Shown piece by piece: positions 1 to 64,000 of a DNA stretch of 64,000 nucleotides. The stretch is from the NCBI GenBank assembly GCA_026397505.1, contig JAPLUR010000125.1, forward strand, positions 1 through 64,000. The letters run 5' to 3'. Made by a program: the position numbers and the translations under genes. The notes below the pieces were generated by a model. It had not been told where the DNA came from. It was given only the letters and a program-made list of their open reading frames with translations, and did not search any database. Numbering within the stretch: position 1 is the stretch's first letter; the number at the start of each line of letters is the position of its first letter. The stretch comes from Candidatus Zixiibacteriota bacterium (GTDB lineage: Bacteria > Zixibacteria > MSB-5A5 > GN15 > PGXB01).

Positions 1-132
1 TATCCCCATGGCTCCGCAGAGCGGTGTCAGTAACAGAAGGCCAATCAGAGCCCGCAATATAAAAGTCGAATGCGCCCATTCATAAGGAAAAATTCCGCCA
101 ATCAATCCATAAAGACTGTCGTAAAGACCCAT
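1..132 (-). CDS. Metal ABC transporter permease (N-terminus only; cut by window edge)
   Basis: The minus strand reads an open frame from an ATG at 132 to the window edge, 44 codons. It begins MGLYDSLYGLIGGIFPYEW and runs into a hydrophobic segment (FILRALIGLLLLTPLCGAMG), which is how ABC-3 family (ZnuB/MntB/TroC) permeases start. It lies 5 bp downstream of the ATPase gene and is the third cistron after the substrate-binding protein and ATPase, the usual order for Zn/Mn importers. The rest of the protein is outside the window, so metal specificity cannot be judged from it. Confidence 0.75.
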   Translation of the reverse strand, partial: MGLYDSLYGLIGGIFPYEWAHSTFILRALIGLLLLTPLCGAMGI

Positions 133-137
133 GCCTG

Positions 138-905
138 TCACTCTCTGCTTTCCCCGGGTGAATTAGCCTTCCCCCCGCCGTGCCTGCTGACAATTTCGGT
201 ATGATGTCCGAATACGGCCAAAAGGTTCTCCGGAGTAAGTACCGCCTCAGTCTTTCCCTGGCAGATCAGGCTCTTGTTCAGGCAGATCACATAGTCGGCA
301 TGATTACTGACCACGGAAAGGTCGTGGCTGACTATCACCATGGTGAAATTCTTCCGATGCTGAATCGAATCGAGCAAATCGCAGAAAAGCTTTTCCCCGG
401 CGATATCAATACCGGATACCGGCTCATCCAGAAGGAGAAGATTCGGGTCGCCTAAAAGAGCCGAAGCCAGCAGCACCCGTTGCAGTTCCCCGCCCGAAAG
501 TTTCCCGATTTGACTGTTGGACAAATGGACAGCTTCCACAATCTCCAGATTCTCCAGGGCTTTCTTCACATGGATGGTATTGCGGCCGAGCCAGAGAGGT
601 CTCTTCTGAAACGGCATCACCAGGAAATCAAGCACCGTCATAGGGAGTCCGCGATCGAATTCCATACTTTGCGGCACATACCCGAACCGAGGAGAAACCT
701 CTTTATCGTCGTTATCCCGGAATTCCACATTGCCCGTATAATGTCTTTTCCCCAGAAGAACTTTTAGAAGTGTTGTTTTCCCGGCGCCGTTGGGTCCGAT
801 AAGAGCGGTTACCGAACCGCCGGGGATGACGGCATTGACCCGGTCGAGCAATTGTACCCCTTCAACGACGACTGTCACATCACGAAAATAAACTGATGGA
901 CCCAT
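138..905 (-). CDS. Metal ABC transporter ATP-binding protein (ZnuC/MntB family)
   Basis: This 255-residue ATPase should drive import of a divalent metal (Zn or Mn) with the adjoining permease and binding protein. Visible motifs are Walker A GPNGAGKT (about residue 37), ABC signature LSGGELQR (about 136), Walker B LLLLDEP and the switch histidine in VIVSHD. The length is normal for the family. The ATG at 905 lies 10 bp after the stop of the binding-protein gene and the stop lies 5 bp before the permease start, so the three form one operon read on the minus strand. No metalloregulator gene or clear Zur/Fur box was recognised. Confidence 0.9.
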   Translation of the reverse strand: MGPSVYFRDVTVVVEGVQLLDRVNAVIPGGSVTALIGPNGAGKTTLLKVLLGKRHYTGNVEFRDNDDKEVSPRFGYVPQSMEFDRGLPMTVLDFLVMPFQKRPLWLGRNTIHVKKALENLEIVEAVHLSNSQIGKLSGGELQRVLLASALLGDPNLLLLDEPVSGIDIAGEKLFCDLLDSIQHRKNFTMVIVSHDLSVVSNHADYVICLNKSLICQGKTEAVLTPENLLAVFGHHTEIVSRHGGGKANSPGESRE

Positions 906-915
906 GACCGTTCCG

Positions 916-1857
916 CTACTTCAGCGCCTTTATTAGAGTTTTCAGATTCTCGGACATTATTTTCTCATAATAATCAAGAGGTGGATCGGGCGGCCCCGAG
1001 GCAACCGGATCAAGCATAAATACCGGCAGATTGGTTTCTTTTCCCAGTACGCCGGCGACTTTTGATAAGTACTGCGGCTCATTGAATAGAGCGGCCGGCT
1101 TTTCGCTTCGGATCTTTTGAGCTAAATTCATCATTTCGCGGGCCGAGGGTTCCTGTCCTGCTTCCTTTTCGATAATATCCAAAATCTCAAATCCGTAATC
1201 ACGCCCCATATATTCAAAAACCTCATGAACCGTAATGACGCGGTTGTTTTTGAGATTTTTCAAGGAGTCGGCAAATTCCCGGGAGAGCTTTTCCAGCCGG
1301 GCGCGGTAATTGTCACCGTTTTCCTTGATTTTTTCGGCATAGGCCGGAAGCATTTCCGCAAGCGAGGCGGTAATATTGGCCACCATTCGGGCGGCTTCCC
1401 GGGGGGAGGCAAAAATATGCGGGTTGTATCGAAAGGTTCCGGTATCAGGGAGATGCTCGCCTGTTTCGTGAAATTTCGCCATGATGGGCTCTATTCCATC
1501 GGAGGCGGTTATTATTCTCTTCTCGTGACGACCGGCCTTCAGCAGATCAGGTAGAAAAGGTTCCATCCCCAAACCATCCTGAATAATAATGTCTGCCTGA
1601 TGGACTTTCTTTACATCTTCGGGGGCCAGCGAAAAATCATGGGGGCATCCGTAGCCGGCCGGAAGAAGCAGCGTGACCTCAATGTCGCTTATGCCGGATG
1701 TTATATTTTCGACAAAGAGATAGATGGGGAAAAAAGTGGCTACGATCTGGACTTTCCCCGAAGGCCCAGCCGGTGAACCGGACGTGATACCACTCAGAGA
1801 AAGAAGAAGGGCCGACAGGGCAGCCACCGTGGTAATAATGCTGCACCGCTTTTTCAT
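916..1857 (-). CDS. Metal ABC transporter substrate-binding protein (ZnuA/TroA family)
   Basis: Exported binding protein of 313 residues that should capture Zn(II) or Mn(II) in the periplasm. The chosen ATG at 1857 begins MKKRC followed by a hydrophobic signal segment (IITTVAALSALLLSLSG); a TTG 42 bp upstream is in frame but would bury the signal peptide. Candidate metal ligands of the family are present: His in GYGCPHDFSLAP, His in YNPHIFASP, His in VHEVFEYMGRDYG and Asp in FMLDPVASG. The long His/Asp-rich loop of classical ZnuA is missing, so a TroA/MntC-type Mn or mixed specificity is as likely as Zn. First gene of the transporter operon. Confidence 0.87.
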   Translation of the reverse strand: MKKRCSIITTVAALSALLLSLSGITSGSPAGPSGKVQIVATFFPIYLFVENITSGISDIEVTLLLPAGYGCPHDFSLAPEDVKKVHQADIIIQDGLGMEPFLPDLLKAGRHEKRIITASDGIEPIMAKFHETGEHLPDTGTFRYNPHIFASPREAARMVANITASLAEMLPAYAEKIKENGDNYRARLEKLSREFADSLKNLKNNRVITVHEVFEYMGRDYGFEILDIIEKEAGQEPSAREMMNLAQKIRSEKPAALFNEPQYLSKVAGVLGKETNLPVFMLDPVASGPPDPPLDYYEKIMSENLKTLIKALK

Positions 1858-1956
1858 ATAATATCCATAATAAGAAATTGACCCGGCATCACTCCCCAAT
1901 CTATCTTATCTCCATCCCGGCCGCAAACAAATAGTTGGGTTCCTCTCGGAAAGGAA

Positions 1957-3513
1957 TTACCGCGAAATCCTGCGCCTCTCCAGAATCGCCTCGTAATAAC
2001 CTATCTCAGCCGCCTTTCTTAGATGATAGAGAGAGCTTTCCCCTTTCGTTACTCCGGAGAGATAATAGTGAATCGAACCCTGTCCGGGGTCTCCGGCCAG
2101 AGCTTTATAAAACAGTTCCTCGGCGAAGGCCGGATTCCCGGCCATATATTGCATATATCCACGGGCGGCATAAGGAATCGAAGCGCGGAATATCCCTTTC
2201 CCGAAATCGTTGTTCATTATCCCTCTTCGATTCAGATTGAGATAACTGAAGAAAACCGCCGGATAATCAGATAATTTGTAGCCGGTGGTCTCTATCGCCG
2301 AGGCCAGAAAATCAAGGTACCTGGCTATTCCCGATAGCTGTTCTTTATCTTTATATCCATTGGCGATGAGGTAATGATTAAGGGTATCGAAGCGAATTGA
2401 TGAGACCCATTCTGTCCGAAGAGTCATCACCGACTGAATATCGGAAACATGTACGGCTCCCAGAAGATGCCCGATCTCATGCAAGATTAGCTGCCCGTTG
2501 AGGAAAACGTTCCATTCCGAAGTCTCTTTGTTGGGTGGGAGCAGTTCCGCCAATAGTGAAGTCTGGCGACCCAATTCGGATATTCCAATCTGGATATTCC
2601 CGCTGTTTCGATAAAATTCCACGATGTCGTTGGGGCGATAGAATCCGACCACTAAGGTGTCGATTCGCCGGCTCTGATTCTCCAAAAAGACCTTGAAAAG
2701 AGCGGAGATTCTCGCAAAGCCGACCTCTGGAGCGGTTATATAGCTCTTCCCGCAGATTTCTAATCCGAATCCAATCTGCCTTTCCATGCAGTGTGATGCA
2801 TATTCGGTGGCGTAGATTATATCGCTGTCGCTCCGATTCCACCAATCGTTGAAGATGCGCGAATCCACCACGATGAACAGAGGAACTTTTTCGGAGAGTG
2901 CTGATCGTTTCCGTGTAAAAGAGGGTAAGGAAGCCAGGGCCTTGGAGAGAAGACGCTTCACCACAAAGTCCGGCGGTTCAGGGGCCATCGCCATTCCTTG
3001 AGTCGCGAGACTATCCGGCATTTCAATCCAGGAGTCTGAAGCCCGGGTTTCAAACCAGCGATTCTCCAGAGTGGAATCAGTTGGTCCCAGTTTTCGAATC
3101 GAAAAATGCGCTTTTATGCGCAGGCGCCCCGCATATCGAGTCGGTTCATTCTGCCGGGAAGATAACCTTATGCTCTTGATGTCAGCCTCCGGTTCGATAT
3201 GGAGCAGATAATCAAAGGCGCCAGCATCGAGTTGTTGAATCGCCGTCTCCGATTTTCTCCGGCTGTCGGGCCTGAGAAACTCGAAATCCCATCCTTTACG
3301 CCATAGATAATAATCGAGATGATTACTCAAACATTCATTTATATTTTCCGCATAAGGTCGGGACTCATCGGATGTTTTCACGGGATAAAGATAGACAGCC
3401 AGCCTGTTACCTGCGACCGACGCGCCGGCCGCCGGAGTCAATGAGGAGCCGAGACAGACCAGCAAAAGCGCCGATAATAATGAGATTCTTAACATGGCGG
3501 TGAAAAATGTCAT
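1957..3513 (-). CDS. Secreted metzincin-like zinc metalloprotease with C-terminal TPR-like repeats
   Basis: A 518-residue protein with an N-terminal signal segment (LRISLLSALLLVCLG). It carries HEIGHLLGAVH near residue 345, a complete HExxHxxGxxH metzincin zinc motif (three His ligands, catalytic Glu), followed by SVMTLRTEW, which could supply the Met-turn. The C-terminal ~90 residues look like TPR/Sel1-type helices (GNPAFAEELFYKALAGDPGQ). I recognise the protease motif but not a named family. The start may be M1 or M7 (MLRIS). It is divergent from the TPR lipoprotein gene with only 43 bp between starts, so the two probably share a promoter region and may act together in the envelope. Confidence 0.7.
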   Translation of the reverse strand: MTFFTAMLRISLLSALLLVCLGSSLTPAAGASVAGNRLAVYLYPVKTSDESRPYAENINECLSNHLDYYLWRKGWDFEFLRPDSRRKSETAIQQLDAGAFDYLLHIEPEADIKSIRLSSRQNEPTRYAGRLRIKAHFSIRKLGPTDSTLENRWFETRASDSWIEMPDSLATQGMAMAPEPPDFVVKRLLSKALASLPSFTRKRSALSEKVPLFIVVDSRIFNDWWNRSDSDIIYATEYASHCMERQIGFGLEICGKSYITAPEVGFARISALFKVFLENQSRRIDTLVVGFYRPNDIVEFYRNSGNIQIGISELGRQTSLLAELLPPNKETSEWNVFLNGQLILHEIGHLLGAVHVSDIQSVMTLRTEWVSSIRFDTLNHYLIANGYKDKEQLSGIARYLDFLASAIETTGYKLSDYPAVFFSYLNLNRRGIMNNDFGKGIFRASIPYAARGYMQYMAGNPAFAEELFYKALAGDPGQGSIHYYLSGVTKGESSLYHLRKAAEIGYYEAILERRRISR

Positions 3514-3556
3514 ATTCCGGCTTGAAAATCAAGTAGGAATCGGCTATTATAAATCT

Positions 3557-4426
3557 ATGAAAACAATTTCTGCGGTAAGAGTGTCTCTGGCCCTTCTGAT
3601 TATGGCCGGATTCCTTTCCCTTTTTCAATGCTCAAGTCAAAAGAGAGATTTTGCCGCTCTTAAAGCCGACGGCGAAAAGGCGTTAGGTAGCGGTGAGTAT
3701 AATCGTGCCATCGAAAATCTGAAAGAGGCAAGTCGCCTGAAACCATCCGACCGGGATGTGCTCTACAATCTCGGCATGGCTTTCGCGAAGTCATCACTTC
3801 CCGATTCTGCGGTCACTTATTTCAAGCGAGCCAAGCGGCTCTACCCGAACGACCGGCCGATCAACAAGGAATTGATCGAACTCTGCGCCGTGACGGGGGA
3901 TTATAACGGTTCTCTGAACGCCATCGCTTTCATGATTGCCTCCGGCGACAATGAAAAGATGTACTGGCCTCTTCTGGCTGAGTTGAACTATCGCAATGAA
4001 AATTTGTACCTGGCCTCCAAATATTATCAGCTTCTCATTAATGATAATCCCGATGAAAAATCGTATTATCTCTATTTATCCGGGACACTTTCGCAGTTGG
4101 GGCAATTCAAAGAATCCAACGACGTTCTTTTCAGAAGTATTCAGCTGTTCGGGCCGAGGGCCGAATCTTTTGCCAATATCGCGGTCAATTATATCAGTCT
4201 GAAAGAATTGGATAAAGCCGAGGAATTCATGCGAAAGAGCCTGGCGGTAAATCCCAATAATGTCCCTATCTGGATTAATCTGGCCAATCTCCTCTCCGAA
4301 CGGAAAGATATGAACAAGAAAAAGGAAGCCTTGCAGATTTATAAAAAATACCTCAAAGAGACTCCCAAGGCATATAAACTCGATTCTCTAATAATAGTCC
4401 TGGAGAAAGAAATACGGGGCGGCTGA
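3557..4426 (+). CDS. TPR-repeat lipoprotein
   Basis: A 289-residue protein made of TPR repeats (for example NRAIENLKEASRLKPSDRD and DKAEEFMRKSLAVNPNNVP) behind a signal peptide ending LSLFQC, a plausible though imperfect lipobox (Gln at -1 is unusual). The ATG at 3557 is chosen because it puts the signal peptide at the N-terminus; a frame opening at 3494 would overlap the divergent gene and prepend 21 residues. Probably an envelope-anchored scaffold for protein contacts. Function is not predictable beyond that; the divergent metzincin-like gene is the only contextual hint. Confidence 0.75.
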   Translation: MKTISAVRVSLALLIMAGFLSLFQCSSQKRDFAALKADGEKALGSGEYNRAIENLKEASRLKPSDRDVLYNLGMAFAKSSLPDSAVTYFKRAKRLYPNDRPINKELIELCAVTGDYNGSLNAIAFMIASGDNEKMYWPLLAELNYRNENLYLASKYYQLLINDNPDEKSYYLYLSGTLSQLGQFKESNDVLFRSIQLFGPRAESFANIAVNYISLKELDKAEEFMRKSLAVNPNNVPIWINLANLLSERKDMNKKKEALQIYKKYLKETPKAYKLDSLIIVLEKEIRGG

Positions 4427-4461
4427 GTAATTTTTTCATATATTGGAGAAAAGGAATCCTT

Positions 4462-4516
4462 CCGGGATACGGCAGGATTTTCCGTATCGCGGCATAAGGA
4501 TAATGCCGTAATACGG
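4462..4516. promoter_or_regulatory. Cluster of CCGTA/TACGG inverted repeats before the polysaccharide locus
   Basis: Positions 4466-4472 (GATACGG) and 4482-4488 (CCGTATC) form a perfect 7-bp inverted repeat, extended by a further 3 bp (4462-4464 with 4490-4492) after one mismatch. A perfect 11-bp palindrome CCGTAATACGG follows at 4506-4516. All share the core CCGTA. No T-run follows, so this is not an intrinsic terminator. It lies 50-100 bp before the first polysaccharide gene, and a TTGACA occurs at 4529. Binding of a regulator is inference. Confidence 0.4.
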
Positions 4517-4568
4517 ATTGTCGATGAATTGACAACTTGCTTTTTAAAGGGATTTTGATTCTGACCTA

Positions 4569-4928
4569 ATGGCAGAAGCAGACAGACAGCACGACGGGGC
4601 CGATACCCGTCAGATTTCGCAAGGGCTTAATTCATCCGCCGGGAAAAACAAAGGCGACAGGAAAAGGCTGATGGAGAATTTTCTCTCTCTGAGCTTGCTT
4701 CAGGGAGCCCGCCATATTCCGCCCCTCATAAACGTTCCCTATGCAGTCCGGGTGCTGAATCCGGGAAAATTCGGGACAGCGACCATTACCCAGTTTTTTG
4801 TCCCGCAGATTAATCTTTTCCTGTCCATGATATTACTTTCCGAGACTCTGATTTTTATCATACAGGAATACAATCCGATGCCATTAGGCGCCGAATGGCA
4901 GAAAGCTCTAAATCATGGGAAGTTATAA
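4569..4928 (+). pseudogene. Internally deleted Wzx-type polysaccharide flippase remnant
   Basis: The 119-codon frame contains the typical Wzx flippase N-terminal segment at residues 36-81 (NFLSLSLLQGARHIPPLINV, then YAVRVLNPGKFGTATITQFF). Right after FFV the family pattern stops and a short hydrophobic stretch follows (LFLSMILLSETLIFIIQEY) that resembles the final helix region of such flippases. Normal Wzx proteins have 400-500 residues and 12-14 helices, so about three quarters of the protein is missing. I infer an in-frame internal deletion near 4805. The product could not translocate lipid-linked sugar. It overlaps the next gene by 14 bp, and no other flippase is seen in the locus. Confidence 0.65.
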
Positions 4929-6093
4929 CCTTCTTCTGGGTATCGCCCTGGATTCTCCCAATCGAGGTGTTAATGCGTTGGGGATAGGCGCCATCACATT
5001 ATTGGTAAGGTCATTTCGGGAAATTCCAATCCGGGTGGCGCAGCTGTCATCCTCAAAGAAGGTACATTATGCAGAGGTTATGATCGATGGCAGCCCAATG
5101 GAAGTGACCATCCATGCCTATTCAAAGTATGCACTTATCCGTGCCCTTATGGCGCTGACCCTAAAGAGGATTCTGGGGCATCAACCGCGCTCCCCATTAG
5201 CACGACTTATTCTCGACGCTGAGAGAGTCTTTGCCGCTAACGAGGGTGATAGTTTCAGTGACATTTACGGCTTCAGAAGACTATTCAGCCAGGTACTCTG
5301 CGTAGCTGCCGTCCTTCTGGCCGGAAGGAATCTCACTTTCCTTCCCCAGACAATCGGCCCATTCAGCACTCGCGCGGGGCGAATTATCGGGAAATATATT
5401 ATTAAACGAGTCGACCGTATCTATGTCCGCGGTATTAAGAGTGCGGATCTTCTTGATGAATGGCAATGCTCTTATAAGAAAGCTGCCGATGTTTCAATTT
5501 ATATTGATCCAAAAGAAACCGCTTATGCTCTCTCACCGCATACTGTCGGAATCAATGTCAACGGGCTGCTCTACTATCGTCTTTATGGTCCGGCTGAAAA
5601 AGGTTTCGAGCATTACGGGGAGTTATTAAAGAACCTGATTAAGAAATTTATCAAACTTGAACATAACGTACTTCTCATACCTCACACATACAGCACGATC
5701 GGCTGGATTGGGGAAGATGATCTGCGTGCCATAAAGGAGATTGCGGCCGCCCTGGGAAGCGGCAGTGTTTCCTGCCTCAATCAGGAATGGGATGCACAGG
5801 AATTGAAAGGAATAATCGGCCAGACCGACTTTTTTGTCGGATCACGCATGCATGCATGTCTGGCCGGGCTGTCACGTTCCGTGCCGACAGTGGGGCTGGC
5901 TTACAGTTACAAGTTCGAAGGCACGTTTGATATGTTCGGGCAAAAGGATTGTGCCTTAAATATCCGTGGGTTATCGCCTGGGAAAATCGATGACACCATA
6001 GCCGCCATAATCAATATATTTGATCGAAGAAAGATTATTCACGAAGAGCTGATTCGCTACAACAGCCATCGTGAGAATTTAATTTTGGATTAG
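4915..6093 (+). CDS. Polysaccharide pyruvyl transferase family protein (CsaB/WcaK-like)
   Basis: A 392-residue member of the family that adds ketal-linked pyruvate from phosphoenolpyruvate to sugars of surface polymers, though many members have other or unknown acceptors. The family is recognised from the opening (GSYNLLLGIALDSPNRGVNA), the central LTFLPQTIGPFS and RIYVRGIKSADLL, and the hallmark C-terminal GSRMHACLAGLSRSVPTVGL followed by YSYKFEG. Cytoplasmic. The start overlaps the flippase remnant by 14 bp and the stop is 2 bp before the FrhB-like gene. Pairing of this family with FrhB-like proteins is common in exopolysaccharide loci. Confidence 0.85.
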   Translation: MGSYNLLLGIALDSPNRGVNALGIGAITLLVRSFREIPIRVAQLSSSKKVHYAEVMIDGSPMEVTIHAYSKYALIRALMALTLKRILGHQPRSPLARLILDAERVFAANEGDSFSDIYGFRRLFSQVLCVAAVLLAGRNLTFLPQTIGPFSTRAGRIIGKYIIKRVDRIYVRGIKSADLLDEWQCSYKKAADVSIYIDPKETAYALSPHTVGINVNGLLYYRLYGPAEKGFEHYGELLKNLIKKFIKLEHNVLLIPHTYSTIGWIGEDDLRAIKEIAAALGSGSVSCLNQEWDAQELKGIIGQTDFFVGSRMHACLAGLSRSVPTVGLAYSYKFEGTFDMFGQKDCALNIRGLSPGKIDDTIAAIINIFDRRKIIHEELIRYNSHRENLILD

Positions 6094-6095
6094 CG

Positions 6096-7328
6096 ATGTC
6101 TATCTCCAGAGAAATGGACAAAATAGCCAAAGGGGATCTTTGCTGCGGATGCGGGCTGTGCCGTTCGCTGGCCGGAGATGATTATATCGAAATAGCAATC
6201 GATGAGTCCGGATTCCTGCGTCCCCGCCTAAGAAAGCCCCTTGATTCTGATACGGCTGGCCTGATTGCCCGGGTTTGCCCGGGTCTGACAGTATCCCACG
6301 AAATCAAGACGACTCTTTATGATCCCCTCTGGGGAACAATCCGCTCCCTTCGTGTCGGATATGCCTCCCAGCCGGAAATCCGTTTCCGTGCTTCATCCGG
6401 CGGTGCTATCACAGCCATTCTTATCCATTTATTGGAGTCAAAATATATTAATTCCGTGCTGCATGTCGGTGCATCCGAAACTGATCCCATCGCGAATGTC
6501 ACCAGCATATCGGAAACCTATGATGATGTCATTGTCAATTGCGGTTCCCGCTATGCGCCATCGGCTCTTCTGGCAAACCTCCGAGAGTATCTGGAACTAC
6601 CTGGGCAATTGGCTATTGTCGGTAAACCATGTGATATCTCGGCACTCCGCCTTTTTTCACGCCATGAACCTTTGATCGACAAGAAGATCAAGTGCATGAT
6701 CTCATTTTTCTGCGCGGGCGTGCCGAGCCTGAAGGGGGCAATCGAAATACTGAAGGCAATGGGAGTTTCTAAGAAGCAGTTGCGTAGATTCACATATCGG
6801 GGAAATGGTTGGCCGGGACGGGCCCGGGCGGAACTCGATGACGGTACCTCTCGCGAATTGACTTATGAGCAATCCTGGGGAAGTATATTAAATCGATATC
6901 TCCAGACCCGATGCAAGATCTGCCCGGACGGCACCGGCGAATTTGCCGATATCACATGCGGCGACGCCTGGAATATCAGGAACGGTCGTCCCGATTTTGA
7001 AGAAAACGAAGGCCGCAGCCTGATTCTCGCCAGAACCGACATGGGCGAAAATCTTGTCACCGAGTGTATCAAGAAAGGCGTGCTGATTGCCTCAGAATAT
7101 GACAGGAACGATCTTGTAAAGATTCAGCCCTTTCATGCGATGCGAAAAAGGCTTGTCCGGTCGCGCCTTCTCGCCATGGAAACGCTCTTCCTCCCAGTGC
7201 CGCGGTACTCCGGTCTGGGACTGGGCAATATCAAACCATCGGCGGGGATCATTTTAAACACGCGGAGCTTTTTGGGAATGTTCCGACGCTCATTGCAGCT
7301 TCGATATGGTAAAAAGAGAAACCTGTAA
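6096..7328 (+). CDS. Coenzyme F420 hydrogenase/dehydrogenase beta-subunit (FrhB) family protein
   Basis: A 410-residue Fe-S flavoprotein-like protein. The N-terminus has a cysteine cluster (CCGCGLC, residues 15-21) of ferredoxin type, and another Cys pair comes later (RCKICPDGTGEFADITCGDAW), which is the FrhB C-terminal domain signature. Other family markers are FRASSGGAITAIL and VGKPCDISALR. In exopolysaccharide loci such proteins stand beside pyruvyl transferases and are thought to do redox chemistry on a sugar or precursor; the reaction is unknown. The start is 2 bp after the preceding stop, so translation is probably coupled. Confidence 0.8.
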   Translation: MSISREMDKIAKGDLCCGCGLCRSLAGDDYIEIAIDESGFLRPRLRKPLDSDTAGLIARVCPGLTVSHEIKTTLYDPLWGTIRSLRVGYASQPEIRFRASSGGAITAILIHLLESKYINSVLHVGASETDPIANVTSISETYDDVIVNCGSRYAPSALLANLREYLELPGQLAIVGKPCDISALRLFSRHEPLIDKKIKCMISFFCAGVPSLKGAIEILKAMGVSKKQLRRFTYRGNGWPGRARAELDDGTSRELTYEQSWGSILNRYLQTRCKICPDGTGEFADITCGDAWNIRNGRPDFEENEGRSLILARTDMGENLVTECIKKGVLIASEYDRNDLVKIQPFHAMRKRLVRSRLLAMETLFLPVPRYSGLGLGNIKPSAGIILNTRSFLGMFRRSLQLRYGKKRNL

Positions 7329-7343
7329 TCGGTATTATCGCAA

Positions 7344-8411
7344 GTGATAGCTCTCAATCCTAAGGTCTATATTATAGTTCTGAACTATGGCCGTTGGAAT
7401 GACACTATCGAGTGCCTGGAAAGTCTTCTGCGGCTGAATCATGATAACTATGAGATTATTCTGATTGATAATGCTTCCCCGGACAACTCGATAGAGAAGT
7501 TCCGCCTCTGGGCTATGGGGGGAGTGAATATCTGGAGAGACAACCGAAATAGGCTCAGGCAAATGAGCTTCCCTCCTTGTCCTAAACCAATTCGATTGAT
7601 TGAATATAACCGCGCCGAAGCAGAATCGGGCGGCAACCAGGTATTGACAAGAAACTCTGCCGGCAGACAAATTGTCTTGATTCACTCCGGCGCCAATCTG
7701 GGGTATGCGGGCGGCAATAATATCGGATTGCGCTACGCCTTGAAGAAAAATGACTTCAAATATATCTGGCTGTTAAATAATGACACCGTTGTGGAGCCGT
7801 CGGCGCTGAACCACATGGTTTCTCGCTTGGGGGCCCGTCCAAAGTCGGGCATCTGTGGATCGACTTCGCTCTACTATCATCGCCCGGGGATAACACAGGT
7901 GCGCGGAGGCGCCACCTATAACCGGTGGCTCGCCACCAGCCGGCATATCGGGGTCTTTGAATCGGCCGCCAACGGCTTTGACTTGGATAAAATCGAGCGA
8001 AAAACTGCTTATGTCTGCGGTTCCTCCATGCTGATTTCGAAAGCGTTTCTTGCTGAGGTGGGGCTGATGAGCGAGGATTATTTCCTTTATTATGAGGAGC
8101 TCGACTGGGTCACCCGTGCCGAAGGTAAGTTTGCAATGGTTTACGCCCCGGAAAGTATTATTTATCATAAGGAGGGACGAAGTATCGGCTCCAGCTCGCG
8201 CGGTGCGATAAGAAAAAAAATGGCCGATTTCTATGGGCAGAGGAATAGAATAATCTTCACAAGGAAATTTTACCCTTTGGCTCTGCCTTTTGTTTATTTA
8301 AGTTTTCTGGTGGTTATCGCAAATAGGCTTTTTAGAAAGCAGTGGGATCGCATCCCGATGATATTCAAAATATTGCTTCATCCCAGCCGCCGGTACGATG
8401 AAAACGATTAA
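7344..8411 (+). CDS. Family 2 glycosyltransferase
   Basis: A 355-residue GT-A type glycosyltransferase of the rhamnosyltransferase-like GT2 group. It opens VYIIVLNYGRWNDTIECLES, has the nucleotide-binding ILIDNASPDNS, a LLNNDTVVEP segment containing the DxD-like acidic motif, and FLYYEELDWVTRA as the catalytic-base region. An insertion of about 50 residues after the first strand (residues 55-105) is longer than usual. The C-terminus is hydrophobic (LALPFVYLSFLVVIANRLF) and may touch the membrane. The start is GTG at 7344; the gene overlaps the Wzy-like gene by 14 bp. Confidence 0.88.
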   Translation: MIALNPKVYIIVLNYGRWNDTIECLESLLRLNHDNYEIILIDNASPDNSIEKFRLWAMGGVNIWRDNRNRLRQMSFPPCPKPIRLIEYNRAEAESGGNQVLTRNSAGRQIVLIHSGANLGYAGGNNIGLRYALKKNDFKYIWLLNNDTVVEPSALNHMVSRLGARPKSGICGSTSLYYHRPGITQVRGGATYNRWLATSRHIGVFESAANGFDLDKIERKTAYVCGSSMLISKAFLAEVGLMSEDYFLYYEELDWVTRAEGKFAMVYAPESIIYHKEGRSIGSSSRGAIRKKMADFYGQRNRIIFTRKFYPLALPFVYLSFLVVIANRLFRKQWDRIPMIFKILLHPSRRYDEND

Positions 8412-9639
8412 GGAGTTCCTTTTCTTTCTTACAATTGCCCTGATTCCTTTTCAGGACACCAGTCTCCAGAACCTGCCGATTGGTTTCCTGGGAGCGGCGC
8501 CGTCATTCATTCCCATTTCGCTGTTGCTTCTGATCATCTTTGTCGAATGGATGACTAACGGCCAAGGGCTTCAGTTAAGCCGCAGTCTAGTTTATATCGT
8601 CGGGTACATATTTATTATCACGGTCGTTTACTTGGTCCTCTTCGGCACCCGGTCGCACGGGACAAGTCTGATTTTTAAGTCGTTTAATCTCTCGATTCTG
8701 ACCGGCCTTATGGTTTTGCCGATATTTTTTCTTGATTATGATTCTCATCGCCTGCCGCAGTATATTTATGCCGCCTTCCTGATCGCCGTGGCCGGGGTCG
8801 TTTTGATCGATCTGCTTGGCTGGGAATCGCTTGGATCGGGCTCGTTCTTTCATTTTCATGAGAATCGTAATATGCGCCCGCGCGGCTTTTCGCTTGAAAG
8901 CAGCACTCTTTCGGCGACAATCATCACGCTGGGTCTTCTCTCAGCTCATTATGCCAGAACCTGGATGGCGAAAGCGATTTTTCTGCTAGGCGTCCTGCTG
9001 ATTACTTTCTATTCCGACTCTAAGGGAGGTATGATTATCATTCTTCTGACTGCCGCGATTGTTAGTCTGAGCGCGGCCGGAATGAAAACAAGATTCAAAA
9101 TTTTGTTCATCGGCATAATTATCATCGCCGCCTTTTTTTCAATAACCATGCTGGAGACAAGACTTGTTTCCGACATAGACTTGTACACCTCAACCTCGAC
9201 CCGGACAGGCCTGATGGCCACCTCAGTAGTAACCATGTTTTACAATCCTCTGGGGGTCGGCTTTTCCGGATTTCTTCCGGCCATCAACAAATATGCTCCC
9301 CTTGCGGTCGATTACTTGAGCCGGGCAGCCGGAGGCACATTCAATTTCACCGAACTGCTCTCTTACGTAGGAGCCGACAGTGATATCAACATAAGCACCA
9401 AGACTTTCTTTTTTGACAACCTTTTATATTTTGGACTTCCATTTCTGGTGATTTTTATCCTTTTTCACCGGAAGCTTCTGGTCTTTCTGAGAAAGGACAA
9501 CTCGCTTTACCTTTATGCTGCAGTCCTTTTCTCACTAGTTGCCCTGACTACCTATGTAGGCGGGGTCGGGATTTACAGTTTCGCCCTTGTCTATGGATTG
9601 GCTTTTCGCGAAGTCGGGCAGGGGAACCGGCCTGCCTAA
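8398..9639 (+). CDS. O-antigen polymerase/ligase-like membrane protein (Wzy/WaaL type)
   Basis: A 413-residue protein with about 10 predicted membrane helices (for example FIPISLLLLIIFVEWM, ILFIGIIIIAAFFSITML) and a large external loop around residues 255-345. The central RGFSLESSTLSATIITLGLL segment resembles the Wzy_C/O-antigen ligase core. Such proteins polymerise lipid-linked repeat units in the periplasm or ligate them to an acceptor. Primary sequence is poorly conserved in this class, so topology and position in the locus carry the call. It overlaps the GT2 gene by 14 bp; a 274-bp gap follows, where the cluster probably changes transcript. Confidence 0.8.
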   Translation: MKTIKEFLFFLTIALIPFQDTSLQNLPIGFLGAAPSFIPISLLLLIIFVEWMTNGQGLQLSRSLVYIVGYIFIITVVYLVLFGTRSHGTSLIFKSFNLSILTGLMVLPIFFLDYDSHRLPQYIYAAFLIAVAGVVLIDLLGWESLGSGSFFHFHENRNMRPRGFSLESSTLSATIITLGLLSAHYARTWMAKAIFLLGVLLITFYSDSKGGMIIILLTAAIVSLSAAGMKTRFKILFIGIIIIAAFFSITMLETRLVSDIDLYTSTSTRTGLMATSVVTMFYNPLGVGFSGFLPAINKYAPLAVDYLSRAAGGTFNFTELLSYVGADSDINISTKTFFFDNLLYFGLPFLVIFILFHRKLLVFLRKDNSLYLYAAVLFSLVALTTYVGGVGIYSFALVYGLAFREVGQGNRPA

Positions 9640-9913
9640 TGGCTGGATGAAATACTGCCGTATAAAATTCCCTACCTTTGAATTTCTGTCAAAACCCGGA
9701 CATGTCTTTTCTCCCCCCATTGCAAGCGCCCGGAAAAAGAAGAGGAAAGATTGGCCGCCTGAAAGGGCATAAGTTTCCGGGTTGCCGGGCCCAAGTTTTC
9801 TCTAATCCCTTGTAAATCTTAGAGATACATGCGCGCATGGTGATTGCTATATTTTTGAACAGAAATTAAAAAATAATTTTGCATGGATGCAAAACTTGAC
9901 AAGGGATTGTCGG
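9640..9913. other. Intergenic gap inside the polysaccharide locus, with palindromes
   Basis: There is no convincing ORF. The AT-rich end (9841-9880) could hold a promoter (TTGCTA at 9844, TAAAAA at 9867, 17 bp apart, weak). A 12-bp palindrome CATGCGCGCATG lies at 9828-9839, and an 18-bp palindrome at 9877-9894 is listed separately. This is the likely break between the first and second transcription units of the locus. Confidence 0.5.
9877..9894. promoter_or_regulatory. 18-bp palindrome, operator-like, before GT4 gene
   Basis: TTTTGCAT-GG-ATGCAAAA is a perfect inverted repeat with 8-bp arms and a 2-bp centre, 19 bp before the preferred ATG at 9914. The size and symmetry suit a dimeric regulator. 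Function is inferred from symmetry and position only. Confidence 0.45.
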
Positions 9914-11242
9914 ATGCCGAAGCAAATTGATTCACCCACCGCGGTCATGGAAAGACCAACAACAAAAAGCAGAACAACAAGTTACAACCGCGCTCGAAAC
10001 CGAATGGGCGGCTCAGAGGCGCGATATGGCCGGTTTTCAGGAAAGAGGAATGGGAATACCCGGCCTTTCCCGCGACACGGGACTATTCTGGTAGTGGCCC
10101 CTGATTTCCCCTTTCCGCCTGACCACGGCGGCCGTTCAGATATCTGGAATAGAATAAAAACCCTGAATAAGATTGGTCATAAAATCGACCTTGTCGCCAC
10201 GACCAAACAGGAACCCAAACCGGAACATCTTGCAGAGGTTTACCGGTATGTGCGAAGTGTGACTATAGTTAACCGTGAACGGAAGATTTCGGACCATTTC
10301 TCCTTTATCCCCTACCAGATCAAATGCCGTGATTCATTGCGGACAGTTGCATTATCCGATGAATATGACCTTGTCCTCCTGGAAAGCGAATTTGTTTATC
10401 CAATTCTGGATAATCCGGCACTGAAAGCCAGCCAGGCGGTACTGAGAATCCAGAATCACGAATCAAGTTATTTCCGGGAACTAGCCGGATCGGTTGGTTG
10501 GGGATTCGAGAAATTATATTACCTTCTGGAGTCATTCAAATTCCATTTGATTGAATCCAGGCTCTACCGCCGGGTCAGGAACATGCTCTTCATTTCCAGT
10601 AGTGAGTATGAATCACACCGGCGGAAATACCCGGAATCGAATGCTGCCATTTTGCCGGCGCCGATTGAACAGAATAAATTGAGGATGAACCACGCCGATT
10701 CCAGGACGGTGCTCTTTGTCGGATCGCTGTTCATGGCCAATAACCGGGAGGCGCTCAAATGGTATATTGAAAAAGTGCACCCGTTTCTTTCGGATATCAA
10801 GGATTATCAGTTTTTGGCCGCCGGCAACAGCCGTGAGGGAAATATCGATTGGCTTCATTCTCTGGCTCAGAGTCATGCCAATATCAAGGTCTTTGATTCA
10901 CCGGAAGATATCACCCCGTTGTACAATCAGAGTGCGGTTTTTGTCAATTCGATGCTTCATGGTGCCGGAGTTAAGATTAAGAATATCGACGCCATCCAGA
11001 ATGGGCTTCCGGTTGTCACCACCACGGTCGGCAATCAGGGTACCGGCCTGGTCAACGGAATAGACATAATGGTCGAAAATGACCCAAAGCTTTTTGCTCA
11101 GGATATCAGGGAGCTTCTCTCCAATCGTCATAGAAGGAATGAACTGGTTCGTTCGGCGCAGGAAAATTTGAGAAAAAACTACAACCATCGTCAGATTCTG
11201 GAGAGTTTCCTGTCCCCGTTAATGAAGAGGGTCCCGGCATGA
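9914..11242 (+). CDS. Family 4-type glycosyltransferase
   Basis: A 442-residue GT-B fold glycosyltransferase. The N-terminal Rossmann half starts near residue 57 with ILVVAPDFPFPPDHGGRSDI. The C-terminal half has the sugar-nucleotide region TVLFVGSLFMANNREALKWY and SMLHGAGVKIKNIDAIQNGL with conserved PVVTT, as in Glyco_trans_1_4 proteins. ATG 9914 is preferred over 9887 because AAGGGA lies 7 nt before it. The first ~55 residues are basic and Ser/Thr-rich, an unusual extension without a visible domain; the true start could be at an internal Met. Overlaps the next gene by 4 bp (ATGA). Confidence 0.83.
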   Translation: MPKQIDSPTAVMERPTTKSRTTSYNRARNRMGGSEARYGRFSGKRNGNTRPFPRHGTILVVAPDFPFPPDHGGRSDIWNRIKTLNKIGHKIDLVATTKQEPKPEHLAEVYRYVRSVTIVNRERKISDHFSFIPYQIKCRDSLRTVALSDEYDLVLLESEFVYPILDNPALKASQAVLRIQNHESSYFRELAGSVGWGFEKLYYLLESFKFHLIESRLYRRVRNMLFISSSEYESHRRKYPESNAAILPAPIEQNKLRMNHADSRTVLFVGSLFMANNREALKWYIEKVHPFLSDIKDYQFLAAGNSREGNIDWLHSLAQSHANIKVFDSPEDITPLYNQSAVFVNSMLHGAGVKIKNIDAIQNGLPVVTTTVGNQGTGLVNGIDIMVENDPKLFAQDIRELLSNRHRRNELVRSAQENLRKNYNHRQILESFLSPLMKRVPA

Positions 11243-12420
11243 AGACGGCAATAGTTCATGATTGGTTGGTGACCTACGGCGGCGCCGAACATGTATTGGA
11301 ACAGATACTGGCGCTCTTTCCTGAAGCCGATCTTTTTGCCCTCTGCGATTTTCTTCCGGCGGGGCAACGGCATTTCCTTGGCAGCCGGAAGGTCACGACC
11401 TCATTCATACAGAAACTTCCCATAGCCAGAACCAAATATCGCAGCTATCTGCCCTTGATGCCTCTGGCCGTAGAACAATTCGATCTTTCCGGCTACGACC
11501 TGGTGATCTCTTCATCGCACGCCGTTGCCAAGGGCGTAATAACCGGACCAGATCAGATTCATATCAGTTATTTCAACGGTATCATGACTTACGCCTGGAA
11601 TATGTATCATCAGTATCTGAATAAGACCGGTCTCCGCTCGGGGCTGAAAGGCTACCTGGCCAGGCTGTTCTTACACTATATCAGAAACTGGGATGTGGCC
11701 AGCGCCCATCGCGTCGATTACTTCATCGCCAATTCAGGATATATGGCTCGCCAGATACGGAAGCTTTACGGGCGTACGGCCCGGATTATCCATCCCCCGG
11801 TCAATCTGGAGCAGGCCAGATTTTCGGAAATTAAAGAGGATTATTATATCACCGTGGCACGGATGGTTCCGATCAAAAGAATTGATCTGATCGTCTCCGC
11901 CTTCTCACGCATGCCGGATAAGAAGCTGATCGTCATCGGTGATGGCCCCGAGTTGTCCCGGATAAAGAAGTTGGCCGCCGATAATATTAAATTTCTCGGG
12001 TACCAGACGCCGCCGGTGGTCATGCATTACCTTTCCCGGGCCAGAGCCTTTGTATTTGCCTCGGTCGAGCCTTTCGGTATCGCCACCGTTGAAGCTCAAG
12101 CCTGCGGTACCCCGGTGATAGCATATGGTCGTGGCGGTTCGCTCGAAACCGTGATTGAGAATAAAACCGGCGTTTTCTTTGACGCCCAGGAAATAGGCGA
12201 TCTTATCGAAGCGGTCAATCGTTTCGAAGGGATGAAAGATAGTCTTGATCCGGCGGAAATTCGTCAGGCTGCCTTTCGATTCTCGACCGAGCGATTCCAC
12301 AAAGAATTCCGCGACCATGTTTATGAGTGTATCCGCGCACATGCCCGTTCGGAGAGTGAGTATACTGAGGCGGCTGCCGCAGGGCGTGAGTCTATGAAAG
12401 TGGGAAATTATGCAGAATAG
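11239..12420 (+). CDS. Family 4 glycosyltransferase (WbaZ-like)
   Basis: A 393-residue retaining GT4 enzyme. It begins MKTAIVHDWLVTYGGAEHVL, typical of the WbaZ-type mannosyl/hexosyltransferase branch. The C-terminal domain shows TVARMVPIKRIDLIVSAF, VIGDGPEL, and the catalytic-region motif SVEPFGIATVEAQACGTPVI (the EPFG...E pair that binds the nucleotide sugar). Cytoplasmic, building the repeat unit on a lipid carrier. Translationally coupled to the preceding GT4 (4-bp overlap) and overlapping the Wzz-like gene by 11 bp. Confidence 0.88.
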   Translation: MKTAIVHDWLVTYGGAEHVLEQILALFPEADLFALCDFLPAGQRHFLGSRKVTTSFIQKLPIARTKYRSYLPLMPLAVEQFDLSGYDLVISSSHAVAKGVITGPDQIHISYFNGIMTYAWNMYHQYLNKTGLRSGLKGYLARLFLHYIRNWDVASAHRVDYFIANSGYMARQIRKLYGRTARIIHPPVNLEQARFSEIKEDYYITVARMVPIKRIDLIVSAFSRMPDKKLIVIGDGPELSRIKKLAADNIKFLGYQTPPVVMHYLSRARAFVFASVEPFGIATVEAQACGTPVIAYGRGGSLETVIENKTGVFFDAQEIGDLIEAVNRFEGMKDSLDPAEIRQAAFRFSTERFHKEFRDHVYECIRAHARSESEYTEAAAAGRESMKVGNYAE

Positions 12421-13483
12421 AATTACTCTCAAGAATGCGGCTCCCGAGCCCGAGAAAAAGCATTCAAACACGATCAGCCTTTTCGAACTGGCGCGACTTC
12501 TTATCAGGAAACGGATGCTTCTGGCCATCACGGTCGGTACGGTAATGATCCTGACGGCATTAATCATGTTTCTCATTCCCAACAAGTATATGTCGACCGC
12601 CTCCATTCTGCCATCGGGCAAAAGCGATAAATTGTCCGCTCTCAAAGAGCTGACCGGAATGGGGAATTTTCCGTCTATCAGTGAAGAGAACTCCTCATTG
12701 CTGTTCCCCGAAATTCTCAAATCGAATCAGATAAAAGAGGGAGTATTCGACAAGGAGTATACTTTCACGCATGACTCCCAACCAACATCTCTCAGTTTCA
12801 AAAAATATTTTGGCGAGGATAATCCCGAACTCCTGAAACGAGAATTCGATAAGATCACTTCGGTCTATATGGATAAGAAGACCGGATTGATAAAGATTTC
12901 CGTGGAGACAAAATTTCCGGAATTGTCGCAGGCGGTTTTGAGCCAGATGCTGACCGAACTGGATAATTTCAACCTTTATAAGCGTCGCTCCCAGGCCCGA
13001 AACAATGAGCGGTATCTGGCGCGCGAACTGGCCGGGCGGGAAAGTGAATTAAAAGCTGCCGAGGAAAAACTCGAGGAATTTCAAAATGTAAACCGCGACT
13101 GGGATAATAGCAGCGATCCGGAAATACAGAAAACAATCATGCAGTTGAAACGGGATATTGAAATCAAAACGCGGGCCTATTTGTTCCTGCAGGAACAGCA
13201 TGAATTAGCCAAGCTGGAGACTCAGAAAGATGTTCCCGTGGTAATTCTACTCGACAATCCTTCGCTTCCAATTCTGAAATCCGGCCCGCCGCGAGCGCTG
13301 AGTATTATCTTTTCGGGAACAGCGGCCTTCTTCATAACCTTCTTCTGCCTGTTTATCGCGGATAGTCTCAAGAAGAACAAAGACGATTTCAGCAATCAGG
13401 AATGGCGGTCTCTTGGCTCCGACCTGAAAGATGCTCTTCCATTTTTGAGACGAAATATACGAGCAAAAGAGTTTGTTTCGTAG
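12410..13483 (+). CDS. Wzz-type chain-length determinant protein
   Basis: A 357-residue inner-membrane protein with the polysaccharide co-polymerase layout. A cytoplasmic N-terminus precedes TM1 (LLAITVGTVMILTALIMFLI, about residues 37-56). The periplasmic domain carries coiled-coil stretches (ARELAGRESELKAAEEKLEE), and TM2 (LSIIFSGTAAFFITFFCLFI) lies near residue 300, preceded by a Pro/Gly-rich segment as in Wzz. There is no C-terminal tyrosine kinase domain. It should set polymer length together with the Wzy-like protein. Last gene of the locus; no T-rich terminator was found right after it. Confidence 0.85.
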   Translation: MQNRITLKNAAPEPEKKHSNTISLFELARLLIRKRMLLAITVGTVMILTALIMFLIPNKYMSTASILPSGKSDKLSALKELTGMGNFPSISEENSSLLFPEILKSNQIKEGVFDKEYTFTHDSQPTSLSFKKYFGEDNPELLKREFDKITSVYMDKKTGLIKISVETKFPELSQAVLSQMLTELDNFNLYKRRSQARNNERYLARELAGRESELKAAEEKLEEFQNVNRDWDNSSDPEIQKTIMQLKRDIEIKTRAYLFLQEQHELAKLETQKDVPVVILLDNPSLPILKSGPPRALSIIFSGTAAFFITFFCLFIADSLKKNKDDFSNQEWRSLGSDLKDALPFLRRNIRAKEFVS

Positions 13484-14171
13484 GGTATGTCCAATTTGTA
13501 GCTGCTCCCCAAGTCATTCAATGAAAGAGGCCAGGAGTGGGACTCTGGTCTTGACCATCTTCACTCTCCAAATTCACCATCCGCTTTGGAGTTGCGCGCG
13601 GCTCTTCTCTCCCGATCATATCGAAGGATATGCCCCCGCACCGTTCTTTCCTGATCTCCTCATCTGTTGACAAAAGTGGGGCGGAACCCCCGACGAATGG
13701 GCTTGTTGAAGAAGCTGTGGGTTACCCGGTTTGATATCAATCCAACATGACAAAAAAAGGGAACGGTTCTCCAGGACAATTGGCGCCCTTTTTAGAGTAA
13801 CCGCAGTTATAAAATATTTTCTACTTGTCAGATTATACCGGCGCAATGATTTCATATTAAATCAATTTGTCGGGTTTCTCCCTCGTTCACTTCGTTCACT
13901 TTTTCGAAACCCGACCTACTGAACTTATCTGAGTATTCACAGAGGGAATTCCGGCCGGCTTTGATGAGTACATCGAACGCCCCCCACCAGAGTAAGGTAG
14001 ACATTTCTTTCTATGTTCGGGGAATTGGACACCTCCCCCATTCTAATGGAGGGGGGGCAAGGCGGCCGCATCGAATTGTGGAATAATGACTTACACCATG
14101 TCGCGATCGGATATTTGCGATTGTTTGGAATCCGGAACGCTGATTATCCGTTCATAGAGCATTAATCTCTC
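13484..14171. other. Non-coding gap of about 690 bp with hairpin elements
   Basis: No ORF here looks coding: short frames are broken and show no family pattern. The gap holds a long inverted repeat (13869-13915, listed separately) and a GC-rich imperfect hairpin at 14032-14055 (CCTCCCCCATT against AATGGAGGGGGG, one mismatch, no T-run). It marks the border between the polysaccharide locus and the accessory region. Confidence 0.6.
13869..13915. repeat. REP-like inverted repeat with internal direct repeat
   Basis: The arms GTCGGGTTTC (13869-13878) and GAAACCCGAC (13906-13915) are perfectly complementary over 10 bp. The 27-bp interior contains two GTTCACTTC/GTTCACTTT units in tandem. The structure resembles dispersed palindromic elements rather than a terminator, because no T-run follows. 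Only one copy of this exact element was noticed in the window. Confidence 0.6.
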
Positions 14172-15035
14172 TCAATGGAAAATCCATTTTTCCATCGATC
14201 GGCGCGGGACAATGACCTCTTTTGCCACTACCGTCTGCCGCTCCGGATTTCCGCGCGGCGGTCTGGCCGGCGCAAGGTGCATAAGAATGACTCGATCCGG
14301 TCTCAGGATGTCCTTTATCAGCTTTTGACGGAAGCTAAGAGCTTCTTTGGCGTCCCACCATTGGACACATGCGACATCGATACTATCCCGCTCAAGAGTG
14401 TATGATTGATATCTTTTCATGTCATTCATGGGCGCATCACCGCAATGATATGACGCTCGATTGCCAATGGAAAATAGATACTCCAGATGCTGTACATTGC
14501 GATGAATATCGACACTTTGACCCGTTAGGCTATCCAGCTCATAGTAGGCGCCATGCCGGCCCGGAAAAATCCTCAGCTTCATTCCGGCGATTTCAGTGGA
14601 TATGGCCGAATCGGACGGCGACCAGACTGCCCGGATGCGGTCTTTTATCGCGGAATAATCTGCGGCGGACTCCAGCTTCTCCCCGACCTGAGGCGGACAA
14701 ACAAGAATCGCCCGTGGATTATGCTTCATGTGTGCAGCGACAATTTGAGGATTGAAATGGTCCATATGAGCATGGGTGACGGCAATCAGGTCGATGTTAT
14801 CGAATGGCGACTGCGCCGCTTTCATCAGCTCCACAATACTGTCCGACGGTATAAAATAGGGCTGAGCTTTTCCTCCGAACAGTGCATCAATCAGGATTTT
14901 CTTATTCTCGCACTCAATCAAAAATCCTTCATTGGCCACATAAGTCACGGCCAGAGGCGAATTTTCATGGTAACCGGCGCAATCCGATATCACCGGGAAA
15001 AGGCCGATCAGGATTGCATACAGAAGGTTTTTCAT
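14172..15035 (-). CDS. Secreted metallo-beta-lactamase-fold hydrolase
   Basis: A 287-residue protein with a signal peptide (LLYAILIGLFPVISDCAG, possibly a lipoprotein with the Cys near residue 19). The MBL zinc motif THAHMDHF is present near residue 87, and further ligands are likely at RHGAYYE, YHCGDAP and VILMHLAP. Length and the early THAHMDH suit the MBL-fold group that includes UlaG-like and phospholipase-like hydrolases. The substrate is unknown. Stands alone on the minus strand, with non-coding DNA on one side and the accessory repeat region on the other. Confidence 0.8.
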   Translation of the reverse strand: MKNLLYAILIGLFPVISDCAGYHENSPLAVTYVANEGFLIECENKKILIDALFGGKAQPYFIPSDSIVELMKAAQSPFDNIDLIAVTHAHMDHFNPQIVAAHMKHNPRAILVCPPQVGEKLESAADYSAIKDRIRAVWSPSDSAISTEIAGMKLRIFPGRHGAYYELDSLTGQSVDIHRNVQHLEYLFSIGNRASYHCGDAPMNDMKRYQSYTLERDSIDVACVQWWDAKEALSFRQKLIKDILRPDRVILMHLAPARPPRGNPERQTVVAKEVIVPRRSMEKWIFH

Positions 15036-15175
15036 AATAATTCCATTAGATTCCGAAGTTTCAATGTATTTCTTTCTCTATGTCTCTATGATCAAACGGT
15101 ACAATTTTGGAAAGCTGAAATCAATCTAAATTTCGATCGCAGCAATCATTTTAGAACCTCTCTCCTGAGTGTCTC

Positions 15176-15265
15176 AACCGGCAACCCCCAGCTTGCTGGG
15201 GGACAGTAACGATTTGTTTAAGTTCATCATATGTCAATCATTCGTGAAAAATCACATAACCTCAC
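15176..15265. repeat. Intergenic repeat, copy 1
   Basis: First of three copies of an element that starts ACCGG(Y)(R)ACCCCC, contains a CCCCCAGC-TT-GCTGGGGG hairpin (perfect here) and continues GACAGTAACGATTTGTTTAAG and a less conserved AT-rich half ending near ATCAC. It lies directly 3' of the minus-strand C-GCAxxG-C-C gene. The far end (CAGTCCCAC...GTTACCCG in the other copies) is degenerate here. Confidence 0.85.
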
Positions 15266-15293
15266 AAAAGACGGTTGTTCTTCCTTCCATGCT

Positions 15294-16151
15294 CTATCCT
15301 GTTGGTCCTTTGGCAGCTAACACCTCAATGATTTTCGAGCAGCCTCCACCACATAAATATCCGGCATGGTCGCCGACATTCTTAAACCTCCGCCCGACAA
15401 TTTTAGAACATTCAAATTCATAGTCGGTGCATCTCAAAAATCGGTCAATCAAACCTGCGGCGCGGCGATCCTTGAAATTAATCTTACCGCCTTGTTTCTT
15501 TAGACTGTTGACCCCGCTGATCCATATTGCTGCACCCAATGCCCCGCAGGCACCCCCACTCAAACCGATACCGCCTGCTAATCCTGCTGCCATGGTCGCA
15601 TGCATGGGTGATGCACCCATCTTCTGTGCCAACACTGCCGAGCAACTTACCGGAGCCGGGGGCGTTTCGATCTCTTCATCGGAAAGGGCGGCATTTATCT
15701 CACTGAATGCGGCATGTGCATATTTCGCGGCCCTTCGAAAGCAGCCGATGGTCCCGCCTTTTATGAGGAAGTAAGTAATCATCTGCATCGTTGATGATGA
15801 CTTATCGAGTTCAGTTATTTCGAGGCAGTTTACATTATTCTTGTTAAGAACACGGAAGGACTCCACGAGCCTTATTGCAGCAATGATTGCCTTAGTCTCA
15901 GCATGCGGACCCGCACCAAGCAGATGATACGCCTGTGCCCCTGCGGCAAGTGTCGCGCCCCAAATCAGGCCACATTGGTAACCATGTTGCATGATTCCGC
16001 CCGCAAAGGGCATGGCGGCTTGCTCCTCTTCCTTCAGGGGGTTATCAAAGGCACGGTTGAGGACGCAGAAACTCGTCTCCGAACATGTCCCTCTCTTAAT
16101 AAACGTACCGACTGTTCCCAGCGATGATATACCGCTATTGGCTTTGCTCAT
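15294..16151 (-). CDS. C-GCAxxG-C-C family protein, internally duplicated
   Basis: A 285-residue protein with two copies of the redox-type C_GCAxxG_C_C arrangement. The first half has a CSETSFCVLNRAF start with GGIMQHGYQCGLIWGATLA. The second half has CSAVLAQKMG, then GGIGLSGGACGALGAAIW, and later paired Cys in the C-terminal CSKIVGRRF and CGGGCSKII. Single-copy members have about 140 residues, so this is a tandem fusion. The family is thought to be redox-active or metal-binding; the reaction is unknown. The start ATG at 16151 is preceded by GGAG. A copy of the ~100-bp repeat lies immediately 3'. Confidence 0.72.
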   Translation of the reverse strand: MSKANSGISSLGTVGTFIKRGTCSETSFCVLNRAFDNPLKEEEQAAMPFAGGIMQHGYQCGLIWGATLAAGAQAYHLLGAGPHAETKAIIAAIRLVESFRVLNKNNVNCLEITELDKSSSTMQMITYFLIKGGTIGCFRRAAKYAHAAFSEINAALSDEEIETPPAPVSCSAVLAQKMGASPMHATMAAGLAGGIGLSGGACGALGAAIWISGVNSLKKQGGKINFKDRRAAGLIDRFLRCTDYEFECSKIVGRRFKNVGDHAGYLCGGGCSKIIEVLAAKGPTG

Positions 16152-16199
16152 GTAGTCTCCGTGTGTTTTTCATGTCCCGTATGTCGATACCTGGCCCCA

Positions 16200-16318
16200 A
16201 ACCGGCGACCCCCATCTTGCTGGGAGACAGTAACGATTTGTTTAAGTTCATCATACATCAATCATCTGTGATAAATCACGCAGTCCCACGTCCCGCCACA
16301 GGCGGGTGTGTTACCCGT
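16200..16318. repeat. Intergenic repeat, copy 2
   Basis: Second copy, matching copy 1 almost base for base through GACAGTAACGATTTGTTTAAG, then sharing ATCACGCAGTCCCAC with copy 3 and ending GTTACCCG at 16310-16317. An extra small hairpin (CCCGCC-ACA-GGCGGG) sits near the end. It lies 3' of the minus-strand pentapeptide-repeat gene. Confidence 0.85.
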
Positions 16319-16367
16319 TTATCGCGGGAACATAGATAATTGTTGGTCTTAGAAAGCACGAAGCGCG

Positions 16368-17330
16368 CTACCCGTTGTTCAAATGATCAGGCAAAATTGC
16401 CTTTTTCCAGTTCTTTGCCTTTCGTACCTGCTTCCACGTCAAATCCTTGGCTCCTGTAAAATCCGCTTTCTCCAAATTTGCTCCCTTAAAGCTGGTACCG
16501 AATAAGTTCGCCCCTCGGAAGGAACTGTGTCCCAGATATGCACCCTCAAACTGAGCTGCAAAGCAATTGGCGTTCTCGAAACTGGCACCAAAAAGATACG
16601 TCTTCTCGAAGAAAGTAGACAATAGTGCTGCCCCCTCAAAACAAGCCTCTGTCATAATAGCCCCGGCAAAATCAGCTTCCTGAAGATCCGCACCTCTAAA
16701 GAATGTACCTTTGAGATTGGCTTTCCAAAACGAAACCCGCTTAAGATCAACTCTGTCCAATGAGAAAAGAACCAACTGCGTTTCTGACAGATCAGTATTT
16801 GTTAAACTAACATAGTGCTCTGATGAGATGTGCTCGTTCGCCATCGGGAGGCCGAGCAGATTCATTTCAATCAGGAATCGCACAACTTCAGATTTTCGTC
16901 GACCATCCAGTTCTTCAAGCGCAATATGCGTTCTGGCTCTTGCTACACACAAGACCTCAGCATCCGACCTTGACGCGCGCATGTCTTTGTTGAGAAGCAG
17001 CTCCGCCATTCTATCAAGGTATGTCTCCAGATTTCGTTGTAGTTCACGGTCCTCTGAAATAGCATACTCCGTCCTGCGTTCAAGTAGAGCAAATAGAACT
17101 CCGCCCAGAGCCAAACCTGCAGGAATGATTAACAGATCTACCCAATCCCAAAGCGTCTTTTCATAGAAGCCTGAGGATTGTGGCCACCAAGACTTACTGA
17201 TGGAGTAGATGAAAAGAATCGTCAATGCTACAGCACAGACTATGGGCCAAACCGGGATCTTCACGATAAGCCTCTGCTTCGGGATTGTCCGCCATTCTCG
17301 TCTAATCCACGGTAGTTGCTTCAATTCCAT
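16368..17330 (-). CDS. Membrane-anchored pentapeptide-repeat protein
   Basis: A 320-residue protein with two N-terminal membrane helices (PIVCAVALTILFIYSI and LLIIPAGLALGGVLFALL, within residues 28-85), a helical linker (residues 85-165), and a C-terminal right-handed quadrilateral beta-helix of A(D/N)LXX-type repeats (TNTDLSETQL, ANLKGTFFRGADLQEADF, ANLEKADFTGAK; residues 175-300). The fold is clear, but pentapeptide proteins have varied roles. The start is supported by GAGGTGA 7 nt upstream of ATG 17330. Flanked by repeat copies on both sides, like a cassette. Confidence 0.82.
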   Translation of the reverse strand: MELKQLPWIRREWRTIPKQRLIVKIPVWPIVCAVALTILFIYSISKSWWPQSSGFYEKTLWDWVDLLIIPAGLALGGVLFALLERRTEYAISEDRELQRNLETYLDRMAELLLNKDMRASRSDAEVLCVARARTHIALEELDGRRKSEVVRFLIEMNLLGLPMANEHISSEHYVSLTNTDLSETQLVLFSLDRVDLKRVSFWKANLKGTFFRGADLQEADFAGAIMTEACFEGAALLSTFFEKTYLFGASFENANCFAAQFEGAYLGHSSFRGANLFGTSFKGANLEKADFTGAKDLTWKQVRKAKNWKKAILPDHLNNG

Positions 17331-17606
17331 TGTTCTCTCACCTCATGTTGTCGGACCTGCAAATCCATGAATGGCCATAACCCATTGAGCGTCAGTAGAT
17401 GGTAGCCCACAGCTTGGGGAGTGCTGAAAAACCCCGGCAAGCGGACGCAGGGTGCCATTACTTGCATTGAAAGACAAAAGGTTAAAAACTGCTTAATCTC
17501 GAATATGCGCCTTTATCAAAAACCCCTCAAGGGTGGGCCACCCGCCCGAAGAAAAAGGGGTGAATCATATGTATGCCGGGGATCCGACAGAAATGGGTTC
17601 GGTTTT

Positions 17607-17716
17607 AACCGGTAACCCCCAGCTTGCTGGGGGACAGTAACGATTTGTCTAATTTCACATATATCAATCAACTGTAATGAATCACGCAGTCCCACAGCGG
17701 AACCGAGAGTTACCCG
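17607..17716. repeat. Intergenic repeat, copy 3
   Basis: Third copy, starting AACCGGTAACCCCCAGC with a perfect CCCCCAGC-TT-GCTGGGGG hairpin and ending GAGTTACCCG. Here the ends are inverted repeats (GGTAAC near 17611, GTTACC near 17710). It lies 10 bp from the stop codon of the HD-domain gene, again on its 3' side. The 265 bp before it (17341-17606) contain no gene. Confidence 0.85.
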
Positions 17717-17725
17717 TTTCTTCTA

Positions 17726-19243
17726 TCAATTGCAATTCTCATCTACAACATGATGGATACCTTGAATGAGATTTTGCTCTAGAATACTGCCTTTATCAGC
17801 CAGAGCATATACATTCGCCAAGCAAATTTGATATTGGCTCAAAATATTCATTAAGGAGCCATTTATAGTAATCAATTCACGCATGTTATCATCCTGGCCA
17901 ATTTTGACAAGTTTAAGTCTATCTTGAGGCATCACCTTTTCAATATGCTCAAAATCAATCATATATCCGACTTTTTCAAATTGAATAGAGTTTTCAACTA
18001 CTCCAATATGTTTCAAATCGATCCTTTGATCAGCCAGGAGCTTTAAAAAGCCAGTATTCTTGATTAGTTGCTTTGTTACAAAGTTATATTCCTCGCTCCC
18101 GATACTGTGCTGCATTGTTTTTGCAGTACGAATGCTATATATAGGCCGCATAGGAATTCGTGTCAACAGATTATCCCGCAGTTTACTTAAAATTGTGTCA
18201 CCAGGATAAAATTCTTTGGGTTCAAACAGTTCCAAATAGTACCAAAAATATTCATCATTAAAATTCGCCAAGAAATTGGGATCGTCCTTTATCTTTTTCT
18301 TTATATCGTCAAGAGAGTGGACAATACTTCCATAATCTCCTTTCTTGAAATCTTTGTTTTTCACCATCGAGAAAAGCAACGTCTTTGCCATCAATTCAAA
18401 TCCCATAATGGTCTTATGATAGATTATATTGTAGAAAAAATATCGCGAGGAAATGAAATGCTCGACTGCTGTTATGGCCTTTCGATGAAATGAAATTAAA
18501 CCTTTATCGCCTTTATTGGAATTCCATAATATATTTTGAATAATGTATTCAAGATCAATCTGCCCATATGGTGTACCCGTCGATATTGAATCCCGAAGCA
18601 TATAATCCAAGCGATCGCAATCAAGAGTGCTGCTGATTAACTGTATATAGAAATCATTTTCGACATCTTCAGTATTGAAGATCCTTGCTATCTCAGAAGG
18701 ATCATATCTGTCTTCCAGTAGTTTTCCTATTTCGCTTCCTTTGGCTGTCAATATCAATTTCCCTAATGCTTCATGGGAGGCGTTTTTGTTTTCGTGATCT
18801 CGTCCCGCCTCTATTAAAGCACCATAAGGGGGATTGTCAACGATTTCCTTTGATCTTACATCTGTGACATCTTGAGTATAGGCAACCCACTCGAAGGCTT
18901 TTTCTCCAAGATGCGATAGTGGATAATGCCCAATATCATGAAGAAGCGCGGCAAGTCTCAATTTCTGTTTGACCTCATCGCTTTTATCACCAGTCAGGTG
19001 TTCACATCCCACCTCCTTCAATTTATCAATAAAGCGAGACATAATATGCATTACGCCTATCGAATGTGAAAATCGCGAATGTTCTGCCCCCGGAAATACC
19101 AAACTGGCCAATCCTAAGTGCTTAATCTTCTTGAGTCGCTGAAACGTCCTTGTGTTTATAATATCCTGTTCAAGTTTCGAAATGCCGACTGGACCATGCG
19201 TATTATCGCATATTATTTTCTCATTGAAGTTGATTTTGGACAA
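17726..19243 (-). CDS. HD-domain phosphohydrolase (dGTPase/COG1078-like, YwfO type)
   Basis: A 505-residue HD-superfamily enzyme. The metal ligands are visible as HSIGVMHIM (residue 60 region) and ALLHDIGHYPLSH (about 94-106), with a downstream Asp in STLDCDRLDYMLRDS, the COG1078/SAMHD1-like signature. The likely reaction is hydrolysis of (deoxy)nucleoside triphosphates or another nucleotide phosphate. The probable start is TTG at 19243 behind GGGGA. The gene follows the YwgA-like gene by 13 bp. As I recall, ywgA and an HD gene (ywfO) are also neighbours in Bacillus, so the pair is probably functional. AT-rich compared with the housekeeping genes, suggesting transfer. Confidence 0.82.
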   Translation of the reverse strand: MSKINFNEKIICDNTHGPVGISKLEQDIINTRTFQRLKKIKHLGLASLVFPGAEHSRFSHSIGVMHIMSRFIDKLKEVGCEHLTGDKSDEVKQKLRLAALLHDIGHYPLSHLGEKAFEWVAYTQDVTDVRSKEIVDNPPYGALIEAGRDHENKNASHEALGKLILTAKGSEIGKLLEDRYDPSEIARIFNTEDVENDFYIQLISSTLDCDRLDYMLRDSISTGTPYGQIDLEYIIQNILWNSNKGDKGLISFHRKAITAVEHFISSRYFFYNIIYHKTIMGFELMAKTLLFSMVKNKDFKKGDYGSIVHSLDDIKKKIKDDPNFLANFNDEYFWYYLELFEPKEFYPGDTILSKLRDNLLTRIPMRPIYSIRTAKTMQHSIGSEEYNFVTKQLIKNTGFLKLLADQRIDLKHIGVVENSIQFEKVGYMIDFEHIEKVMPQDRLKLVKIGQDDNMRELITINGSLMNILSQYQICLANVYALADKGSILEQNLIQGIHHVVDENCN

Positions 19244-19256
19244 GAGTAGTAGTCCC

Positions 19257-19781
19257 CTAAACTATTCTGGACAAGCTTTTATTCTCAATTAGCCCCAGGC
19301 GATCAAGTTGATTCCAAGCTGCTCGTACATGCGTATCGGCAAAATCGGATTTCCCAGCTCTCTTGAGCTGTTCTGTGATATTCTGAATAGTTATGTCATT
19401 AGGATCGGTGGTGGAAATGTACTTTAGATAATGAATAGAGCTCACCAACTCAAACCATTTATGTCGTTCAATGTCGTCTGGCTTTGCCGTCTGCAGCGTT
19501 TTGAGTTCGTTTATTTTTGCAGTAACATCTTCCCTTACTGTCACATTGTCGAGTTCATTGCGATAGTCATTGATACATTGCTTAATTCCATAAGCGGTCT
19601 TTGCTAGGTCATTTGAATAGGGCCCTAATTTATACCAGCTGAATCGAAATCCCAGATTAATTCCTAATAGCTGCAGCAAATATATAACCTTTTGAAGATA
19701 TACACGGTCATCCAACTCATCGATTTTGAATCCCTCCATTTTTTGCATAACCATGTATACGCCAGCTGATCTTTTGTCCAT
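19257..19781 (-). CDS. YwgA/DUF4065-like small protein
   Basis: A 174-residue protein with the pattern RVYLQKVIYLLQLLGINLGF, then WYKLGPYSNDLA, close to YwgA-type and SocA (DUF4065)-type proteins where QK...LLQ...GPYS is diagnostic. Biochemical function is unknown to me; DUF4065 proteins are often antitoxin- or adaptor-like. ATG 19781 is chosen because GGAGG lies 6 nt upstream; an upstream start would add 12 residues. First gene of a two-gene unit with the HD phosphohydrolase. Confidence 0.65.
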   Translation of the reverse strand: MDKRSAGVYMVMQKMEGFKIDELDDRVYLQKVIYLLQLLGINLGFRFSWYKLGPYSNDLAKTAYGIKQCINDYRNELDNVTVREDVTAKINELKTLQTAKPDDIERHKWFELVSSIHYLKYISTTDPNDITIQNITEQLKRAGKSDFADTHVRAAWNQLDRLGLIENKSLSRIV

Positions 19782-19880
19782 CCAAAACCTCCAATAAGTA
19801 TGTATAAATTTACACACACAAGATAATACTGTTAATCACATTATGAAACCACAACACTCTCGGTGTCAACAAAAAATATT

Positions 19881-20242
19881 TGGAGGTGGGGGGAATCGAA
19901 CCCCCGTCCGAAAAAGGCGCCAGACCGTCCTCTACGTGCGTAGCCGCTCTCTATTTCTCACTTCCCTGCCTGCCGAGCGGCAGGCCAGCAGAGAAGCCAG
20001 CCCTTGTTTTTAAGTCCGGCTTAAGGGCGTCACCAGACCGAGCCTTCCTGTCCGACGCTCCGACCCGGCCCGGAAAGGCAGCAGACCGGCGGAACGGGTC
20101 CCTAGGAGTTAAACTCGACTAGGCGGCCATGGCGTAGTTGTATTCGCCATTTATTGTGGTTACCGGATGTTTAACGAGCAATCCGGAGTCCCTCGGCACG
20201 CCGACAATCCCACACCGATCCCGTCGAAACCAGTTCACCCCC
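19881..20242 (-). ncRNA. ssrA: Transfer-messenger RNA (tmRNA)
   Basis: The minus strand starts GGGGGTGAACTGGTTTCGAC, the conserved tmRNA 5' end, and finishes with GGACGGGGGTTCGATTCC and CCCCACCTCCA, a T-arm and acceptor strand. The acceptor stem pairs over 7 bp with one G-U. CCA is not encoded. The tag reading frame ends N-G-E-Y-N-Y-A-M-A-A then TAG (20119-20151), the expected alanine-rich degron; the resume codon lies a few codons upstream but its exact place is uncertain. About 362 nt. A perfect small hairpin (CCTGCC-GAGC-GGCAGG) lies in the 3' half. It rescues stalled ribosomes with SmpB. Confidence 0.96.
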
Positions 20243-20657
20243 AATAATTTAAGCAAACCGTGACGAGTCGCTGACCACCGATTCAAAGTCAAGTCAACCC
20301 GCCTAAAGGGCGGGTCACCCTGAATTCAAGTCCGGTGGTGATTGTCTGTTCCGTATCCAATATATATAATCGGTTCTGATTGTCAAATGTTTCAGGAGAA
20401 TTGACAAAACCTGAAATGGCACGAGCGCCCGCCACGGCGGGCTGGTGCCCTGCCCGGCGGTGGCGTGGAAAGAAATGTCGAATCCCCCGACCAAGGGATC
20501 GGGACAGGCGCAGGGGATTTGACCTATTGAAATTGGGAAACAAGACCCGGACTAACTTTGGATGGAAATGGCCGCGGTGGAAAAATGGGAGCTAATCGAC
20601 TATCAGTGTCCCCTCCGATAAGGCCTTGAGGTTTCCAATAATCGGGCGCGAAAAAAA
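20243..20657. other. Intergenic region between tmRNA and lipoprotein gene
   Basis: No gene is seen. It holds the tmRNA promoter, a small hairpin ACCCGCC-TAAA-GGGCGGGT near 20287-20305 inside the tmRNA leader, and further GC-rich short inverted repeats around 20430-20465 (GCCCGCCACGGCGGGC). Confidence 0.5.
20359..20386 (-). promoter_or_regulatory. Sigma-70 promoter of tmRNA
   Basis: On the minus strand TTGACA (20386-20381, perfect -35) is followed after 16 bp by TATATT (20364-20359, 5 of 6). Transcription would begin about 110 nt before the mature tmRNA 5' end, leaving a processed leader. The strength fits a stable RNA gene. Confidence 0.65.
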
Positions 20658-20687
20658 TTTACATCAGGCCGCTTGAAACGTTATAAT
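20658..20687 (+). promoter_or_regulatory. Sigma-70 promoter of lipoprotein gene
   Basis: TTTACA (20658-20663) and a perfect TATAAT (20682-20687) are 18 bp apart. The start codon follows 32 bp later behind a strong GGGAGGA ribosome binding site (20710-20716). Confidence 0.6.
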
Positions 20688-20719
20688 ATTGGATAATAAA
20701 CCTTGTCAAGGGAGGATTT

Positions 20720-21349
20720 ATGAGAAGGTTTTTTCTTTTAATTATCTGTTTACTGGCCTGTCTGTCGTTTATCGTTTCGTGCGATGACGACCCGGTTGGC
20801 CCGCCAAAAGATGTCGACTCACTATCGATCTCCGGATTCCCCAGCATGTCCGATATCTGGTGGAAATATCAGGTATTCGATTCGTTGAATGGTCTTTACG
20901 ATACCGTTCTGGTCGCGTGTGAAGGGAATGAAACTCTCAGCGACGACCGCAATACCATAATCTGGGTCTATCATTACAAAACTTATGAAGACTCATTCTA
21001 TGTGCATAAGAGCCACGACACGGTCTTCTTTTATCATGACACATCCGGCGTAAATCCATACAGAATTTATGTCTTTCCTTTGGCTTTGGGGCGTTTCTGG
21101 ACCTTTGGAATGTCGCCTTATGACACGATCAGAGTAACTGAAAAGGGAACGGTCTCAACCCCGGCGGGCAATTTCGGGAACAGTTTTCTGGTTTCATCGC
21201 ATTGGGGCTTTATTGATGCCACCGGCGACGAAGATATCTGGATATCGAAGGGGATCGGGATTGTCAAAGAGAGAATTTATCATATTACAATAGCCGGCAC
21301 ATCACTCAAAAAATGGGCCTTGATTGATTATCAGCCTCCGTTACTGTAA
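20720..21349 (+). CDS. Lipoprotein of unknown function
   Basis: A 209-residue protein with signal peptide and a clear lipobox (IVSC, Cys 21) followed by acidic DDDP, so probably exported to the envelope. The mature part is beta-rich, with repeated aromatic/Asp strands and a C-terminal segment TVSTPAGNFGNSFLVSSHW that parallels ITPAGTFNDCIQMRMSY in the lipoprotein at 32082-32732, so the two may share a fold. No known domain is recognised. Good promoter and ribosome binding site; stands alone. Confidence 0.75.
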   Translation: MRRFFLLIICLLACLSFIVSCDDDPVGPPKDVDSLSISGFPSMSDIWWKYQVFDSLNGLYDTVLVACEGNETLSDDRNTIIWVYHYKTYEDSFYVHKSHDTVFFYHDTSGVNPYRIYVFPLALGRFWTFGMSPYDTIRVTEKGTVSTPAGNFGNSFLVSSHWGFIDATGDEDIWISKGIGIVKERIYHITIAGTSLKKWALIDYQPPLL

Positions 21350-21489
21350 GAGCATGCAGTTCTTGAAATCAGGCCGAAAATCTCCTTTTCAGGAGCGGTC
21401 GCCCAGGATCGATGGAATGACCAATTCAACCGCCGTTTTGGGGCGACAGATGTGGCTATCTGCTTTCCGTTCTAAAAAGTGCTGAAGAA

Positions 21490-21524
21490 ATTTATCGATT
21501 TTGCCCCAAAATCGGTCGATAAAT
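21490..21524. promoter_or_regulatory. Hairpin in the 5' region of the exported-protein gene
   Basis: ATTTATCG (21490-21497) and CGATAAAT (21517-21524) are perfectly complementary, and an inner ATTTT/AAAAT pair adds to the stem around GCCCC. It is 52 bp before the start codon. It could be a leader structure or an operator; no T-run follows. Confidence 0.4.
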
Positions 21525-21576
21525 ATGAAAAAGAGCGCTGATTGATATTTTTAAGGCTTATTATATGAGGAATAAT

Positions 21577-22233
21577 ATGAAAGGGAGTAAAGAAGTGAGG
21601 ATATTATTGGGATTGATTGCTCTGACCTTTGCGGCAATGGTGATTACTGCCACCGATGCCCGCTCCGGAGTAAATCTGGGTGTTTCCATTGATGATGAGG
21701 GATTACGCGGATTTCATCTGGCGATCGGAGAATATTTCCATGTGCCGGAAAGAGAGGTAGTAGTTGTCAGGGAAAGAAAATTACCCGAGGAGGAGCTGCC
21801 TGTGATCTTTTTCCTGGCGCGCAAAGTGCATGTAGAGCCGAAAGTAATAGTTGACATGCGCCTGGGCGGCAAAAGCTGGATGCAGATAACTCTGCACTAT
21901 GGATTAAGTCCCGAGATTTTCTATATCGTTCTGAAGGAAGACCCGGGTCCGCCCTATGGCAAAGCCTACGGCTATTTCAAGAACAGGAAACGGACGGAAT
22001 GGGCGCATATTGCGCTTGCCGATAATGACATTATTAATCTGGTCAATCTTCGCTTTGTGTCTGAGCATTATCGGTATGCGCCGGAGAACATAGTCAAGCT
22101 GAGAGGCCGCGGTGATTCATTTGTAGTGATTGCCAAAGAGATGAAAGGGGCCAAGCATTCATCGGAATCAGAGGGGAAACAGGACAACCACAAGAAAGAA
22201 CCTAAGAGTAAGGGAAAAGATAAAGATAAATAG
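21577..22233 (+). CDS. Exported protein of unknown function with Lys-rich tail
   Basis: A 218-residue protein. ATG 21577 is preferred because TGAGGA lies 6 nt upstream; an ATG 12 bp earlier is in frame. It has a signal segment (ILLGLIALTFAAMVITATDA) and a central domain with DEGLRGFHLAIGEYF, KVHVEPKVIVDMRLGGKSWM and ITLHYGLSPEIFY. The C-terminus (after residue 190) is highly charged, rich in Lys, Asp, Glu and Ser, and probably disordered. I do not recognise the family and cannot assign a role. Confidence 0.7.
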   Translation: MKGSKEVRILLGLIALTFAAMVITATDARSGVNLGVSIDDEGLRGFHLAIGEYFHVPEREVVVVRERKLPEEELPVIFFLARKVHVEPKVIVDMRLGGKSWMQITLHYGLSPEIFYIVLKEDPGPPYGKAYGYFKNRKRTEWAHIALADNDIINLVNLRFVSEHYRYAPENIVKLRGRGDSFVVIAKEMKGAKHSSESEGKQDNHKKEPKSKGKDKDK

Positions 22234-22438
22234 GAGGAATTCTTTCTCAGCCGGGGTCGCGGCATAATTCGGTCATGATATTTTTATCCGCACCTCGCTG
22301 CAGGAGGAACATGGCGGCCACCCGTCCGTTTGGTCATGAAGAAGCACCAAGAAGGGATATCAGAAATATTTCATTGTGGGAGCATACCCATTGTTCCTTC
22401 AAAGAAAATGGATCATGCATATGTTTATGAGTATCGGT

Positions 22439-23452
22439 CTAATCCTGGAAGCCGACAGATTTTATGTGGTAAAGGTGTCGGCTTTCCCGCTTATCCTTGA
22501 TTATTTCAAGCAGATGTTCCGCCTCCTTGGTTCGGCTTTCGCATAAATCCATATATCCCTCGCTCTTAAAGTCCGCTTTCAATTCCTCAGCTATTTTCTT
22601 CTCTTTGCGCCAAATCTCATACTCATTTTCCGTGAAACACCATGTCCTGTATGGAAGCCCACTATTGCGCAGTGCCTTTGCGAGCCTGGTGGAATCCGCA
22701 TCGAGAAGATCTCTCGAGTCATCCGGCTTGATTATCTGGCTGTAGAACACGCCCATCTGTCCGGCATTACCAATGATTTTTTTCATTGCCCCTACCGTCT
22801 CATCGAGATCATCAACGAAATAGAGTGTGTCTATCGCTATGATAGTGTTGAACGAGTTGGCAGGGAAATTGAGCTCATTCATATCACAGACGCGGAAAGA
22901 CAATCGGTCCCGTTTCATCGCGGTCCGTTTGTTCGCTCGGTCGACAACACCCTCTGCGAAATCCACTCCCGTGATTTTCGCTCCCGTCCTGTCGGATAGG
23001 TATTCGGTGATACTGCCCACTCCACAACCGAGATCGAGCACTCTGTTAGCGGGAGTCAGATCAAGTACTTCCAGAAGTTTATCCAATTGTTCCTTATCGA
23101 CCATGCTGAACTGGCAGAGGTCGATACCGTACACAAGTTCACAGAAACGCGAGTAGGCTTTGCAGTCACAGGATTTGATCATCCATTCATCGAAGCCGGA
23201 ACTCATTTTCTTTTTGCGAAACTCGGTCGCCAGCCTGGCAGCCTCGTCCGATAAGGAGTAAAGACAGTTGTCGAATTGAAGATAACCCTTCGCCTTCAGG
23301 CTTTCGTAGGCTTCTGTCCAGTCCACAAGATCATTATCGAAGAATCGTTTCCCGAAATCATCAAGCGCGGATTTATCGGGTGACTCCCTCCTGAGCACAA
23401 TGCTCCTAACCCCGATTAATAGCTGTTTCTCAGCTTCCGAGAACTCCGGCAT
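22439..23452 (-). CDS. SAM-dependent methyltransferase with N-terminal helical domain
   Basis: A 337-residue class I methyltransferase. Residues 1-100 are helical and winged-helix-like. The Rossmann core has motif I VLDLGCGVGSITEYLS (about 137-152), the acidic loop ITGVDFAEG, and motif IV region IIAIDTLYFVDDLDE. The substrate is unknown; small-molecule acceptors are usual for this Methyltransf_11/25 type. The ATG at 23452 has GGAG 7 nt upstream. Nearest neighbour on the same strand is the truncated kinase head. Confidence 0.82.
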   Translation of the reverse strand: MPEFSEAEKQLLIGVRSIVLRRESPDKSALDDFGKRFFDNDLVDWTEAYESLKAKGYLQFDNCLYSLSDEAARLATEFRKKKMSSGFDEWMIKSCDCKAYSRFCELVYGIDLCQFSMVDKEQLDKLLEVLDLTPANRVLDLGCGVGSITEYLSDRTGAKITGVDFAEGVVDRANKRTAMKRDRLSFRVCDMNELNFPANSFNTIIAIDTLYFVDDLDETVGAMKKIIGNAGQMGVFYSQIIKPDDSRDLLDADSTRLAKALRNSGLPYRTWCFTENEYEIWRKEKKIAEELKADFKSEGYMDLCESRTKEAEHLLEIIKDKRESRHLYHIKSVGFQD

Positions 23453-23554
23453 CTGAAAACTCCATCCAATTCATTGGCTAAGGGTTCAATCATGTCAAAT
23501 ATAAGCATTAGCCAGCCATTTTTTCGAAATAAAATAATTGTCAGAACCCGAAGG

Positions 23555-23716
23555 TCAACCCACCAGATTCCCATATATCTTCATTTCAGCGTCCTCCGCC
23601 AGGTTCACTTCCCCCATCCCACCGGCGCCGATCTTCTCGATAATCCGGTAGTGTGACACCATCGTGCCATTAATCAGGGTCATATGGGTGCGGGTCTTGT
23701 CGTCGTCAGGACACAC
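23555..23716 (-). pseudogene. Truncated kinase head (N-lobe fragment only)
   Basis: A 53-codon frame from GTG 23716 (AGAGGTG upstream) encodes the leader and glycine loop of the kinase family seen nearby: DDDKTRTHMTLINGTMVSHY, then RIIEKIGAGGMGEV, then NLAEDAE, where similarity ends and a stop follows 10 codons later. There is no catalytic Lys, HRD or DFG. The leader is closest to that of the kinase at 54486-56759, not to its direct neighbours. It starts 9 bp downstream of the TPR frame at 23726. Remnant of a recombined or deleted kinase gene. Confidence 0.7.
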
Positions 23717-23725
23717 AAATCACCT

Positions 23726-24157
23726 CTATGACTTCGCTTTCAGGCGGGTCAGCCGCGCCTTAGTGTCTTCGACCTCCTTGATCCCCGGGTCGGCGTCTTT
23801 CCAGATGGTCAGGAATTGTTCCAGAGCAGCACGAGCCTTATTGCGTGCGCCGATCTCATCATAAGCGCAACCCAGCAGATAATACCCCTTCACAGAATAC
23901 GCTCCGTCAAAGACGCGATTCTGGTCGTACTTCATTTGATTCTTTTCGAGGATATCGATAGCCCGGGATTTGTCTCCGGACCAAAGATACGCTTCTGCCA
24001 GTGCTCGGCTTCCGATCGCGGCAGACGCCACGCTGTCGCGCCTGGCCAAGTACTCAACGGCCCCGGCATAGTTCTTTGCGTAGAGCGCTATTTCTCCCTT
24101 GGCATCCCAGTATTGTTCAACATCAAAGGCTTTTTTCGACTCGGCATCTCTTTTCAA
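23726..24157 (-). pseudogene. Out-of-frame C-terminal TPR part of the adjacent kinase
   Basis: This frame encodes TPR-like helices (NYAGAVEYLARRDS, KSRAIDILEKNQ, NKARAALEQFLTIWKDADPG) and ends with a basic tail. No proper start is seen (only a TTG); the frame is open upstream for about 12 more codons, across the stop of the kinase at 24162. A one-base deletion in an A/C-rich stretch near 24170-24185 would explain the two frames, giving an original product of about 920 residues. It is either a real frameshift or a sequence error. Confidence 0.65.
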
Positions 24158-24161
24158 TTGA

Positions 24162-26492
24162 TCAATGAGGATTGTTTGTGTTTTCCAGGTCGTCTACTTT
24201 GTTGGCGGCAATGCATTCATCGGCGATCCGCAGCGCCTCACGGAATTTTCCGCGATAAATCGATATATATGTTAACGAGGCGCGCCAATAACCTCGCGCC
24301 GGCTTGCCGAGGTTGGAAAAATAGGAGCGGAAGGCATTCTCTGCCTGCGGATATTGACCCAGGAACATATACATATAGCCTTTCTTCTTGAGCGACTCCT
24401 GAAAATCAGGCTTAATTGAGAGAGCTTTCTGATATGAATCCAGAGCGGAATCAAGTTTTCCGGACGCCGCGTACAGATCTCCGCGCGAATCGTAAGGATT
24501 AGCTTCATTGGGAGCCAGTTGGATATACTTATTGATAGCGTCAATTGCTTCTTTGTGCCGACCCGACTCATCAAGCGCATACGCCAGCAGGTTCTGCGCC
24601 ATGCGAAAATTGGGGTCAAGGGCTAACGCACGATTACAGCACACAATGATAGAGTCAGAATTCCTGGCTCTGCCTGACCCACTGTACATACCCGCGAGTC
24701 CATACCAGAATTCCTTGTCATCCGGGTAGCGGACGAGATAGTCTCGTGTAACGGCAATCGCTTCGTCATAATTGCCTTGCAAGGCGTTTAGCATGGATGT
24801 AAGACGCTGGCGGTCCCGGTCGCTGGCCCGGTCGACATATTTCATGGCCTGTGTTATAGCTTTCTCAAATTCAGGGGTACCGAAGTCAGACATCATGGCC
24901 AGCATCGCATAGGCATCGGCAAATGTCGAATCGTATTCAATGGCTTCATGCATGCAGCTCCGACCTTCTTCATTATAGTACTTATTCCAATACTCAAGTC
25001 CTTCGAGGTAATGCCTGTACGCCTCAGGCGAATGGGTTGTAACGTCGGCAATCTTCACAGACGATTCAGTTCTGACTGTCGCCGGCAAGGCGCTGCTCTT
25101 CTTTACATCTTCCGTTAAGCGATCAATGACGGCAAAGATATCTTCACCCGAATTCCCGGTGACCCGCTGGCTGGCGATCACTCCTCCACTGGCAACGTCG
25201 ATCAATTGCGAAGTCAGCACGATTCGCGGTTCGCTCTGCAATATCGAGCCGGTCAGCATCCATTTGGCTTCCGCCTTTCGGGCAATTTGTGAGGCGGTCG
25301 CTCGGTCGATCGTCTTAACTCCCTCCTTGCCCATCTGCTTGAGCAGATCATAGAGACGCTGGCTTGACATTACTTTCACATATTCAGACTGAGACAATCC
25401 GGTGATCAATAAATTGGTAGCTATTTCGCCGAGACGTTTAGAATCGGCAGGATCGGTGATATTGTCAAAATACATCACCGCCAGCCAGTTTGTGGAGGCC
25501 TGCGTTTCATGCGTGGGCGATATCTCAAATTTCCATGGTTTTAAGACCAGAGCCAGTACTAAGACGCCGACCGCTATGATCGACGGAACAACAACACGCA
25601 GCCGGTGCTTTCGAAGACCGGGAAAGCTACCAAGCAATGATGCCGCATGTTTAAGGTCCGCCAGCAGGTCATCGGCATGCTGGTATCGTTCATTTTTCTG
25701 CTTCGCAAGCATCTTGCCGATGATTCGTTGCAGCTCATCGGGTATGCCCGCCCTGAAGCGCGCCAGCGGTTCAGGCTCCTCATATCCAATTGAATGTAGA
25801 ATAGCCGGTTCATGTTCTCCCTTAAAGGGTAATTGACCGGCAATCATCTCATATAGCACGACGCCGAAGGAGAAGATATCCGACGGTTCACCCATGGACT
25901 CTCCCCGAGTTTGTTCGGGAGACATATAATGCAGGGTTCCCAGAGTCGAACCAGTCCTGGTCAAATGATCGGCTCCCCTGACTGCGGCCAGACCAAAATC
26001 GACTATCCGAGCCCGGCCGTGGGAATCGATTAGGATGTTCGACGGCTTGATATCCCGATGGATTACACCCGCCTTGTGAGCCGCCTCTAAGCCATCGCAA
26101 ATCTGCATACCTAATTCGAGAATCCTCGGGAGAGAAAGTTTTTGTTGCGCGATATAGTCTTTCAACGAGCAGCCTTCCACATACTGCATAGCAATAAATG
26201 GGTGGCCACTATACTCACTTACTTCATGCACTTGAATGATATTGGGATGATCAAGCTTAGCCGCGGCCTGAGCCTCACGTCTGAATCGGGCTCGGCAGTC
26301 GGCATCCCGGCACAGATGTGAAGCGAGGAACTTAAGAGCGACCTTACGATTGAGTTCAGTGTCCTCGGCGAGATAGACTTCTCCCATCCCGCCGGATCCG
26401 ATCTTCTCGATGATCCGGTAGTGCCCGATTATGTTGCCGTGTGCGAGTTGAACGTGCGATCGGGTAATGTCGTTCGGATCGCTGTCCGGCAT
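24162..26492 (-). CDS. Membrane Ser/Thr kinase with TolB-like and TPR domains (C-terminus frameshifted)
   Basis: A 776-residue Hanks-type kinase. The N-lobe has IGSGGMGEVYLAED and VALKF (catalytic Lys), the catalytic loop HRDIKPSN, then VDFGLAA and APE-like SPEQ; the kinase spans about residues 25-285. One TM helix (VVVPSIIAVGVLVLALVL) lies near residue 305. The extracytoplasmic part has a TolB/CHASE-like region (WLAVMYFDNITDPADSKRLG) and several TPRs (for example KLDSALDSYQKALSIKPDF). The start is ATG 26492. Probably senses an envelope signal through the outer part. The last TPRs appear to be lost to a frameshift (see 23726-24157). Confidence 0.82.
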   Translation of the reverse strand: MPDSDPNDITRSHVQLAHGNIIGHYRIIEKIGSGGMGEVYLAEDTELNRKVALKFLASHLCRDADCRARFRREAQAAAKLDHPNIIQVHEVSEYSGHPFIAMQYVEGCSLKDYIAQQKLSLPRILELGMQICDGLEAAHKAGVIHRDIKPSNILIDSHGRARIVDFGLAAVRGADHLTRTGSTLGTLHYMSPEQTRGESMGEPSDIFSFGVVLYEMIAGQLPFKGEHEPAILHSIGYEEPEPLARFRAGIPDELQRIIGKMLAKQKNERYQHADDLLADLKHAASLLGSFPGLRKHRLRVVVPSIIAVGVLVLALVLKPWKFEISPTHETQASTNWLAVMYFDNITDPADSKRLGEIATNLLITGLSQSEYVKVMSSQRLYDLLKQMGKEGVKTIDRATASQIARKAEAKWMLTGSILQSEPRIVLTSQLIDVASGGVIASQRVTGNSGEDIFAVIDRLTEDVKKSSALPATVRTESSVKIADVTTHSPEAYRHYLEGLEYWNKYYNEEGRSCMHEAIEYDSTFADAYAMLAMMSDFGTPEFEKAITQAMKYVDRASDRDRQRLTSMLNALQGNYDEAIAVTRDYLVRYPDDKEFWYGLAGMYSGSGRARNSDSIIVCCNRALALDPNFRMAQNLLAYALDESGRHKEAIDAINKYIQLAPNEANPYDSRGDLYAASGKLDSALDSYQKALSIKPDFQESLKKKGYMYMFLGQYPQAENAFRSYFSNLGKPARGYWRASLTYISIYRGKFREALRIADECIAANKVDDLENTNNPH

Positions 26493-26540
26493 AGTGGTCA
26501 ATATCCTCGCCTTGGCGGCGCTGATGCCGCCGAAAGTTTA

Positions 26541-28805
26541 TTATGCATCCAGTCCCATTTTCTTTAACATAGCGGCGAACCGTTGGTCCGAGATAAGATC
26601 GCCGAAATCCGAATCAGTTCCGAGGTCTACCATTCTAGGGCAGCGTTCCTGATATGCTCTTTCGAGCCACTCAAAGGCCTGATCCGATTCGCCCAGCCGG
26701 GCATAGGCTGCCGCTATGGCGACAGCAGGAATATAGCGTTGACCAGCGTATTGCTTCAGCAATTCAACATGTTTTTGCCAGCAGGCATGATACCCTGATT
26801 CCCGGTATATTTTTCTTAGTGCTGCAAGATCATTGGAGTCATAACCTTTCCAAACAGCCGCAAATTCCAAATACTCCCTGGTGGCCTCATCGTGCATCCC
26901 GCGCCGTGTATATATACCTATCCGGGCAAAGTGTCCCAGGGGAGAAGTCGGATCCATGTTCAGGATTTCCTGGCATTGTTCCTCCGCCGCAGCAAGCTCG
27001 CCCCGCTCGTCGAGAATCAATGCGTAAGCGACTCTGATGATCACAGAAAGCGGGTCAAGTGTTTGAGCCTTCCGGATTTCTTCCATCGCTTCTTTTGTCC
27101 GTTTCATAGACCGTAATTGCATGGCATACCAATGATGTGCGGTGGCATATCCGGGGTTCAACTCAATAGCCTGCCTGAATTCACGTTCCGCTTTTGGCCA
27201 ATCCCAATCATAGTTGCGTGCTATGAATGCCAGCGAGGCATGGGCTTCGGCCAGCAATTCGTCCTTTTCAAGTGCTTTTAAGGCCAACGCCTTGGCTTTC
27301 GAAAAGGCCTCAACGGGAGAAAGGTCCCAGGCCTGATTCAGCATACTGTAGCAATCGGCCAAGCCGGAGTAGGCGAGGGCGAAATCCGGGTCTTTCGCAA
27401 TTGCCTGTTCGAAAAAGGCGATCGCCTTTCTGATCTCCTTGGGCATTCTTCTGTTCCAGTAGTAACGACCCTGCAAATAGAGATTGTAGGCCTCAACGTT
27501 GTGGGCTCGAATTCTTACCATGTTGCCCCTTTCATTTCCCAGCAGATTGATTTTCAGTCTCTCCACAATCGCAAGAGATATCTCATCTTGAATTGCAAAA
27601 ACATCCTTCATTTCCTTGTCATATCGGTCCGACCAGAGATGAGAACCGTCTTTTACTACGATCAGTTGCGCCGTTACTCGCAAATGGTTGCCTGCCTTGC
27701 GAACACTGCCTTCCAACAGCGTTTCCACTCCGAGCTTTCGCCCGATTTCGCGGACATCCTCGTTTTTGCCCTTAAACGAAAAGGCGGAGGTTCGGGCGAT
27801 AACCCGCAGGTTTTCCAATTGTGAAAGGGCATTGATTATTTCCTCGGCCATGCCGTCACAAAAATACTCTTGTTCCGGGTCAGAACTCAAATTGGCAAAT
27901 GGGAGCACCGCAATGGAAGGCCCTTTTATCAGAACATAAAATTCAGATTGTTGGCTGATTCTTTTCAAATCTGCCGCTATCTCGTCCGCATGCTGGTACC
28001 GCAGATTCTTATCCTTAGCAAGTGCTTTGCTTACAATGCGCTGGAGTTCATCTGGAACGTCGGACTTATAGCGTGCCAGAGGCTCCGGTTCTTCATATCC
28101 GATAGAATATATAATGGCTGGTTCATGGTCACCCTTGAAAGGCAGATGGCCAGTGATCATTTCATATAGGACAGCCCCGAAAGAGAATATGTCCGACCGC
28201 TGGTCAACTTCCTCCCCACGCGTCTGCTCGTGGGACATGTAATGCAATGTCCCCATGGTTGAACCAGTCTTAGTGAGTTTTTTGTCCCCTCTGATAGCTG
28301 CCAAGCCGAAATCAAGAATCTTTGCTCTACCATCATGGTCAATCAGAATATTAGAAGGCTTAATATCTCGGTGAATTATTCCTGCTTGATGAGCTTTATT
28401 CAGTCCTTCGCAGATCTGGATTGATAGATCAATGATCTTCTGAATAGAATTATCCCGCTTCTTGATAAAATCGGCCAGCGATTCGCCTTCAATATGCTGC
28501 ATAGCAAAAAAGGGTCGCCCTTGGTATTCCGAGACTTCATAAACCTGTATGATATTGGGGTGATCGAGTTTGGCGGCGGCTTGTGCTTCTCGTTTGAGCC
28601 GGGCGCGGCAGTCAGCATCCTGACAAAGATGAGGGGGAAGGAATTTGAGGGCTACCTTCCGGTTGAGCTCGGTGTCCTCAGCAAGGTACACCTCACCCAT
28701 CCCACCGGCGCCGATCTTCTCTACAACCTTATAATGACCAATGAGAGTGCCTTTAGTTAACATTGGATAGGATTCCGTTTTTCCTTCACCTGCATCGGAT
28801 TCCAT
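26541..28805 (-). CDS. Ser/Thr kinase with TolB-like and TPR domains (no TM)
   Basis: A 754-residue protein. The kinase domain (residues 22-285) is complete: IGAGGMGEVYLAED, VALKF, HRDIKPSN, LDFGLAA. An unusual SHEQ replaces the SPEQ of its paralogues. Then comes SIAVLPFANLSSDPEQEYF with GMAEEIINALSQ, the TolB-like domain also found with adenylate cyclases, and a C-terminal TPR array (AIAFFEQAIAKDPDFALAYS, AEREFRQAIELNPG). No membrane helix is evident between kinase and TolB-like domain, so it is probably cytoplasmic. It precedes the TM-containing kinase by 48 bp on the same strand, and an 18-bp palindrome lies 43 bp before its start. Confidence 0.88.
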   Translation of the reverse strand: MESDAGEGKTESYPMLTKGTLIGHYKVVEKIGAGGMGEVYLAEDTELNRKVALKFLPPHLCQDADCRARLKREAQAAAKLDHPNIIQVYEVSEYQGRPFFAMQHIEGESLADFIKKRDNSIQKIIDLSIQICEGLNKAHQAGIIHRDIKPSNILIDHDGRAKILDFGLAAIRGDKKLTKTGSTMGTLHYMSHEQTRGEEVDQRSDIFSFGAVLYEMITGHLPFKGDHEPAIIYSIGYEEPEPLARYKSDVPDELQRIVSKALAKDKNLRYQHADEIAADLKRISQQSEFYVLIKGPSIAVLPFANLSSDPEQEYFCDGMAEEIINALSQLENLRVIARTSAFSFKGKNEDVREIGRKLGVETLLEGSVRKAGNHLRVTAQLIVVKDGSHLWSDRYDKEMKDVFAIQDEISLAIVERLKINLLGNERGNMVRIRAHNVEAYNLYLQGRYYWNRRMPKEIRKAIAFFEQAIAKDPDFALAYSGLADCYSMLNQAWDLSPVEAFSKAKALALKALEKDELLAEAHASLAFIARNYDWDWPKAEREFRQAIELNPGYATAHHWYAMQLRSMKRTKEAMEEIRKAQTLDPLSVIIRVAYALILDERGELAAAEEQCQEILNMDPTSPLGHFARIGIYTRRGMHDEATREYLEFAAVWKGYDSNDLAALRKIYRESGYHACWQKHVELLKQYAGQRYIPAVAIAAAYARLGESDQAFEWLERAYQERCPRMVDLGTDSDFGDLISDQRFAAMLKKMGLDA

Positions 28806-28848
28806 ATGGTCTCCAGCAAAATTTAGATTTATCGATTGGTGTCAGGAT

Positions 28849-28866
28849 GCTTAAATAAATTTAAGC
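28849..28866. promoter_or_regulatory. 18-bp palindrome before kinase gene
   Basis: GCTTAAAT-AA-ATTTAAGC is a perfect inverted repeat with 8-bp arms, 43 bp upstream of the kinase start at 28805. Another inverted repeat, ACAATCAA (28922-28929) with TTGATTGT (28945-28952), lies 55 bp further up. Both are operator-like; function is inferred. Confidence 0.45.
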
Positions 28867-28995
28867 GCGGTCAATGTAATCTGCAAGGGAAAATAGTTTA
28901 TGTGAATATGAATTCTTGAGGACAATCAACTCCCTTGGCCGGAATTGATTGTTTAACAAGATATTACGGGGGCGAGGATTTTCGCCGCTGTTTTT

Positions 28996-29751
28996 CTATA
29001 GGCTCTTGTTCGGATCGGGGATACGGGCGCGGACCTTATGCCAGGCTTCTTTTTCCAGAAAACTTCCCGGCAGATCGGATTCCATCTCTTTGAACATCGC
29101 AAACGGGACTGTGAAACTTAGAATATCCGGGGGTACCTGCGGCCGGGCCGAAATATCGAACATCCCCATGACCGCCCGCGGCTGCTCCCGTAATGATTCA
29201 TGATACGGCAGCATACAGATACTGTGACATCCGGCGCCAAAGCGGACAATGACATTGTCGATCCCCGGTTTCCCATAATTGGCCAGAACGGTCAGGGCGG
29301 AAATCTGGTCGGGATTGGCATAGAAACAGATCAGGACGGGAGTTTCTTTGGTCTCATCCACCAATTCCAGCGGCCTGAAAATGACATAGGTAAACGGAAT
29401 GTCGGTAATCGGCATCTGGGCAATTTTCGTTCTGGCCAGTTCCGGTGTTTTGATATATGCCTCACCCTCGCGGTGCCCCTCACCCCGCCCGGTCGAGAGG
29501 AAATACTCGATTCCACCGGGAAACTCGCGGTAGGCATCGCCAAAGCACAAGCCGACTTTTCCCCCCAGACAGCCGCAGGTTTCGCGGTTGATAACGGCGG
29601 TTTTCCCTCTGCTCGCAGCGGTGAGCATCGACACGACACATCCCCATTTGCCTTTTTTGAATTGAATTGCCTCATCCGGCTGGTCGTTGCTGAAAAGAAT
29701 CGCCACCGGAGAAAACTGAAGTTTCAGTTCTTTGCTGATTCTGCTTTCCAT
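28996..29751 (-). CDS. DUF169 family protein (COG2043)
   Basis: A 251-residue protein recognised as DUF169 from the opening LKLQFSPVAILFSNDQPD, the Cys-rich CGCLGGKVGLCFGDAYREFP, and the later GAGCHSICMLPYHE. The conserved cysteines suggest binding of a metal or cofactor, but no reaction is established for the family to my knowledge. Stands alone between the kinase cluster and the divergently read AI-2E family gene. Confidence 0.78.
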   Translation of the reverse strand: MESRISKELKLQFSPVAILFSNDQPDEAIQFKKGKWGCVVSMLTAASRGKTAVINRETCGCLGGKVGLCFGDAYREFPGGIEYFLSTGRGEGHREGEAYIKTPELARTKIAQMPITDIPFTYVIFRPLELVDETKETPVLICFYANPDQISALTVLANYGKPGIDNVIVRFGAGCHSICMLPYHESLREQPRAVMGMFDISARPQVPPDILSFTVPFAMFKEMESDLPGSFLEKEAWHKVRARIPDPNKSL

Positions 29752-29865
29752 AATTTTCTATCCTTGATTTTTGGATAATATATCACGAGAGCGTCAAAAG
29801 CCGAAAAATATTCTTGCATTGCGGTTCAATTTAGGCAATCTTTTTCCAAACGGAGTTTGATTATT

Positions 29866-30945
29866 ATGAAAAGAGAATATTTTCTTATCTCGTTATTTCT
29901 TCTGATAGTCGCCATCTTCTTTTATCTCTTCTATAAAATGATGGCGCCGCTGTTTATTCCCATCGCCTGGGGGGCGATCCTGGCGATTGTCTTTTATCCT
30001 CTCTATAAGCGGGTCAACCGGAAAGTCAAATCGCCCGGCTGGGCGGCGCTGCTGATATGTATTTTTGTATTTTTTGTGATTATCGGCCCGGCGCTGTACA
30101 TTCTGGCCAATCTGGTCGGCGAAGCTTCTGATGCGTTCAATCGTGTCAACACCCTTTATGAAAGCGGGGAGTTGAGCAACTATCTTGCGCGGGTAGCACC
30201 GTTTTTCGACAAAATCAGATTGAAACTCTATGCCGCCTATCCGGACTTGGCCAAGATAAATTTCGAGTCAACCATCAAAGATATAATCACTACTGTCACG
30301 ACTGTGATCGGCGCCAAGGCAACCACGGTTGTCGCCAATATCACCAAGACCATTTTTCAATTTTTCCTGACCATATTTGCCATGTATTATTTTTTCCGTG
30401 ACGGCAACAAGGTGGTTTCATTTCTCAAACGGATGACCCCGCTGAGTTCCGACCAGGTGGGAGTTACCTATTCTTATCTCAAAGAAGTTGTTGAGGGAAC
30501 CATGTACGGCGGGGTGGTGATGGCGATCATACAGGGCTCACTCGGCGGCATCCTCTTCGCGATCATGGGTATTTCCTCGCCCGTATTCTGGGGCGCGGTG
30601 ATGGGATTTCTGTCGTTCCTGCCTATTCTGGGGCCTTTTCTGATTTATATCCCGGCTGGTCTTATTCTAATTCTGGCCGGCTCGCCGGTGAAAGGAATTC
30701 TGACATTGTTTATCGGCACGGTGGTGATAAGCCAGGTCGATAATTTCGTCCGTCCGCTTCTATTTCGCGGCAAGACCCAGATGCATACTTTCCTGATGTT
30801 TTTTTCCATTATGGGCGGGATGGCAATGTTCGGCTTGATCGGTATTGTCCTGGGGCCGCTTATTACGGCCATATTCATGACTATCCTGAAAGTATTCGAG
30901 TTCAAGCTTCACCCCGAATCCGGCCCGATTGACTATACGACGTGA
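29866..30945 (+). CDS. AI-2E family transporter (PerM/TqsA-like)
   Basis: A 359-residue membrane protein with about 8 helices. It opens FLISLFLLIVAIFFYLFYKM, has PLFIPIAWGAILAIVFYPLY typical of the family, and a C-terminal block ISSPVFWGAVMGFLSFLPIL followed by GPFLIYIPAGL. Members export autoinducer-2 or other small molecules, or act as Na+/H+ antiporters. ATG 29866 is preferred (CGGAG upstream) over an in-frame TTG 9 bp earlier. Converges on mutM. Confidence 0.85.
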   Translation: MKREYFLISLFLLIVAIFFYLFYKMMAPLFIPIAWGAILAIVFYPLYKRVNRKVKSPGWAALLICIFVFFVIIGPALYILANLVGEASDAFNRVNTLYESGELSNYLARVAPFFDKIRLKLYAAYPDLAKINFESTIKDIITTVTTVIGAKATTVVANITKTIFQFFLTIFAMYYFFRDGNKVVSFLKRMTPLSSDQVGVTYSYLKEVVEGTMYGGVVMAIIQGSLGGILFAIMGISSPVFWGAVMGFLSFLPILGPFLIYIPAGLILILAGSPVKGILTLFIGTVVISQVDNFVRPLLFRGKTQMHTFLMFFSIMGGMAMFGLIGIVLGPLITAIFMTILKVFEFKLHPESGPIDYTT

Positions 30946-30987
30946 GCACCGGCTGAAAATGGGATGGATGGGACGGATTAATGATTA

Positions 30988-31812
30988 TTATCTGAGGCGC
31001 TGGCAGCGGGGGCAGTAATGGGCCGACCGGGAGCCGATCTTCTGCCGTCTTATCGCCGCGCCGCACCGAAAACAGGGCTCCCCCTCGCGGCCATAGGCTT
31101 TAAGATAATGCTGGAATCCCCCCGGTTTCCCATCAACCCCGGCGAAAGTATCCACCGAGGTCCCCATCTTATTGATAGCTTTTCGGAGCACTTGTTGTAT
31201 TGCCCGGTAGAGTTCTTCGAGTTTCTTTTTAGGTAGAGAATCGGTGCTTCTTTTGGGATGAATCCGGGCCAAATAGAGAGCTTCATCGGCGTAGATATTC
31301 CCCAGTCCGGCCAGAAAAGTCTGGTCGAGGAGCGCCGGTTTTATCATTCGTTTGGCAGAGCGAAAAAGAGCAATAAAAGCATCAGGCTTGATTTCCAGCG
31401 GTTCCGGCCCCAGATCATTCAATCCTTGCCGGGAAGAAAGCTCGCCTGTTTTCAGGAGTCGAACGCGCCCGAAGCGGCGATAGTCGTTGAAATGGAGTGA
31501 ATAATGACTATCCCGGAAATAAAAAATCAGATGGTCATGTTTATCAATGGGCGCTTTTTTCGGAAGATAATAGAAATGGCCGGTCATTTTCAGATGCACC
31601 CAGAGGGTGTGCCCATCGGACAAGTCCATCAAGATATTTTTCCCTCGCCGCCGGATAGCGATGAATTTCTTGCCGCGAAGTTTATCAATATCCCCCTCAA
31701 AATAAGCTCGGGCGATCCGGGGGGAATTTATATAGAGGGAATCAATGATTTGATTCAGGACGGTTCGGCGGAGCCCCCGGACAACAGTCTCAACTTCGGG
31801 TAGTTCCGGCAT
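30988..31812 (-). CDS. mutM: Formamidopyrimidine-DNA glycosylase (Fpg)
   Basis: A 274-residue DNA repair enzyme that removes 8-oxoguanine and other oxidised purines and cleaves abasic sites. It begins MPELPEVETV with the catalytic Pro 2 and Glu 3, has the conserved Lys in WVHLKMTGHFYYL, and ends with a four-Cys zinc finger (CFRCG...CPRCQ). All key residues are present and the length is normal. Last gene of a minus-strand run that starts at nadC; 35 bp separate it from the DUF1858 gene. Confidence 0.95.
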   Translation of the reverse strand: MPELPEVETVVRGLRRTVLNQIIDSLYINSPRIARAYFEGDIDKLRGKKFIAIRRRGKNILMDLSDGHTLWVHLKMTGHFYYLPKKAPIDKHDHLIFYFRDSHYSLHFNDYRRFGRVRLLKTGELSSRQGLNDLGPEPLEIKPDAFIALFRSAKRMIKPALLDQTFLAGLGNIYADEALYLARIHPKRSTDSLPKKKLEELYRAIQQVLRKAINKMGTSVDTFAGVDGKPGGFQHYLKAYGREGEPCFRCGAAIRRQKIGSRSAHYCPRCQRLR

Positions 31813-31847
31813 TAATTGACATCCTGTCTTAGGAGAAAAGCAGATTC

Positions 31848-32054
31848 TTACGGCTGGGCCGCCAGCTGCTCTAGTTCATCAATGATAGTCTGGACATCAT
31901 GACCGTGAAGCATGGCGCCCATTTCGAGCGTTTCCAATTTCATCCCGGGGCAGTCAAAACAGCCGCCATGGAAATATTTTTGTATGACTGTGCCGGCCTG
32001 AGGCACCGCCTCGATAATCTCCCCGATTGTCATCTCTTTAGTAATCTTAATCAC
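31848..32054 (-). CDS. DUF1858-domain small protein
   Basis: A 68-residue protein that is a stand-alone DUF1858 domain: ITKEMTIGEIIEAVPQAGTV, then HGGCFDCPGMKLETLEMGA with the conserved CxxC. The same fold forms the N-terminus of ScdA/Ric-type iron-sulphur repair proteins and is linked with redox or nitrosative-stress proteins. Its place two genes from the IscU/NifU-like scaffold supports an Fe-S related role, though this is inference. Confidence 0.8.
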   Translation of the reverse strand: MIKITKEMTIGEIIEAVPQAGTVIQKYFHGGCFDCPGMKLETLEMGAMLHGHDVQTIIDELEQLAAQP

Positions 32055-32081
32055 AGTTGCACTCTCCCAAATTTGGCGAAA

Positions 32082-32732
32082 TTATGGATAGGTTTTGCCG
32101 TCAACTTTGGCCGAGAGGAGCTGTCCGGTCCCCTCGAAAATGATATATTTCACCAGTCCGATATCGCGGGCGAACCACCAGTAGCTGTCACCGTTATAAT
32201 TCCCGCGCTTGCTGTAAAGCGATTTATATGACATTCTCATCTGGATACAATCGTTGAAAGTTCCGGCCGGAGTTATGACCGGGCCGGCGCTGAGAATCTC
32301 GTATTCCACCTGAATACGGCGATGGGTGTTGAGCGAATCGCCCATGATTTCGGCGGCCGAGAAAAGGAGCGTGTCGCCGACGGTGTGCGACCAGGGGACA
32401 AAGGGAAGGGCCGGTTCAAAATGGAGCGCGGGGGCATCTTTCACGGCGAAAACCATATTCTTCCATCCGGCGCCGCGATCGCTTTTGAGGAAATCTTTCC
32501 AGTACTGAATCCGGCCGGTGCTGTCGTAATAAGTGATGGTGTAAAGCTCGTTGACATTGCCCGATACGACCGCTTTCCCGAGCGGCCCGCTGTACTGATA
32601 CTGATCCCACTGATTAAGGGGATAATAGCGTTGGAATTCACCCCGAGCGGGTCGTTCCACTCGCTTAATACAACCCGAAAGCAACAATGACAGCACGATG
32701 AGAAAAAGAGTGATGGCCCGAATCCGATTCAC
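32082..32732 (-). CDS. Lipoprotein of unknown function
   Basis: A 216-residue protein with a clean signal peptide and lipobox (LLSGC, Cys 21), probably envelope-anchored. The mature region is beta-rich (YYPLNQWDQYQYSGPLGKAV, SYWWFARDIGLVKYIIFEG) and shares the ITPAGTFNDC element with the lipoprotein at 20720-21349. It overlaps the stop of the IscU-like gene by 4 bp, so it is coupled to an unrelated cytoplasmic function. Confidence 0.78.
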   Translation of the reverse strand: MNRIRAITLFLIVLSLLLSGCIKRVERPARGEFQRYYPLNQWDQYQYSGPLGKAVVSGNVNELYTITYYDSTGRIQYWKDFLKSDRGAGWKNMVFAVKDAPALHFEPALPFVPWSHTVGDTLLFSAAEIMGDSLNTHRRIQVEYEILSAGPVITPAGTFNDCIQMRMSYKSLYSKRGNYNGDSYWWFARDIGLVKYIIFEGTGQLLSAKVDGKTYP

Positions 32733-33109
32733 TGCTTCTTCCCGTCTTGTCTGGAACGGTAATCCTCTATGGCCGCCCGGAGAGCATCGGTAGCCAGGTT
32801 GGAGCAGTGCATTTTGATCGGCGGCAGACCATCGAGCGCCTCGGCAACATCATTGCGAGTCAGCCTCTCGGCTTCATCAACGGTCTTCCCTTTCACCATT
32901 TCGGTAGTAATGGAACTGGTCGCAATGGCCGCACCGCACCCGAAGGTCTTGAATTTGATATCGGTAATGATATTATTCTCAACTTTGATATACATCGCCA
33001 TGATGTCGCCGCATGAAGGATTACCCACGGTACCGACGCCGTCGGCATCTTTTATTTCGCCGACATTGCGCGGATTTTGAAAATGCTCAATAACCTTGGC
33101 TGAATACAT
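32729..33109 (-). CDS. Iron-sulphur cluster scaffold, IscU/NifU N-terminal family
   Basis: A 126-residue scaffold on which Fe-S clusters are assembled. Three conserved cysteines are present (GNPSCGD, TFGCGAA, MHCSNLA) with the Asp after the first Cys, as in IscU and NifU-N; it starts MYSAKVIEHFQNPRNVGEI. ATG 33109 is chosen because AAAGGTGA lies just upstream; an in-frame TTG at 33127 is less likely. No IscS/NifS, HscA or IscR gene lies beside it here. Confidence 0.92.
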   Translation of the reverse strand: MYSAKVIEHFQNPRNVGEIKDADGVGTVGNPSCGDIMAMYIKVENNIITDIKFKTFGCGAAIATSSITTEMVKGKTVDEAERLTRNDVAEALDGLPPIKMHCSNLATDALRAAIEDYRSRQDGKKQ

Positions 33110-33210
33110 CGAAACATCACCTTTCAAAGGGCATCAAAAATATCCACTTTAATATACGGCATTCGCCCAAAAATTCAAGTGAATAATTTCACATATTCAG
33201 ACCTGATTAT

Positions 33211-34200
33211 TTAATGGGTGGAGACTTCTCCGGCATTAAAAGCCATGATCCCATCTCTGGTATCTATTACCAGTTGGCCGGTCCGGTCAATATCTATTAC
33301 GATTCCTGATATGACTTTACGCCCGATTTTCAGCTTTATTTCTTTATCCTGCAGATAGGAATATTTGAGTATTTTTTTTCTGGTCTCCTGCAGTCCCGAT
33401 TTTTTGAATGCGGCATATTCCTTCTCAAAATTGCGCAGGAATTTCTGGAGGAATTCCACCCGAAGGATATTCTCCTTGGCGCCGATTCTAATGGAAGTGG
33501 CCGTATCTTTCAAATGATCCGGGAAATCGGCTCTTTTTTGATTGACATTAACTCCTACGCCGACAACAACATACTCCACCCTATCAATTTCGGCGGAGAG
33601 TTCGGTCAAGATTCCGGCCACTTTCAGGCCGGAAATGAGAATATCGTTGGGCCATTTGATCTTGACATCGATATCATCATAAGAAGCAATGGTGTCGGCC
33701 AGAGCGGCGGCAGTCAGAAGAGATATCCCGGGGGCCTGGGTTGGGTGAATTTTGGGGTAAAGAATTATGGAGCAATAGAGGCCGACTTTATTCGGCGAGT
33801 ACCATTCCCTACCCAAACGCCCGCGTCCGCGGGTCTGATGTTCGGCGATTACGAGAGTTCCCTCCGGCACCCCGGCGGAAGCCAGTTGCGAGGCGATGGC
33901 GTTGGTCGACTGCACGGACTGATAGGCATATATCTTTTTCCCGATAAGGCGGGTATTCAGGCGATAGGAAATCTCGGTGGAAAGGAAATTATCGGGCGCT
34001 GAAACAAAGGCATAATGTCCATGGCGGTCGGCCCGGATGGTGTAGCCCCAACAGCGCAGCAATCCCACGGCGCCGATGATATGCTCGCGGGTGACTTTAA
34101 AGATTTTCGCCAGCTTCAGCGGATCGGTCGTCTGACCCGGATGGGCGCGCATTTTTTCCAGGGCTTTGTCGGCCAGCAATTCGGGATTACGGGTGTACAT
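33211..34200 (-). CDS. birA: Bifunctional biotin-protein ligase/repressor
   Basis: A 329-residue protein with an N-terminal winged helix (residues 15-70: LKLAKIFKVTREHIIGAVGL), a central ligase domain with the ATP/biotin loop GRGRLGREW (near residue 130) and KIKWPNDIL, and a C-terminal SH3-like domain. It joins biotin to carboxylase carrier proteins and may repress biotin genes. The ATG directly abuts the stop of nadC, so the two are one operon. Confidence 0.92.
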   Translation of the reverse strand: MYTRNPELLADKALEKMRAHPGQTTDPLKLAKIFKVTREHIIGAVGLLRCWGYTIRADRHGHYAFVSAPDNFLSTEISYRLNTRLIGKKIYAYQSVQSTNAIASQLASAGVPEGTLVIAEHQTRGRGRLGREWYSPNKVGLYCSIILYPKIHPTQAPGISLLTAAALADTIASYDDIDVKIKWPNDILISGLKVAGILTELSAEIDRVEYVVVGVGVNVNQKRADFPDHLKDTATSIRIGAKENILRVEFLQKFLRNFEKEYAAFKKSGLQETRKKILKYSYLQDKEIKLKIGRKVISGIVIDIDRTGQLVIDTRDGIMAFNAGEVSTH

Positions 34201-35088
34201 CTAAGCCACAATCCTGAGTGAGAAGTCGGCTGATGTGGCCGAATGGGTCAGGGCGCCGATCGAGATATAATCGACCCCTGTTTTGGCCACTGCCGCAACA
34301 TTATCAAGATTCATATTCCCCGAGGCTTCCAGTTTCAAATCACCGGCAAGTGAGCGGGCGCATTTTACCAGCAAGGCCAGGCTCTCGAGTGACTGATTAT
34401 CCAGAAGAAGCCGCTTGATACCGGAATCCACCGCTTCTTTCAATTGTGCTTCGCTGACCACCTCGACTTCGAGCACAACTCGCGAAGGATCAATCACATA
34501 TTTCTTTTTGAATTCCGGCGAGCCCAGGAATTTTCGGACCTTCTCTACGGCCCCGGCTACAGAGCCGCAGGCGGCAATATGATTGTCCTTTATCAGCACC
34601 ATGTCAAAAAGGCCGAAACGATGATTCTCGCCCCCGCCACAGGCGACAGCATACTTTTCCAGATAGCGCAGGCCGGGGGTTGTTTTGCGAGTATCAAGGA
34701 TGATGGCTTTGGTCCCACTTACTTTTTCCACGAATTTCCCGGTCAGAGTGGCGATACCGGAGAGATGTCCCAGGAAATTGAGGGCTGTCCGCTCACCGGT
34801 CATAATTGCGCGGCTGTTTCCTCTTATTTCAGCGATGGTATCACCGTGGTCAAAGGGCAGGCCGTCCCCTTTATCGCTTTTGACCTCAATTTTGCCATCC
34901 AGCTTCCTGAAAACCGCCTCCATTATCGACAGACCTGCCAAAATCCCCTCTGATTTGGCGACGATTTCCGCAGCGGCGGGTTTCTCTTCAATGCACCCGA
35001 GGGTGGTAATATCCCCCGGCCCGACATCTTCCATGAGAGCCAGTTCCACTTGCTGGAGGAGTATTTGGTCAAAAGAACTCATCGGCAT
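34201..35088 (-). CDS. nadC: Nicotinate-nucleotide pyrophosphorylase (carboxylating)
   Basis: A 295-residue quinolinate phosphoribosyltransferase that makes nicotinate mononucleotide in NAD synthesis. Family motifs include EDVGPGDITT, ILDTRKTTPGLRYLEKYAV, GGGENHRFGLFDMVLIKDNH and a C-terminal EASGNMNLDNV...VDYISIGALTHS. Met 1 or Met 3 may start it. First gene of the nadC-birA pair. Confidence 0.94.
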   Translation of the reverse strand: MPMSSFDQILLQQVELALMEDVGPGDITTLGCIEEKPAAAEIVAKSEGILAGLSIMEAVFRKLDGKIEVKSDKGDGLPFDHGDTIAEIRGNSRAIMTGERTALNFLGHLSGIATLTGKFVEKVSGTKAIILDTRKTTPGLRYLEKYAVACGGGENHRFGLFDMVLIKDNHIAACGSVAGAVEKVRKFLGSPEFKKKYVIDPSRVVLEVEVVSEAQLKEAVDSGIKRLLLDNQSLESLALLVKCARSLAGDLKLEASGNMNLDNVAAVAKTGVDYISIGALTHSATSADFSLRIVA

Positions 35089-35140
35089 TTAAGATAATAA
35101 TTGGGCTGATTAAGTCAATTATTGATTTATGCCGGTGCTA

Positions 35141-36211
35141 TTAATTATCCGGATTATTATTATCGAGAGGATTTTTCACTCCCCTGGCAAACTCCAGCGT
35201 TCTTACCGGGAAAGGAATGACAATGCCCTCCTCGCGGTATTTCTTATGCAGCCGTTTCACGAACTCATGTTTGATTATAAATTGGCGGGAATACTCTTTC
35301 ACATAGAGCGCAACGGTCAGCTCGATGCTGAAATCACCGAAGGTATGGAAACGGAGCGATGGTTCCTCTTCCGGTTCATCTCCTTCGATCTCACGCAGCA
35401 CTTCACGGGCCGTTGCCAGAGTTACCCGCTCCACTTTTTCGAGGTCGCTATCATAGGCAACCCCAAGGCCCATGCTCACGGTCAGAGCGGATTTAGGCAG
35501 GTTATAATTAGTGGTGATCGATGAAGCCAGCCGGGAGTTGGGGATAATCACAAAATTATCGGCCAGCTGGCGGATAGTCGTATTCCGCCAGGTGATATCG
35601 ACGACATACCCCTCCTCACCGCTTTGTAGTTTGATATAGTCACCCTTCTTCACCTTTCCGGAAAAAAGAATATTCAATCCGGCGAAGAGATTGCCAAGAG
35701 TATCCTGAAGGGCCAGAGCTACGGCCAGGCCGCCGACTCCCAAGGCGGTCAGCAGCGGGGTGATAGAAATATCCAGCGCCTGTAATACTATCATCAGACC
35801 GATGGAAATCACCACTATTTTGGCAAAGATAGAGAAAATGGAAGTAGAGAATATTTCCCCTTTCGGCTCTCCGGCATAAGCCCGAATGAAACCGCTGATG
35901 ATGGATGACGCGGCCAGAGTGATGAAGAGTATCACCAGCACCAGCAGGATTTTTTCGATAATCCGGTGATACTCGGCCGGGAAATGCAGGAGCGGCAGGG
36001 CGGCATAGAGGCCGATTATGACCGACCAGATAATGATTCTCCCGCGCAGCCCCTCGATAATGACATCATCGCCTTTCCAATGTGTTTTGGCGACTATTTT
36101 CTGCAGACGGGTGCTGATTAGAATCTGGATAATAAAACCGATCAGGACAATCGCGCCAAATGTGACCAGAGCGGCAACATATTTTTCGAAACCGACGATT
36201 TCGGGTGCCAT
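35141..36211 (-). CDS. Small-conductance mechanosensitive channel (MscS family)
   Basis: A 356-residue channel with three to four N-terminal helices and the MscS pore and beta domain: LGVGGLAVALALQDTLGNLF (TM3 pore helix), FSGKVKKGDYIKL and IIPNSRLASSITTNYN. It gates on membrane tension to release solutes in hypo-osmotic shock. Length is normal for the longer YnaI-like members. Near the nadC operon on the same strand, 52 bp apart. Confidence 0.93.
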   Translation of the reverse strand: MAPEIVGFEKYVAALVTFGAIVLIGFIIQILISTRLQKIVAKTHWKGDDVIIEGLRGRIIIWSVIIGLYAALPLLHFPAEYHRIIEKILLVLVILFITLAASSIISGFIRAYAGEPKGEIFSTSIFSIFAKIVVISIGLMIVLQALDISITPLLTALGVGGLAVALALQDTLGNLFAGLNILFSGKVKKGDYIKLQSGEEGYVVDITWRNTTIRQLADNFVIIPNSRLASSITTNYNLPKSALTVSMGLGVAYDSDLEKVERVTLATAREVLREIEGDEPEEEPSLRFHTFGDFSIELTVALYVKEYSRQFIIKHEFVKRLHKKYREEGIVIPFPVRTLEFARGVKNPLDNNNPDN

Positions 36212-36804
36212 TACTCCTCCATGAATTATTAACAGATTTCTTCAGGCAGGAAAATAACATGCTTGCCATGAATAAATCAAGCCACCCATGGGGAGAAAGT
36301 TGCAAAGAGTAAGGGTGATAAGCCGAGAAATTATTTGCAGGAAATTCCTGGAATCGGGGAACATTTACTGATTGAAACTCGTTAATATTTTAGAATCTCG
36401 ATAGCGAGAGGGCCGACAAGTTTGAGAATGAAGTATTTGATGGAATTGAAAAGGATAATTTGGAAAACCAAGGCGTTAATGTAAAATCAGAAAAAAATGC
36501 TTGGTTAATATGTTTTTTACTTGATTTTTGACGAATATTATTATATATAAGTAGTACCCGAGGGACTGGGGTAGGTTGCCACTGGTAGTTTCTTAGCCCC
36601 CTCTACCACGAACTTACCCCACCCTCTTTTTTTATCCCTAATGGATAAACATGGCAGGCGCCACGGGTAGTTTCTTTGAGCATAATATCGTTACTACCCC
36701 TGTCAGAACCTGTCAGTAGAACTTTAAAATATTTGCCATTTTATTTGCCTTTTTCGGCAAATCCGTTATATTTATCCTAACAAAGAAGACTTCCTCACGA
36801 AGTA
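36212..36804. promoter_or_regulatory. Large regulatory gap before the kinase/AAA+ regulator
   Basis: This 593-bp stretch contains no ORF. It has several repeated motifs. GCCAC(T/G)GGTAGTTTCTT occurs at 36578-36594 and 36660-36676 (82 bp apart), with inverted CTACC boxes between and after. CCTGTCAG occurs at 36699-36706 and 36709-36716, exactly 10 bp apart. A TTTGCC/GGCAAA element lies at 36731-36783. The density of repeats suggests several regulator sites. Confidence 0.55.
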
Positions 36805-39800
36805 TTGTGGCAAGCCATTACCGGAAAACAATGCCGCCAGGTAAGGACTGTGGGTAGCAAACCATACTCGAAAATATATGCCTTAGAGAACTTGGTCTCG
36901 GAAAATTCGCTCTGTCAGTCCTGGATAGGCACCAAACGGACCACAGGCGAGAGGCATTTCCTTAAGATTCCCTCAAAGGGCGGGGCGCTGGATCAGGACA
37001 GGAAAATTTCGATTTTGATTGAGTCATTTGCCTGTCAGCAGGAGCTCAAGACCTTACGGGTTCTCAGAGCCACCGGGCGGCATGCGGAAAATGGGACACT
37101 TTTCATTGAGTATCCTTATCTTGACCAGACTCAGTGGCATTCTCTGACACCGCATCATTTTTGGGGCCGGTTTCCCACAATCCTTATCCAGAGCGCACTG
37201 ATTGTTGACTATTTGCACCTGTTCGGTTTGGTTCATGGCGATTTAAAATTTGAGAATTATCAGGTTAATCTGGCCGGGGCTGAGCCCAGGGTGATCCTAT
37301 CCGATCTGGATTTCCTCACCCAATCGTATTCCGACCCCCATTCTCGTATTTTCGGTACCCCGGAGCATATCGCCCCCGAGATCATGGAGAATGAAATCAT
37401 CCTGCCTCAATCAGACAATTTTTCGTTTGGGGTATCTCTGCGGAAATATCTCGAGACGGACGCTATCCCTTCCCGGCGGGGTGAAGAGGTTCCTGATTTC
37501 CCGATCGAAAAACTGGCTAAACTGGCCGCCGGGCTGACCAGGCCGGATCCGTCTCAGAGACCCCGCGGTTTGCTGGAAGCCCTTCTCCAGTATGAAATTA
37601 TTGACACCTCACAATTCAGAAGCGCACTCAGGAATCTGCTGGCGATGCAATTGATAACCAGATTCCGTACGGAACGGACTGGTTTGATTAAAGGTGAAAG
37701 CACTTTTCAAGGATTTCTGTCGGAACGGAACAGGCTCTTTGGTCTCTGCGATGAGTTAGTGGCTGATTTCGCGCAGGCTTATAAGTCCCGGAGATTGTCG
37801 GCTCTGCACCTTTTCCTGTCTCTTATCCGTGAGGCGGAGATCAATAAATACGGTGATTACTGGCAACTGGATATTTCCGACGACTTGCTGGAAAAGACTT
37901 TTATCGCTCTGGAGGAGATATCAACAGATGTATCAGGCGTTTTATGGAGTGTCGCGCTTACGAGCCAGGCCGATTTTGAGAAAGGCATTTCGAAGACGCT
38001 GAAATTGAGAAGAGATGGTCACTTTATGAGGGCTTTGCTTCTTCTCAAGCATTTGAAAAAGGGGCTCGCATCATTGCCCGAAGAAGCGGCAAAATCGGTT
38101 GGCAAAAGACTCCTTCGCGAATTGGGCAGTCTAGCTGCCGGTCTTGGCCGCACGGCTGAGGCGATCGAGTATTATGAGCAGGTTTTGCCTATCTCTAACA
38201 TTTCGTCGCCGGATGACCTGAGCTTGCTGATCGAGCTCAATTATCAATATATGCTGACAGGCAGGTATGATGAATCCGAAGCGCTACTTGACAGAGGTCT
38301 GGTTTCCGCCAAGTCACTGGACGACCAAAAATCAGAATTCTCCATACTACGCAATAGAGCCTGGATAATGTATGCCAGAGGGAATCTGGAGTCGGCAGAA
38401 ACAACGCTTAAGGAACTGTTGGGTCGGGCTGACGCATGCGGTCAAAAGGTTGAGGTTGGCAAGATTAATGTCGTATTGGGAATAATCAATTGGAGACGGG
38501 GAGAGTTGATTGCCGCCGAGAAGAATTTTCTAGTTGCCCTCGAATTATTTAAAGAAGAAAAGCGGATTTCGGATGCCATTCTGCCTCTGACTAACCTATC
38601 ACTCCTTTACTTCGAGTTGGCGGAATATAATAAGGCCATTCGATATGGCAAGACGGCTGTCAAATATTGTCAGGATCCGTCGGATTTTTTCAAACTTCCC
38701 GGCATATACGCAAATATAATGTCGAGTCTTGGGCGATTGGCCGAATACCAGAAGGCTGAGTACTGGCTTCAGAAATACCTCAACAGTCGGCCAACGCGCT
38801 ACGACCGCGCTTTTTTCCGCGATTACTATATTTCTGTCGGTAACTTGCATAATTGGCAGGGGGACTACCGGGAAGCCAGGGATTTCTTTCTCAAAGCTCT
38901 TGAGATGTTTCCAGTGGGTGATAAGAGCCGCAATTACGGAAAGCTGTTTCAGAGTCTGGGGTTGCTGACGGCATATCGGGGCGCCTCGCTTGAATGCCGT
39001 GATTATCTGGATCAGGCTCGCAAAGAGGGCGAAGCATCGAATGACAGGGCGACATTGGCCGAGGTAGCGTTGGTCTATCATCTCAACGCTCTATATAATG
39101 AGAAAGGAGGGATCAATAAAGACACGCTTTCTCTGTTTGCGGACTTGCTCAAACATAACAACTTCTATTATGCAGCTATTTGCCTATTTCATATCATGAT
39201 TGATGGTAGTGAGGAAGTCCGAAAAGAGGCTATCATCATGGCCGAAGCGCTGTTGCCCCTGATTCGGACATCGACAACTCCCCTGTTCCACGCCGTCTCT
39301 ATACTGATCGAGGTCGAAGAACAGGGCCATGATTCTAAACATGATATTATTCCCTACTGGAAAACCGTCTACCGTATTCTGGGGAGCGGTGGTTGCAAAT
39401 ATTGGGCGCTTCTCGTCTGCGGCAAAATCGCCGACCATTATCTTAATGAATCGAAGACCAAGCTGTCGCGGAAATTTCTATTTCAGACGCAACATTTGGC
39501 CGAAGGTGTCGGCAACAGAGCATTGATAGAGAAAATAGCCGGCAGAATCAAAGCGATAACTGATGAACGGCAGGGTCAGAGCAAAATGCTGGAATCGGTT
39601 TACGGCGTATCGGAGGTTCTCAAGAATATCGGCAATTACGAGGTGGCGCTCCAGAAACTAGTACAATATGCGGTTGATGAAACGGGTGCCGAGCGAGGAG
39701 TCCTTTTGATGGGCTCGGAACAGTCATCCGAATTGCAGGTCAAGGCTTTTGTCAACTGTGATGACGAGAGCCTCAAGGATATTATTGATTTCAGCCGCAG

Positions 39801-41046
39801 TATCCCCCGGACAGTAGCCGAGGATCTCCAGCCGGTGGTTATCGATAACGCTCTGGAGGACAATCGCACCAAGAAGTATAAGAGCATTATCGCCCACAAT
39901 ATTCTCTCTGTTATCTGTGTGCCGGTGCCCATCAAGGATCGATCCATGGGCGTTTTCTATCTGGATCATCACACCATTCCGGCTCTTTTCGAACGAGAGG
40001 ATGTTACTTTTATCTACTCCATGGCCAATTTTATGTCGGTCTTACTATCGACCATACAGAATTTCCGAGTTCTCGATTATAGCCGCCGCCAACTCTCCGA
40101 AGACCTATTCCGCTCCGGCGCCAAACAACCGCTTATCACCGAAAACGAGACAATGAAAGCGCTGCTTTCGAGGTTGCCGGAAATCGCCCGCAGCAACGTC
40201 AGTGTCCTGATTTACGGCGAAAGTGGAACCGGCAAGGAAATACTCTGCCAGATGATTCACGACCTCAGCAGCCGAGCTAAAGGTCCATTAATCAAACTTA
40301 ACTGCGCCGCCATTTCGGCTACACTTATTGAAGGAGAGCTATTTGGAGTAGCCAGAAAGGTCGCCACCGGTGTGGATGAGCGAGAGGGTAAATTTTCTGC
40401 CGCCGATGGCAACACGCTGTTTCTCGACGAGATCGGCGATATGCCGCTGGAGATTCAAAGCAAGATACTACGGGTGCTGGAGTATCAGCAGTTTGAAAAA
40501 GTAGGCAGCAATCGAATTATTACTGTCGATGTCCGCTTAATTTATGCTACTAATAAAGATCTAAAAGAGATGGTTCGTCAGGGGAAATTCCGCGAAGACC
40601 TTTATTATCGTATCAACAGGATTACCATTGACATTCCTCCGCTCCGGGAACGACCCGATGATATTTCTCGATTGCTTGATTATTTCAGCCAGTTTTTTTC
40701 TCCTGACCTATCGCGCCGACCTGTATTCTCCGGCGAGGCTATAAACGCTCTTATGGCTTATCGATGGCCCGGGAATGTTCGGGAATTGAGAAATATGACA
40801 GAGAAGTATTGCATCCTTAATCCAGGCAAAAGGATCGATCTGACAGACCTTCCCAATGAAATCGGCGGCTGCCTTCTGACCGATGGCAGAAATGATGAAG
40901 CCTTTCAGGCCCTGGAGAAAGCCGGAATCCGGGAACTTCTTATTAAGAACAACTGGAACATGTCAAAGGTTGGTCGGAGTCTTAAGATGCCGCTCTCCAC
41001 ATTAATCCGAAAAATCCGAAAATACGGCATAACAAAGAATCGCTGA
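36805..41046 (+). CDS. Kinase-like/TPR/GAF/AAA+ transcriptional regulator of the sigma-54 activator family
   Basis: A 1413-residue protein in four parts. Residues 20-275 are kinase-like, with HGDLKFEN and a DLD in place of DFG; the glycine loop is not recognisable, so activity is doubtful. Residues 400-890 are TPRs. Residues 930-1090 are a GAF domain ([13 protein letters not shown]). Residues 1110-1340 are an AAA+ domain with Walker A GESGTGKE and Walker [12 protein letters not shown] Fis-type HTH ends it ([20 protein letters not shown]). The GAFTGA loop that contacts sigma-54 reads KVATGV, so sigma-54 dependence is uncertain. The start is TTG 36805; GTG 36849 is possible. It should couple a cellular signal to transcription. 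Confidence 0.88.
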
Positions 41047-41058
41047 CCCCCCCTCTTT

Positions 41059-41104
41059 TTTGCCGGTTTGCCATATTTGCTATCCTCTGCGCAAATCCTA
41101 ACAA
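41059..41104. promoter_or_regulatory. TTTGC-repeat element shared by regulator and peptide promoters
   Basis: TTTGCC-GG-TTTGCC-ATATTTGC is followed by GCGCAAATCCTAACAA. The region before the regulator (36731-36783) has the same order: TTTGCC, ATTTGCC, then CGGCAAATCC and CCTAACAA. The match of both arms and the CTAACAA tail makes chance unlikely. It may be the binding site of the HTH of the regulator encoded between the two copies (inference). Confidence 0.5.
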
Positions 41105-41243
41105 TTTAGATACCAAAGAGTTAATCTTCTCAGCCGTTAGAGGGCATAATATGCGGCAAATGAAGCCACACTCTCAAATTTCGCTGAGAAACTAAGCTAT
41201 TCTATTTCAATGGATTGGCGCAGATATGATAATTTACTCAGCG

Positions 41244-41258
41244 TGGCACCATTTTTGA
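41244..41258 (+). promoter_or_regulatory. Sigma-54-like promoter, imperfect -12
   Basis: TGGCAC-CATTT-TTGA matches the sigma-54 consensus TGGCAC-N5-TTGC except for A instead of C at -12. It is placed about 50 bp before the ATG of the small exported peptide gene and downstream of a sigma-54-activator-type gene. Confidence 0.4.
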
Positions 41259-41307
41259 GTGTCACCACAAATGAATAGAAAGCAACCTTTCAAATTAGGA
41301 GTCAAAA

Positions 41308-41559
41308 ATGTCTCATTGGAAAAGCAAAATCGGCATCATTCGCAGCATTTTTGCGTTTTTCATTTTGTTAACTGTTGTCGGCAGTATATTCACGGTATCG
41401 GCTTGGGGAGAGGATCCAAGCGGGACAGCACCCCTTCCGCCTCAGCAGGTTCCCCCAATTGGCAATGATTCCTTAAGCACACCGATAAAGTCGGTGGTCG
41501 TGCCGGAAGTTCCGACTGTGGTTGACATAATCGTATTGATAATTGGAACGATTCTTTAG
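41308..41559 (+). CDS. Small exported peptide, proline-rich, hydrophobic C-terminus
   Basis: An 83-residue protein. A basic start and hydrophobic segment (IIRSIFAFFILLTVVGSIFT) ending in VSAWG suggest a cleavable signal. The middle is rich in Pro, Ser and Thr (PLPPQQVPP), and the end VVDIIVLIIGTIL is hydrophobic. AGGAG lies 6-7 nt before ATG 41308. No family is recognised. It directly follows the kinase/AAA+ regulator and sits behind a sigma-54-like promoter and the shared repeat, so it may be that regulator's target. It could be a membrane-associated signal or an effector peptide. Confidence 0.6.
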   Translation: MSHWKSKIGIIRSIFAFFILLTVVGSIFTVSAWGEDPSGTAPLPPQQVPPIGNDSLSTPIKSVVVPEVPTVVDIIVLIIGTIL

Positions 41560-41570
41560 CAAAAAGTTGA

Positions 41571-41599
41571 TAAGTGGGGCTGCATAGCAGCCCCGCTTA
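41571..41599. terminator. Strong hairpin between peptide and HTH genes
   Basis: TAAGTGGGGCTGC-ATA-GCAGCCCCGCTTA is a 13-bp stem with one G-U and a 3-nt loop. It starts 12 bp after the peptide stop. No T-run follows on the plus strand, so it may protect the 3' end or attenuate expression rather than end transcription outright. Confidence 0.45.
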
Positions 41600-41606
41600 T
41601 GGTCTT

Positions 41607-42221
41607 ATGGATAAAGTAGCCAAAATTCTGCTTCTCGTAAACCTCCTGAACCACAGGAGATTTGTTACGTTGGATGAAATAACGGCCACCTGCAAAATTT
41701 CACATCGGACCGCCTATCGCTATATTAACACCATATCTGCCGCACATATTCCCGTCTATTACGACAAATCTGTGTGTGGTTATCGTCTCTTGAGCGAAGG
41801 GGCTTTTAGTGTCGGCAAGATAAGCTCGGATGATGCCATTATGATTGCCGTGGCTCTGCGCCTGCTCGCCAAAAAAATAAACGGATTTTATGGCGAGGAG
41901 ATCGAACTGCTGACTCAGCGGCTGTTCTCCAGTCAAAATTTCCCGCTGGAAGAACTCTGGGAAACCTTCGAAAACAGAGCCGACCTGGAGTTGGAGAAGG
42001 GCGACTTTTCCGACCTTATCACCAATCTAATAATCCATATGGCCGTTCTCAACAGCAAGAGACTTCACATCAGCCTTGCCGATGATGCCGATGAGATCAA
42101 GAGCATGGAAATTGAGGATCCGTCTCTCTGTTTCAAAGACGAATGGCGCCTTTCGGGAAAGAAAGTGGAATATAATCGAGCCATTCCCATATCGAAAATC
42201 AAAAAAGCAAGTATCAGTTGA
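41607..42221 (+). CDS. HTH transcriptional regulator (HTH_11/YafY-like, short)
   Basis: A 204-residue protein with an N-terminal winged helix (KILLLVNLLNHRRFVTLDEI, TCKISHRTAYRYINTISAAH), like the DeoR/HTH_11 domain of WYL regulators. The C-terminal half (SSDDAIMIAVALRLLAKKIN) resembles the linker region, but a recognisable WYL domain is missing. ATG 41607 is preferred; the GTG at 41574 lies inside a hairpin. It follows the exported peptide gene and ends before a terminator, so it is likely cotranscribed in part and regulates locally (inference). Confidence 0.65.
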   Translation: MDKVAKILLLVNLLNHRRFVTLDEITATCKISHRTAYRYINTISAAHIPVYYDKSVCGYRLLSEGAFSVGKISSDDAIMIAVALRLLAKKINGFYGEEIELLTQRLFSSQNFPLEELWETFENRADLELEKGDFSDLITNLIIHMAVLNSKRLHISLADDADEIKSMEIEDPSLCFKDEWRLSGKKVEYNRAIPISKIKKASIS

Positions 42222-42351
42222 AAATCAGCAAGGCATTCCTTGAGGGACGGAACAGCTGATTATTCATCGGGCGAAGCCAATAGATGTCAGCTGAAAGGCA
42301 GAGCGAAATGGACGCTTCAGGCATCAGGATATCGCCGATCGGGATAAAGCG

Positions 42352-42379
42352 GGAGGGGTTACAGCCCCTCCTTTATTTT
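42352..42379 (+). terminator. Rho-independent terminator
   Basis: GGAGGGG (42352-42358), loop TTACAG, CCCCTCC (42365-42371), followed by TTTATTTT. It ends the transcript of the HTH gene. Confidence 0.8.
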
Positions 42380-42381
42380 AA

Positions 42382-43419
42382 TTACATGGATATCGGCTTG
42401 GGAGCCGCTGGCTGAGATATGGGTCTCGCCTGCCGCCATATACATATCATCCCCGGTCTGTGCCGCGGCACGCAATATCGTGGAGTCGGTTCCGAGGGTT
42501 TTATCCCATAGTAATTTCCCGGAAGTATTGACTTCGGCCAGATAGCCATAGGATCCCGAGGGCGCTTTACCGAGATGTCCGGCGGCGACATATCCGCCAT
42601 CCGATGTCGGGGTTATTCCGAAAGCTCCATCATAGTTGGCACTTCCCAGGAGCTTTCTCCATACCTGATTTTAGGATGAATCGACCCGCATACGAAGGGT
42701 ATCATATCCCCGTGCGGCCGAAGTGCCATCCCACCCGAGCATGACTGCTCCCTTATCAGGCGCAGGAACCATCGATTCCACCCAGTTATTGCCGGAGGAA
42801 TTGAACACTTTCGTCCAGAGTGTATGGCCACGGCTATTCAACCGGATAAGATATGGGTCATTGGCATGGTAAACGACCGACTCGGTCAGGCCGGCGATCA
42901 AGCAGCCGCTGTCGGAGGTGTGAATAGCGGCCCGGCCAATTTCGTAGAATTCGGGGCCATAAGTTTCTTCCCATTGCTTGGCACCGGAGGCATCGACCTT
43001 AACCAGACAAATATTATATCACCCGGCGCCAAATGATTTGGTGTAGCCGCAGATGATGAAGGCGCCATCGGAGACCGGCGCTATGGAATTGCCCTCATTA
43101 TCATCCGCTCCACCGAAAGTGCGGGTCCAAAGCGTGTCGCCGGAAGAATTGATTTTTACCAGATAAACATTTTTGCCGCCGCTACCGAAAGAAGCAGTGC
43201 TGCCGACCCCGGCATGGCACCACCATCATTGGTAGTCACCATGGAATAGGCAAACTCGTCTCCGACGCCACCGAAGATTGTTTCCCAGACAATGGAAACA
43301 AGGAGTTGGCTCTCCGCAGGAGAGTTATCATCATCGCAATATAGAATTAGTGCTAACCCAATGGATGTTATAGATGTTATGACAATGGTTCCTGTCTCGA
43401 GAAGATTGAACAGTGTCAT
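42382..43419 (-). pseudogene. Decayed secreted repeat protein (W/DGG propeller-like repeats)
   Basis: Reading the minus strand from MTLFN (43419, GGGAGGG upstream), a signal-like segment is followed by repeats of the pattern W..(T/I)FGG...E..S...T.DGG, then G.T.SFG, then YL.K...SG. They continue through 42382 but need a frameshift near 43200 and pass in-frame stops TGA (near 43022) and TAA (near 42674). Intact relatives would be secreted proteins with ~50-residue beta-propeller-like repeats. Three independent lesions, one of them not TGA, rule out recoding. It starts on the opposite strand to the HTH gene and ends at its terminator. Confidence 0.75.
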
Positions 43420-43602
43420 CTCGCCCTCCCCTATTTTAATTTGGATATAAACATTTATTGCGGTGATTATTTGCATAAATTTCCATAAGTCAGCAGCAGA
43501 TTTGTCGTGGCCTGCTGCAGGTCACTCAAAAAACATTACGTACGATTAATATCCAGATATATTTGGTGAGATATAGCTAAAATCAAACGAAGGAGCAATT
43601 AG

Positions 43603-44085
43603 ATGGATATTCGTGAACATCTTCTTTACATGGTGAAAACCAATCAGGCGGTGCTGAAAAGGCTTCTTGATGACGTCACGCCCGAGGATTCGATGGTTCG
43701 AGGTGAGGAGCGGCTTAATCATATCTGCTGGCTGACGGGACATCTGTTTAATACCAACGGCTATGCCCTATCTTTAACCGGCGCCATAATTGAGGATTAT
43801 CCAAAATGGGGCAAGATGTTCGGCGGCGGGTCGGAGATTTCCGATGACCCATCGGTCTATCCGCCATGGGCTGATCTCAGGGAGAGACTTTTCCGGATAT
43901 ATGAGCAGATGACAAGCGCTTACTCGCGGCTCTATGATGACGACCTGGGGAAAATGGTGGGTGATGACCAGAGCAAAGTGCCGCTCTGGCAGAGGTTGTC
44001 ATTTCTCTGTATGCATGATTTCTATCATGCCGGGCAGATAGTTTATATGCGGAAAATCCTGAGCCGAAAGCGCCCGTTCGGATGA
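43603..44085 (+). CDS. DinB family protein (four-helix, metal-binding)
   Basis: A 160-residue protein with DinB/YfiT-like helical pattern. It has a His in RLNHICWLTGHL and a C-terminal HDFYHAGQIVYMRKIL, in which the two histidines complete the usual metal site of three His. Members include thiol transferases (bacillithiol, mycothiol S-transferases) and many of unknown role. ATG 43603 follows AAGGAGC. Stands alone upstream of the radical SAM locus. Confidence 0.8.
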   Translation: MDIREHLLYMVKTNQAVLKRLLDDVTPEDSMVRGEERLNHICWLTGHLFNTNGYALSLTGAIIEDYPKWGKMFGGGSEISDDPSVYPPWADLRERLFRIYEQMTSAYSRLYDDDLGKMVGDDQSKVPLWQRLSFLCMHDFYHAGQIVYMRKILSRKRPFG

Positions 44086-44414
44086 GAGTGAGTAAACAGC
44101 ATTGCCTGGAAGGATATTGAGGCCGCGCCGCCCTGTTTCAATTTTCCCGATGAAGCGATCATGAGTGAGGCCGGAAGATCTTTGTGACTTTCAACGTTAT
44201 GGCAGGCAGTCGCTTAGTGGTATTTACCAGGAGTGAGGCATAATTGCTTTTATTCCTTTCCTGAAGTCTTATTTCCCTTGACGCCGCGGGTTTATTCCAA
44301 TAACTTTGACTTGGATTAAGACGGCCAAATTATCAAGCATTGGAGAATTCGCTGAAATGCGGTCTGTTCTGAGTTCTTTTTCCGATTCTTTCAGAAATCC
44401 GAGCCGGGGATTTT
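44086..44414. other. Intergenic region before the radical SAM locus
   Basis: No ORF is seen. A TTGACT at about 44309 precedes an AT-rich stretch (AAATTATC) at promoter-like spacing, which is weak evidence for a promoter of the radical SAM gene. The start codon at 44415 has GGGGA 4-5 nt upstream. No clear operator. Confidence 0.4.
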
Positions 44415-45734
44415 ATGAAGCCATCTCGATATAATGTTTTTATTGACCTGGAGGGTGGGCGAAAGCTGGCTTTTAACGGGCTCAGCGCCACTCTTTCGGA
44501 AATCTATCCCGAAAATGCCTCTCTGGTTGCCGGACTGATGGAAAATTCATCTCAGCCTGCGACCGAAGATGAGAAGGAAATTTATCAGGCTCTGGTCGAT
44601 GGCAGATACCTTGTCGAAGACGAATTGGATGAACTTGAATTCCTGAAAGTACGAAACAGACGCTGCCGTTTTGATAAGAATGCTTTCTTCTTGACCATTG
44701 CACCTACCCTGGGGTGCAATTTCAGCTGTGAATACTGCTTTGAAAACCAGCGGCCGGGGCGGATGAATGCAGAGACCGAGCAGGCGATCGTGAAATTCAG
44801 CGAAAAATATATGAAAAAGGCCGAATTTGCCGGGGTCATATGGTTCGGCGGGGAGCCGACCCTCTGTGTCCCCACAATTGAAAGGCTTCAGAACAGTTTA
44901 AGAGAACTGGCTGAAAAATGCGGCTCCCGTTTTGATCCCGCTTCGATTATCACCAACGGATTCTTGCTTGACGGCAAATTGGCGGAACGGCTGAAGGGGT
45001 TTGGCGTCGAATCGGCCCAGGTTACGATAGACGGCCCCCGGGAGATACATGACAGAAGGCGAAAATTACATAACGGCTCCGGCACATATGACCGGATTCT
45101 GTCCAATCTGACTGAATCCTCGGAGATCTTGAAAATCATTGTTCGTGTCAATGTTGACCGGCAGAATGTTGATAATGCTTTTGCGGTTGTCGAGGAACTG
45201 GATAAAAAGGGGATTCTTCCCAGGGTCAACATGCATTTCGCGCAGGTTCATGATTCGGAGGGAGTCTGCGCCGATATTGCGAAACATTGCCTGGCGACGG
45301 AGGAATTTTCGGTGCATCTGACCGGGCTTTACCGCAGGCTGATTGACAGCGGTTTTTATCGGATCGAGTACCCCTCGCTTACTCTGGGGGGACATTGCGG
45401 CGCGGATACGGACGGCTCCTTTGTCTTTACACCTTCGGGAGATGTTTTCAAATGCTGGGAGGATATTGCCATTCCCGAATGGTCGGTCGGCAATGTTTTT
45501 TCCGAAGAGCTTACGCCTCGTCAGGAAGCCAATCTTCTCAAGTATCTGGGTTGGGATCCGTTCGAAAGAGAAGAGTGTGTTTCGTGCTCAATTCTGCCCA
45601 TCTGCATGGGCGGCTGCCCGCGTCAGTCACTGGAGAAAGGGCGCAGAGTGGGTAGTTGCACTTCATGGAAATATAACCTCAAAGAAATGCTGACATTGAG
45701 ATATGAATGCGATCTCAGAAAGGAGGTGATATAG
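44415..45734 (+). CDS. Radical SAM/SPASM peptide-maturase-like protein
   Basis: A 439-residue radical SAM enzyme. Residues 1-85 (SRYNVFIDLEGGRKLAFNGL) resemble the N-terminal peptide-recognition region of RiPP maturases. The radical SAM core follows with CNFSCEYC (CxxxCxxC that binds the catalytic 4Fe-4S cluster, near residue 98) and WFGGEPTL. The C-terminal SPASM domain has GHCGADTDG, FKCWEDI, CVSCSILPICMGGCP and a last Cys in GSCTSW, enough for two auxiliary clusters. The gene ends TAG directly before the ATG of a 30-residue Cys-rich peptide. Such a pair typically installs thioether or C-C links; the chemistry here is unknown. Confidence 0.88.
   Translation: MKPSRYNVFIDLEGGRKLAFNGLSATLSEIYPENASLVAGLMENSSQPATEDEKEIYQALVDGRYLVEDELDELEFLKVRNRRCRFDKNAFFLTIAPTLGCNFSCEYCFENQRPGRMNAETEQAIVKFSEKYMKKAEFAGVIWFGGEPTLCVPTIERLQNSLRELAEKCGSRFDPASIITNGFLLDGKLAERLKGFGVESAQVTIDGPREIHDRRRKLHNGSGTYDRILSNLTESSEILKIIVRVNVDRQNVDNAFAVVEELDKKGILPRVNMHFAQVHDSEGVCADIAKHCLATEEFSVHLTGLYRRLIDSGFYRIEYPSLTLGGHCGADTDGSFVFTPSGDVFKCWEDIAIPEWSVGNVFSEELTPRQEANLLKYLGWDPFEREECVSCSILPICMGGCPRQSLEKGRRVGSCTSWKYNLKEMLTLRYECDLRKEVI
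45721..45729 (+). promoter_or_regulatory. Near-perfect ribosome binding site for the peptide gene
   Basis: AGGAGGTGA lies inside the last codons of the radical SAM gene, 5 nt before ATG 45735. The complementarity to the 16S 3' end is far better than that of neighbouring genes and decides that the 30-codon frame is translated. Confidence 0.85.
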
Positions 45735-45827
45735 ATGAAGACTATTCAGAAGGGTTGCGATGCCCGCAGACCATGCTGGTGCTACCAGAAACTCTGGATC
45801 ATCTACCCGGTCTGCTCAATCGATTGA
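45735..45827 (+). CDS. Cys/aromatic-rich 30-residue peptide, candidate RiPP precursor
   Basis: The peptide starts MKTIQKGCDARRPCWC and ends YQKLWIIYPVCSID. It has four Cys (8, 14, 16, 27), two Trp and two Tyr in 30 residues, with a short basic N-terminus that could act as leader. The gene starts at the base after the stop of the radical SAM/SPASM gene and has an outstanding ribosome binding site, the standard arrangement for a modified-peptide precursor next to its maturase. No match to a named precursor family (SCIFF, geopeptide, CXXX-repeat) is evident by eye. No protease or transporter gene is seen nearby. Confidence 0.7.
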   Translation: MKTIQKGCDARRPCWCYQKLWIIYPVCSID

Positions 45828-45849
45828 CAGTTGACTTTGGGGAGAAAGG

Positions 45850-46144
45850 GTGTTGAAGTTCAAATTACGTGGCTGTCCCCCCCCTGAGGGAAAATCGAAT
45901 TTATCAGACCGCCTGGACCGTGTGCCGGAAGGCTGAAAAAGAATATCAGACAGCATTTAATTTGACACAATCCCCGTCTTCAAAGCCGCCGTTATCGAAA
46001 TGTGACCTGGATTCGGGAAGAGGCAGGGTTGTGGTCGGGCGGCATGTCCGGATGGAGTTGATGAATAGCTTCAGACAAAGCTATTCCGGCCGACGCAACC
46101 TCACTCTCTATTACGGCGCCATGAGAATAAACCGGTTGTCGTAA
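45850..46144 (+). pseudogene. Possible small ORF split at a C8 tract
   Basis: GTG 45850 with GGGGAG 5 nt upstream opens MLKFKLRGC and then meets a run of eight C (45877-45884); as written it stops after 28 residues. Removing one C would join it to a frame that continues to 46144 (ending YYGAMRINRLS), about 97 residues in all with three Cys. No family is recognised. It may be a second small product of the locus, a phase-variable gene, a sequence error or chance. Confidence 0.3.
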
Positions 46145-46168
46145 TGAGAATCTTTTGATCACGGATGC

Positions 46169-46206
46169 AGAAAGCGCGTTGATTTCGCTGGAAGTCCGCG
46201 CTTTCT
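46169..46206. promoter_or_regulatory. Perfect 10-bp-stem hairpin before second radical SAM gene
   Basis: AGAAAGCGCG (46169-46178) and CGCGCTTTCT (46197-46206) are fully complementary around an 18-nt loop. It lies 26 bp before the next start. It may stabilise the upstream peptide mRNA or attenuate read-through into the downstream enzyme, which would give more peptide than enzyme (inference). Confidence 0.5.
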
Positions 46207-46232
46207 CATAGCCGACGCGAACTTGAAAGAGA

Positions 46233-47276
46233 ATGACTGCTATAATGAGAATCGAAAAACCGGAGAGAATTGGCTGGGAAATAACCCGGTTCTGCAATCT
46301 GACCTGTCCGCATTGCTACAGCGCCGCCACCAAGAAACCACTGCGCGAGTTGAGCACCGCCGAATCTCTTAACATAATCAAATCCTTAAAAGAGATGGGA
46401 ACCGGATTTATCGGCTGGACGGGCGGAGAACCGTTGCTGCGTGGAGATCTGGAGAAGCTGATATCGTATGCCGCGGAAATGGGTATAAAATCGGCCATCA
46501 CCAGCAATGGGGTTCTTCTGGATGAGAAAAGGGCCCGAAGTCTGCAGAAAGCCGGTGTCAGGATGGTTCAGATAAGTATCGATGGTTCGACGCCCGAATG
46601 GAACAACCGAATAAGGCGGGCCACAACCGAGGAGTTCTACAAAGCCCTTGAGGCGGTACGTATCTGCAGGAGGCTGGGGTACAGCGTGACGATGGCCATG
46701 CTGATCGGCGAGGAGAATCTTGATGATGCTCCCGAATATATAAAACTGGCGACACACGAAGGAGTTGACTGTGTTCGATTCTGCGGATTTGTTCCTTTTG
46801 GACGGGGAAAAAGTCAGAATCACCGGCTTGGATTTACGGAACGGAAGGGGGACCTGAAAAAGTTCGTTTCCAAGCATTATGGCAGTGAGAAACCGATGAT
46901 TGCTTTTGATCCGGCTTTCGGCCCGCCGCCGCCGTATTACTATTTCCATGAATGTATGGCCGGCAAGAGCATGTTCTATCTTACCTGCACCGGGGATGTT
47001 TTCCCCTGTACTTCTCTTTTAGGAAAAGAGAATCTTATCGGCAATGTTCGAAAACGGTCGCTAGCCGATATTTGGAACGATCCCAAGATGACGGCCGTTT
47101 CCGATTTAAGGCCGCAAGATATTCACGGCGTCTGCCGCGATTGCCGGCATTTGAAGCATTGCCATGGCGCCTGCCGCGGGATAACCAAATGCCACACCGG
47201 CGATCTTTATGCTTCATTTCCGCTTTGTTTGTACCGGGTAAAGAATAAATCCAAAGCGGTGAAGCACCCCAAATAG
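46233..47276 (+). CDS. Second radical SAM/SPASM protein
   Basis: A 347-residue radical SAM protein. The core motif is CNLTCPHC near residue 22, with WTGGEPLLRGD and SIDGSTPEW following. The C-terminal SPASM region has CMAGKSMFYLTCTGDVFPC, then CRDCRHLKHCHGACRG, then CHTGD and a final Cys in FPLCLY. It resembles the NirJ/AhbD/GeoRSP-like branch, which includes haem-modifying and peptide-modifying enzymes. It shares the locus with the Cys-rich peptide and first maturase, so a second modification of the same peptide is plausible but not proven. ATG 46233 or 46245. Confidence 0.82.
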   Translation: MTAIMRIEKPERIGWEITRFCNLTCPHCYSAATKKPLRELSTAESLNIIKSLKEMGTGFIGWTGGEPLLRGDLEKLISYAAEMGIKSAITSNGVLLDEKRARSLQKAGVRMVQISIDGSTPEWNNRIRRATTEEFYKALEAVRICRRLGYSVTMAMLIGEENLDDAPEYIKLATHEGVDCVRFCGFVPFGRGKSQNHRLGFTERKGDLKKFVSKHYGSEKPMIAFDPAFGPPPPYYYFHECMAGKSMFYLTCTGDVFPCTSLLGKENLIGNVRKRSLADIWNDPKMTAVSDLRPQDIHGVCRDCRHLKHCHGACRGITKCHTGDLYASFPLCLYRVKNKSKAVKHPK

Positions 47277-47527
47277 ATAACATGGTATCGTCTGCCGAAA
47301 GCGGAACTGTCTAGGGGCTTACGATAAATCCGCATGGCGGTCGAAAACGCACAAAGGAATTTTGGAAATGTCGTGAGGTCTCACTTTCCGCCTGCGGCAC
47401 AATCGCGGGGCGAAAAATGCCTGGTTGTCGGCCCGATGGAAAGTGACGGTTAATACCAATTCCCACAACGACTTGTCGACTAACAGCCGTGCTCGTCCAG
47501 TTCCATTTTGCCGATTATTAAAAAATC
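47277..47527. other. Gap after the radical SAM locus
   Basis: No ORF or terminator with a T-run is recognised. Short GC-rich inverted segments occur, but none is convincing. The next promoter starts at 47528. Confidence 0.4.
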
Positions 47528-47569
47528 TTGACAAAAACCTGAAACCAATATATACATATATGCGTATAT
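47528..47569 (+). promoter_or_regulatory. Promoter with overlapping ArsR-type operator
   Basis: TTGACA (47528-47533), 17-bp spacer, TATACA (47551-47556). An imperfect 20-bp palindrome ATATACATAT-ATGCGTATAT (47550-47569; 8 of 10 pairs) covers the -10, the usual place and base composition for an ArsR/SmtB operator. Autoregulation is likely. Confidence 0.6.
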
Positions 47570-47581
47570 GCCCATGAAACC

Positions 47582-48013
47582 ATGAAAGAAAAAGTCGACA
47601 TAATTCTGGCGCCCGTTTTTCGGGCCATGGCTGACAGCACGAGGCTTAAGATCCTCCTGATGCTTGAGGCCAAACCGCGTACAGTGGGGGAGATTGTCTC
47701 ATTCTTCAACCTCTCCCAACCGACGATAACCCGTCACCTGCAGGCGCTGACCGCCGTCGGGCTGGTGAAACGAAGCCGCAAAGGGCAGCATGTCCGATAT
47801 GAACTGAATGCCGAGAATCTGCGCATGGTTTGTGTGGACCTGGCCGATTCATTCCCTTGCTGCAGCATGGTGGTGATCCCCCGCAGTGGGAATGCAGTAT
47901 GCGATGTTCCGGTGAAAAGCAAAAAAAACAGGAAAGGGGTTGGTTCGTACGATACAATTGCCCCGGTGAGAAATGTTAATATTGGAACACGAAAGAAAGG
48001 AGGCCGGCGATGA
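47582..48013 (+). CDS. ArsR-family winged-helix transcriptional regulator
   Basis: A 143-residue repressor. Its winged helix (residues 8-85) is typical: FRAMADSTRLKILLMLEAKP, then FFNLSQPTITRHLQALTAVG, then VKRSRKGQHVRYEL. The C-terminal extension has Cys (CVDLADSFPCCSMVV, AVCDV) that could bind metal or thiol signals; the classical ELCVCDL motif of ArsR is missing. It probably binds the palindrome at its own promoter. The stop overlaps the next small ORF (ATGA). Whether it also regulates the radical SAM locus just upstream is unknown. Confidence 0.87.
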   Translation: MKEKVDIILAPVFRAMADSTRLKILLMLEAKPRTVGEIVSFFNLSQPTITRHLQALTAVGLVKRSRKGQHVRYELNAENLRMVCVDLADSFPCCSMVVIPRSGNAVCDVPVKSKKNRKGVGSYDTIAPVRNVNIGTRKKGGRR

Positions 48014-48084
48014 GACGGTTCTTGGTTCCGCGCGTTGCTCGTTGTTGCAGCGGCGCTAAACGGTTGTCCCGGGTAGGACACTAA
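48010..48084 (+). CDS. 24-residue Arg/Cys peptide ORF coupled to ArsR gene
   Basis: ATG 48010 overlaps the ArsR stop (ATGA) and has AAAGGAGG 7 nt upstream. The product, MRRFLVPRVARCCSGAKRLS plus four residues, is basic with a Cys pair. The excellent ribosome binding site and the terminator 27 bp after its stop argue that it is translated. No family is recognised. It may be chance, a leader-type peptide or a small metal/thiol-related product. Confidence 0.4.
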   Translation: MRRFLVPRVARCCSGAKRLSRVGH

Positions 48085-48110
48085 AAGGCCCATCCGACTA
48101 GAGGTTAACC

Positions 48111-48140
48111 GGGGTCCCGATGAGGGGCCCCAATTTTTTT
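48111..48140 (+). terminator. Rho-independent terminator
   Basis: GGGGTCCC (48111-48118), loop GATGA, GGGGCCCC (48124-48131), then AA and seven T. An 8-bp stem with one G-U. It closes the ArsR/peptide transcript. Confidence 0.85.
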
Positions 48141-48323
48141 CAGTCTGGACGGGCCGAGAGTAATATATCAGATTTCCGGATAATTGACAATCAAATTGGA
48201 TGTCGCCTATCTGCAGAATGACGCCGCGGAGTGCAGGGGCTGGGTTTAAAAGCAAAATGTAAGCAGAACCGAAAAAGGCGATCAATCTCTAATTAATCAG
48301 GATTGCGCCGGTAATGAATACAA

Positions 48324-49106
48324 TTAGGTTTTTTGAGCATTGGGTTTATGGCGTTCAAAGAAGGTCTTGAAAGCCGCGGCGGCTTCGGGCGATTTAAGAC
48401 GTTCCATCAAAAGCCTGCCTTCATCGGAAATAGTTTGGCTGACTATCTCGGCGTTGGCCTTTTTCAGCATTGCCTTGGTCAGGCGGACAGAGGCAGGCGG
48501 CTGGGCGGCGAGTTTCCGGGCCTGCTCCATGGCAAGGTGCAGAACCTCGGTATCATCGCAGACAGCATTCACCAGTCCAATCTCTTTGGCTTTCTCTGCC
48601 GTAAAGGATTCCCCCAGAAGCAACAGCTCGGAGGCGCGCCGATGCCCGGCCAGAAGCGGCAGGAGAAAACTCGAACCGGCCTCGGGGCAAAGCCCCAGAT
48701 TGACAAAGGGCACGGAGAATTTTGTATTGGCGCCGGCATAAACCAGATCGCAGTGCAGAAGCATGGTGGTGCCGATGCCCACGGCCAGTCCGGAGACCGA
48801 CGCGACGATCGGTTTCTCCGCCCGGCTTATCGCTTTCATGAAAGCGAATACCGGGCTGTTCTCATCTTTGGGAGGAGAATCGAGGAAATCTTTCAGATCG
48901 TTCCCGCTGGTAAAGCATCCACCCGCGCCCTGGATTAAGATAACCCGAACTCTGCCGTCCCTTTCGGCTTGTTGAATGGAATCGGTCATGGCTGAATACA
49001 TGGCGATGGTGAGGGCGTTTTTCTTTTCCGGTCGATTCATCATGATGCAGGATATGCCATCCTGATTTTCAATTACAATATTGGCTATGGGCTCGTTTCG
49101 ATTCAT
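48324..49106 (-). CDS. Enoyl-CoA hydratase/isomerase family protein
   Basis: A 260-residue crotonase-fold protein. The CoA/oxyanion motifs are present: RPEKKNALTIAMYSAM, then GGCFTSGNDLKDF (first oxyanion loop) and AVGIGTTMLLHCDLVYAG (second). The usual paired Glu of hydratases is not evident: the second acidic position lies in NLGLCPEAGSSFLLP, as in enoyl-CoA isomerases (PaaG/ECI-like). So delta3-delta2 isomerase is more likely than hydratase. It overlaps the methyltransferase stop by 4 bp, so the two are coupled. Confidence 0.85.
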   Translation of the reverse strand: MNRNEPIANIVIENQDGISCIMMNRPEKKNALTIAMYSAMTDSIQQAERDGRVRVILIQGAGGCFTSGNDLKDFLDSPPKDENSPVFAFMKAISRAEKPIVASVSGLAVGIGTTMLLHCDLVYAGANTKFSVPFVNLGLCPEAGSSFLLPLLAGHRRASELLLLGESFTAEKAKEIGLVNAVCDDTEVLHLAMEQARKLAAQPPASVRLTKAMLKKANAEIVSQTISDEGRLLMERLKSPEAAAAFKTFFERHKPNAQKT

Positions 49107-49846
49107 GACTGTGAAGCTGCCTTCTTTAAAACATATATAACCCAGGGGGCGATTCGGGTTTCATTGACCCAATTATATGGCTCACTTTCCTTGGCCAAAG
49201 GTTTATGGGTCTTGACTAATTCCAATCCGGCTTTACTATATACCTCCCGATAGGATTCATCGGTCCAGACAATATCCTCGACCGGTCTTTTGTCGCCTAT
49301 ATCCGTTATGATGATTTTTACTTTGTCGCCGCTTTTGGCGAATCTGTTTTCCGGATAATCTTTGGTGGAGAATGACGCCCATTCATTTAAATAAATTTCG
49401 GGGGATGAGACAAGGTTGACCAGGGCCCCTTCCCTTTTTAATATCCGTCCGATCTCTTGTAATATCCGGACCTTTTTTTCCATCGTGGGGATATTGTCAA
49501 ATGTGAATGCAGACAGAACAAGATCGCAGGTGTCGCTTTTAAACCGGCTGAAGTCGCCATCGCCGACGAGATAATATTCTCCATCGGGATCAATTTCCTT
49601 TGCTTTCTTAATCATGTCCGAGGATATATCAACACCGACGGTATCAAAGCCGCATTTCTGTAGGAATCTTGTCGAACGGCCGGTACCGCATCCGAAATCC
49701 AGAGCTTTGTTTCCTTTGATATGTTCAAAGATGATTCCGGGCAGGTCGCGATATGCCAGATAATATGTGCCGGGAAATTCCAGTTTGGCGTACGCCTCGG
49801 CGCGTCTGGCGTCATCATAGGAATTGAATATTTCCATAATGATCAT
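49103..49846 (-). CDS. SAM-dependent methyltransferase
   Basis: A 247-residue class I methyltransferase. Motif I is ALDFGCGTGRSTRFLQ (about residues 47-62), followed by VGVDISSDMIKKAKEID and DLVLSAFTFDNIP. The substrate is unknown. Start at Met 1 or Met 4 (MEIFN). It ends in a 4-bp overlap with the enoyl-CoA hydratase/isomerase gene and starts 9 bp after the kinase-TPR gene, so the three read as one minus-strand operon. Confidence 0.83.
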   Translation of the reverse strand: MIIMEIFNSYDDARRAEAYAKLEFPGTYYLAYRDLPGIIFEHIKGNKALDFGCGTGRSTRFLQKCGFDTVGVDISSDMIKKAKEIDPDGEYYLVGDGDFSRFKSDTCDLVLSAFTFDNIPTMEKKVRILQEIGRILKREGALVNLVSSPEIYLNEWASFSTKDYPENRFAKSGDKVKIIITDIGDKRPVEDIVWTDESYREVYSKAGLELVKTHKPLAKESEPYNWVNETRIAPWVIYVLKKAASQS

Positions 49847-49855
49847 CTTTTATGC

Positions 49856-52693
49856 TCAATTTATATCGTCAGAAGCATGTTGCGCCCCCAATATTTCGCT
49901 GATCCATCGGATTTCGTGTTCGATTTCTATTTTCGCCGCCAGCTCCAGAGCGCTCTGCAGAATCCGGCGACTTTCTTCATGTAACTCCGGGTTTTGCCCC
50001 TGTTTCATAAGGATGACACCCAGATGGCGTTGAGTGAATATAATCAACTCCGGGCTGCCCATCTGATGCGCCTCCTCAACGAACCGCCGCAGTTGCGGGA
50101 TGGCCGAATCCGGGTCGTTATCCTGTGCGGTCAGAGCCGCCTCAATGGTCGATGCCCGCATCCAGATCGGTCCCCGATCCTGCGGGCCGAGCAATTGCAG
50201 ACAGGACCGGCAGTGCTCGCGACTAAGGACAATATCATTATAATGGTAATGAAACTCAGCCAGACGTGAATGTGGGCTGGTTTGGCTTCCGCGCAGTTCA
50301 GAGTCATCGGCTACTTTGACTGCCTTATGCAGGTGCTCCAGGGCCTGCTCTCTGTCTCCTTTCCAAAAATAAGCTGTGCCGAGATTGGTATGGGCGGAGC
50401 TGAGGGCTACCGGGAGGTTCAACTCGTTTGCCGAAACCAAGACATCCGAGGCAATTTTGATAGCCTTCTCATAATCTCCGATTACCGTGAGATCGTGGGC
50501 AATATTACTTTGGGAAATCAGATAACCCTGAAGATTCGACTGCTGTTTGTGAACGGCGGAACCCCTTTCATTGAGTTCAATGGCCCTGCGGTAGTCACCC
50601 TGGGAACCGTAGACAAACGCAATATTGTTGAGGGTTGTGGCGATTGTCATCTGATCTTCACCCAGTTGCTCGTAAATGCGCAGAGCATCCAGAAGGTTGT
50701 GCAGCGCTTCGCCGAAATTACCGCTATTGATATGTGTGATGCCGATATTGTTCAGACATTTTGCCTCGAGCGATTGATCCTCCCGTCTGCGAGCTACCGC
50801 CAATGCCTCTGCAAAAAGCTCGGCTGCCCTGGCATAATCCCCCTTATAATAGTAAATGCCGCCAATGTTCTTGAGGGCCTCCGAGGCTTTTTCCTGATCC
50901 CCCAACTGTTTGTATATCTCCAGCACCCGCTGGAAAAGCTCAAGAGCCTTATCGAATTGTGCGCGCGGCTGGAGAATATTGATGAGAACCGCGAGGGTTT
51001 CGGCCTCTCCGGCCAGATCGGAAGTCTCCCGGTTCAGTCCGAGTGCTTGCTGACCCGTCTCCCAGGCTTGATCCCATTTTGATTGGATGGTATAAGAGGT
51101 TGCCAGGATACGCAGCAGAAATGCCTCTTCCGACTTCAACATGCGGGACCGTGCATCCTTGAGCGCCTCGAGCAGTTCGCGATCGGCCAAAGCATATTCG
51201 CCTTTGAAAAGGTGAACTCCGGCAATACCGGCTCGGGCAGGGAGCAGACCCGGCTCCATCTCCGCCGCCCGCCGATACATCCCAAGTGCAATTTCCACAT
51301 CCGCTTTGTCACGTTTATGTTCGAAAGCATACTTTGCTCGCAGGTAGTACTCGTAGGCTTGCGGACTGATAATTTCGGAGACCCCCGCGCGCGATGATCG
51401 CTGCGAAGTATTAACTCCAAGCGCCAGGTTTATCCCTTGCGCCAGGGCCCGTTTGATATGGGGGATCTCACCCACCGGTCGCTCCCAGCGTTCCGCCCAG
51501 ATGTTCTTCTTGCTGCGAGCATCAACAAGCTGGATCGATACACGTATCGTATCACTGGCTTTCAAAATCGAACCATCCAAAACGAGATTGACATCAAGCC
51601 TGCGGGCGATTTCCTCAAGTTCTGCATCCGAGTCCTTCCATTTCAGAATGGAGCGCATGGGTGCGACTCTCAGGTTCCGGAGGCGCGTCATATCGACGAT
51701 GAGATCTTCCGTTAAGCCGTAGCTGAGATATTCATCATCGGGATTTCCGAGATTTCGAAGGTACAGCACGGCCAGAGATTGCGGCGCCGTGACCTGGACA
51801 ACCCGGGGGATTTGCATATTAAGGCCGGCTGTATCGCCGCCAGTAAATTGAGCCAAAGCAATGGCCATTTCCGAAGCACTCTGATACCGTGCGGCGACAT
51901 TCTTGGCGAGAGCCTTATCAATAACGGGCTGCCAGACCGAAGCGGTCTCAAAATCGAAATCAGCCAGAGGTTTTGGTTGCACGTTAACGATGGCATGGAT
52001 GGTGGCCGGCATATTGGCTTTCCTGAAAGGCGCCTTACCGGTGAGCAATTCATACAGAACAATACCGAGTGAGAAGAGATCGCTTCGGCTATCGACTTCT
52101 CCCCCCTCGGCCTGTTCGGGAGACATATAGTTCACAGTACCAAGGGTGGCTCCGGTCTGAGTGATTTGCTCGTCCTGTTGGACTTTGGCGAGTCCAAAAT
52201 CGAGCAGACGCACGCGGCCGGTTTCATCGAGGATGATATTGGACGGCTTGATGTCACGGTGCACAATACCGGCATCATGCGCGGCCGCCAAACCGTCACA
52301 TATTTGTATCGCGAGGCGGGCAATCTGTGAGGGGGTTATATCTTTTGAACCGATGAAATCGCCGAGGGGATGCCCCCGCACAAACTCCATTGCGATGAAT
52401 ACCCGGTTATGCTCTTCGGCGACCTCATGGATGGTCACTATATTGGGATGATTTAGTTTGGCCGCGGCCTGCGCCTCACGTTTGAAACGAGCCCTGAAAT
52501 CAGGATCGGTGGTCATGGCCGCCGGAAGAAATTTCAGTGCTACCTGTCGGTTCAGCTTGATGTCCTCGGCAAGATAGACCTCGCCCATGCCACCGGCGCC
52601 GATCTTCTCGATGATCCGGTAGTGTGCAATTATGGTGTCCTTCGCGAGATGAATGTGCGATCGGGTGATGTCGTTTGAATCGCTTTCCGGCAC
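49856..52693 (-). CDS. Ser/Thr kinase with long TPR array
   Basis: A 945-residue protein. The kinase (residues 20-285) is intact: IGAGGMGEVYLAED, VALKF, HRDIKPSN, LDFGLAK, SPEQAEG. A TolB-like region follows (SLAVLYLRNLGNPDDEYLS). The C-terminal half has at least eight TPRs of the Rapsyn/kinesin-light-chain style (AKCLNNIGITHINSGNFGEA, IATTLNNIAFVYGSQGDYRR). No TM helix is evident. GTG 52693 is preferred over TTG 52702: GGGAGA is well spaced and the product then begins MPESDSND, parallel to MPDSDPND of the kinase at 26492. Followed closely by methyltransferase and enoyl-CoA genes. Confidence 0.87.
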   Translation of the reverse strand: MPESDSNDITRSHIHLAKDTIIAHYRIIEKIGAGGMGEVYLAEDIKLNRQVALKFLPAAMTTDPDFRARFKREAQAAAKLNHPNIVTIHEVAEEHNRVFIAMEFVRGHPLGDFIGSKDITPSQIARLAIQICDGLAAAHDAGIVHRDIKPSNIILDETGRVRLLDFGLAKVQQDEQITQTGATLGTVNYMSPEQAEGGEVDSRSDLFSLGIVLYELLTGKAPFRKANMPATIHAIVNVQPKPLADFDFETASVWQPVIDKALAKNVAARYQSASEMAIALAQFTGGDTAGLNMQIPRVVQVTAPQSLAVLYLRNLGNPDDEYLSYGLTEDLIVDMTRLRNLRVAPMRSILKWKDSDAELEEIARRLDVNLVLDGSILKASDTIRVSIQLVDARSKKNIWAERWERPVGEIPHIKRALAQGINLALGVNTSQRSSRAGVSEIISPQAYEYYLRAKYAFEHKRDKADVEIALGMYRRAAEMEPGLLPARAGIAGVHLFKGEYALADRELLEALKDARSRMLKSEEAFLLRILATSYTIQSKWDQAWETGQQALGLNRETSDLAGEAETLAVLINILQPRAQFDKALELFQRVLEIYKQLGDQEKASEALKNIGGIYYYKGDYARAAELFAEALAVARRREDQSLEAKCLNNIGITHINSGNFGEALHNLLDALRIYEQLGEDQMTIATTLNNIAFVYGSQGDYRRAIELNERGSAVHKQQSNLQGYLISQSNIAHDLTVIGDYEKAIKIASDVLVSANELNLPVALSSAHTNLGTAYFWKGDREQALEHLHKAVKVADDSELRGSQTSPHSRLAEFHYHYNDIVLSREHCRSCLQLLGPQDRGPIWMRASTIEAALTAQDNDPDSAIPQLRRFVEEAHQMGSPELIIFTQRHLGVILMKQGQNPELHEESRRILQSALELAAKIEIEHEIRWISEILGAQHASDDIN

Positions 52694-52860
52694 TTTTGGC
52701 AATCTCCCGGTTTAACGGTTTTCAGGCCGCCGATTGTATGTTACCAACGTTCAAGATATACTTTGCAAACAAATAAGGCAACAAGCTAACGGGTAGACAA
52801 GACCTGCAAGCATAACGAAACAGCATTTCTTGAGGAATAGGGCGGTCTTGCAATAGTGCC

Positions 52861-53184
52861 CTATGCTACTTGGCTCCAAATGCACTTAGAGAAGGTCACG
52901 GGCTCTACTAGCCGGTGAAACTCCACGTTGATTTTCTTCATCACCTCATCCTCAAATATTCTCTTGTTGATTATGTCCATTTGCGCAAGGCTCTCGTATT
53001 CCCAGACTTCAATGTACATACCAGCCATCTGGCCGTATGATTGCTTATAGAGTTTCCACGACAGCACGCCGTCAAAAAGCTCCGCGTGGTCCTTCTTATA
53101 CTGTAGAAACTCATTCAGCAACGGCGTAAAACTGGCCTGCCTTTCCACTTTGACGACATATGTCTCTACCAAGAAAATGCTCAT
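52861..53184 (-). CDS. Small protein, probable dimeric alpha/beta-barrel
   Basis: A 107-residue protein (MSIFLVETYVVKVERQASFT...) with alternating strands and helices and aromatic residues (SWKLYKQSYGQMAGMYIEVW) that suggest an ABM/NIPSNAP-type ferredoxin-like barrel. The family is not firmly recognised. ATG 53184 is preferred since AGAGGAGA precedes it; a longer frame opens 33 bp upstream. 65 bp downstream of the M29-like gene on the same strand. Confidence 0.6.
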   Translation of the reverse strand: MSIFLVETYVVKVERQASFTPLLNEFLQYKKDHAELFDGVLSWKLYKQSYGQMAGMYIEVWEYESLAQMDIINKRIFEDEVMKKINVEFHRLVEPVTFSKCIWSQVA

Positions 53185-53249
53185 ACCTTTATCTCCTCTA
53201 AGGTCATCCGATTGCACGTCTTTAAGAACCTGATGGCCAAGATTCAGTC

Positions 53250-54329
53250 CTAGATGATAAGAACCCCATTCATAATAACCGTCTTCCTCATTCCATCTGG
53301 GAAAATGAAATCAAGTCGCTTGCAGACAATTGGATTGCCCTTGGCATAAACGATGTCCTCGTGGTACGCCTTTTCAGGAGAGGTAAAGTTGTCGACTCCC
53401 ACCGTACCACCGAGAAAATCGCTTCTTCCGTAGGCCCAATGAAACCCCGCCTTTTCATCCTCCAGAACGTTGCCCGTCACAACGGCCCGGTCGTTACAGC
53501 CGATAGCCACTTCCGCAATATGGCGAAGGGCTCTCTCGGCATTGAATTCCCCGCGTTTCCTCTCCGCAATCGGACCGTCTCCTATGATTCCGACGATCTG
53601 ATTGGCCTTTACCACGAAAACTACCATTTCGCCATCAATGAGCGCGGGGATCTCGCCCTCCGTTTGGCTGTTTTCCTTCTCGTTGGGACAGACGGCGACT
53701 TCCCCGGCAGGAAGATTCGCAAAGCGTTCCATATAGAAGCGGGTACCGGGAGGCAGCGAGCCGGTATCCTGAAGGACTCGCTTATGATCTGATATATCGA
53801 AATGACAGGCGTGGCCCGTTGAAAAGGTTACCTCGATACCGTCAGAACCCTCGAAAAGGGGCGCCAGTCTGGCGCAGGTCGCGGCGACCTTCTTGTAATC
53901 AGCCGAGAGCGCTGTTTCTTCCATGGACCTTCTTACCGTTGGAAGGCTCGCCGCCCGCAGATTCACATACTGCTTTACGAATCCAATAAGTGGAGCCGAT
54001 GCGGAAAACTCGGGCATTGAGATGACGATTGTCGAATCCCTGATAATGTCTTCGAGTCTGGTCTGTTGCCCTTTCCACATCCCATTTTCAGGCATGTTTG
54101 CATTATGCGAGCCAGTCGCCTTATAGGTGACGATTGGATTGACGCTTATTCCATACTTCCGGGAGAATGCTTCAATCTGTTTGTGCCAATCCTCTGCCAT
54201 GTGACGACGATACAGCCATTCATCATTGTCCTGGATCCTGCCGTGCGGCAGATCATACATAATTGTCACGATATCCCCAATCCGGGGAGCAAATACGTTC
54301 ACAAAGAGCTTTTCAAGGTCGAATGCCAT
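53250..54329 (-). CDS. M29-like aminopeptidase (thermophilic metalloprotease family)
   Basis: A 359-residue protein that resembles aminopeptidase T/PepS: ANLPAGEVAVCPNE, GEIPALIDG and GIIGDGP, then NVLEDEKAGFHWAYGRSDFL followed by GGTVGVDNF, which corresponds to the EDEK...H.A.G metal-ligand region. The expected function is cobalt- or zinc-dependent aminopeptidase. ATG 54329 is preferred, with AAAGGA upstream; the frame is open 63 bp further up. Its start lies inside the end of the truncated kinase head, so it now depends on that remnant's transcript. Confidence 0.72.
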   Translation of the reverse strand: MAFDLEKLFVNVFAPRIGDIVTIMYDLPHGRIQDNDEWLYRRHMAEDWHKQIEAFSRKYGISVNPIVTYKATGSHNANMPENGMWKGQQTRLEDIIRDSTIVISMPEFSASAPLIGFVKQYVNLRAASLPTVRRSMEETALSADYKKVAATCARLAPLFEGSDGIEVTFSTGHACHFDISDHKRVLQDTGSLPPGTRFYMERFANLPAGEVAVCPNEKENSQTEGEIPALIDGEMVVFVVKANQIVGIIGDGPIAERKRGEFNAERALRHIAEVAIGCNDRAVVTGNVLEDEKAGFHWAYGRSDFLGGTVGVDNFTSPEKAYHEDIVYAKGNPIVCKRLDFIFPDGMRKTVIMNGVLII

Positions 54330-54486
54330 AATGATCCTTTCGATAAGGCTCTGTTTTTTTGGCAAGGTACACCTCTCCCATTCCACCGGCACCGATTTTC
54401 TCGACGATCCGGTAGTGCCCGATTATGCTGCCGTGTGCGAGTTGAACATGCGATCGGGTTATGTCGTTTCCATCTGATTTTTCCAT
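54313..54486 (-). pseudogene. Truncated kinase head 2 (N-lobe fragment only)
   Basis: A 57-residue frame beginning MEKSDGNDITRSHVQLAHGS, then HYRIVEKIGAGGMGEVYLA, where kinase similarity stops (KKTEPYRKDHYGIRP then stop). No catalytic Lys, HRD or DFG. Its leader matches that of the kinases at 26492 and 52693, not the one directly upstream. The ATG overlaps the stop of the upstream kinase (TGATG). It breaks at the same point of the gene as the fragment at 23555-23716. The end overlaps the aminopeptidase start by 17 bp. Confidence 0.72.
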
Positions 54487-56759
54487 CACTCGTGCTCCGT
54501 TCCCGTAACCGGCAATCCAATAGATCTGCGTATGGCGTTGATACGCGGATCCTGGCTCTTCAAAACGGTCACAGGCAAGTCGGCATAACAAATCCAGGGG
54601 TCGTGTTCCAACTTCGCTTTCTCAATCCAGGAAACGCCCTGATCGACATCGCCGCGCGCGATGGAAATCCATGCAAAAAACATGGGAGCGACGTGGACAT
54701 ACTTTGCCCGCTCGTGCAACATATCCAAATACTCGTCAGCCTTGTCCATCATGGCGGCCTGATAATAGCAGATTGAGAGCGCCATTAGCACTATTGAAGC
54801 GCCGCCCGAATAGTCGAATGATTTCTGCAAGACGGCGATGGCATGGTCGGTTCTCGAAAGACCCATATATGCCATGCCCAGATTGAAATAGGGCTGCCAA
54901 GACGTCGGATCCAGTTTGACAGCTGCGTCCAATAAATCGATGGCCCTATCATAATCGCCGGCGTTCAGAGGGGGGAGTGCAGCCCAGGTGCAGATCAGAC
55001 TCGAAAGGGGATCGAGCTTCCTGGCGATTTCCATATGCCGCGTGGCTTCGTCAAACCGCCTGCGCGTGACCAGAAAAGTCGAGAAATTCGTATGGGAGAG
55101 AGCAGTTGTTGCCCCCAATTCCAGGGCTTTCTCAAAATCGTGCTCCGCAGCCTCCCAGTTCCATTCATACGCAAAGCGCCATACGGCCCGTACATTATAG
55201 AGCTCGGCAATATTCGGGTCAAGGCGCAGAGCTTTCTCCATAGCCTCGGTGGATCTGGTGTAGGCTTCATTCGGAGATATGTCTGCCCAAAACGCCTGAC
55301 TCTGGTACCAGATCGCTATCCAGGTATACGGCATGGCATACTCCGGGTCTATAGCGATCGCTTGTCGAAAACAATCGAGGCTTAGTTTCCAGCCTTCGGG
55401 CGTAAGTTGGTACCAGTAATACCGACCTTTCAAGAACAGGCTGTACGCTTCCAGATTCTCGGTCCGCTTTCGGATCAACGATTCCTCCGGCTTTCGGGCC
55501 AGTTTAAACTTCATTTTTTCCACGATTGCCTGGGCGATTTCTTCCTGAACGGCAAAGATGTCTTCCAATTCCCTATCGAATCGCTCCGACCAAAGATGAG
55601 AACCATCCTCGACATTAATAAGCTGCGCGGTGATGCGCAGCCGTGATCCGGCTTTACGCACGCTGCCTTCGAGCAGCACGGTTACGTCGAGTTTCCGTCC
55701 GATATCGCGGATATCCTCGTGTTTGCCTTTGAAGGCAAAGGCCGAAGTTCGAGCGATGACCCGGAGATCCTCGATTTGCGTCAGGGCGGTAATAATCTCC
55801 TCCGCCATACCGTCGCAGAAATACTCCTGTTCCGGGTCAGGACTCAAATTTGTAAATGGTAGCACAGCAATGGAAGGCTGCCCGGTCAGAACATGAAATT
55901 CAGATTGTTGGCTGACCCTTTTCAAATCTACCACTAGTTCGTCTGCGTGCTGGTATCGGAGACTCTTGTCTTTGGCCAGCATCTTACCAACAATCCGCTG
56001 CAATTCGTCCGGTACTCCGGATTTATATCTCGTCAGCGGCTCTGGTTCCTCATATCCGATCGAATAAATAACTGCTGGTTCATGGTCACCCTTGAAGGGC
56101 AACTGACCCGTAATCATTTCATATAGCACGACACCCAAGGAAAAAATATCTGAACGATAATCTAATTCCTCGCCGCGCGTCTGTTCAGGAGACATATAAT
56201 GTAGTGTTCCCATTGTCGAGCCAGTCTTGGTCAGATGATCAGATCCCATGACTGAGGCGAGGCCAAAGTCGACTATCCGCGCTCGTCCGTGGGAATCGAT
56301 CAGGATATTGGATGGCTTGATATCCCGGTGCGTGATGCCATTCTCATGAGCAGCCTGCAGTCCGTCACAAATCTGAATCCCGATCTCAAGAATGCGATCC
56401 AGCGGCGGTGATTTCCCAGTCAAGATTTCTTTGAGCGACTGACCCTCGACATGCTGCATGGAGAAGAAAGGTCGACCCTGAGACTCGCCGACTTCAAATA
56501 CCGAGACGATATTGGGATGGTCGAGTTTTGCCGCCGCCTGGGCTTCGCGCTTGAAGCGGGCGCGGCAGTCAGCGTCTTGGCAAAGTTGCGGCGGTAGAAA
56601 CTTCAGGGCCACTCTACGATTGAGCTCGGTGTCTTCAGCGAGGTATACATCTCCCATCCCACCGGCGCCGATCTTCTCGATGATCCGGTAGTGCGAAACC
56701 ATCACACCGCCAATCAAGGGCACGTGCGTCCGGGTCTTGTCGTCGTCAGGTTGGCTCAC
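54486..56759 (-). CDS. Ser/Thr kinase with TolB-like and TPR domains
   Basis: A 757-residue protein. The leader MSQPDDDKTRTHVPLIGGV is followed by an intact kinase: IGAGGMGDVYLAED, VALKF, HRDIKPSN, VDFGLAS, SPEQTRG. Then a TolB-like domain (SIAVLPFTNLSPDPEQEYF) and TPRs (ALDCF-type SLDCFRQAIAIDPEYAMPYT). No membrane helix. It is very close to the kinase at 26541-28805 in domain order and sequence. It overlaps the upstream kinase by 4 bp and the downstream kinase head by 1 bp, so the run is one coupled transcript. Confidence 0.88.
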   Translation of the reverse strand: MSQPDDDKTRTHVPLIGGVMVSHYRIIEKIGAGGMGDVYLAEDTELNRRVALKFLPPQLCQDADCRARFKREAQAAAKLDHPNIVSVFEVGESQGRPFFSMQHVEGQSLKEILTGKSPPLDRILEIGIQICDGLQAAHENGITHRDIKPSNILIDSHGRARIVDFGLASVMGSDHLTKTGSTMGTLHYMSPEQTRGEELDYRSDIFSLGVVLYEMITGQLPFKGDHEPAVIYSIGYEEPEPLTRYKSGVPDELQRIVGKMLAKDKSLRYQHADELVVDLKRVSQQSEFHVLTGQPSIAVLPFTNLSPDPEQEYFCDGMAEEIITALTQIEDLRVIARTSAFAFKGKHEDIRDIGRKLDVTVLLEGSVRKAGSRLRITAQLINVEDGSHLWSERFDRELEDIFAVQEEIAQAIVEKMKFKLARKPEESLIRKRTENLEAYSLFLKGRYYWYQLTPEGWKLSLDCFRQAIAIDPEYAMPYTWIAIWYQSQAFWADISPNEAYTRSTEAMEKALRLDPNIAELYNVRAVWRFAYEWNWEAAEHDFEKALELGATTALSHTNFSTFLVTRRRFDEATRHMEIARKLDPLSSLICTWAALPPLNAGDYDRAIDLLDAAVKLDPTSWQPYFNLGMAYMGLSRTDHAIAVLQKSFDYSGGASIVLMALSICYYQAAMMDKADEYLDMLHERAKYVHVAPMFFAWISIARGDVDQGVSWIEKAKLEHDPWICYADLPVTVLKSQDPRINAIRRSIGLPVTGTEHE

Positions 56760-59149
56760 ACTTCAAAATGCTCCCATTCATATTTTGCACGTTCCAGAAG
56801 GTCATTAAATCGCTTCTCGCCGCGTACGTTCTTGAGAAATGGATCACGCTGCAGGGCCTTATAATTGATGAAGCCGCGGTTGACGGCATTTTCGAGCCAA
56901 TCCAAAGACTCTTCTTTATTATCAAATAGAGCAAACATGCTTGCCACGATATAAGACCACTCTGAATCTCGTCGGCATGTTATCTGAAGCTCCGGAGTCA
57001 TTTCCCGATAAGCCTTCTCCTTGTCGTTCTGCAACCCATATTTCAGCATGAATCCGAACTTGGTAAGCGCATTACCGGGAGCTGTCTGCGCCATTCTATC
57101 GATAATGAGAAAAGCACTATCCTTCTGCCCAGTTAACGCGTATACCCAAGCATAGAAGAATTGAAGTGCCGGGTTGAATTGATCCACCTGGGATGCCTTG
57201 CCATACTCTCGGAGGGCCAGATCATATCGACCATCATAGAAATATATATATCCCGCAGTAATGCGGTTCCATGTATTGAGGGGATCCACAGTTTCCGCGC
57301 GCGCAAGATACTGGCTGGCTTCCGCAGTTCGGCCCATGCGGGCGCAGTTGAAGGCGAGACTTCGTAGCGCATCCGGCTCATTGGGATTAGACTCCAATGC
57401 AAGCTTGTTCTGGCGAAAAACCCCCTGCATGTTTTCGGGATAAGGACCCCAAAATATAAGGTTTGCCAGAACAACGTGGGCTTCCGGAAGGTCCGGGTTT
57501 AGGGCCAGCGCTCTGTGGGCCAATTCTATACCCTTTTTTAAATAGTCCTCTTGTTCGGCTCCGATATTGACCAATTGGTAAAAAGCTGAGGCCATGCCCG
57601 AATAAAGCAGAGGATCGTCACCGATCAGATCGATACCATTTTGGAGGTACTGGATGGCACGGCGAATTCCCTCTTCATTGAACCGATTGATCTCATGATC
57701 AGCCTTCAAATAGCATTCATAAGCATCAACATTGTCCATGGGGCGCCGCTCGACCTGTTGCTTCTCTTGAGCGGCAAGTCTGAGTTGAAGAGCGCTGACG
57801 ATCGACGAGGATATATCATCTTGAATGGCAAAAATGTCATTGACATCACGGTCGTAAGTCTCGGACCACATATGATAGCCATCAGCAACGTTTATAAGCT
57901 GGATCGTGATGCGAAGGTGGTTGGCCGATTTGCGAATGCTTCCTTCTAGCACCGTCTGCACCCCGAGTTTTTCGCCGATTATCTTTATGTCCTCCGACTT
58001 GCCTTTGAACGAAAACGCCGACGTTCTGGCCAGGACTCTTAGGCTTTTAATGCTACTCAGCCGATTGATAATTTCTTCAGTCATACCGTCGCAGAAATAT
58101 TCCTGGTCCTTCTGTGGGCTCATGTCGACAAAGGGGAGAACCGCAATCGACTTTGTAGCCGGAGGCGTGTGTTCGGGCCGCATGTAAAAGTACCCCACGA
58201 TCAATATCGCGAGCAGAAGAACACTGCCTCCGATGAGCAATGGAAGTTTCTTGTTTTGATGTCCGCGTGGAGAGTTCTGGGACCCGTCCCGCTGAATCGC
58301 CCGAAGGTCAGCCAGTATTTCATCGGCGTGCTGGTAACGAAGATTCCTATCCTTGGTCAGAGCTTTGCTAAGGACCCTTTGAAGCTCATCCGGCACGCCG
58401 CTCTTGTACCGCGCCAGAGGTTCAGGAATCGCCTCGACGATGTTCTTGATCGTCGCAATCTCAGACTCGGCCTTAAATGGGGGCCTGCCAGTAATCATCT
58501 CGTATAGCACAGTGCCAAAGGAAAACAGGTCTGATCGGGCATCGACTTCCTCACCACGAGCCTGTTCAGGTGACATGTACCCGATGGTGCCGAGAGTCGA
58601 ACCCGTCTTTGTGAGGTGCTCACTACCGTGAACTGAAGCCAATCCAAAGTCGACGATCTTTGCCCGACCGTCATGGTCAGTCAGAATATTGGATGGCTTG
58701 ATATCGCGGTGAGTAATACCTGCTTGATGAGCTTTATTCAGCCCCTCGCAGATCTGGATAGATAGATCAATAATCTTCTCAATAGAATGATCACGCTTCT
58801 TTATAAGATCAGCCAGCGATTCACCTTCAATATGTTCCATGGCGAAAAAGGGGCGACCATTGAATTCGCTGACTTCAAAGATCGTGACAATATTGGGATG
58901 GCTCAGCTTGGCCGCCGCTTGGGCCTCACGCTTGAACCGGGCGCGACAGTCGGCTTCCTGACACAAATGAGGGGGAAGGAACTTAAGCGCGACTTTGCGA
59001 TTGAGCTCGGTGTCTTCAGCGAGGTATACATCTCCCATCCCACCGGCGCCGATCTTCTCGAGTATTCTGTAATGGCCAACCAGAAGACCTTTGGTCAGAA
59101 CAGCAAGAGGGCGGGTCTTATCTTCGTCATACGCGTCATCAGAAACCAT
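56756..59149 (-). CDS. Membrane Ser/Thr kinase with TolB-like and TPR domains
   Basis: A 797-residue protein. The intact kinase (residues 22-285) has IGAGGMGDVYLAED, VALKF, HRDIKPSN, VDFGLAS and SPEQARG. A TM helix (LPLLIGGSVLLLAILIVGYF) follows near residue 310. The outer part has the TolB-like block SIAVLPFVDMSPQKDQEYF and TPRs (AIQYLQNGIDLIGDDPLLYS, ALREYGKASQVDQFNPALQ). First gene of cluster 2, with ATG 59149. Overlap with the next kinase (4 bp) implies co-synthesis of a membrane and a cytoplasmic paralogue. Confidence 0.88.
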   Translation of the reverse strand: MVSDDAYDEDKTRPLAVLTKGLLVGHYRILEKIGAGGMGDVYLAEDTELNRKVALKFLPPHLCQEADCRARFKREAQAAAKLSHPNIVTIFEVSEFNGRPFFAMEHIEGESLADLIKKRDHSIEKIIDLSIQICEGLNKAHQAGITHRDIKPSNILTDHDGRAKIVDFGLASVHGSEHLTKTGSTLGTIGYMSPEQARGEEVDARSDLFSFGTVLYEMITGRPPFKAESEIATIKNIVEAIPEPLARYKSGVPDELQRVLSKALTKDRNLRYQHADEILADLRAIQRDGSQNSPRGHQNKKLPLLIGGSVLLLAILIVGYFYMRPEHTPPATKSIAVLPFVDMSPQKDQEYFCDGMTEEIINRLSSIKSLRVLARTSAFSFKGKSEDIKIIGEKLGVQTVLEGSIRKSANHLRITIQLINVADGYHMWSETYDRDVNDIFAIQDDISSSIVSALQLRLAAQEKQQVERRPMDNVDAYECYLKADHEINRFNEEGIRRAIQYLQNGIDLIGDDPLLYSGMASAFYQLVNIGAEQEDYLKKGIELAHRALALNPDLPEAHVVLANLIFWGPYPENMQGVFRQNKLALESNPNEPDALRSLAFNCARMGRTAEASQYLARAETVDPLNTWNRITAGYIYFYDGRYDLALREYGKASQVDQFNPALQFFYAWVYALTGQKDSAFLIIDRMAQTAPGNALTKFGFMLKYGLQNDKEKAYREMTPELQITCRRDSEWSYIVASMFALFDNKEESLDWLENAVNRGFINYKALQRDPFLKNVRGEKRFNDLLERAKYEWEHFEV

Positions 59150-59407
59150 TCGGTCTCCCGGATAATCAAATGTTATTGATGTCGGATGTTCGGACTGTCG
59201 AGACTAATTTAGGTTCAAATAATGAGGGCGGCAACGGGAAATTTCATGGCGGCAAAGGCGCGCCCTTTCCAGAGTGGCGGATAGCCCCAGAACTAATTGT
59301 TGGACAGCGAGTTATAAGTAGGCTCCGGAGGAGCAACTATTTTTGATTAGTCCAGATTATGCCGTAAGTTGAGTAGGATTAAACCGGGCCATCGTGGAAA
59401 TTTGGAA

Positions 59408-60901
59408 TCAGCCTTTATGGCATATTTGTTCGAACTTGGCCGCATCGACAGTTTCATCCAGATATAGAGCCAGATTCGAAGCTTTAATGTACCCATTCAC
59501 TTTGCGTCTGGCGATCCGCTGAATATTCAGCAGATGACGGGCCGAGATATTATCGGTGGTGATGTTTTTCCCTCCGGTTCCACACCCCAATGTGAGCGAG
59601 GGCTGAAGTGAGTTATAGGTGCCGCCCATGGCCCCCTGAGATGCGGGTGTGTTAACCAGAATCCGGCCGGCGTTCATAACCGAGGCGAAATATTGAATTC
59701 TTTCTTCGTTGTTGGAGAACATGCTGATCGTATGTCCCAAACCGCCGTGGTTGTTGATCCGGCGACATAAATCAATTGCTTGTTCGAGATTCTCGGCGAC
59801 ATACAGGGCAAGAATCGGCGCCAGGATTTCCAGGGATATCGGCGATTGAATACCTACCACCTCAAGCTCGGCAATCAAAAGGGTCGTGTCCGCGGGGACA
59901 TGAATTCCAGCCATTTCGGCAATGACCGGCGCCGGCTGTCCGATAACCTCGGTACGCATCACTTTTGCCGACACGTTGAACACAACCGGCTCAAGGCGTT
60001 TGATTTCCTCCGGCGAAAGAAAGTAAGCTTTCCGCTCTTTGAACTGTTTGATTACTTCCTCAAGATGGCATTTCCTTACGACCAGGGCCTGTTCGCTCGC
60101 GCAGACGGTTCCGTTGTCGAATGTCTTGGAAATGAAAATTTGCTCGACGGCAAATGACACATCGGCCGTCTTTCCGATAAATACCGGGACATTTCCGGGG
60201 CCGACGCCAATAGCGGGATTGCCGGAACTGTAAGCGGCGCGCACAAGGGCGGTCGAACCGGTGGCGATAATCATAGCAGTATGGCGGTGTTTCATAAATT
60301 GCAGCGTCTCATTTTCCGTGGAGCGCTCAATCCATTGAATACAGTGCTCGGGAGCGCCCGCCGCCAAAGCGGCCCCGTAGCATATACGGGCGGCTTCAAT
60401 GGAGCATTTTCGTGCCGCGCCGTGAGGACGGATGATAATGGGATTTCTTGATTTCAAAGAGATTATTATTTTGAACAAGACGGTCGAGGTCGGGTTGGTC
60501 ACCGGTGTAACCGCAAAAATCGGACCCAGAGGCTGAGCGATCTCGACAATCCCTTTTTCCTTGTCTTCCGATATTACTCCGACCGTTTTCAGGTCTTTTA
60601 CATCTTCATAAACAAATTGGGTGGCAATGACATTTTTGATCACTTTGTCCTGCCAGACACCAAGTTTGGTCTCCTGATGGGCCAGCTTTGCCAGATGAAC
60701 ACGTTTATTGAATCCCGCTTCATAGACAGCTTTCACAATCCTATCGGTCTGCTCCTGATTAAACTGCCGGAAAGCGGAAGCGGCATTGACCGCCTTTTCC
60801 ATGACAGCATCAATATCGAGCGGGGCGCCGTTGGTTGTGGAATTGAGTTTTTCTTGTGTCAGGGAGCCTATTTCGGGTTCGGGCATTCTCTCGTTCTCCA
60901 A
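59408..60901 (-). CDS. Acylating aldehyde dehydrogenase (acetaldehyde dehydrogenase type)
   Basis: A 497-residue CoA-acylating aldehyde dehydrogenase of the AdhE-N/EutE/PduP group that interconverts an aldehyde and acyl-CoA with NAD. The catalytic Cys lies in TFDNGTVCASEQALV (near 270), and GNPAIGVGPGNVPVFI and PLGPIFAVTPVTNPTSTVLF are typical of the group. There is no EutE/PduP-like encapsulation leader of clear type and no fused alcohol dehydrogenase. Divergent from the operon at 61602, with a 700-bp gap between. Confidence 0.87.
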   Translation of the reverse strand: MENERMPEPEIGSLTQEKLNSTTNGAPLDIDAVMEKAVNAASAFRQFNQEQTDRIVKAVYEAGFNKRVHLAKLAHQETKLGVWQDKVIKNVIATQFVYEDVKDLKTVGVISEDKEKGIVEIAQPLGPIFAVTPVTNPTSTVLFKIIISLKSRNPIIIRPHGAARKCSIEAARICYGAALAAGAPEHCIQWIERSTENETLQFMKHRHTAMIIATGSTALVRAAYSSGNPAIGVGPGNVPVFIGKTADVSFAVEQIFISKTFDNGTVCASEQALVVRKCHLEEVIKQFKERKAYFLSPEEIKRLEPVVFNVSAKVMRTEVIGQPAPVIAEMAGIHVPADTTLLIAELEVVGIQSPISLEILAPILALYVAENLEQAIDLCRRINNHGGLGHTISMFSNNEERIQYFASVMNAGRILVNTPASQGAMGGTYNSLQPSLTLGCGTGGKNITTDNISARHLLNIQRIARRKVNGYIKASNLALYLDETVDAAKFEQICHKG

Positions 60902-61601
60902 TTCGGGGTCAGGTTTGGCCGATTCGCCGCCGACGGCCCGTTTATGTCTAAAAAATATCTCATCAGGATTACAGATTCATTTCCATCCATATCTTAATCT
61001 TTATACGGACAATTGACAAAGATGATATATAACATAATAGGTCGTAATTATCAATAATTAACAGCCCCCAATTTGAGGGAATGTTGAGAAAGCCATGGAA
61101 AAGGAAAGAAGGGCGCAGGCAGGCCAGACAAGATGAAAATTGTCATCCTGAACATGATTCTGGATTGAGAAGATGGATACTTGAGTTCAACTCAGATGCC
61201 AGCTTACCGATAGCGGCGGGGAGTGACGGTGTGGGAGTTTTTGTCTGTCCTTTCAAATGCAAATCGCCAGGAGAATCTTTCTTCAGCTTTTCCATGTGGG
61301 GGGTTGATCCTTGCGGGTGGTCCGGAGTTTTGAGCGATGGCACAAGGAGAAGGAAGCAGAAACAAGAGTTGCCATCTCGCGTCGGCGCTGAAAATGCGGG
61401 TTCACCGGCATCATTTCTGATGTGCCGAGCAACAGATTCAATATTGCCATTGGATAGCTTCATCGCCAATCATGTCATTGACAATTGGCACCCGGAAGTG
61501 TTAATTAGGGCGATATTTAGAGAAATTAACTGTCTTATTATTAATTGCTTTGATTGCAGGTAAAGAAAAGGCTCCACGGGGAGAAATCCAGGAGAAACGT
61601 T
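60902..61601. other. Divergent intergenic region, 700 bp
   Basis: Open frames in it (both strands) show no family pattern, have poor starts and look like chance. The side near 60902-61060 is AT-rich and should contain the promoter of the aldehyde dehydrogenase. The promoter of the plus-strand operon is listed at 61478. The middle contains GTCATCCTGAACATGATTCT, a type of short dispersed intergenic sequence. Confidence 0.5.
61478..61506 (+). promoter_or_regulatory. Sigma-70-like promoter of the operon at 61602
   Basis: A perfect TTGACA (61478-61483), 17-bp spacer, TTAATT (61501-61506, 4 of 6). About 95 bp before the start codon, which has AGGAGA 6 nt upstream. Confidence 0.5.
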
Positions 61602-62834
61602 ATGTACTTTAATTTGCTTTCGGATCGGGACATGAAGGCGATTGACGCTCTGATTGCCGATTATGGCGGTCACGGGGCTATTTCGGAACAGATCACCCGG
61701 GCACGCGAGTATCCAGCGCGCAAAAAGGCGCTTGGTGATAAAGGATACGGGAAGATGCTGGAACAGGCGGAAGCGTATGCCGGAAGATTCCCGAAAGTCG
61801 ATGATTTTATCAAAAAGGAGAGCATCAAGACGACCAGGGGAGGTGTCTGTACCACTCAGGTATCCGGATTTCAGGGCTCGCATGTCACGCTGGACTGCAT
61901 GCGCCGCATAGCGGAAAAGGGGGATGTTCTATTGCCGGCGGAGATGATATCGGTGGTGGCCCTGACCGATCACTATGTTTACAGTGGTGATCTGATGGCC
62001 ACTCTGGCCATGAGCGAAAACATTATGGGCGCAAGCAAGTTCTGTTCCACCAACCTGCTGGGGACGCCCTGGCCCGAACATCGTTTCAAACGGGCCGAAA
62101 AACTCACCGGTGAAAAGTTCGATCGCCGTGACCTGGGTAACGGCATCAGCCAAATTATCCTCAAGAATATGGGAACACCTTTCGGCAACCTCGGCGGGGT
62201 CGAGGTGGCGGATAATAACCACCTGATATATGTCGACACGGCAATCAGAGCCGCCCTGGAGACCGGCGCCAATTTTTTCCTCAATCCCAGCTGGTCAACG
62301 ATAACGGCGGCCTGTTACTTTGCCCGGAAGATACCGGAGATCAGTTTTAAGATATCGATGCTTTTATCGACGCAGAATGCGGTACAATTTCGCATGTTGA
62401 TGAACATCGTGAAGGCGTATCTTCGGGATGACGGTACGACACCGATTTACGAAATAAACATCGGAAATGGAGCCAGCCCCGAGACGCTGCTGCAGTGTGC
62501 CCAAGACCTCAAGGCATCGGGCCTGCCCAATATTCAGTTGACCGCTCATCTCCGGATAAACCCGGATCTCGGCATGGCCGATTTTAACTGGACCGAGAAC
62601 GCATTCAAGGTGCTCGATGCCGGTTGCGATTTGACGATCAAGTACGAGTCTGATGGAACCTCGCGGCCGTACGACACGATGGAGGCTTATTTTCTCTCGG
62701 ATGCGGAGCGGGATGCCAAGGCAGCATTGATCGGCGATGTGATTTATCACAAATGCATCCGGTGCGACCTGGATGCCAGGGAGATTATGAGACGCGGGCA
62801 TAAAGCCAGGTTTGCCCGGATAAGTCATAAATAG
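61602..62834 (+). CDS. Conserved-looking enzyme of unknown family
   Basis: A 410-residue cytoplasmic protein, ATG 61602 (AGGAGA upstream; an in-frame start 48 bp earlier is less likely). It has no signal or TM segment and is well-folded in appearance, with alternating hydrophobic strands and helices (VALTDHYVYSGDLMATLAMS, ISFKISMLLSTQNAVQFRML, NIQLTAHLRINPDLG) that suggest an alpha/beta barrel. Cys occurs at GGVCTTQVSG, KFCSTNLLG and HKCIRCDLDA. I do not recognise the family. It starts an operon with a homoserine dehydrogenase-type protein and an aldehyde dehydrogenase, so a catabolic or biosynthetic enzyme acting on a small amino- or oxo-acid is the best guess. Confidence 0.7.
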   Translation: MYFNLLSDRDMKAIDALIADYGGHGAISEQITRAREYPARKKALGDKGYGKMLEQAEAYAGRFPKVDDFIKKESIKTTRGGVCTTQVSGFQGSHVTLDCMRRIAEKGDVLLPAEMISVVALTDHYVYSGDLMATLAMSENIMGASKFCSTNLLGTPWPEHRFKRAEKLTGEKFDRRDLGNGISQIILKNMGTPFGNLGGVEVADNNHLIYVDTAIRAALETGANFFLNPSWSTITAACYFARKIPEISFKISMLLSTQNAVQFRMLMNIVKAYLRDDGTTPIYEINIGNGASPETLLQCAQDLKASGLPNIQLTAHLRINPDLGMADFNWTENAFKVLDAGCDLTIKYESDGTSRPYDTMEAYFLSDAERDAKAALIGDVIYHKCIRCDLDAREIMRRGHKARFARISHK

Positions 62835-62886
62835 CGGGAAAACGCCGCAGTAAATTATTGAAACTGTTAAATGAAGGACGATTAAT

Positions 62887-63906
62887 ATGAAGTTATTACT
62901 GCTGGGATTCGGCACGGTCGGACAGGGGCTGGCCGAACTCCTGATTAAAAAAGAAACCGTGCTGAAGGACAGTTATAATCTGGAATGCCGGGTGGTCGGG
63001 ATCGCCGATATGATCAAGGGGTCAATTTACAACCCAAATGGTATCAATCTCAAGGCGGCGCTGGAGAAAGTGAAATCGGGAGGAAAGCTGACCGATCATA
63101 GAGATGCTTTTAAGGGTGATGCTCTAGCCATGGTAAAGGCGGCGGATGCCGACATGCTGGTGGAGATGACATATACCGATATAAAGACCGGCGAACCGGC
63201 GACATCACATATACGGGCGGCTCTCAAAAAAGGCATGCATGTTACAACCAGCAATAAAGGGCCGGTGGCTCTTTATTACAATGAATTAGCCAAACTGGCC
63301 AAAGAAAATGGGGTCAGGTTTTTCTATGAGGGTTCGGTGATGAGCGGCACGCCGGTTCTGAACCTGGTGCGGGAAACATTGGCCGGCTCCCAGATCTCGG
63401 AGATGAAAGGGATCCTTAATGGGACGACCAATTATATTCTGACGCGGATGGAAGAGGGGATGGCGTACGCGGAGGCTCTCAAGAAAGCACAGGATCTAGG
63501 TTATGCCGAGGCGGTCCCTGATGCCGATGTTTTGGGCTGGGACGCGCTGGCGAAAGTAACGATTCTGGCCAATGCGGTCTTTGGATCCAACAGCAAGCCG
63601 TCAGATTTTACCTGTAAGGGAATCACAGATATCACGGCTGATGCCATTAAAGACGCCAAGGCTCATGGCAAGCGATTTAAATTGATCGGCCGTGTCTGGC
63701 GGGACGGCGACCGGGTCAAGGGGAGTGTCGGTCCGGAGCAGGTGGACCTTTCGCATCCACTTGCCGGAGTCATGGGGGCGACGAATGCCGTGACGATTAC
63801 CACCGACACTCTGGGTGATATCACGATTGTCGGCCCCGGTGCGGGAAGAATCGAAACAGGTTACTCGGTTCTGATTGATATCATCGCTGCGGGAGGTGTC
63901 CGATGA
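62887..63906 (+). CDS. Homoserine dehydrogenase-type NAD(P)-dependent oxidoreductase
   Basis: A 339-residue enzyme with the NAD(P) motif [16 protein letters not shown] at the start, the catalytic Lys region [15 protein letters not shown], and the homoserine dehydrogenase signature [20 protein letters not shown] with [13 protein letters not shown]. There is no ACT regulatory domain. Homoserine dehydrogenase normally reduces aspartate semialdehyde to homoserine, but neighbours here (unknown enzyme, aldehyde dehydrogenase) are not threonine or methionine genes, so it may act on a related 4-carbon or branched substrate. 52 bp after the first gene, 4-bp overlap with the next. Confidence 0.83.
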
Positions 63907-64000
63907 AGATGCTGCTCAACGGCGAATGGGTGGATCGCAATCAAAAGATTGAAGTTACCGATCCTTATGACAATTCAACAATTGATACCGTACCATCGGG
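63903..64000 (+). CDS. Aldehyde dehydrogenase (N-terminus only; cut by window edge)
   Basis: An ATG overlapping the stop of the preceding gene (ATGA) opens [20 protein letters not shown], then [11 protein letters not shown], the standard N-terminus of NAD(P)-dependent aldehyde dehydrogenases (LINGEWV...V.NPYDG..I..VP). The catalytic part is outside the window. Confidence 0.82.

Follow-up and report, generated by a model that had tools for sequence, protein, structure and literature searches.

The window, a stretch of 64,000 nucleotides from an uncultured Zixibacteria genome, carries a locus that is best explained as a self-contained RiPP cassette, in which a short precursor peptide and two radical SAM/SPASM enzymes acting on it are encoded side by side. 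We regard this explanation as likely. Judging from the genes, its product is very probably a cross-linked peptide of an undescribed type. Both the precursor family and the two-enzyme layout lack an existing family model, and they belong to a poorly known uncultured phylum. The new feature with respect to known maturase systems is the second enzyme, which accompanies the first at all uninterrupted loci of its clade and was not found beside the sampled Clo7bot- or TIGR04463-type maturases of other phyla.

Organization of the locus

The first gene (44415..45734, + strand) encodes a radical SAM/SPASM maturase of 439 amino acids with an RRE-like N-terminal domain, a CxxxCxxC motif and a seven-Cys SPASM domain. 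Its TAG stop codon directly abuts the ATG of the precursor peptide gene (45735..45827, +), with zero spacing; the 30-residue product, MKTIQKGCDARRPCWCYQKLWIIYPVCSID, contains four Cys, two Trp and two Tyr. After a gap of 405 nt (45828..46232) comes the gene of a second radical SAM/SPASM enzyme (46233..47276, +; 347 residues), which has a seven-Cys SPASM domain and no RRE-like extension. Pfam Radical_SAM matches both enzymes (67.9 bits for the first, 111.1 bits for the second) and both display SPASM-type Cys. A sequence-only reading had already described this succession of a radical SAM/SPASM gene, a zero-spaced 30-codon Cys/Trp/Tyr peptide gene and a second radical SAM/SPASM gene, and its coordinates and domains are confirmed here.

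The Shine-Dalgarno sequence of the peptide gene, AGGAGGTGA (45721..45729, +), is located within the final codons of the first-enzyme gene, where it doubles as codons for the C-terminal Lys-Glu-Val (K-E-V), a recurrent end of this protein. Since the same arrangement is repeated at the loci L038, L039, L040, L044 and L045, the first enzyme and the peptide are probably translationally coupled.

Coding status of the peptide gene

A peptide profile from which the window peptide had been left out ranks the frame 45735-45824 first of the window's 1864 stop-to-stop frames (E=6e-9; runner-up 0.06). When the closest relatives are also removed from the profile, the window peptide is found with E=0.0017, the next best frame being at 0.13. 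Its closest relative, with 63% identity, is the first peptide of G006, MKIIQKSKETRKPCFCYLQLWIIYPVW. G006 and G013 are two species of one genus, and each of their two orthologous peptide pairs shows 6 synonymous and 0 amino-acid-changing codon differences (12 and 0 for both together), while the DNA between and after these peptide genes is just 56-65% identical.

We also searched 132 genomes of the phylum, sampled around the window's own genome. All 16 matches with E<1e-9 sit in a first-enzyme locus; the profile was built from 12 of the matched peptides, the independent finds being G063, the extra copies of G010 and the copies of G024 and G027. The orphan copies of G024 and G027 account for five or six weaker, plausible matches, and from about E=0.004 upwards chance matches appear here and there. 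Homologous peptides thus adjoin relatives of the first enzyme, an outcome in favour of the sequence-only reading, which had named their absence as its refutation. As in RiPP systems generally, the precursor is encoded by a conserved gene and has a modifying enzyme as its neighbour.

Precursor pattern and its variants

Precursor peptides are 27-34 residues long and, in the relatives, conform to the consensus MKFIEKP-x5-KPCPCYxxLFxILPPW. A leader-like M[KR][FILTY][IVL][EQV] is followed by a Pro-Cys pair C-x-C (C-x(2-3)-C in some) and then by [LMF][FWY]-x-I-[LY]-P. The conserved part of the aligned peptides is P-C-x(1-3)-C ... [LM][FWY]x[IL][LY]P. In the window peptide, the leader-like part begins MKTIQK... 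and the core is about RRPCWCYQKLWIIYPVCSID. The conserved pattern takes in only C14 and C16 of its four Cys: C8, located in the leader-like part, and C27 are missing from nearly all relatives (G018 has a Cys near the end). The core proposed by the sequence-only reading, CDARRPCWC...PVC, has therefore to be redrawn around the CxC pair and the aromatic/Ile-Pro tail, which are conserved. Across the alignment of 12 peptides, only a single Cys is invariant, and the residue to which it would be cross-linked is not obvious from sequence. The earlier impression that the precursor fits no known family holds, as the window peptide matched no family in NCBIfam and Pfam.

In close relatives, homologous peptides are encoded after the first enzyme, among them MKIIQKSKETRKPCFCYLQLWIIYPVW and MRIVQKSKETRKPCPCYKIMFYILPPW in G006 and G013 (the first with a TTG start in G013), MKFLEKPQDSVKKPCPCLNRLFLILPPW in G010, MRIIETARQAQSKPCPCYKMLFLILPPW in G012, MKFIEKPKTAQAKPCPCYNRLFYILPPNPVK in G017, MKLIENPKGITPRKPCPCYRRLFLILPPGPK in G033 and MKFIEKPQMKKTDRPCPCYKMFFPIICSAD in G018. 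A sub-clade (G000 contig 42, G037 and G062) has another precursor type, located upstream of the enzyme, e.g. MKIITMPGIEPILKPYLIICGVKGPLRIICGHY. Beside intact copies, G010 carries a copy with an in-frame TAA (G010:C5:36952-37032), an apparent decay.

Orphan peptides such as MRFIEKRQDNKLNNCPFLCKKMYYILPPW are present in G024 and G027, which belong to one genus, at L198 (G024:C73; 7815-7904 and ~8266-8355) and at L197 (G027:C53; 1282-1371 and 1708-1800). They are preceded by a heterodisulfide-reductase-like FeS gene and have no maturase next to them, and in G027 a second-enzyme gene is present at a contig end. Such copies weigh against the cassette explanation, as does the lack of a conserved protease or exporter. 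Modification in trans is a possibility for some precursors, unless fragmented assemblies mask the proximity of a maturase.

The first enzyme and its nearest families

In the first enzyme, the RRE-like domain covers about residues 1-86, the CxxxCxxC motif is formed by C101/C105/C108 and the SPASM Cys are C328, C347, C388, C391, C397, C401 and C415. Among its homologues, CxxxCxxC and six of the SPASM Cys are invariant and the seventh nearly so. The AlphaFold2 model (mean pLDDT 93.2) places three strands and three helices N-terminal to the radical SAM barrel, the fold expected for an RRE; the domain is RRE-like according to this model. The closest structures are the thioether-forming CteB (5wgg/5why), which is best (TM-score ~0.72), then anSME, TigE and SuiB, with ChlB also among the matches. 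CteB shares the succession of N-terminal RRE, radical SAM and SPASM domains, but with 17% identity, and SCIFF precursors have six Cys in forty-five residues where the window precursor has two conserved ones. At the gene level, an RRE-bearing radical SAM/SPASM enzyme next to a Cys precursor corresponds to the genetic side of the definition of ranthipeptides, the RRE being assigned here by predicted fold. Chemically, the thioether would run from Cys to a non-alpha carbon in a ranthipeptide and to an alpha carbon in a sactipeptide.

In the comparison of the first enzyme and the peptide with radical SAM and RiPP family models, suggested by the sequence-only reading, the curated cut-offs of the Clo7bot, TIGR04463, SCIFF and geopeptide models were missed. 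The best NCBIfam models of the first enzyme are TIGR04334 (335.7 bits, residues 2-433) and TIGR04463 (320.1 bits). For the former, the Clo7bot maturase, this is 56% of the cut-off of 600, which the positive controls L063 (711.3) and L067 (767.3), two Clostridia loci, pass; for the latter, a RiPP maturase, the cut-off is 525 and the Thiothrix control L077 passes with 586.7. The Clo7bot precursor model TIGR04333 (cut-off 31) found neither the window peptide nor any of four close relatives, even at E=10, and the control peptides of L063 and L067 reached 36.7 and 52.2 bits. With the SCIFF maturase model TIGR03974, the first enzyme reached 87.8 of the 425 bits required (the peptide has four Cys in 30 residues, not six in forty-five), and with the geopeptide maturase model TIGR04280 it reached 170.2 of 400. 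By NCBIfam scores, the Clo7bot-type maturase family is thus closer than SCIFF or geopeptide, to which the locus had first been likened.

Likeness to Clo7bot systems extends over the full length of the first enzyme and to the precursors, which are short, start with MK[YF]I-x-KP-type leaders and often occur in several copies at one locus. On the other hand, Clo7bot precursors are rich in Cys and lack the ILPPW-like tail of the Zixibacteria peptides, and no second SPASM enzyme adjoins at L063 and L067. The TIGR04463 family also resembles the first enzyme over its full length, but the L077 locus has no second enzyme. Among papers available without subscription, we found none on Clo7bot, TIGR04334, TIGR04463 or Zixibacteria RiPPs, so that a prior description is possible.

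The window's genome, G000, carries five related first-enzyme systems, on contigs 10, 42, 69, 108 and 125 (L053, L050, L165, L166 and the window), with precursor types RPCWCY..YPVC, YIIC, MIYLVDP..YGVPI, MNWLVEP and MDFLIQP and up to five precursors per locus. In G018, the locus L043 has tandem first enzymes (7963-9276 and 9296-10612), with one detected precursor in front and one second enzyme behind. A stop-interrupted homologue of the first enzyme at L161 (G004:C68, 4091-4996), where the contig ends soon after, is a decayed gene or an assembly error.

The second enzyme and conservation of the cassette

The CxxxCxxC motif of the second enzyme is formed by C21/C25/C28 and its SPASM Cys are C241, C259, C301, C304, C310, C314 and C332. 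Its best sequence models are AhbD (170.9 bits), NirJ2 (161.4), StsB and mycofactocin (154.8), and PqqE reaches 138.5 bits. These scores are far below the cut-offs of AhbD and NirJ2 (500 each) and below that of the mycofactocin maturase (265), and identification as AhbD or as mycofactocin maturase was rejected. The closest structures to its model, which is weak in the last third (pLDDT <50 at 311-347), are PqqE first, SkfB and SuiB. MftC, AhbD and PqqE are thus its neighbours in sequence and fold, all below cut-offs, and the nearest models and structures do not fix its reaction.

In the tree of first enzymes, the one of the window belongs to a clade of 20 rows with support 100/100, one member of which (L060) is labelled as an Acidobacteria MAG. 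The second enzyme adjoins the first in every uninterrupted locus of this clade, that is wherever the contig continues, and its orthologues are 46-62% identical; the sister rows (Acidobacteria and other bacteria) are without it. No orthologue was found within 5 kb of relatives in Firmicutes, Proteobacteria, Thermus, Bacteroidota and other phyla, where the best match reaches 53 bits (L068, opposite strand) versus 370-480 bits inside the clade.

A separate Zixibacteria clade, with precursors like MIYLIDPTAASKDVCLRLCGTYCGIKPCYGVPPEEI, also has a second SPASM enzyme, of another subfamily: its best models are TIGR03913, TIGR04103 and TIGR04133, and it is 28-30% identical to the second enzyme of the window. 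Since the second enzymes of the two lineages come from different subfamilies and the label ‘second enzyme’ needs two changes on the tree, the layout probably arose twice, two recruitments of a second SPASM enzyme in Zixibacteria being the simplest reading.

Among 18 neighbourhoods compared, the two enzymes are the only gene families widely shared beside the cassette. None of these neighbourhoods revealed a conserved transporter, protease or regulator, and we reject such a gene as part of the cassette; the lack of a visible transporter or protease, already remarked for the window, is thus true also for its relatives. No separate RRE protein (MftB, PqqD) was noted near the cassette. As the flanking genes are otherwise unrelated, the unit comprises exactly two enzymes and a peptide: it is a portable three-part unit without its own protease or exporter. 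The initial interpretation as a RiPP locus is strengthened by the conserved peptide-maturase pair, but had missed that both enzymes and the peptide form one conserved cassette.

Proposed mechanism and alternatives

Leader binding and core cross-linking are established for families of RRE-SPASM enzymes. In the mechanism that we propose, the peptide would be translated in a coupled manner with the first enzyme, whose RRE-like domain would bind the MK[FI]I[EQ]K leader. Its SPASM auxiliary clusters would probably bind the core Cys pair (P-C-x-C), and the enzyme would form ranthipeptide-like thioether cross-links with 2 Da lost per link. PapB, for example, installs thioethers between Cys and Asp, each bond changing the mass by -2 Da (PMC9413430). 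We consider thioether formation at the Cys pair by the first enzyme somewhat probable. The second enzyme, a PqqE/AhbD/mycofactocin-type SPASM protein without its own leader-binding domain, would act on the same peptide. Its likeliest target would be the aromatic/Ile-Pro tail (LWIIYP; ILPPW in relatives), since both two-enzyme Zixibacteria lineages have an aromatic/Pro tail and the Clo7bot peptides of L063 and L067 do not; alternatively, it could be an obligate partner of the first enzyme. A second modification at this tail is a serious possibility that falls a little short of probable. We do not favour a mycofactocin-like C-terminal decarboxylation, since the precursors end in different residues (W, K, R, D, I, F), unlike MftA with its C-terminal Val-Tyr.

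If both modifications took place, a single core of ~15 residues would bear two chemically different ones, a Cys thioether at P-C-x-C and, at the tail, a radical modification of another kind, giving a polycyclic scaffold unlike known radical-SAM RiPPs, and such a two-enzyme Clo7bot-type system would have been built twice in Zixibacteria. We put forward this combined picture tentatively and regard it as rather doubtful. The product may serve as a signal, a metallophore, a cofactor or an antibacterial.

Two radical SAM enzymes per RiPP, with small Cys peptides, are known from thuricin CD (TrnC/TrnD) and ruminococcin C (RumMC1/RumMC2) (PMC12093266, PMC8188230). By analogy with TrnC/TrnD, the model for an obligate complex (PMC12093266), one enzyme could do the chemistry and both be needed for one kind of thioether. 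Within the clade the two enzymes strictly go together, which would fit such a complex, but both keep an intact CxxxCxxC motif and a full set of seven SPASM Cys, and they come from different subfamilies; we therefore find it unlikely here. Judged by family and gene content, the origin of the two enzymes in different subfamilies and the absence of a transporter would also set this cassette apart from thuricin CD and ruminococcin C.

The first enzyme could also make C-C or Cys-aromatic links, streptide- or cyclophane-like, and not Cys thioethers. The aromatics Y17 and W21 are indeed roughly as conserved as the second Cys, and the structural matches include SuiB and ChlB. However, the closest families and structure (Clo7bot, TIGR04463 and CteB) all pair with Cys-rich peptides and P-C is the most conserved feature of the core, which leaves these links a small chance of being correct.

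Another idea is that the first enzyme alone modifies the peptide and that the second is a mere neighbour with another substrate, e.g. in heme or cofactor decarboxylation, as AhbD or MftC. Heme-pathway models are among its best matches and, in the window, it is 405 nt away from the peptide. Yet it scores far under the AhbD and NirJ2 cut-offs, it is kept at every uninterrupted locus of the clade despite differing flanks and, in the second Zixibacteria lineage, a different second SPASM enzyme occupies the same place; we judge this idea quite improbable. Finally, that the small ORF, just 30 codons long, is a chance reading frame beside an unrelated operon of two enzymes is ruled out by the conservation of the frame with synonymous-only changes and by the specificity of the profile.

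In the preferred reading, a peptide modified by two SPASM enzymes, the short peptides and the limitation to just three parts make reconstitution in E. coli feasible at once. Moreover, as related first enzymes have been joined in parallel by second SPASM enzymes from different subfamilies, the way in which two radical enzymes share a peptide can be tested directly by comparison.

The 405-nt gap and surroundings of the cassette

In other members of the clade, the gap in front of the second enzyme is either far shorter or occupied by a second precursor. In the window, a second intact precursor was rejected: the peptide profile search of the genome gave no match there, and the gap shows no similarity elsewhere in the genome and no repeats. 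Where relatives have the second precursor, a small frame, (V)LKFKLRGCPPPEGK..., is located behind GGGAGAAAGG at 45850-45936, and it may be a decayed precursor or due to chance. Between the peptide and the second enzyme, at ~46165-46210, a hairpin AGAAAGCGCG...CGCGCTTTCT, a candidate structured RNA, is slightly more stable than shuffled sequences (z=-2.33) and has no T-run and no Rfam match.

The cassette is flanked in the window by a DinB-like gene upstream and an ArsR-type regulator downstream, neither of which is repeated at other loci. Also upstream, a gene at 36805-41046 encodes a regulator of 1413 aa with kinase-like, TPR, GAF and sigma-54 activator domains. Downstream, the region 47582-48150 holds the ArsR-type regulator and after it a short Arg/Cys frame (MRRFLVPRVARCCSG...) preceded by GGAGG, with a strong stem resembling a terminator at 48111-48131. 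The window also contains a tmRNA gene on the minus strand (19880-20242; 187 bits).
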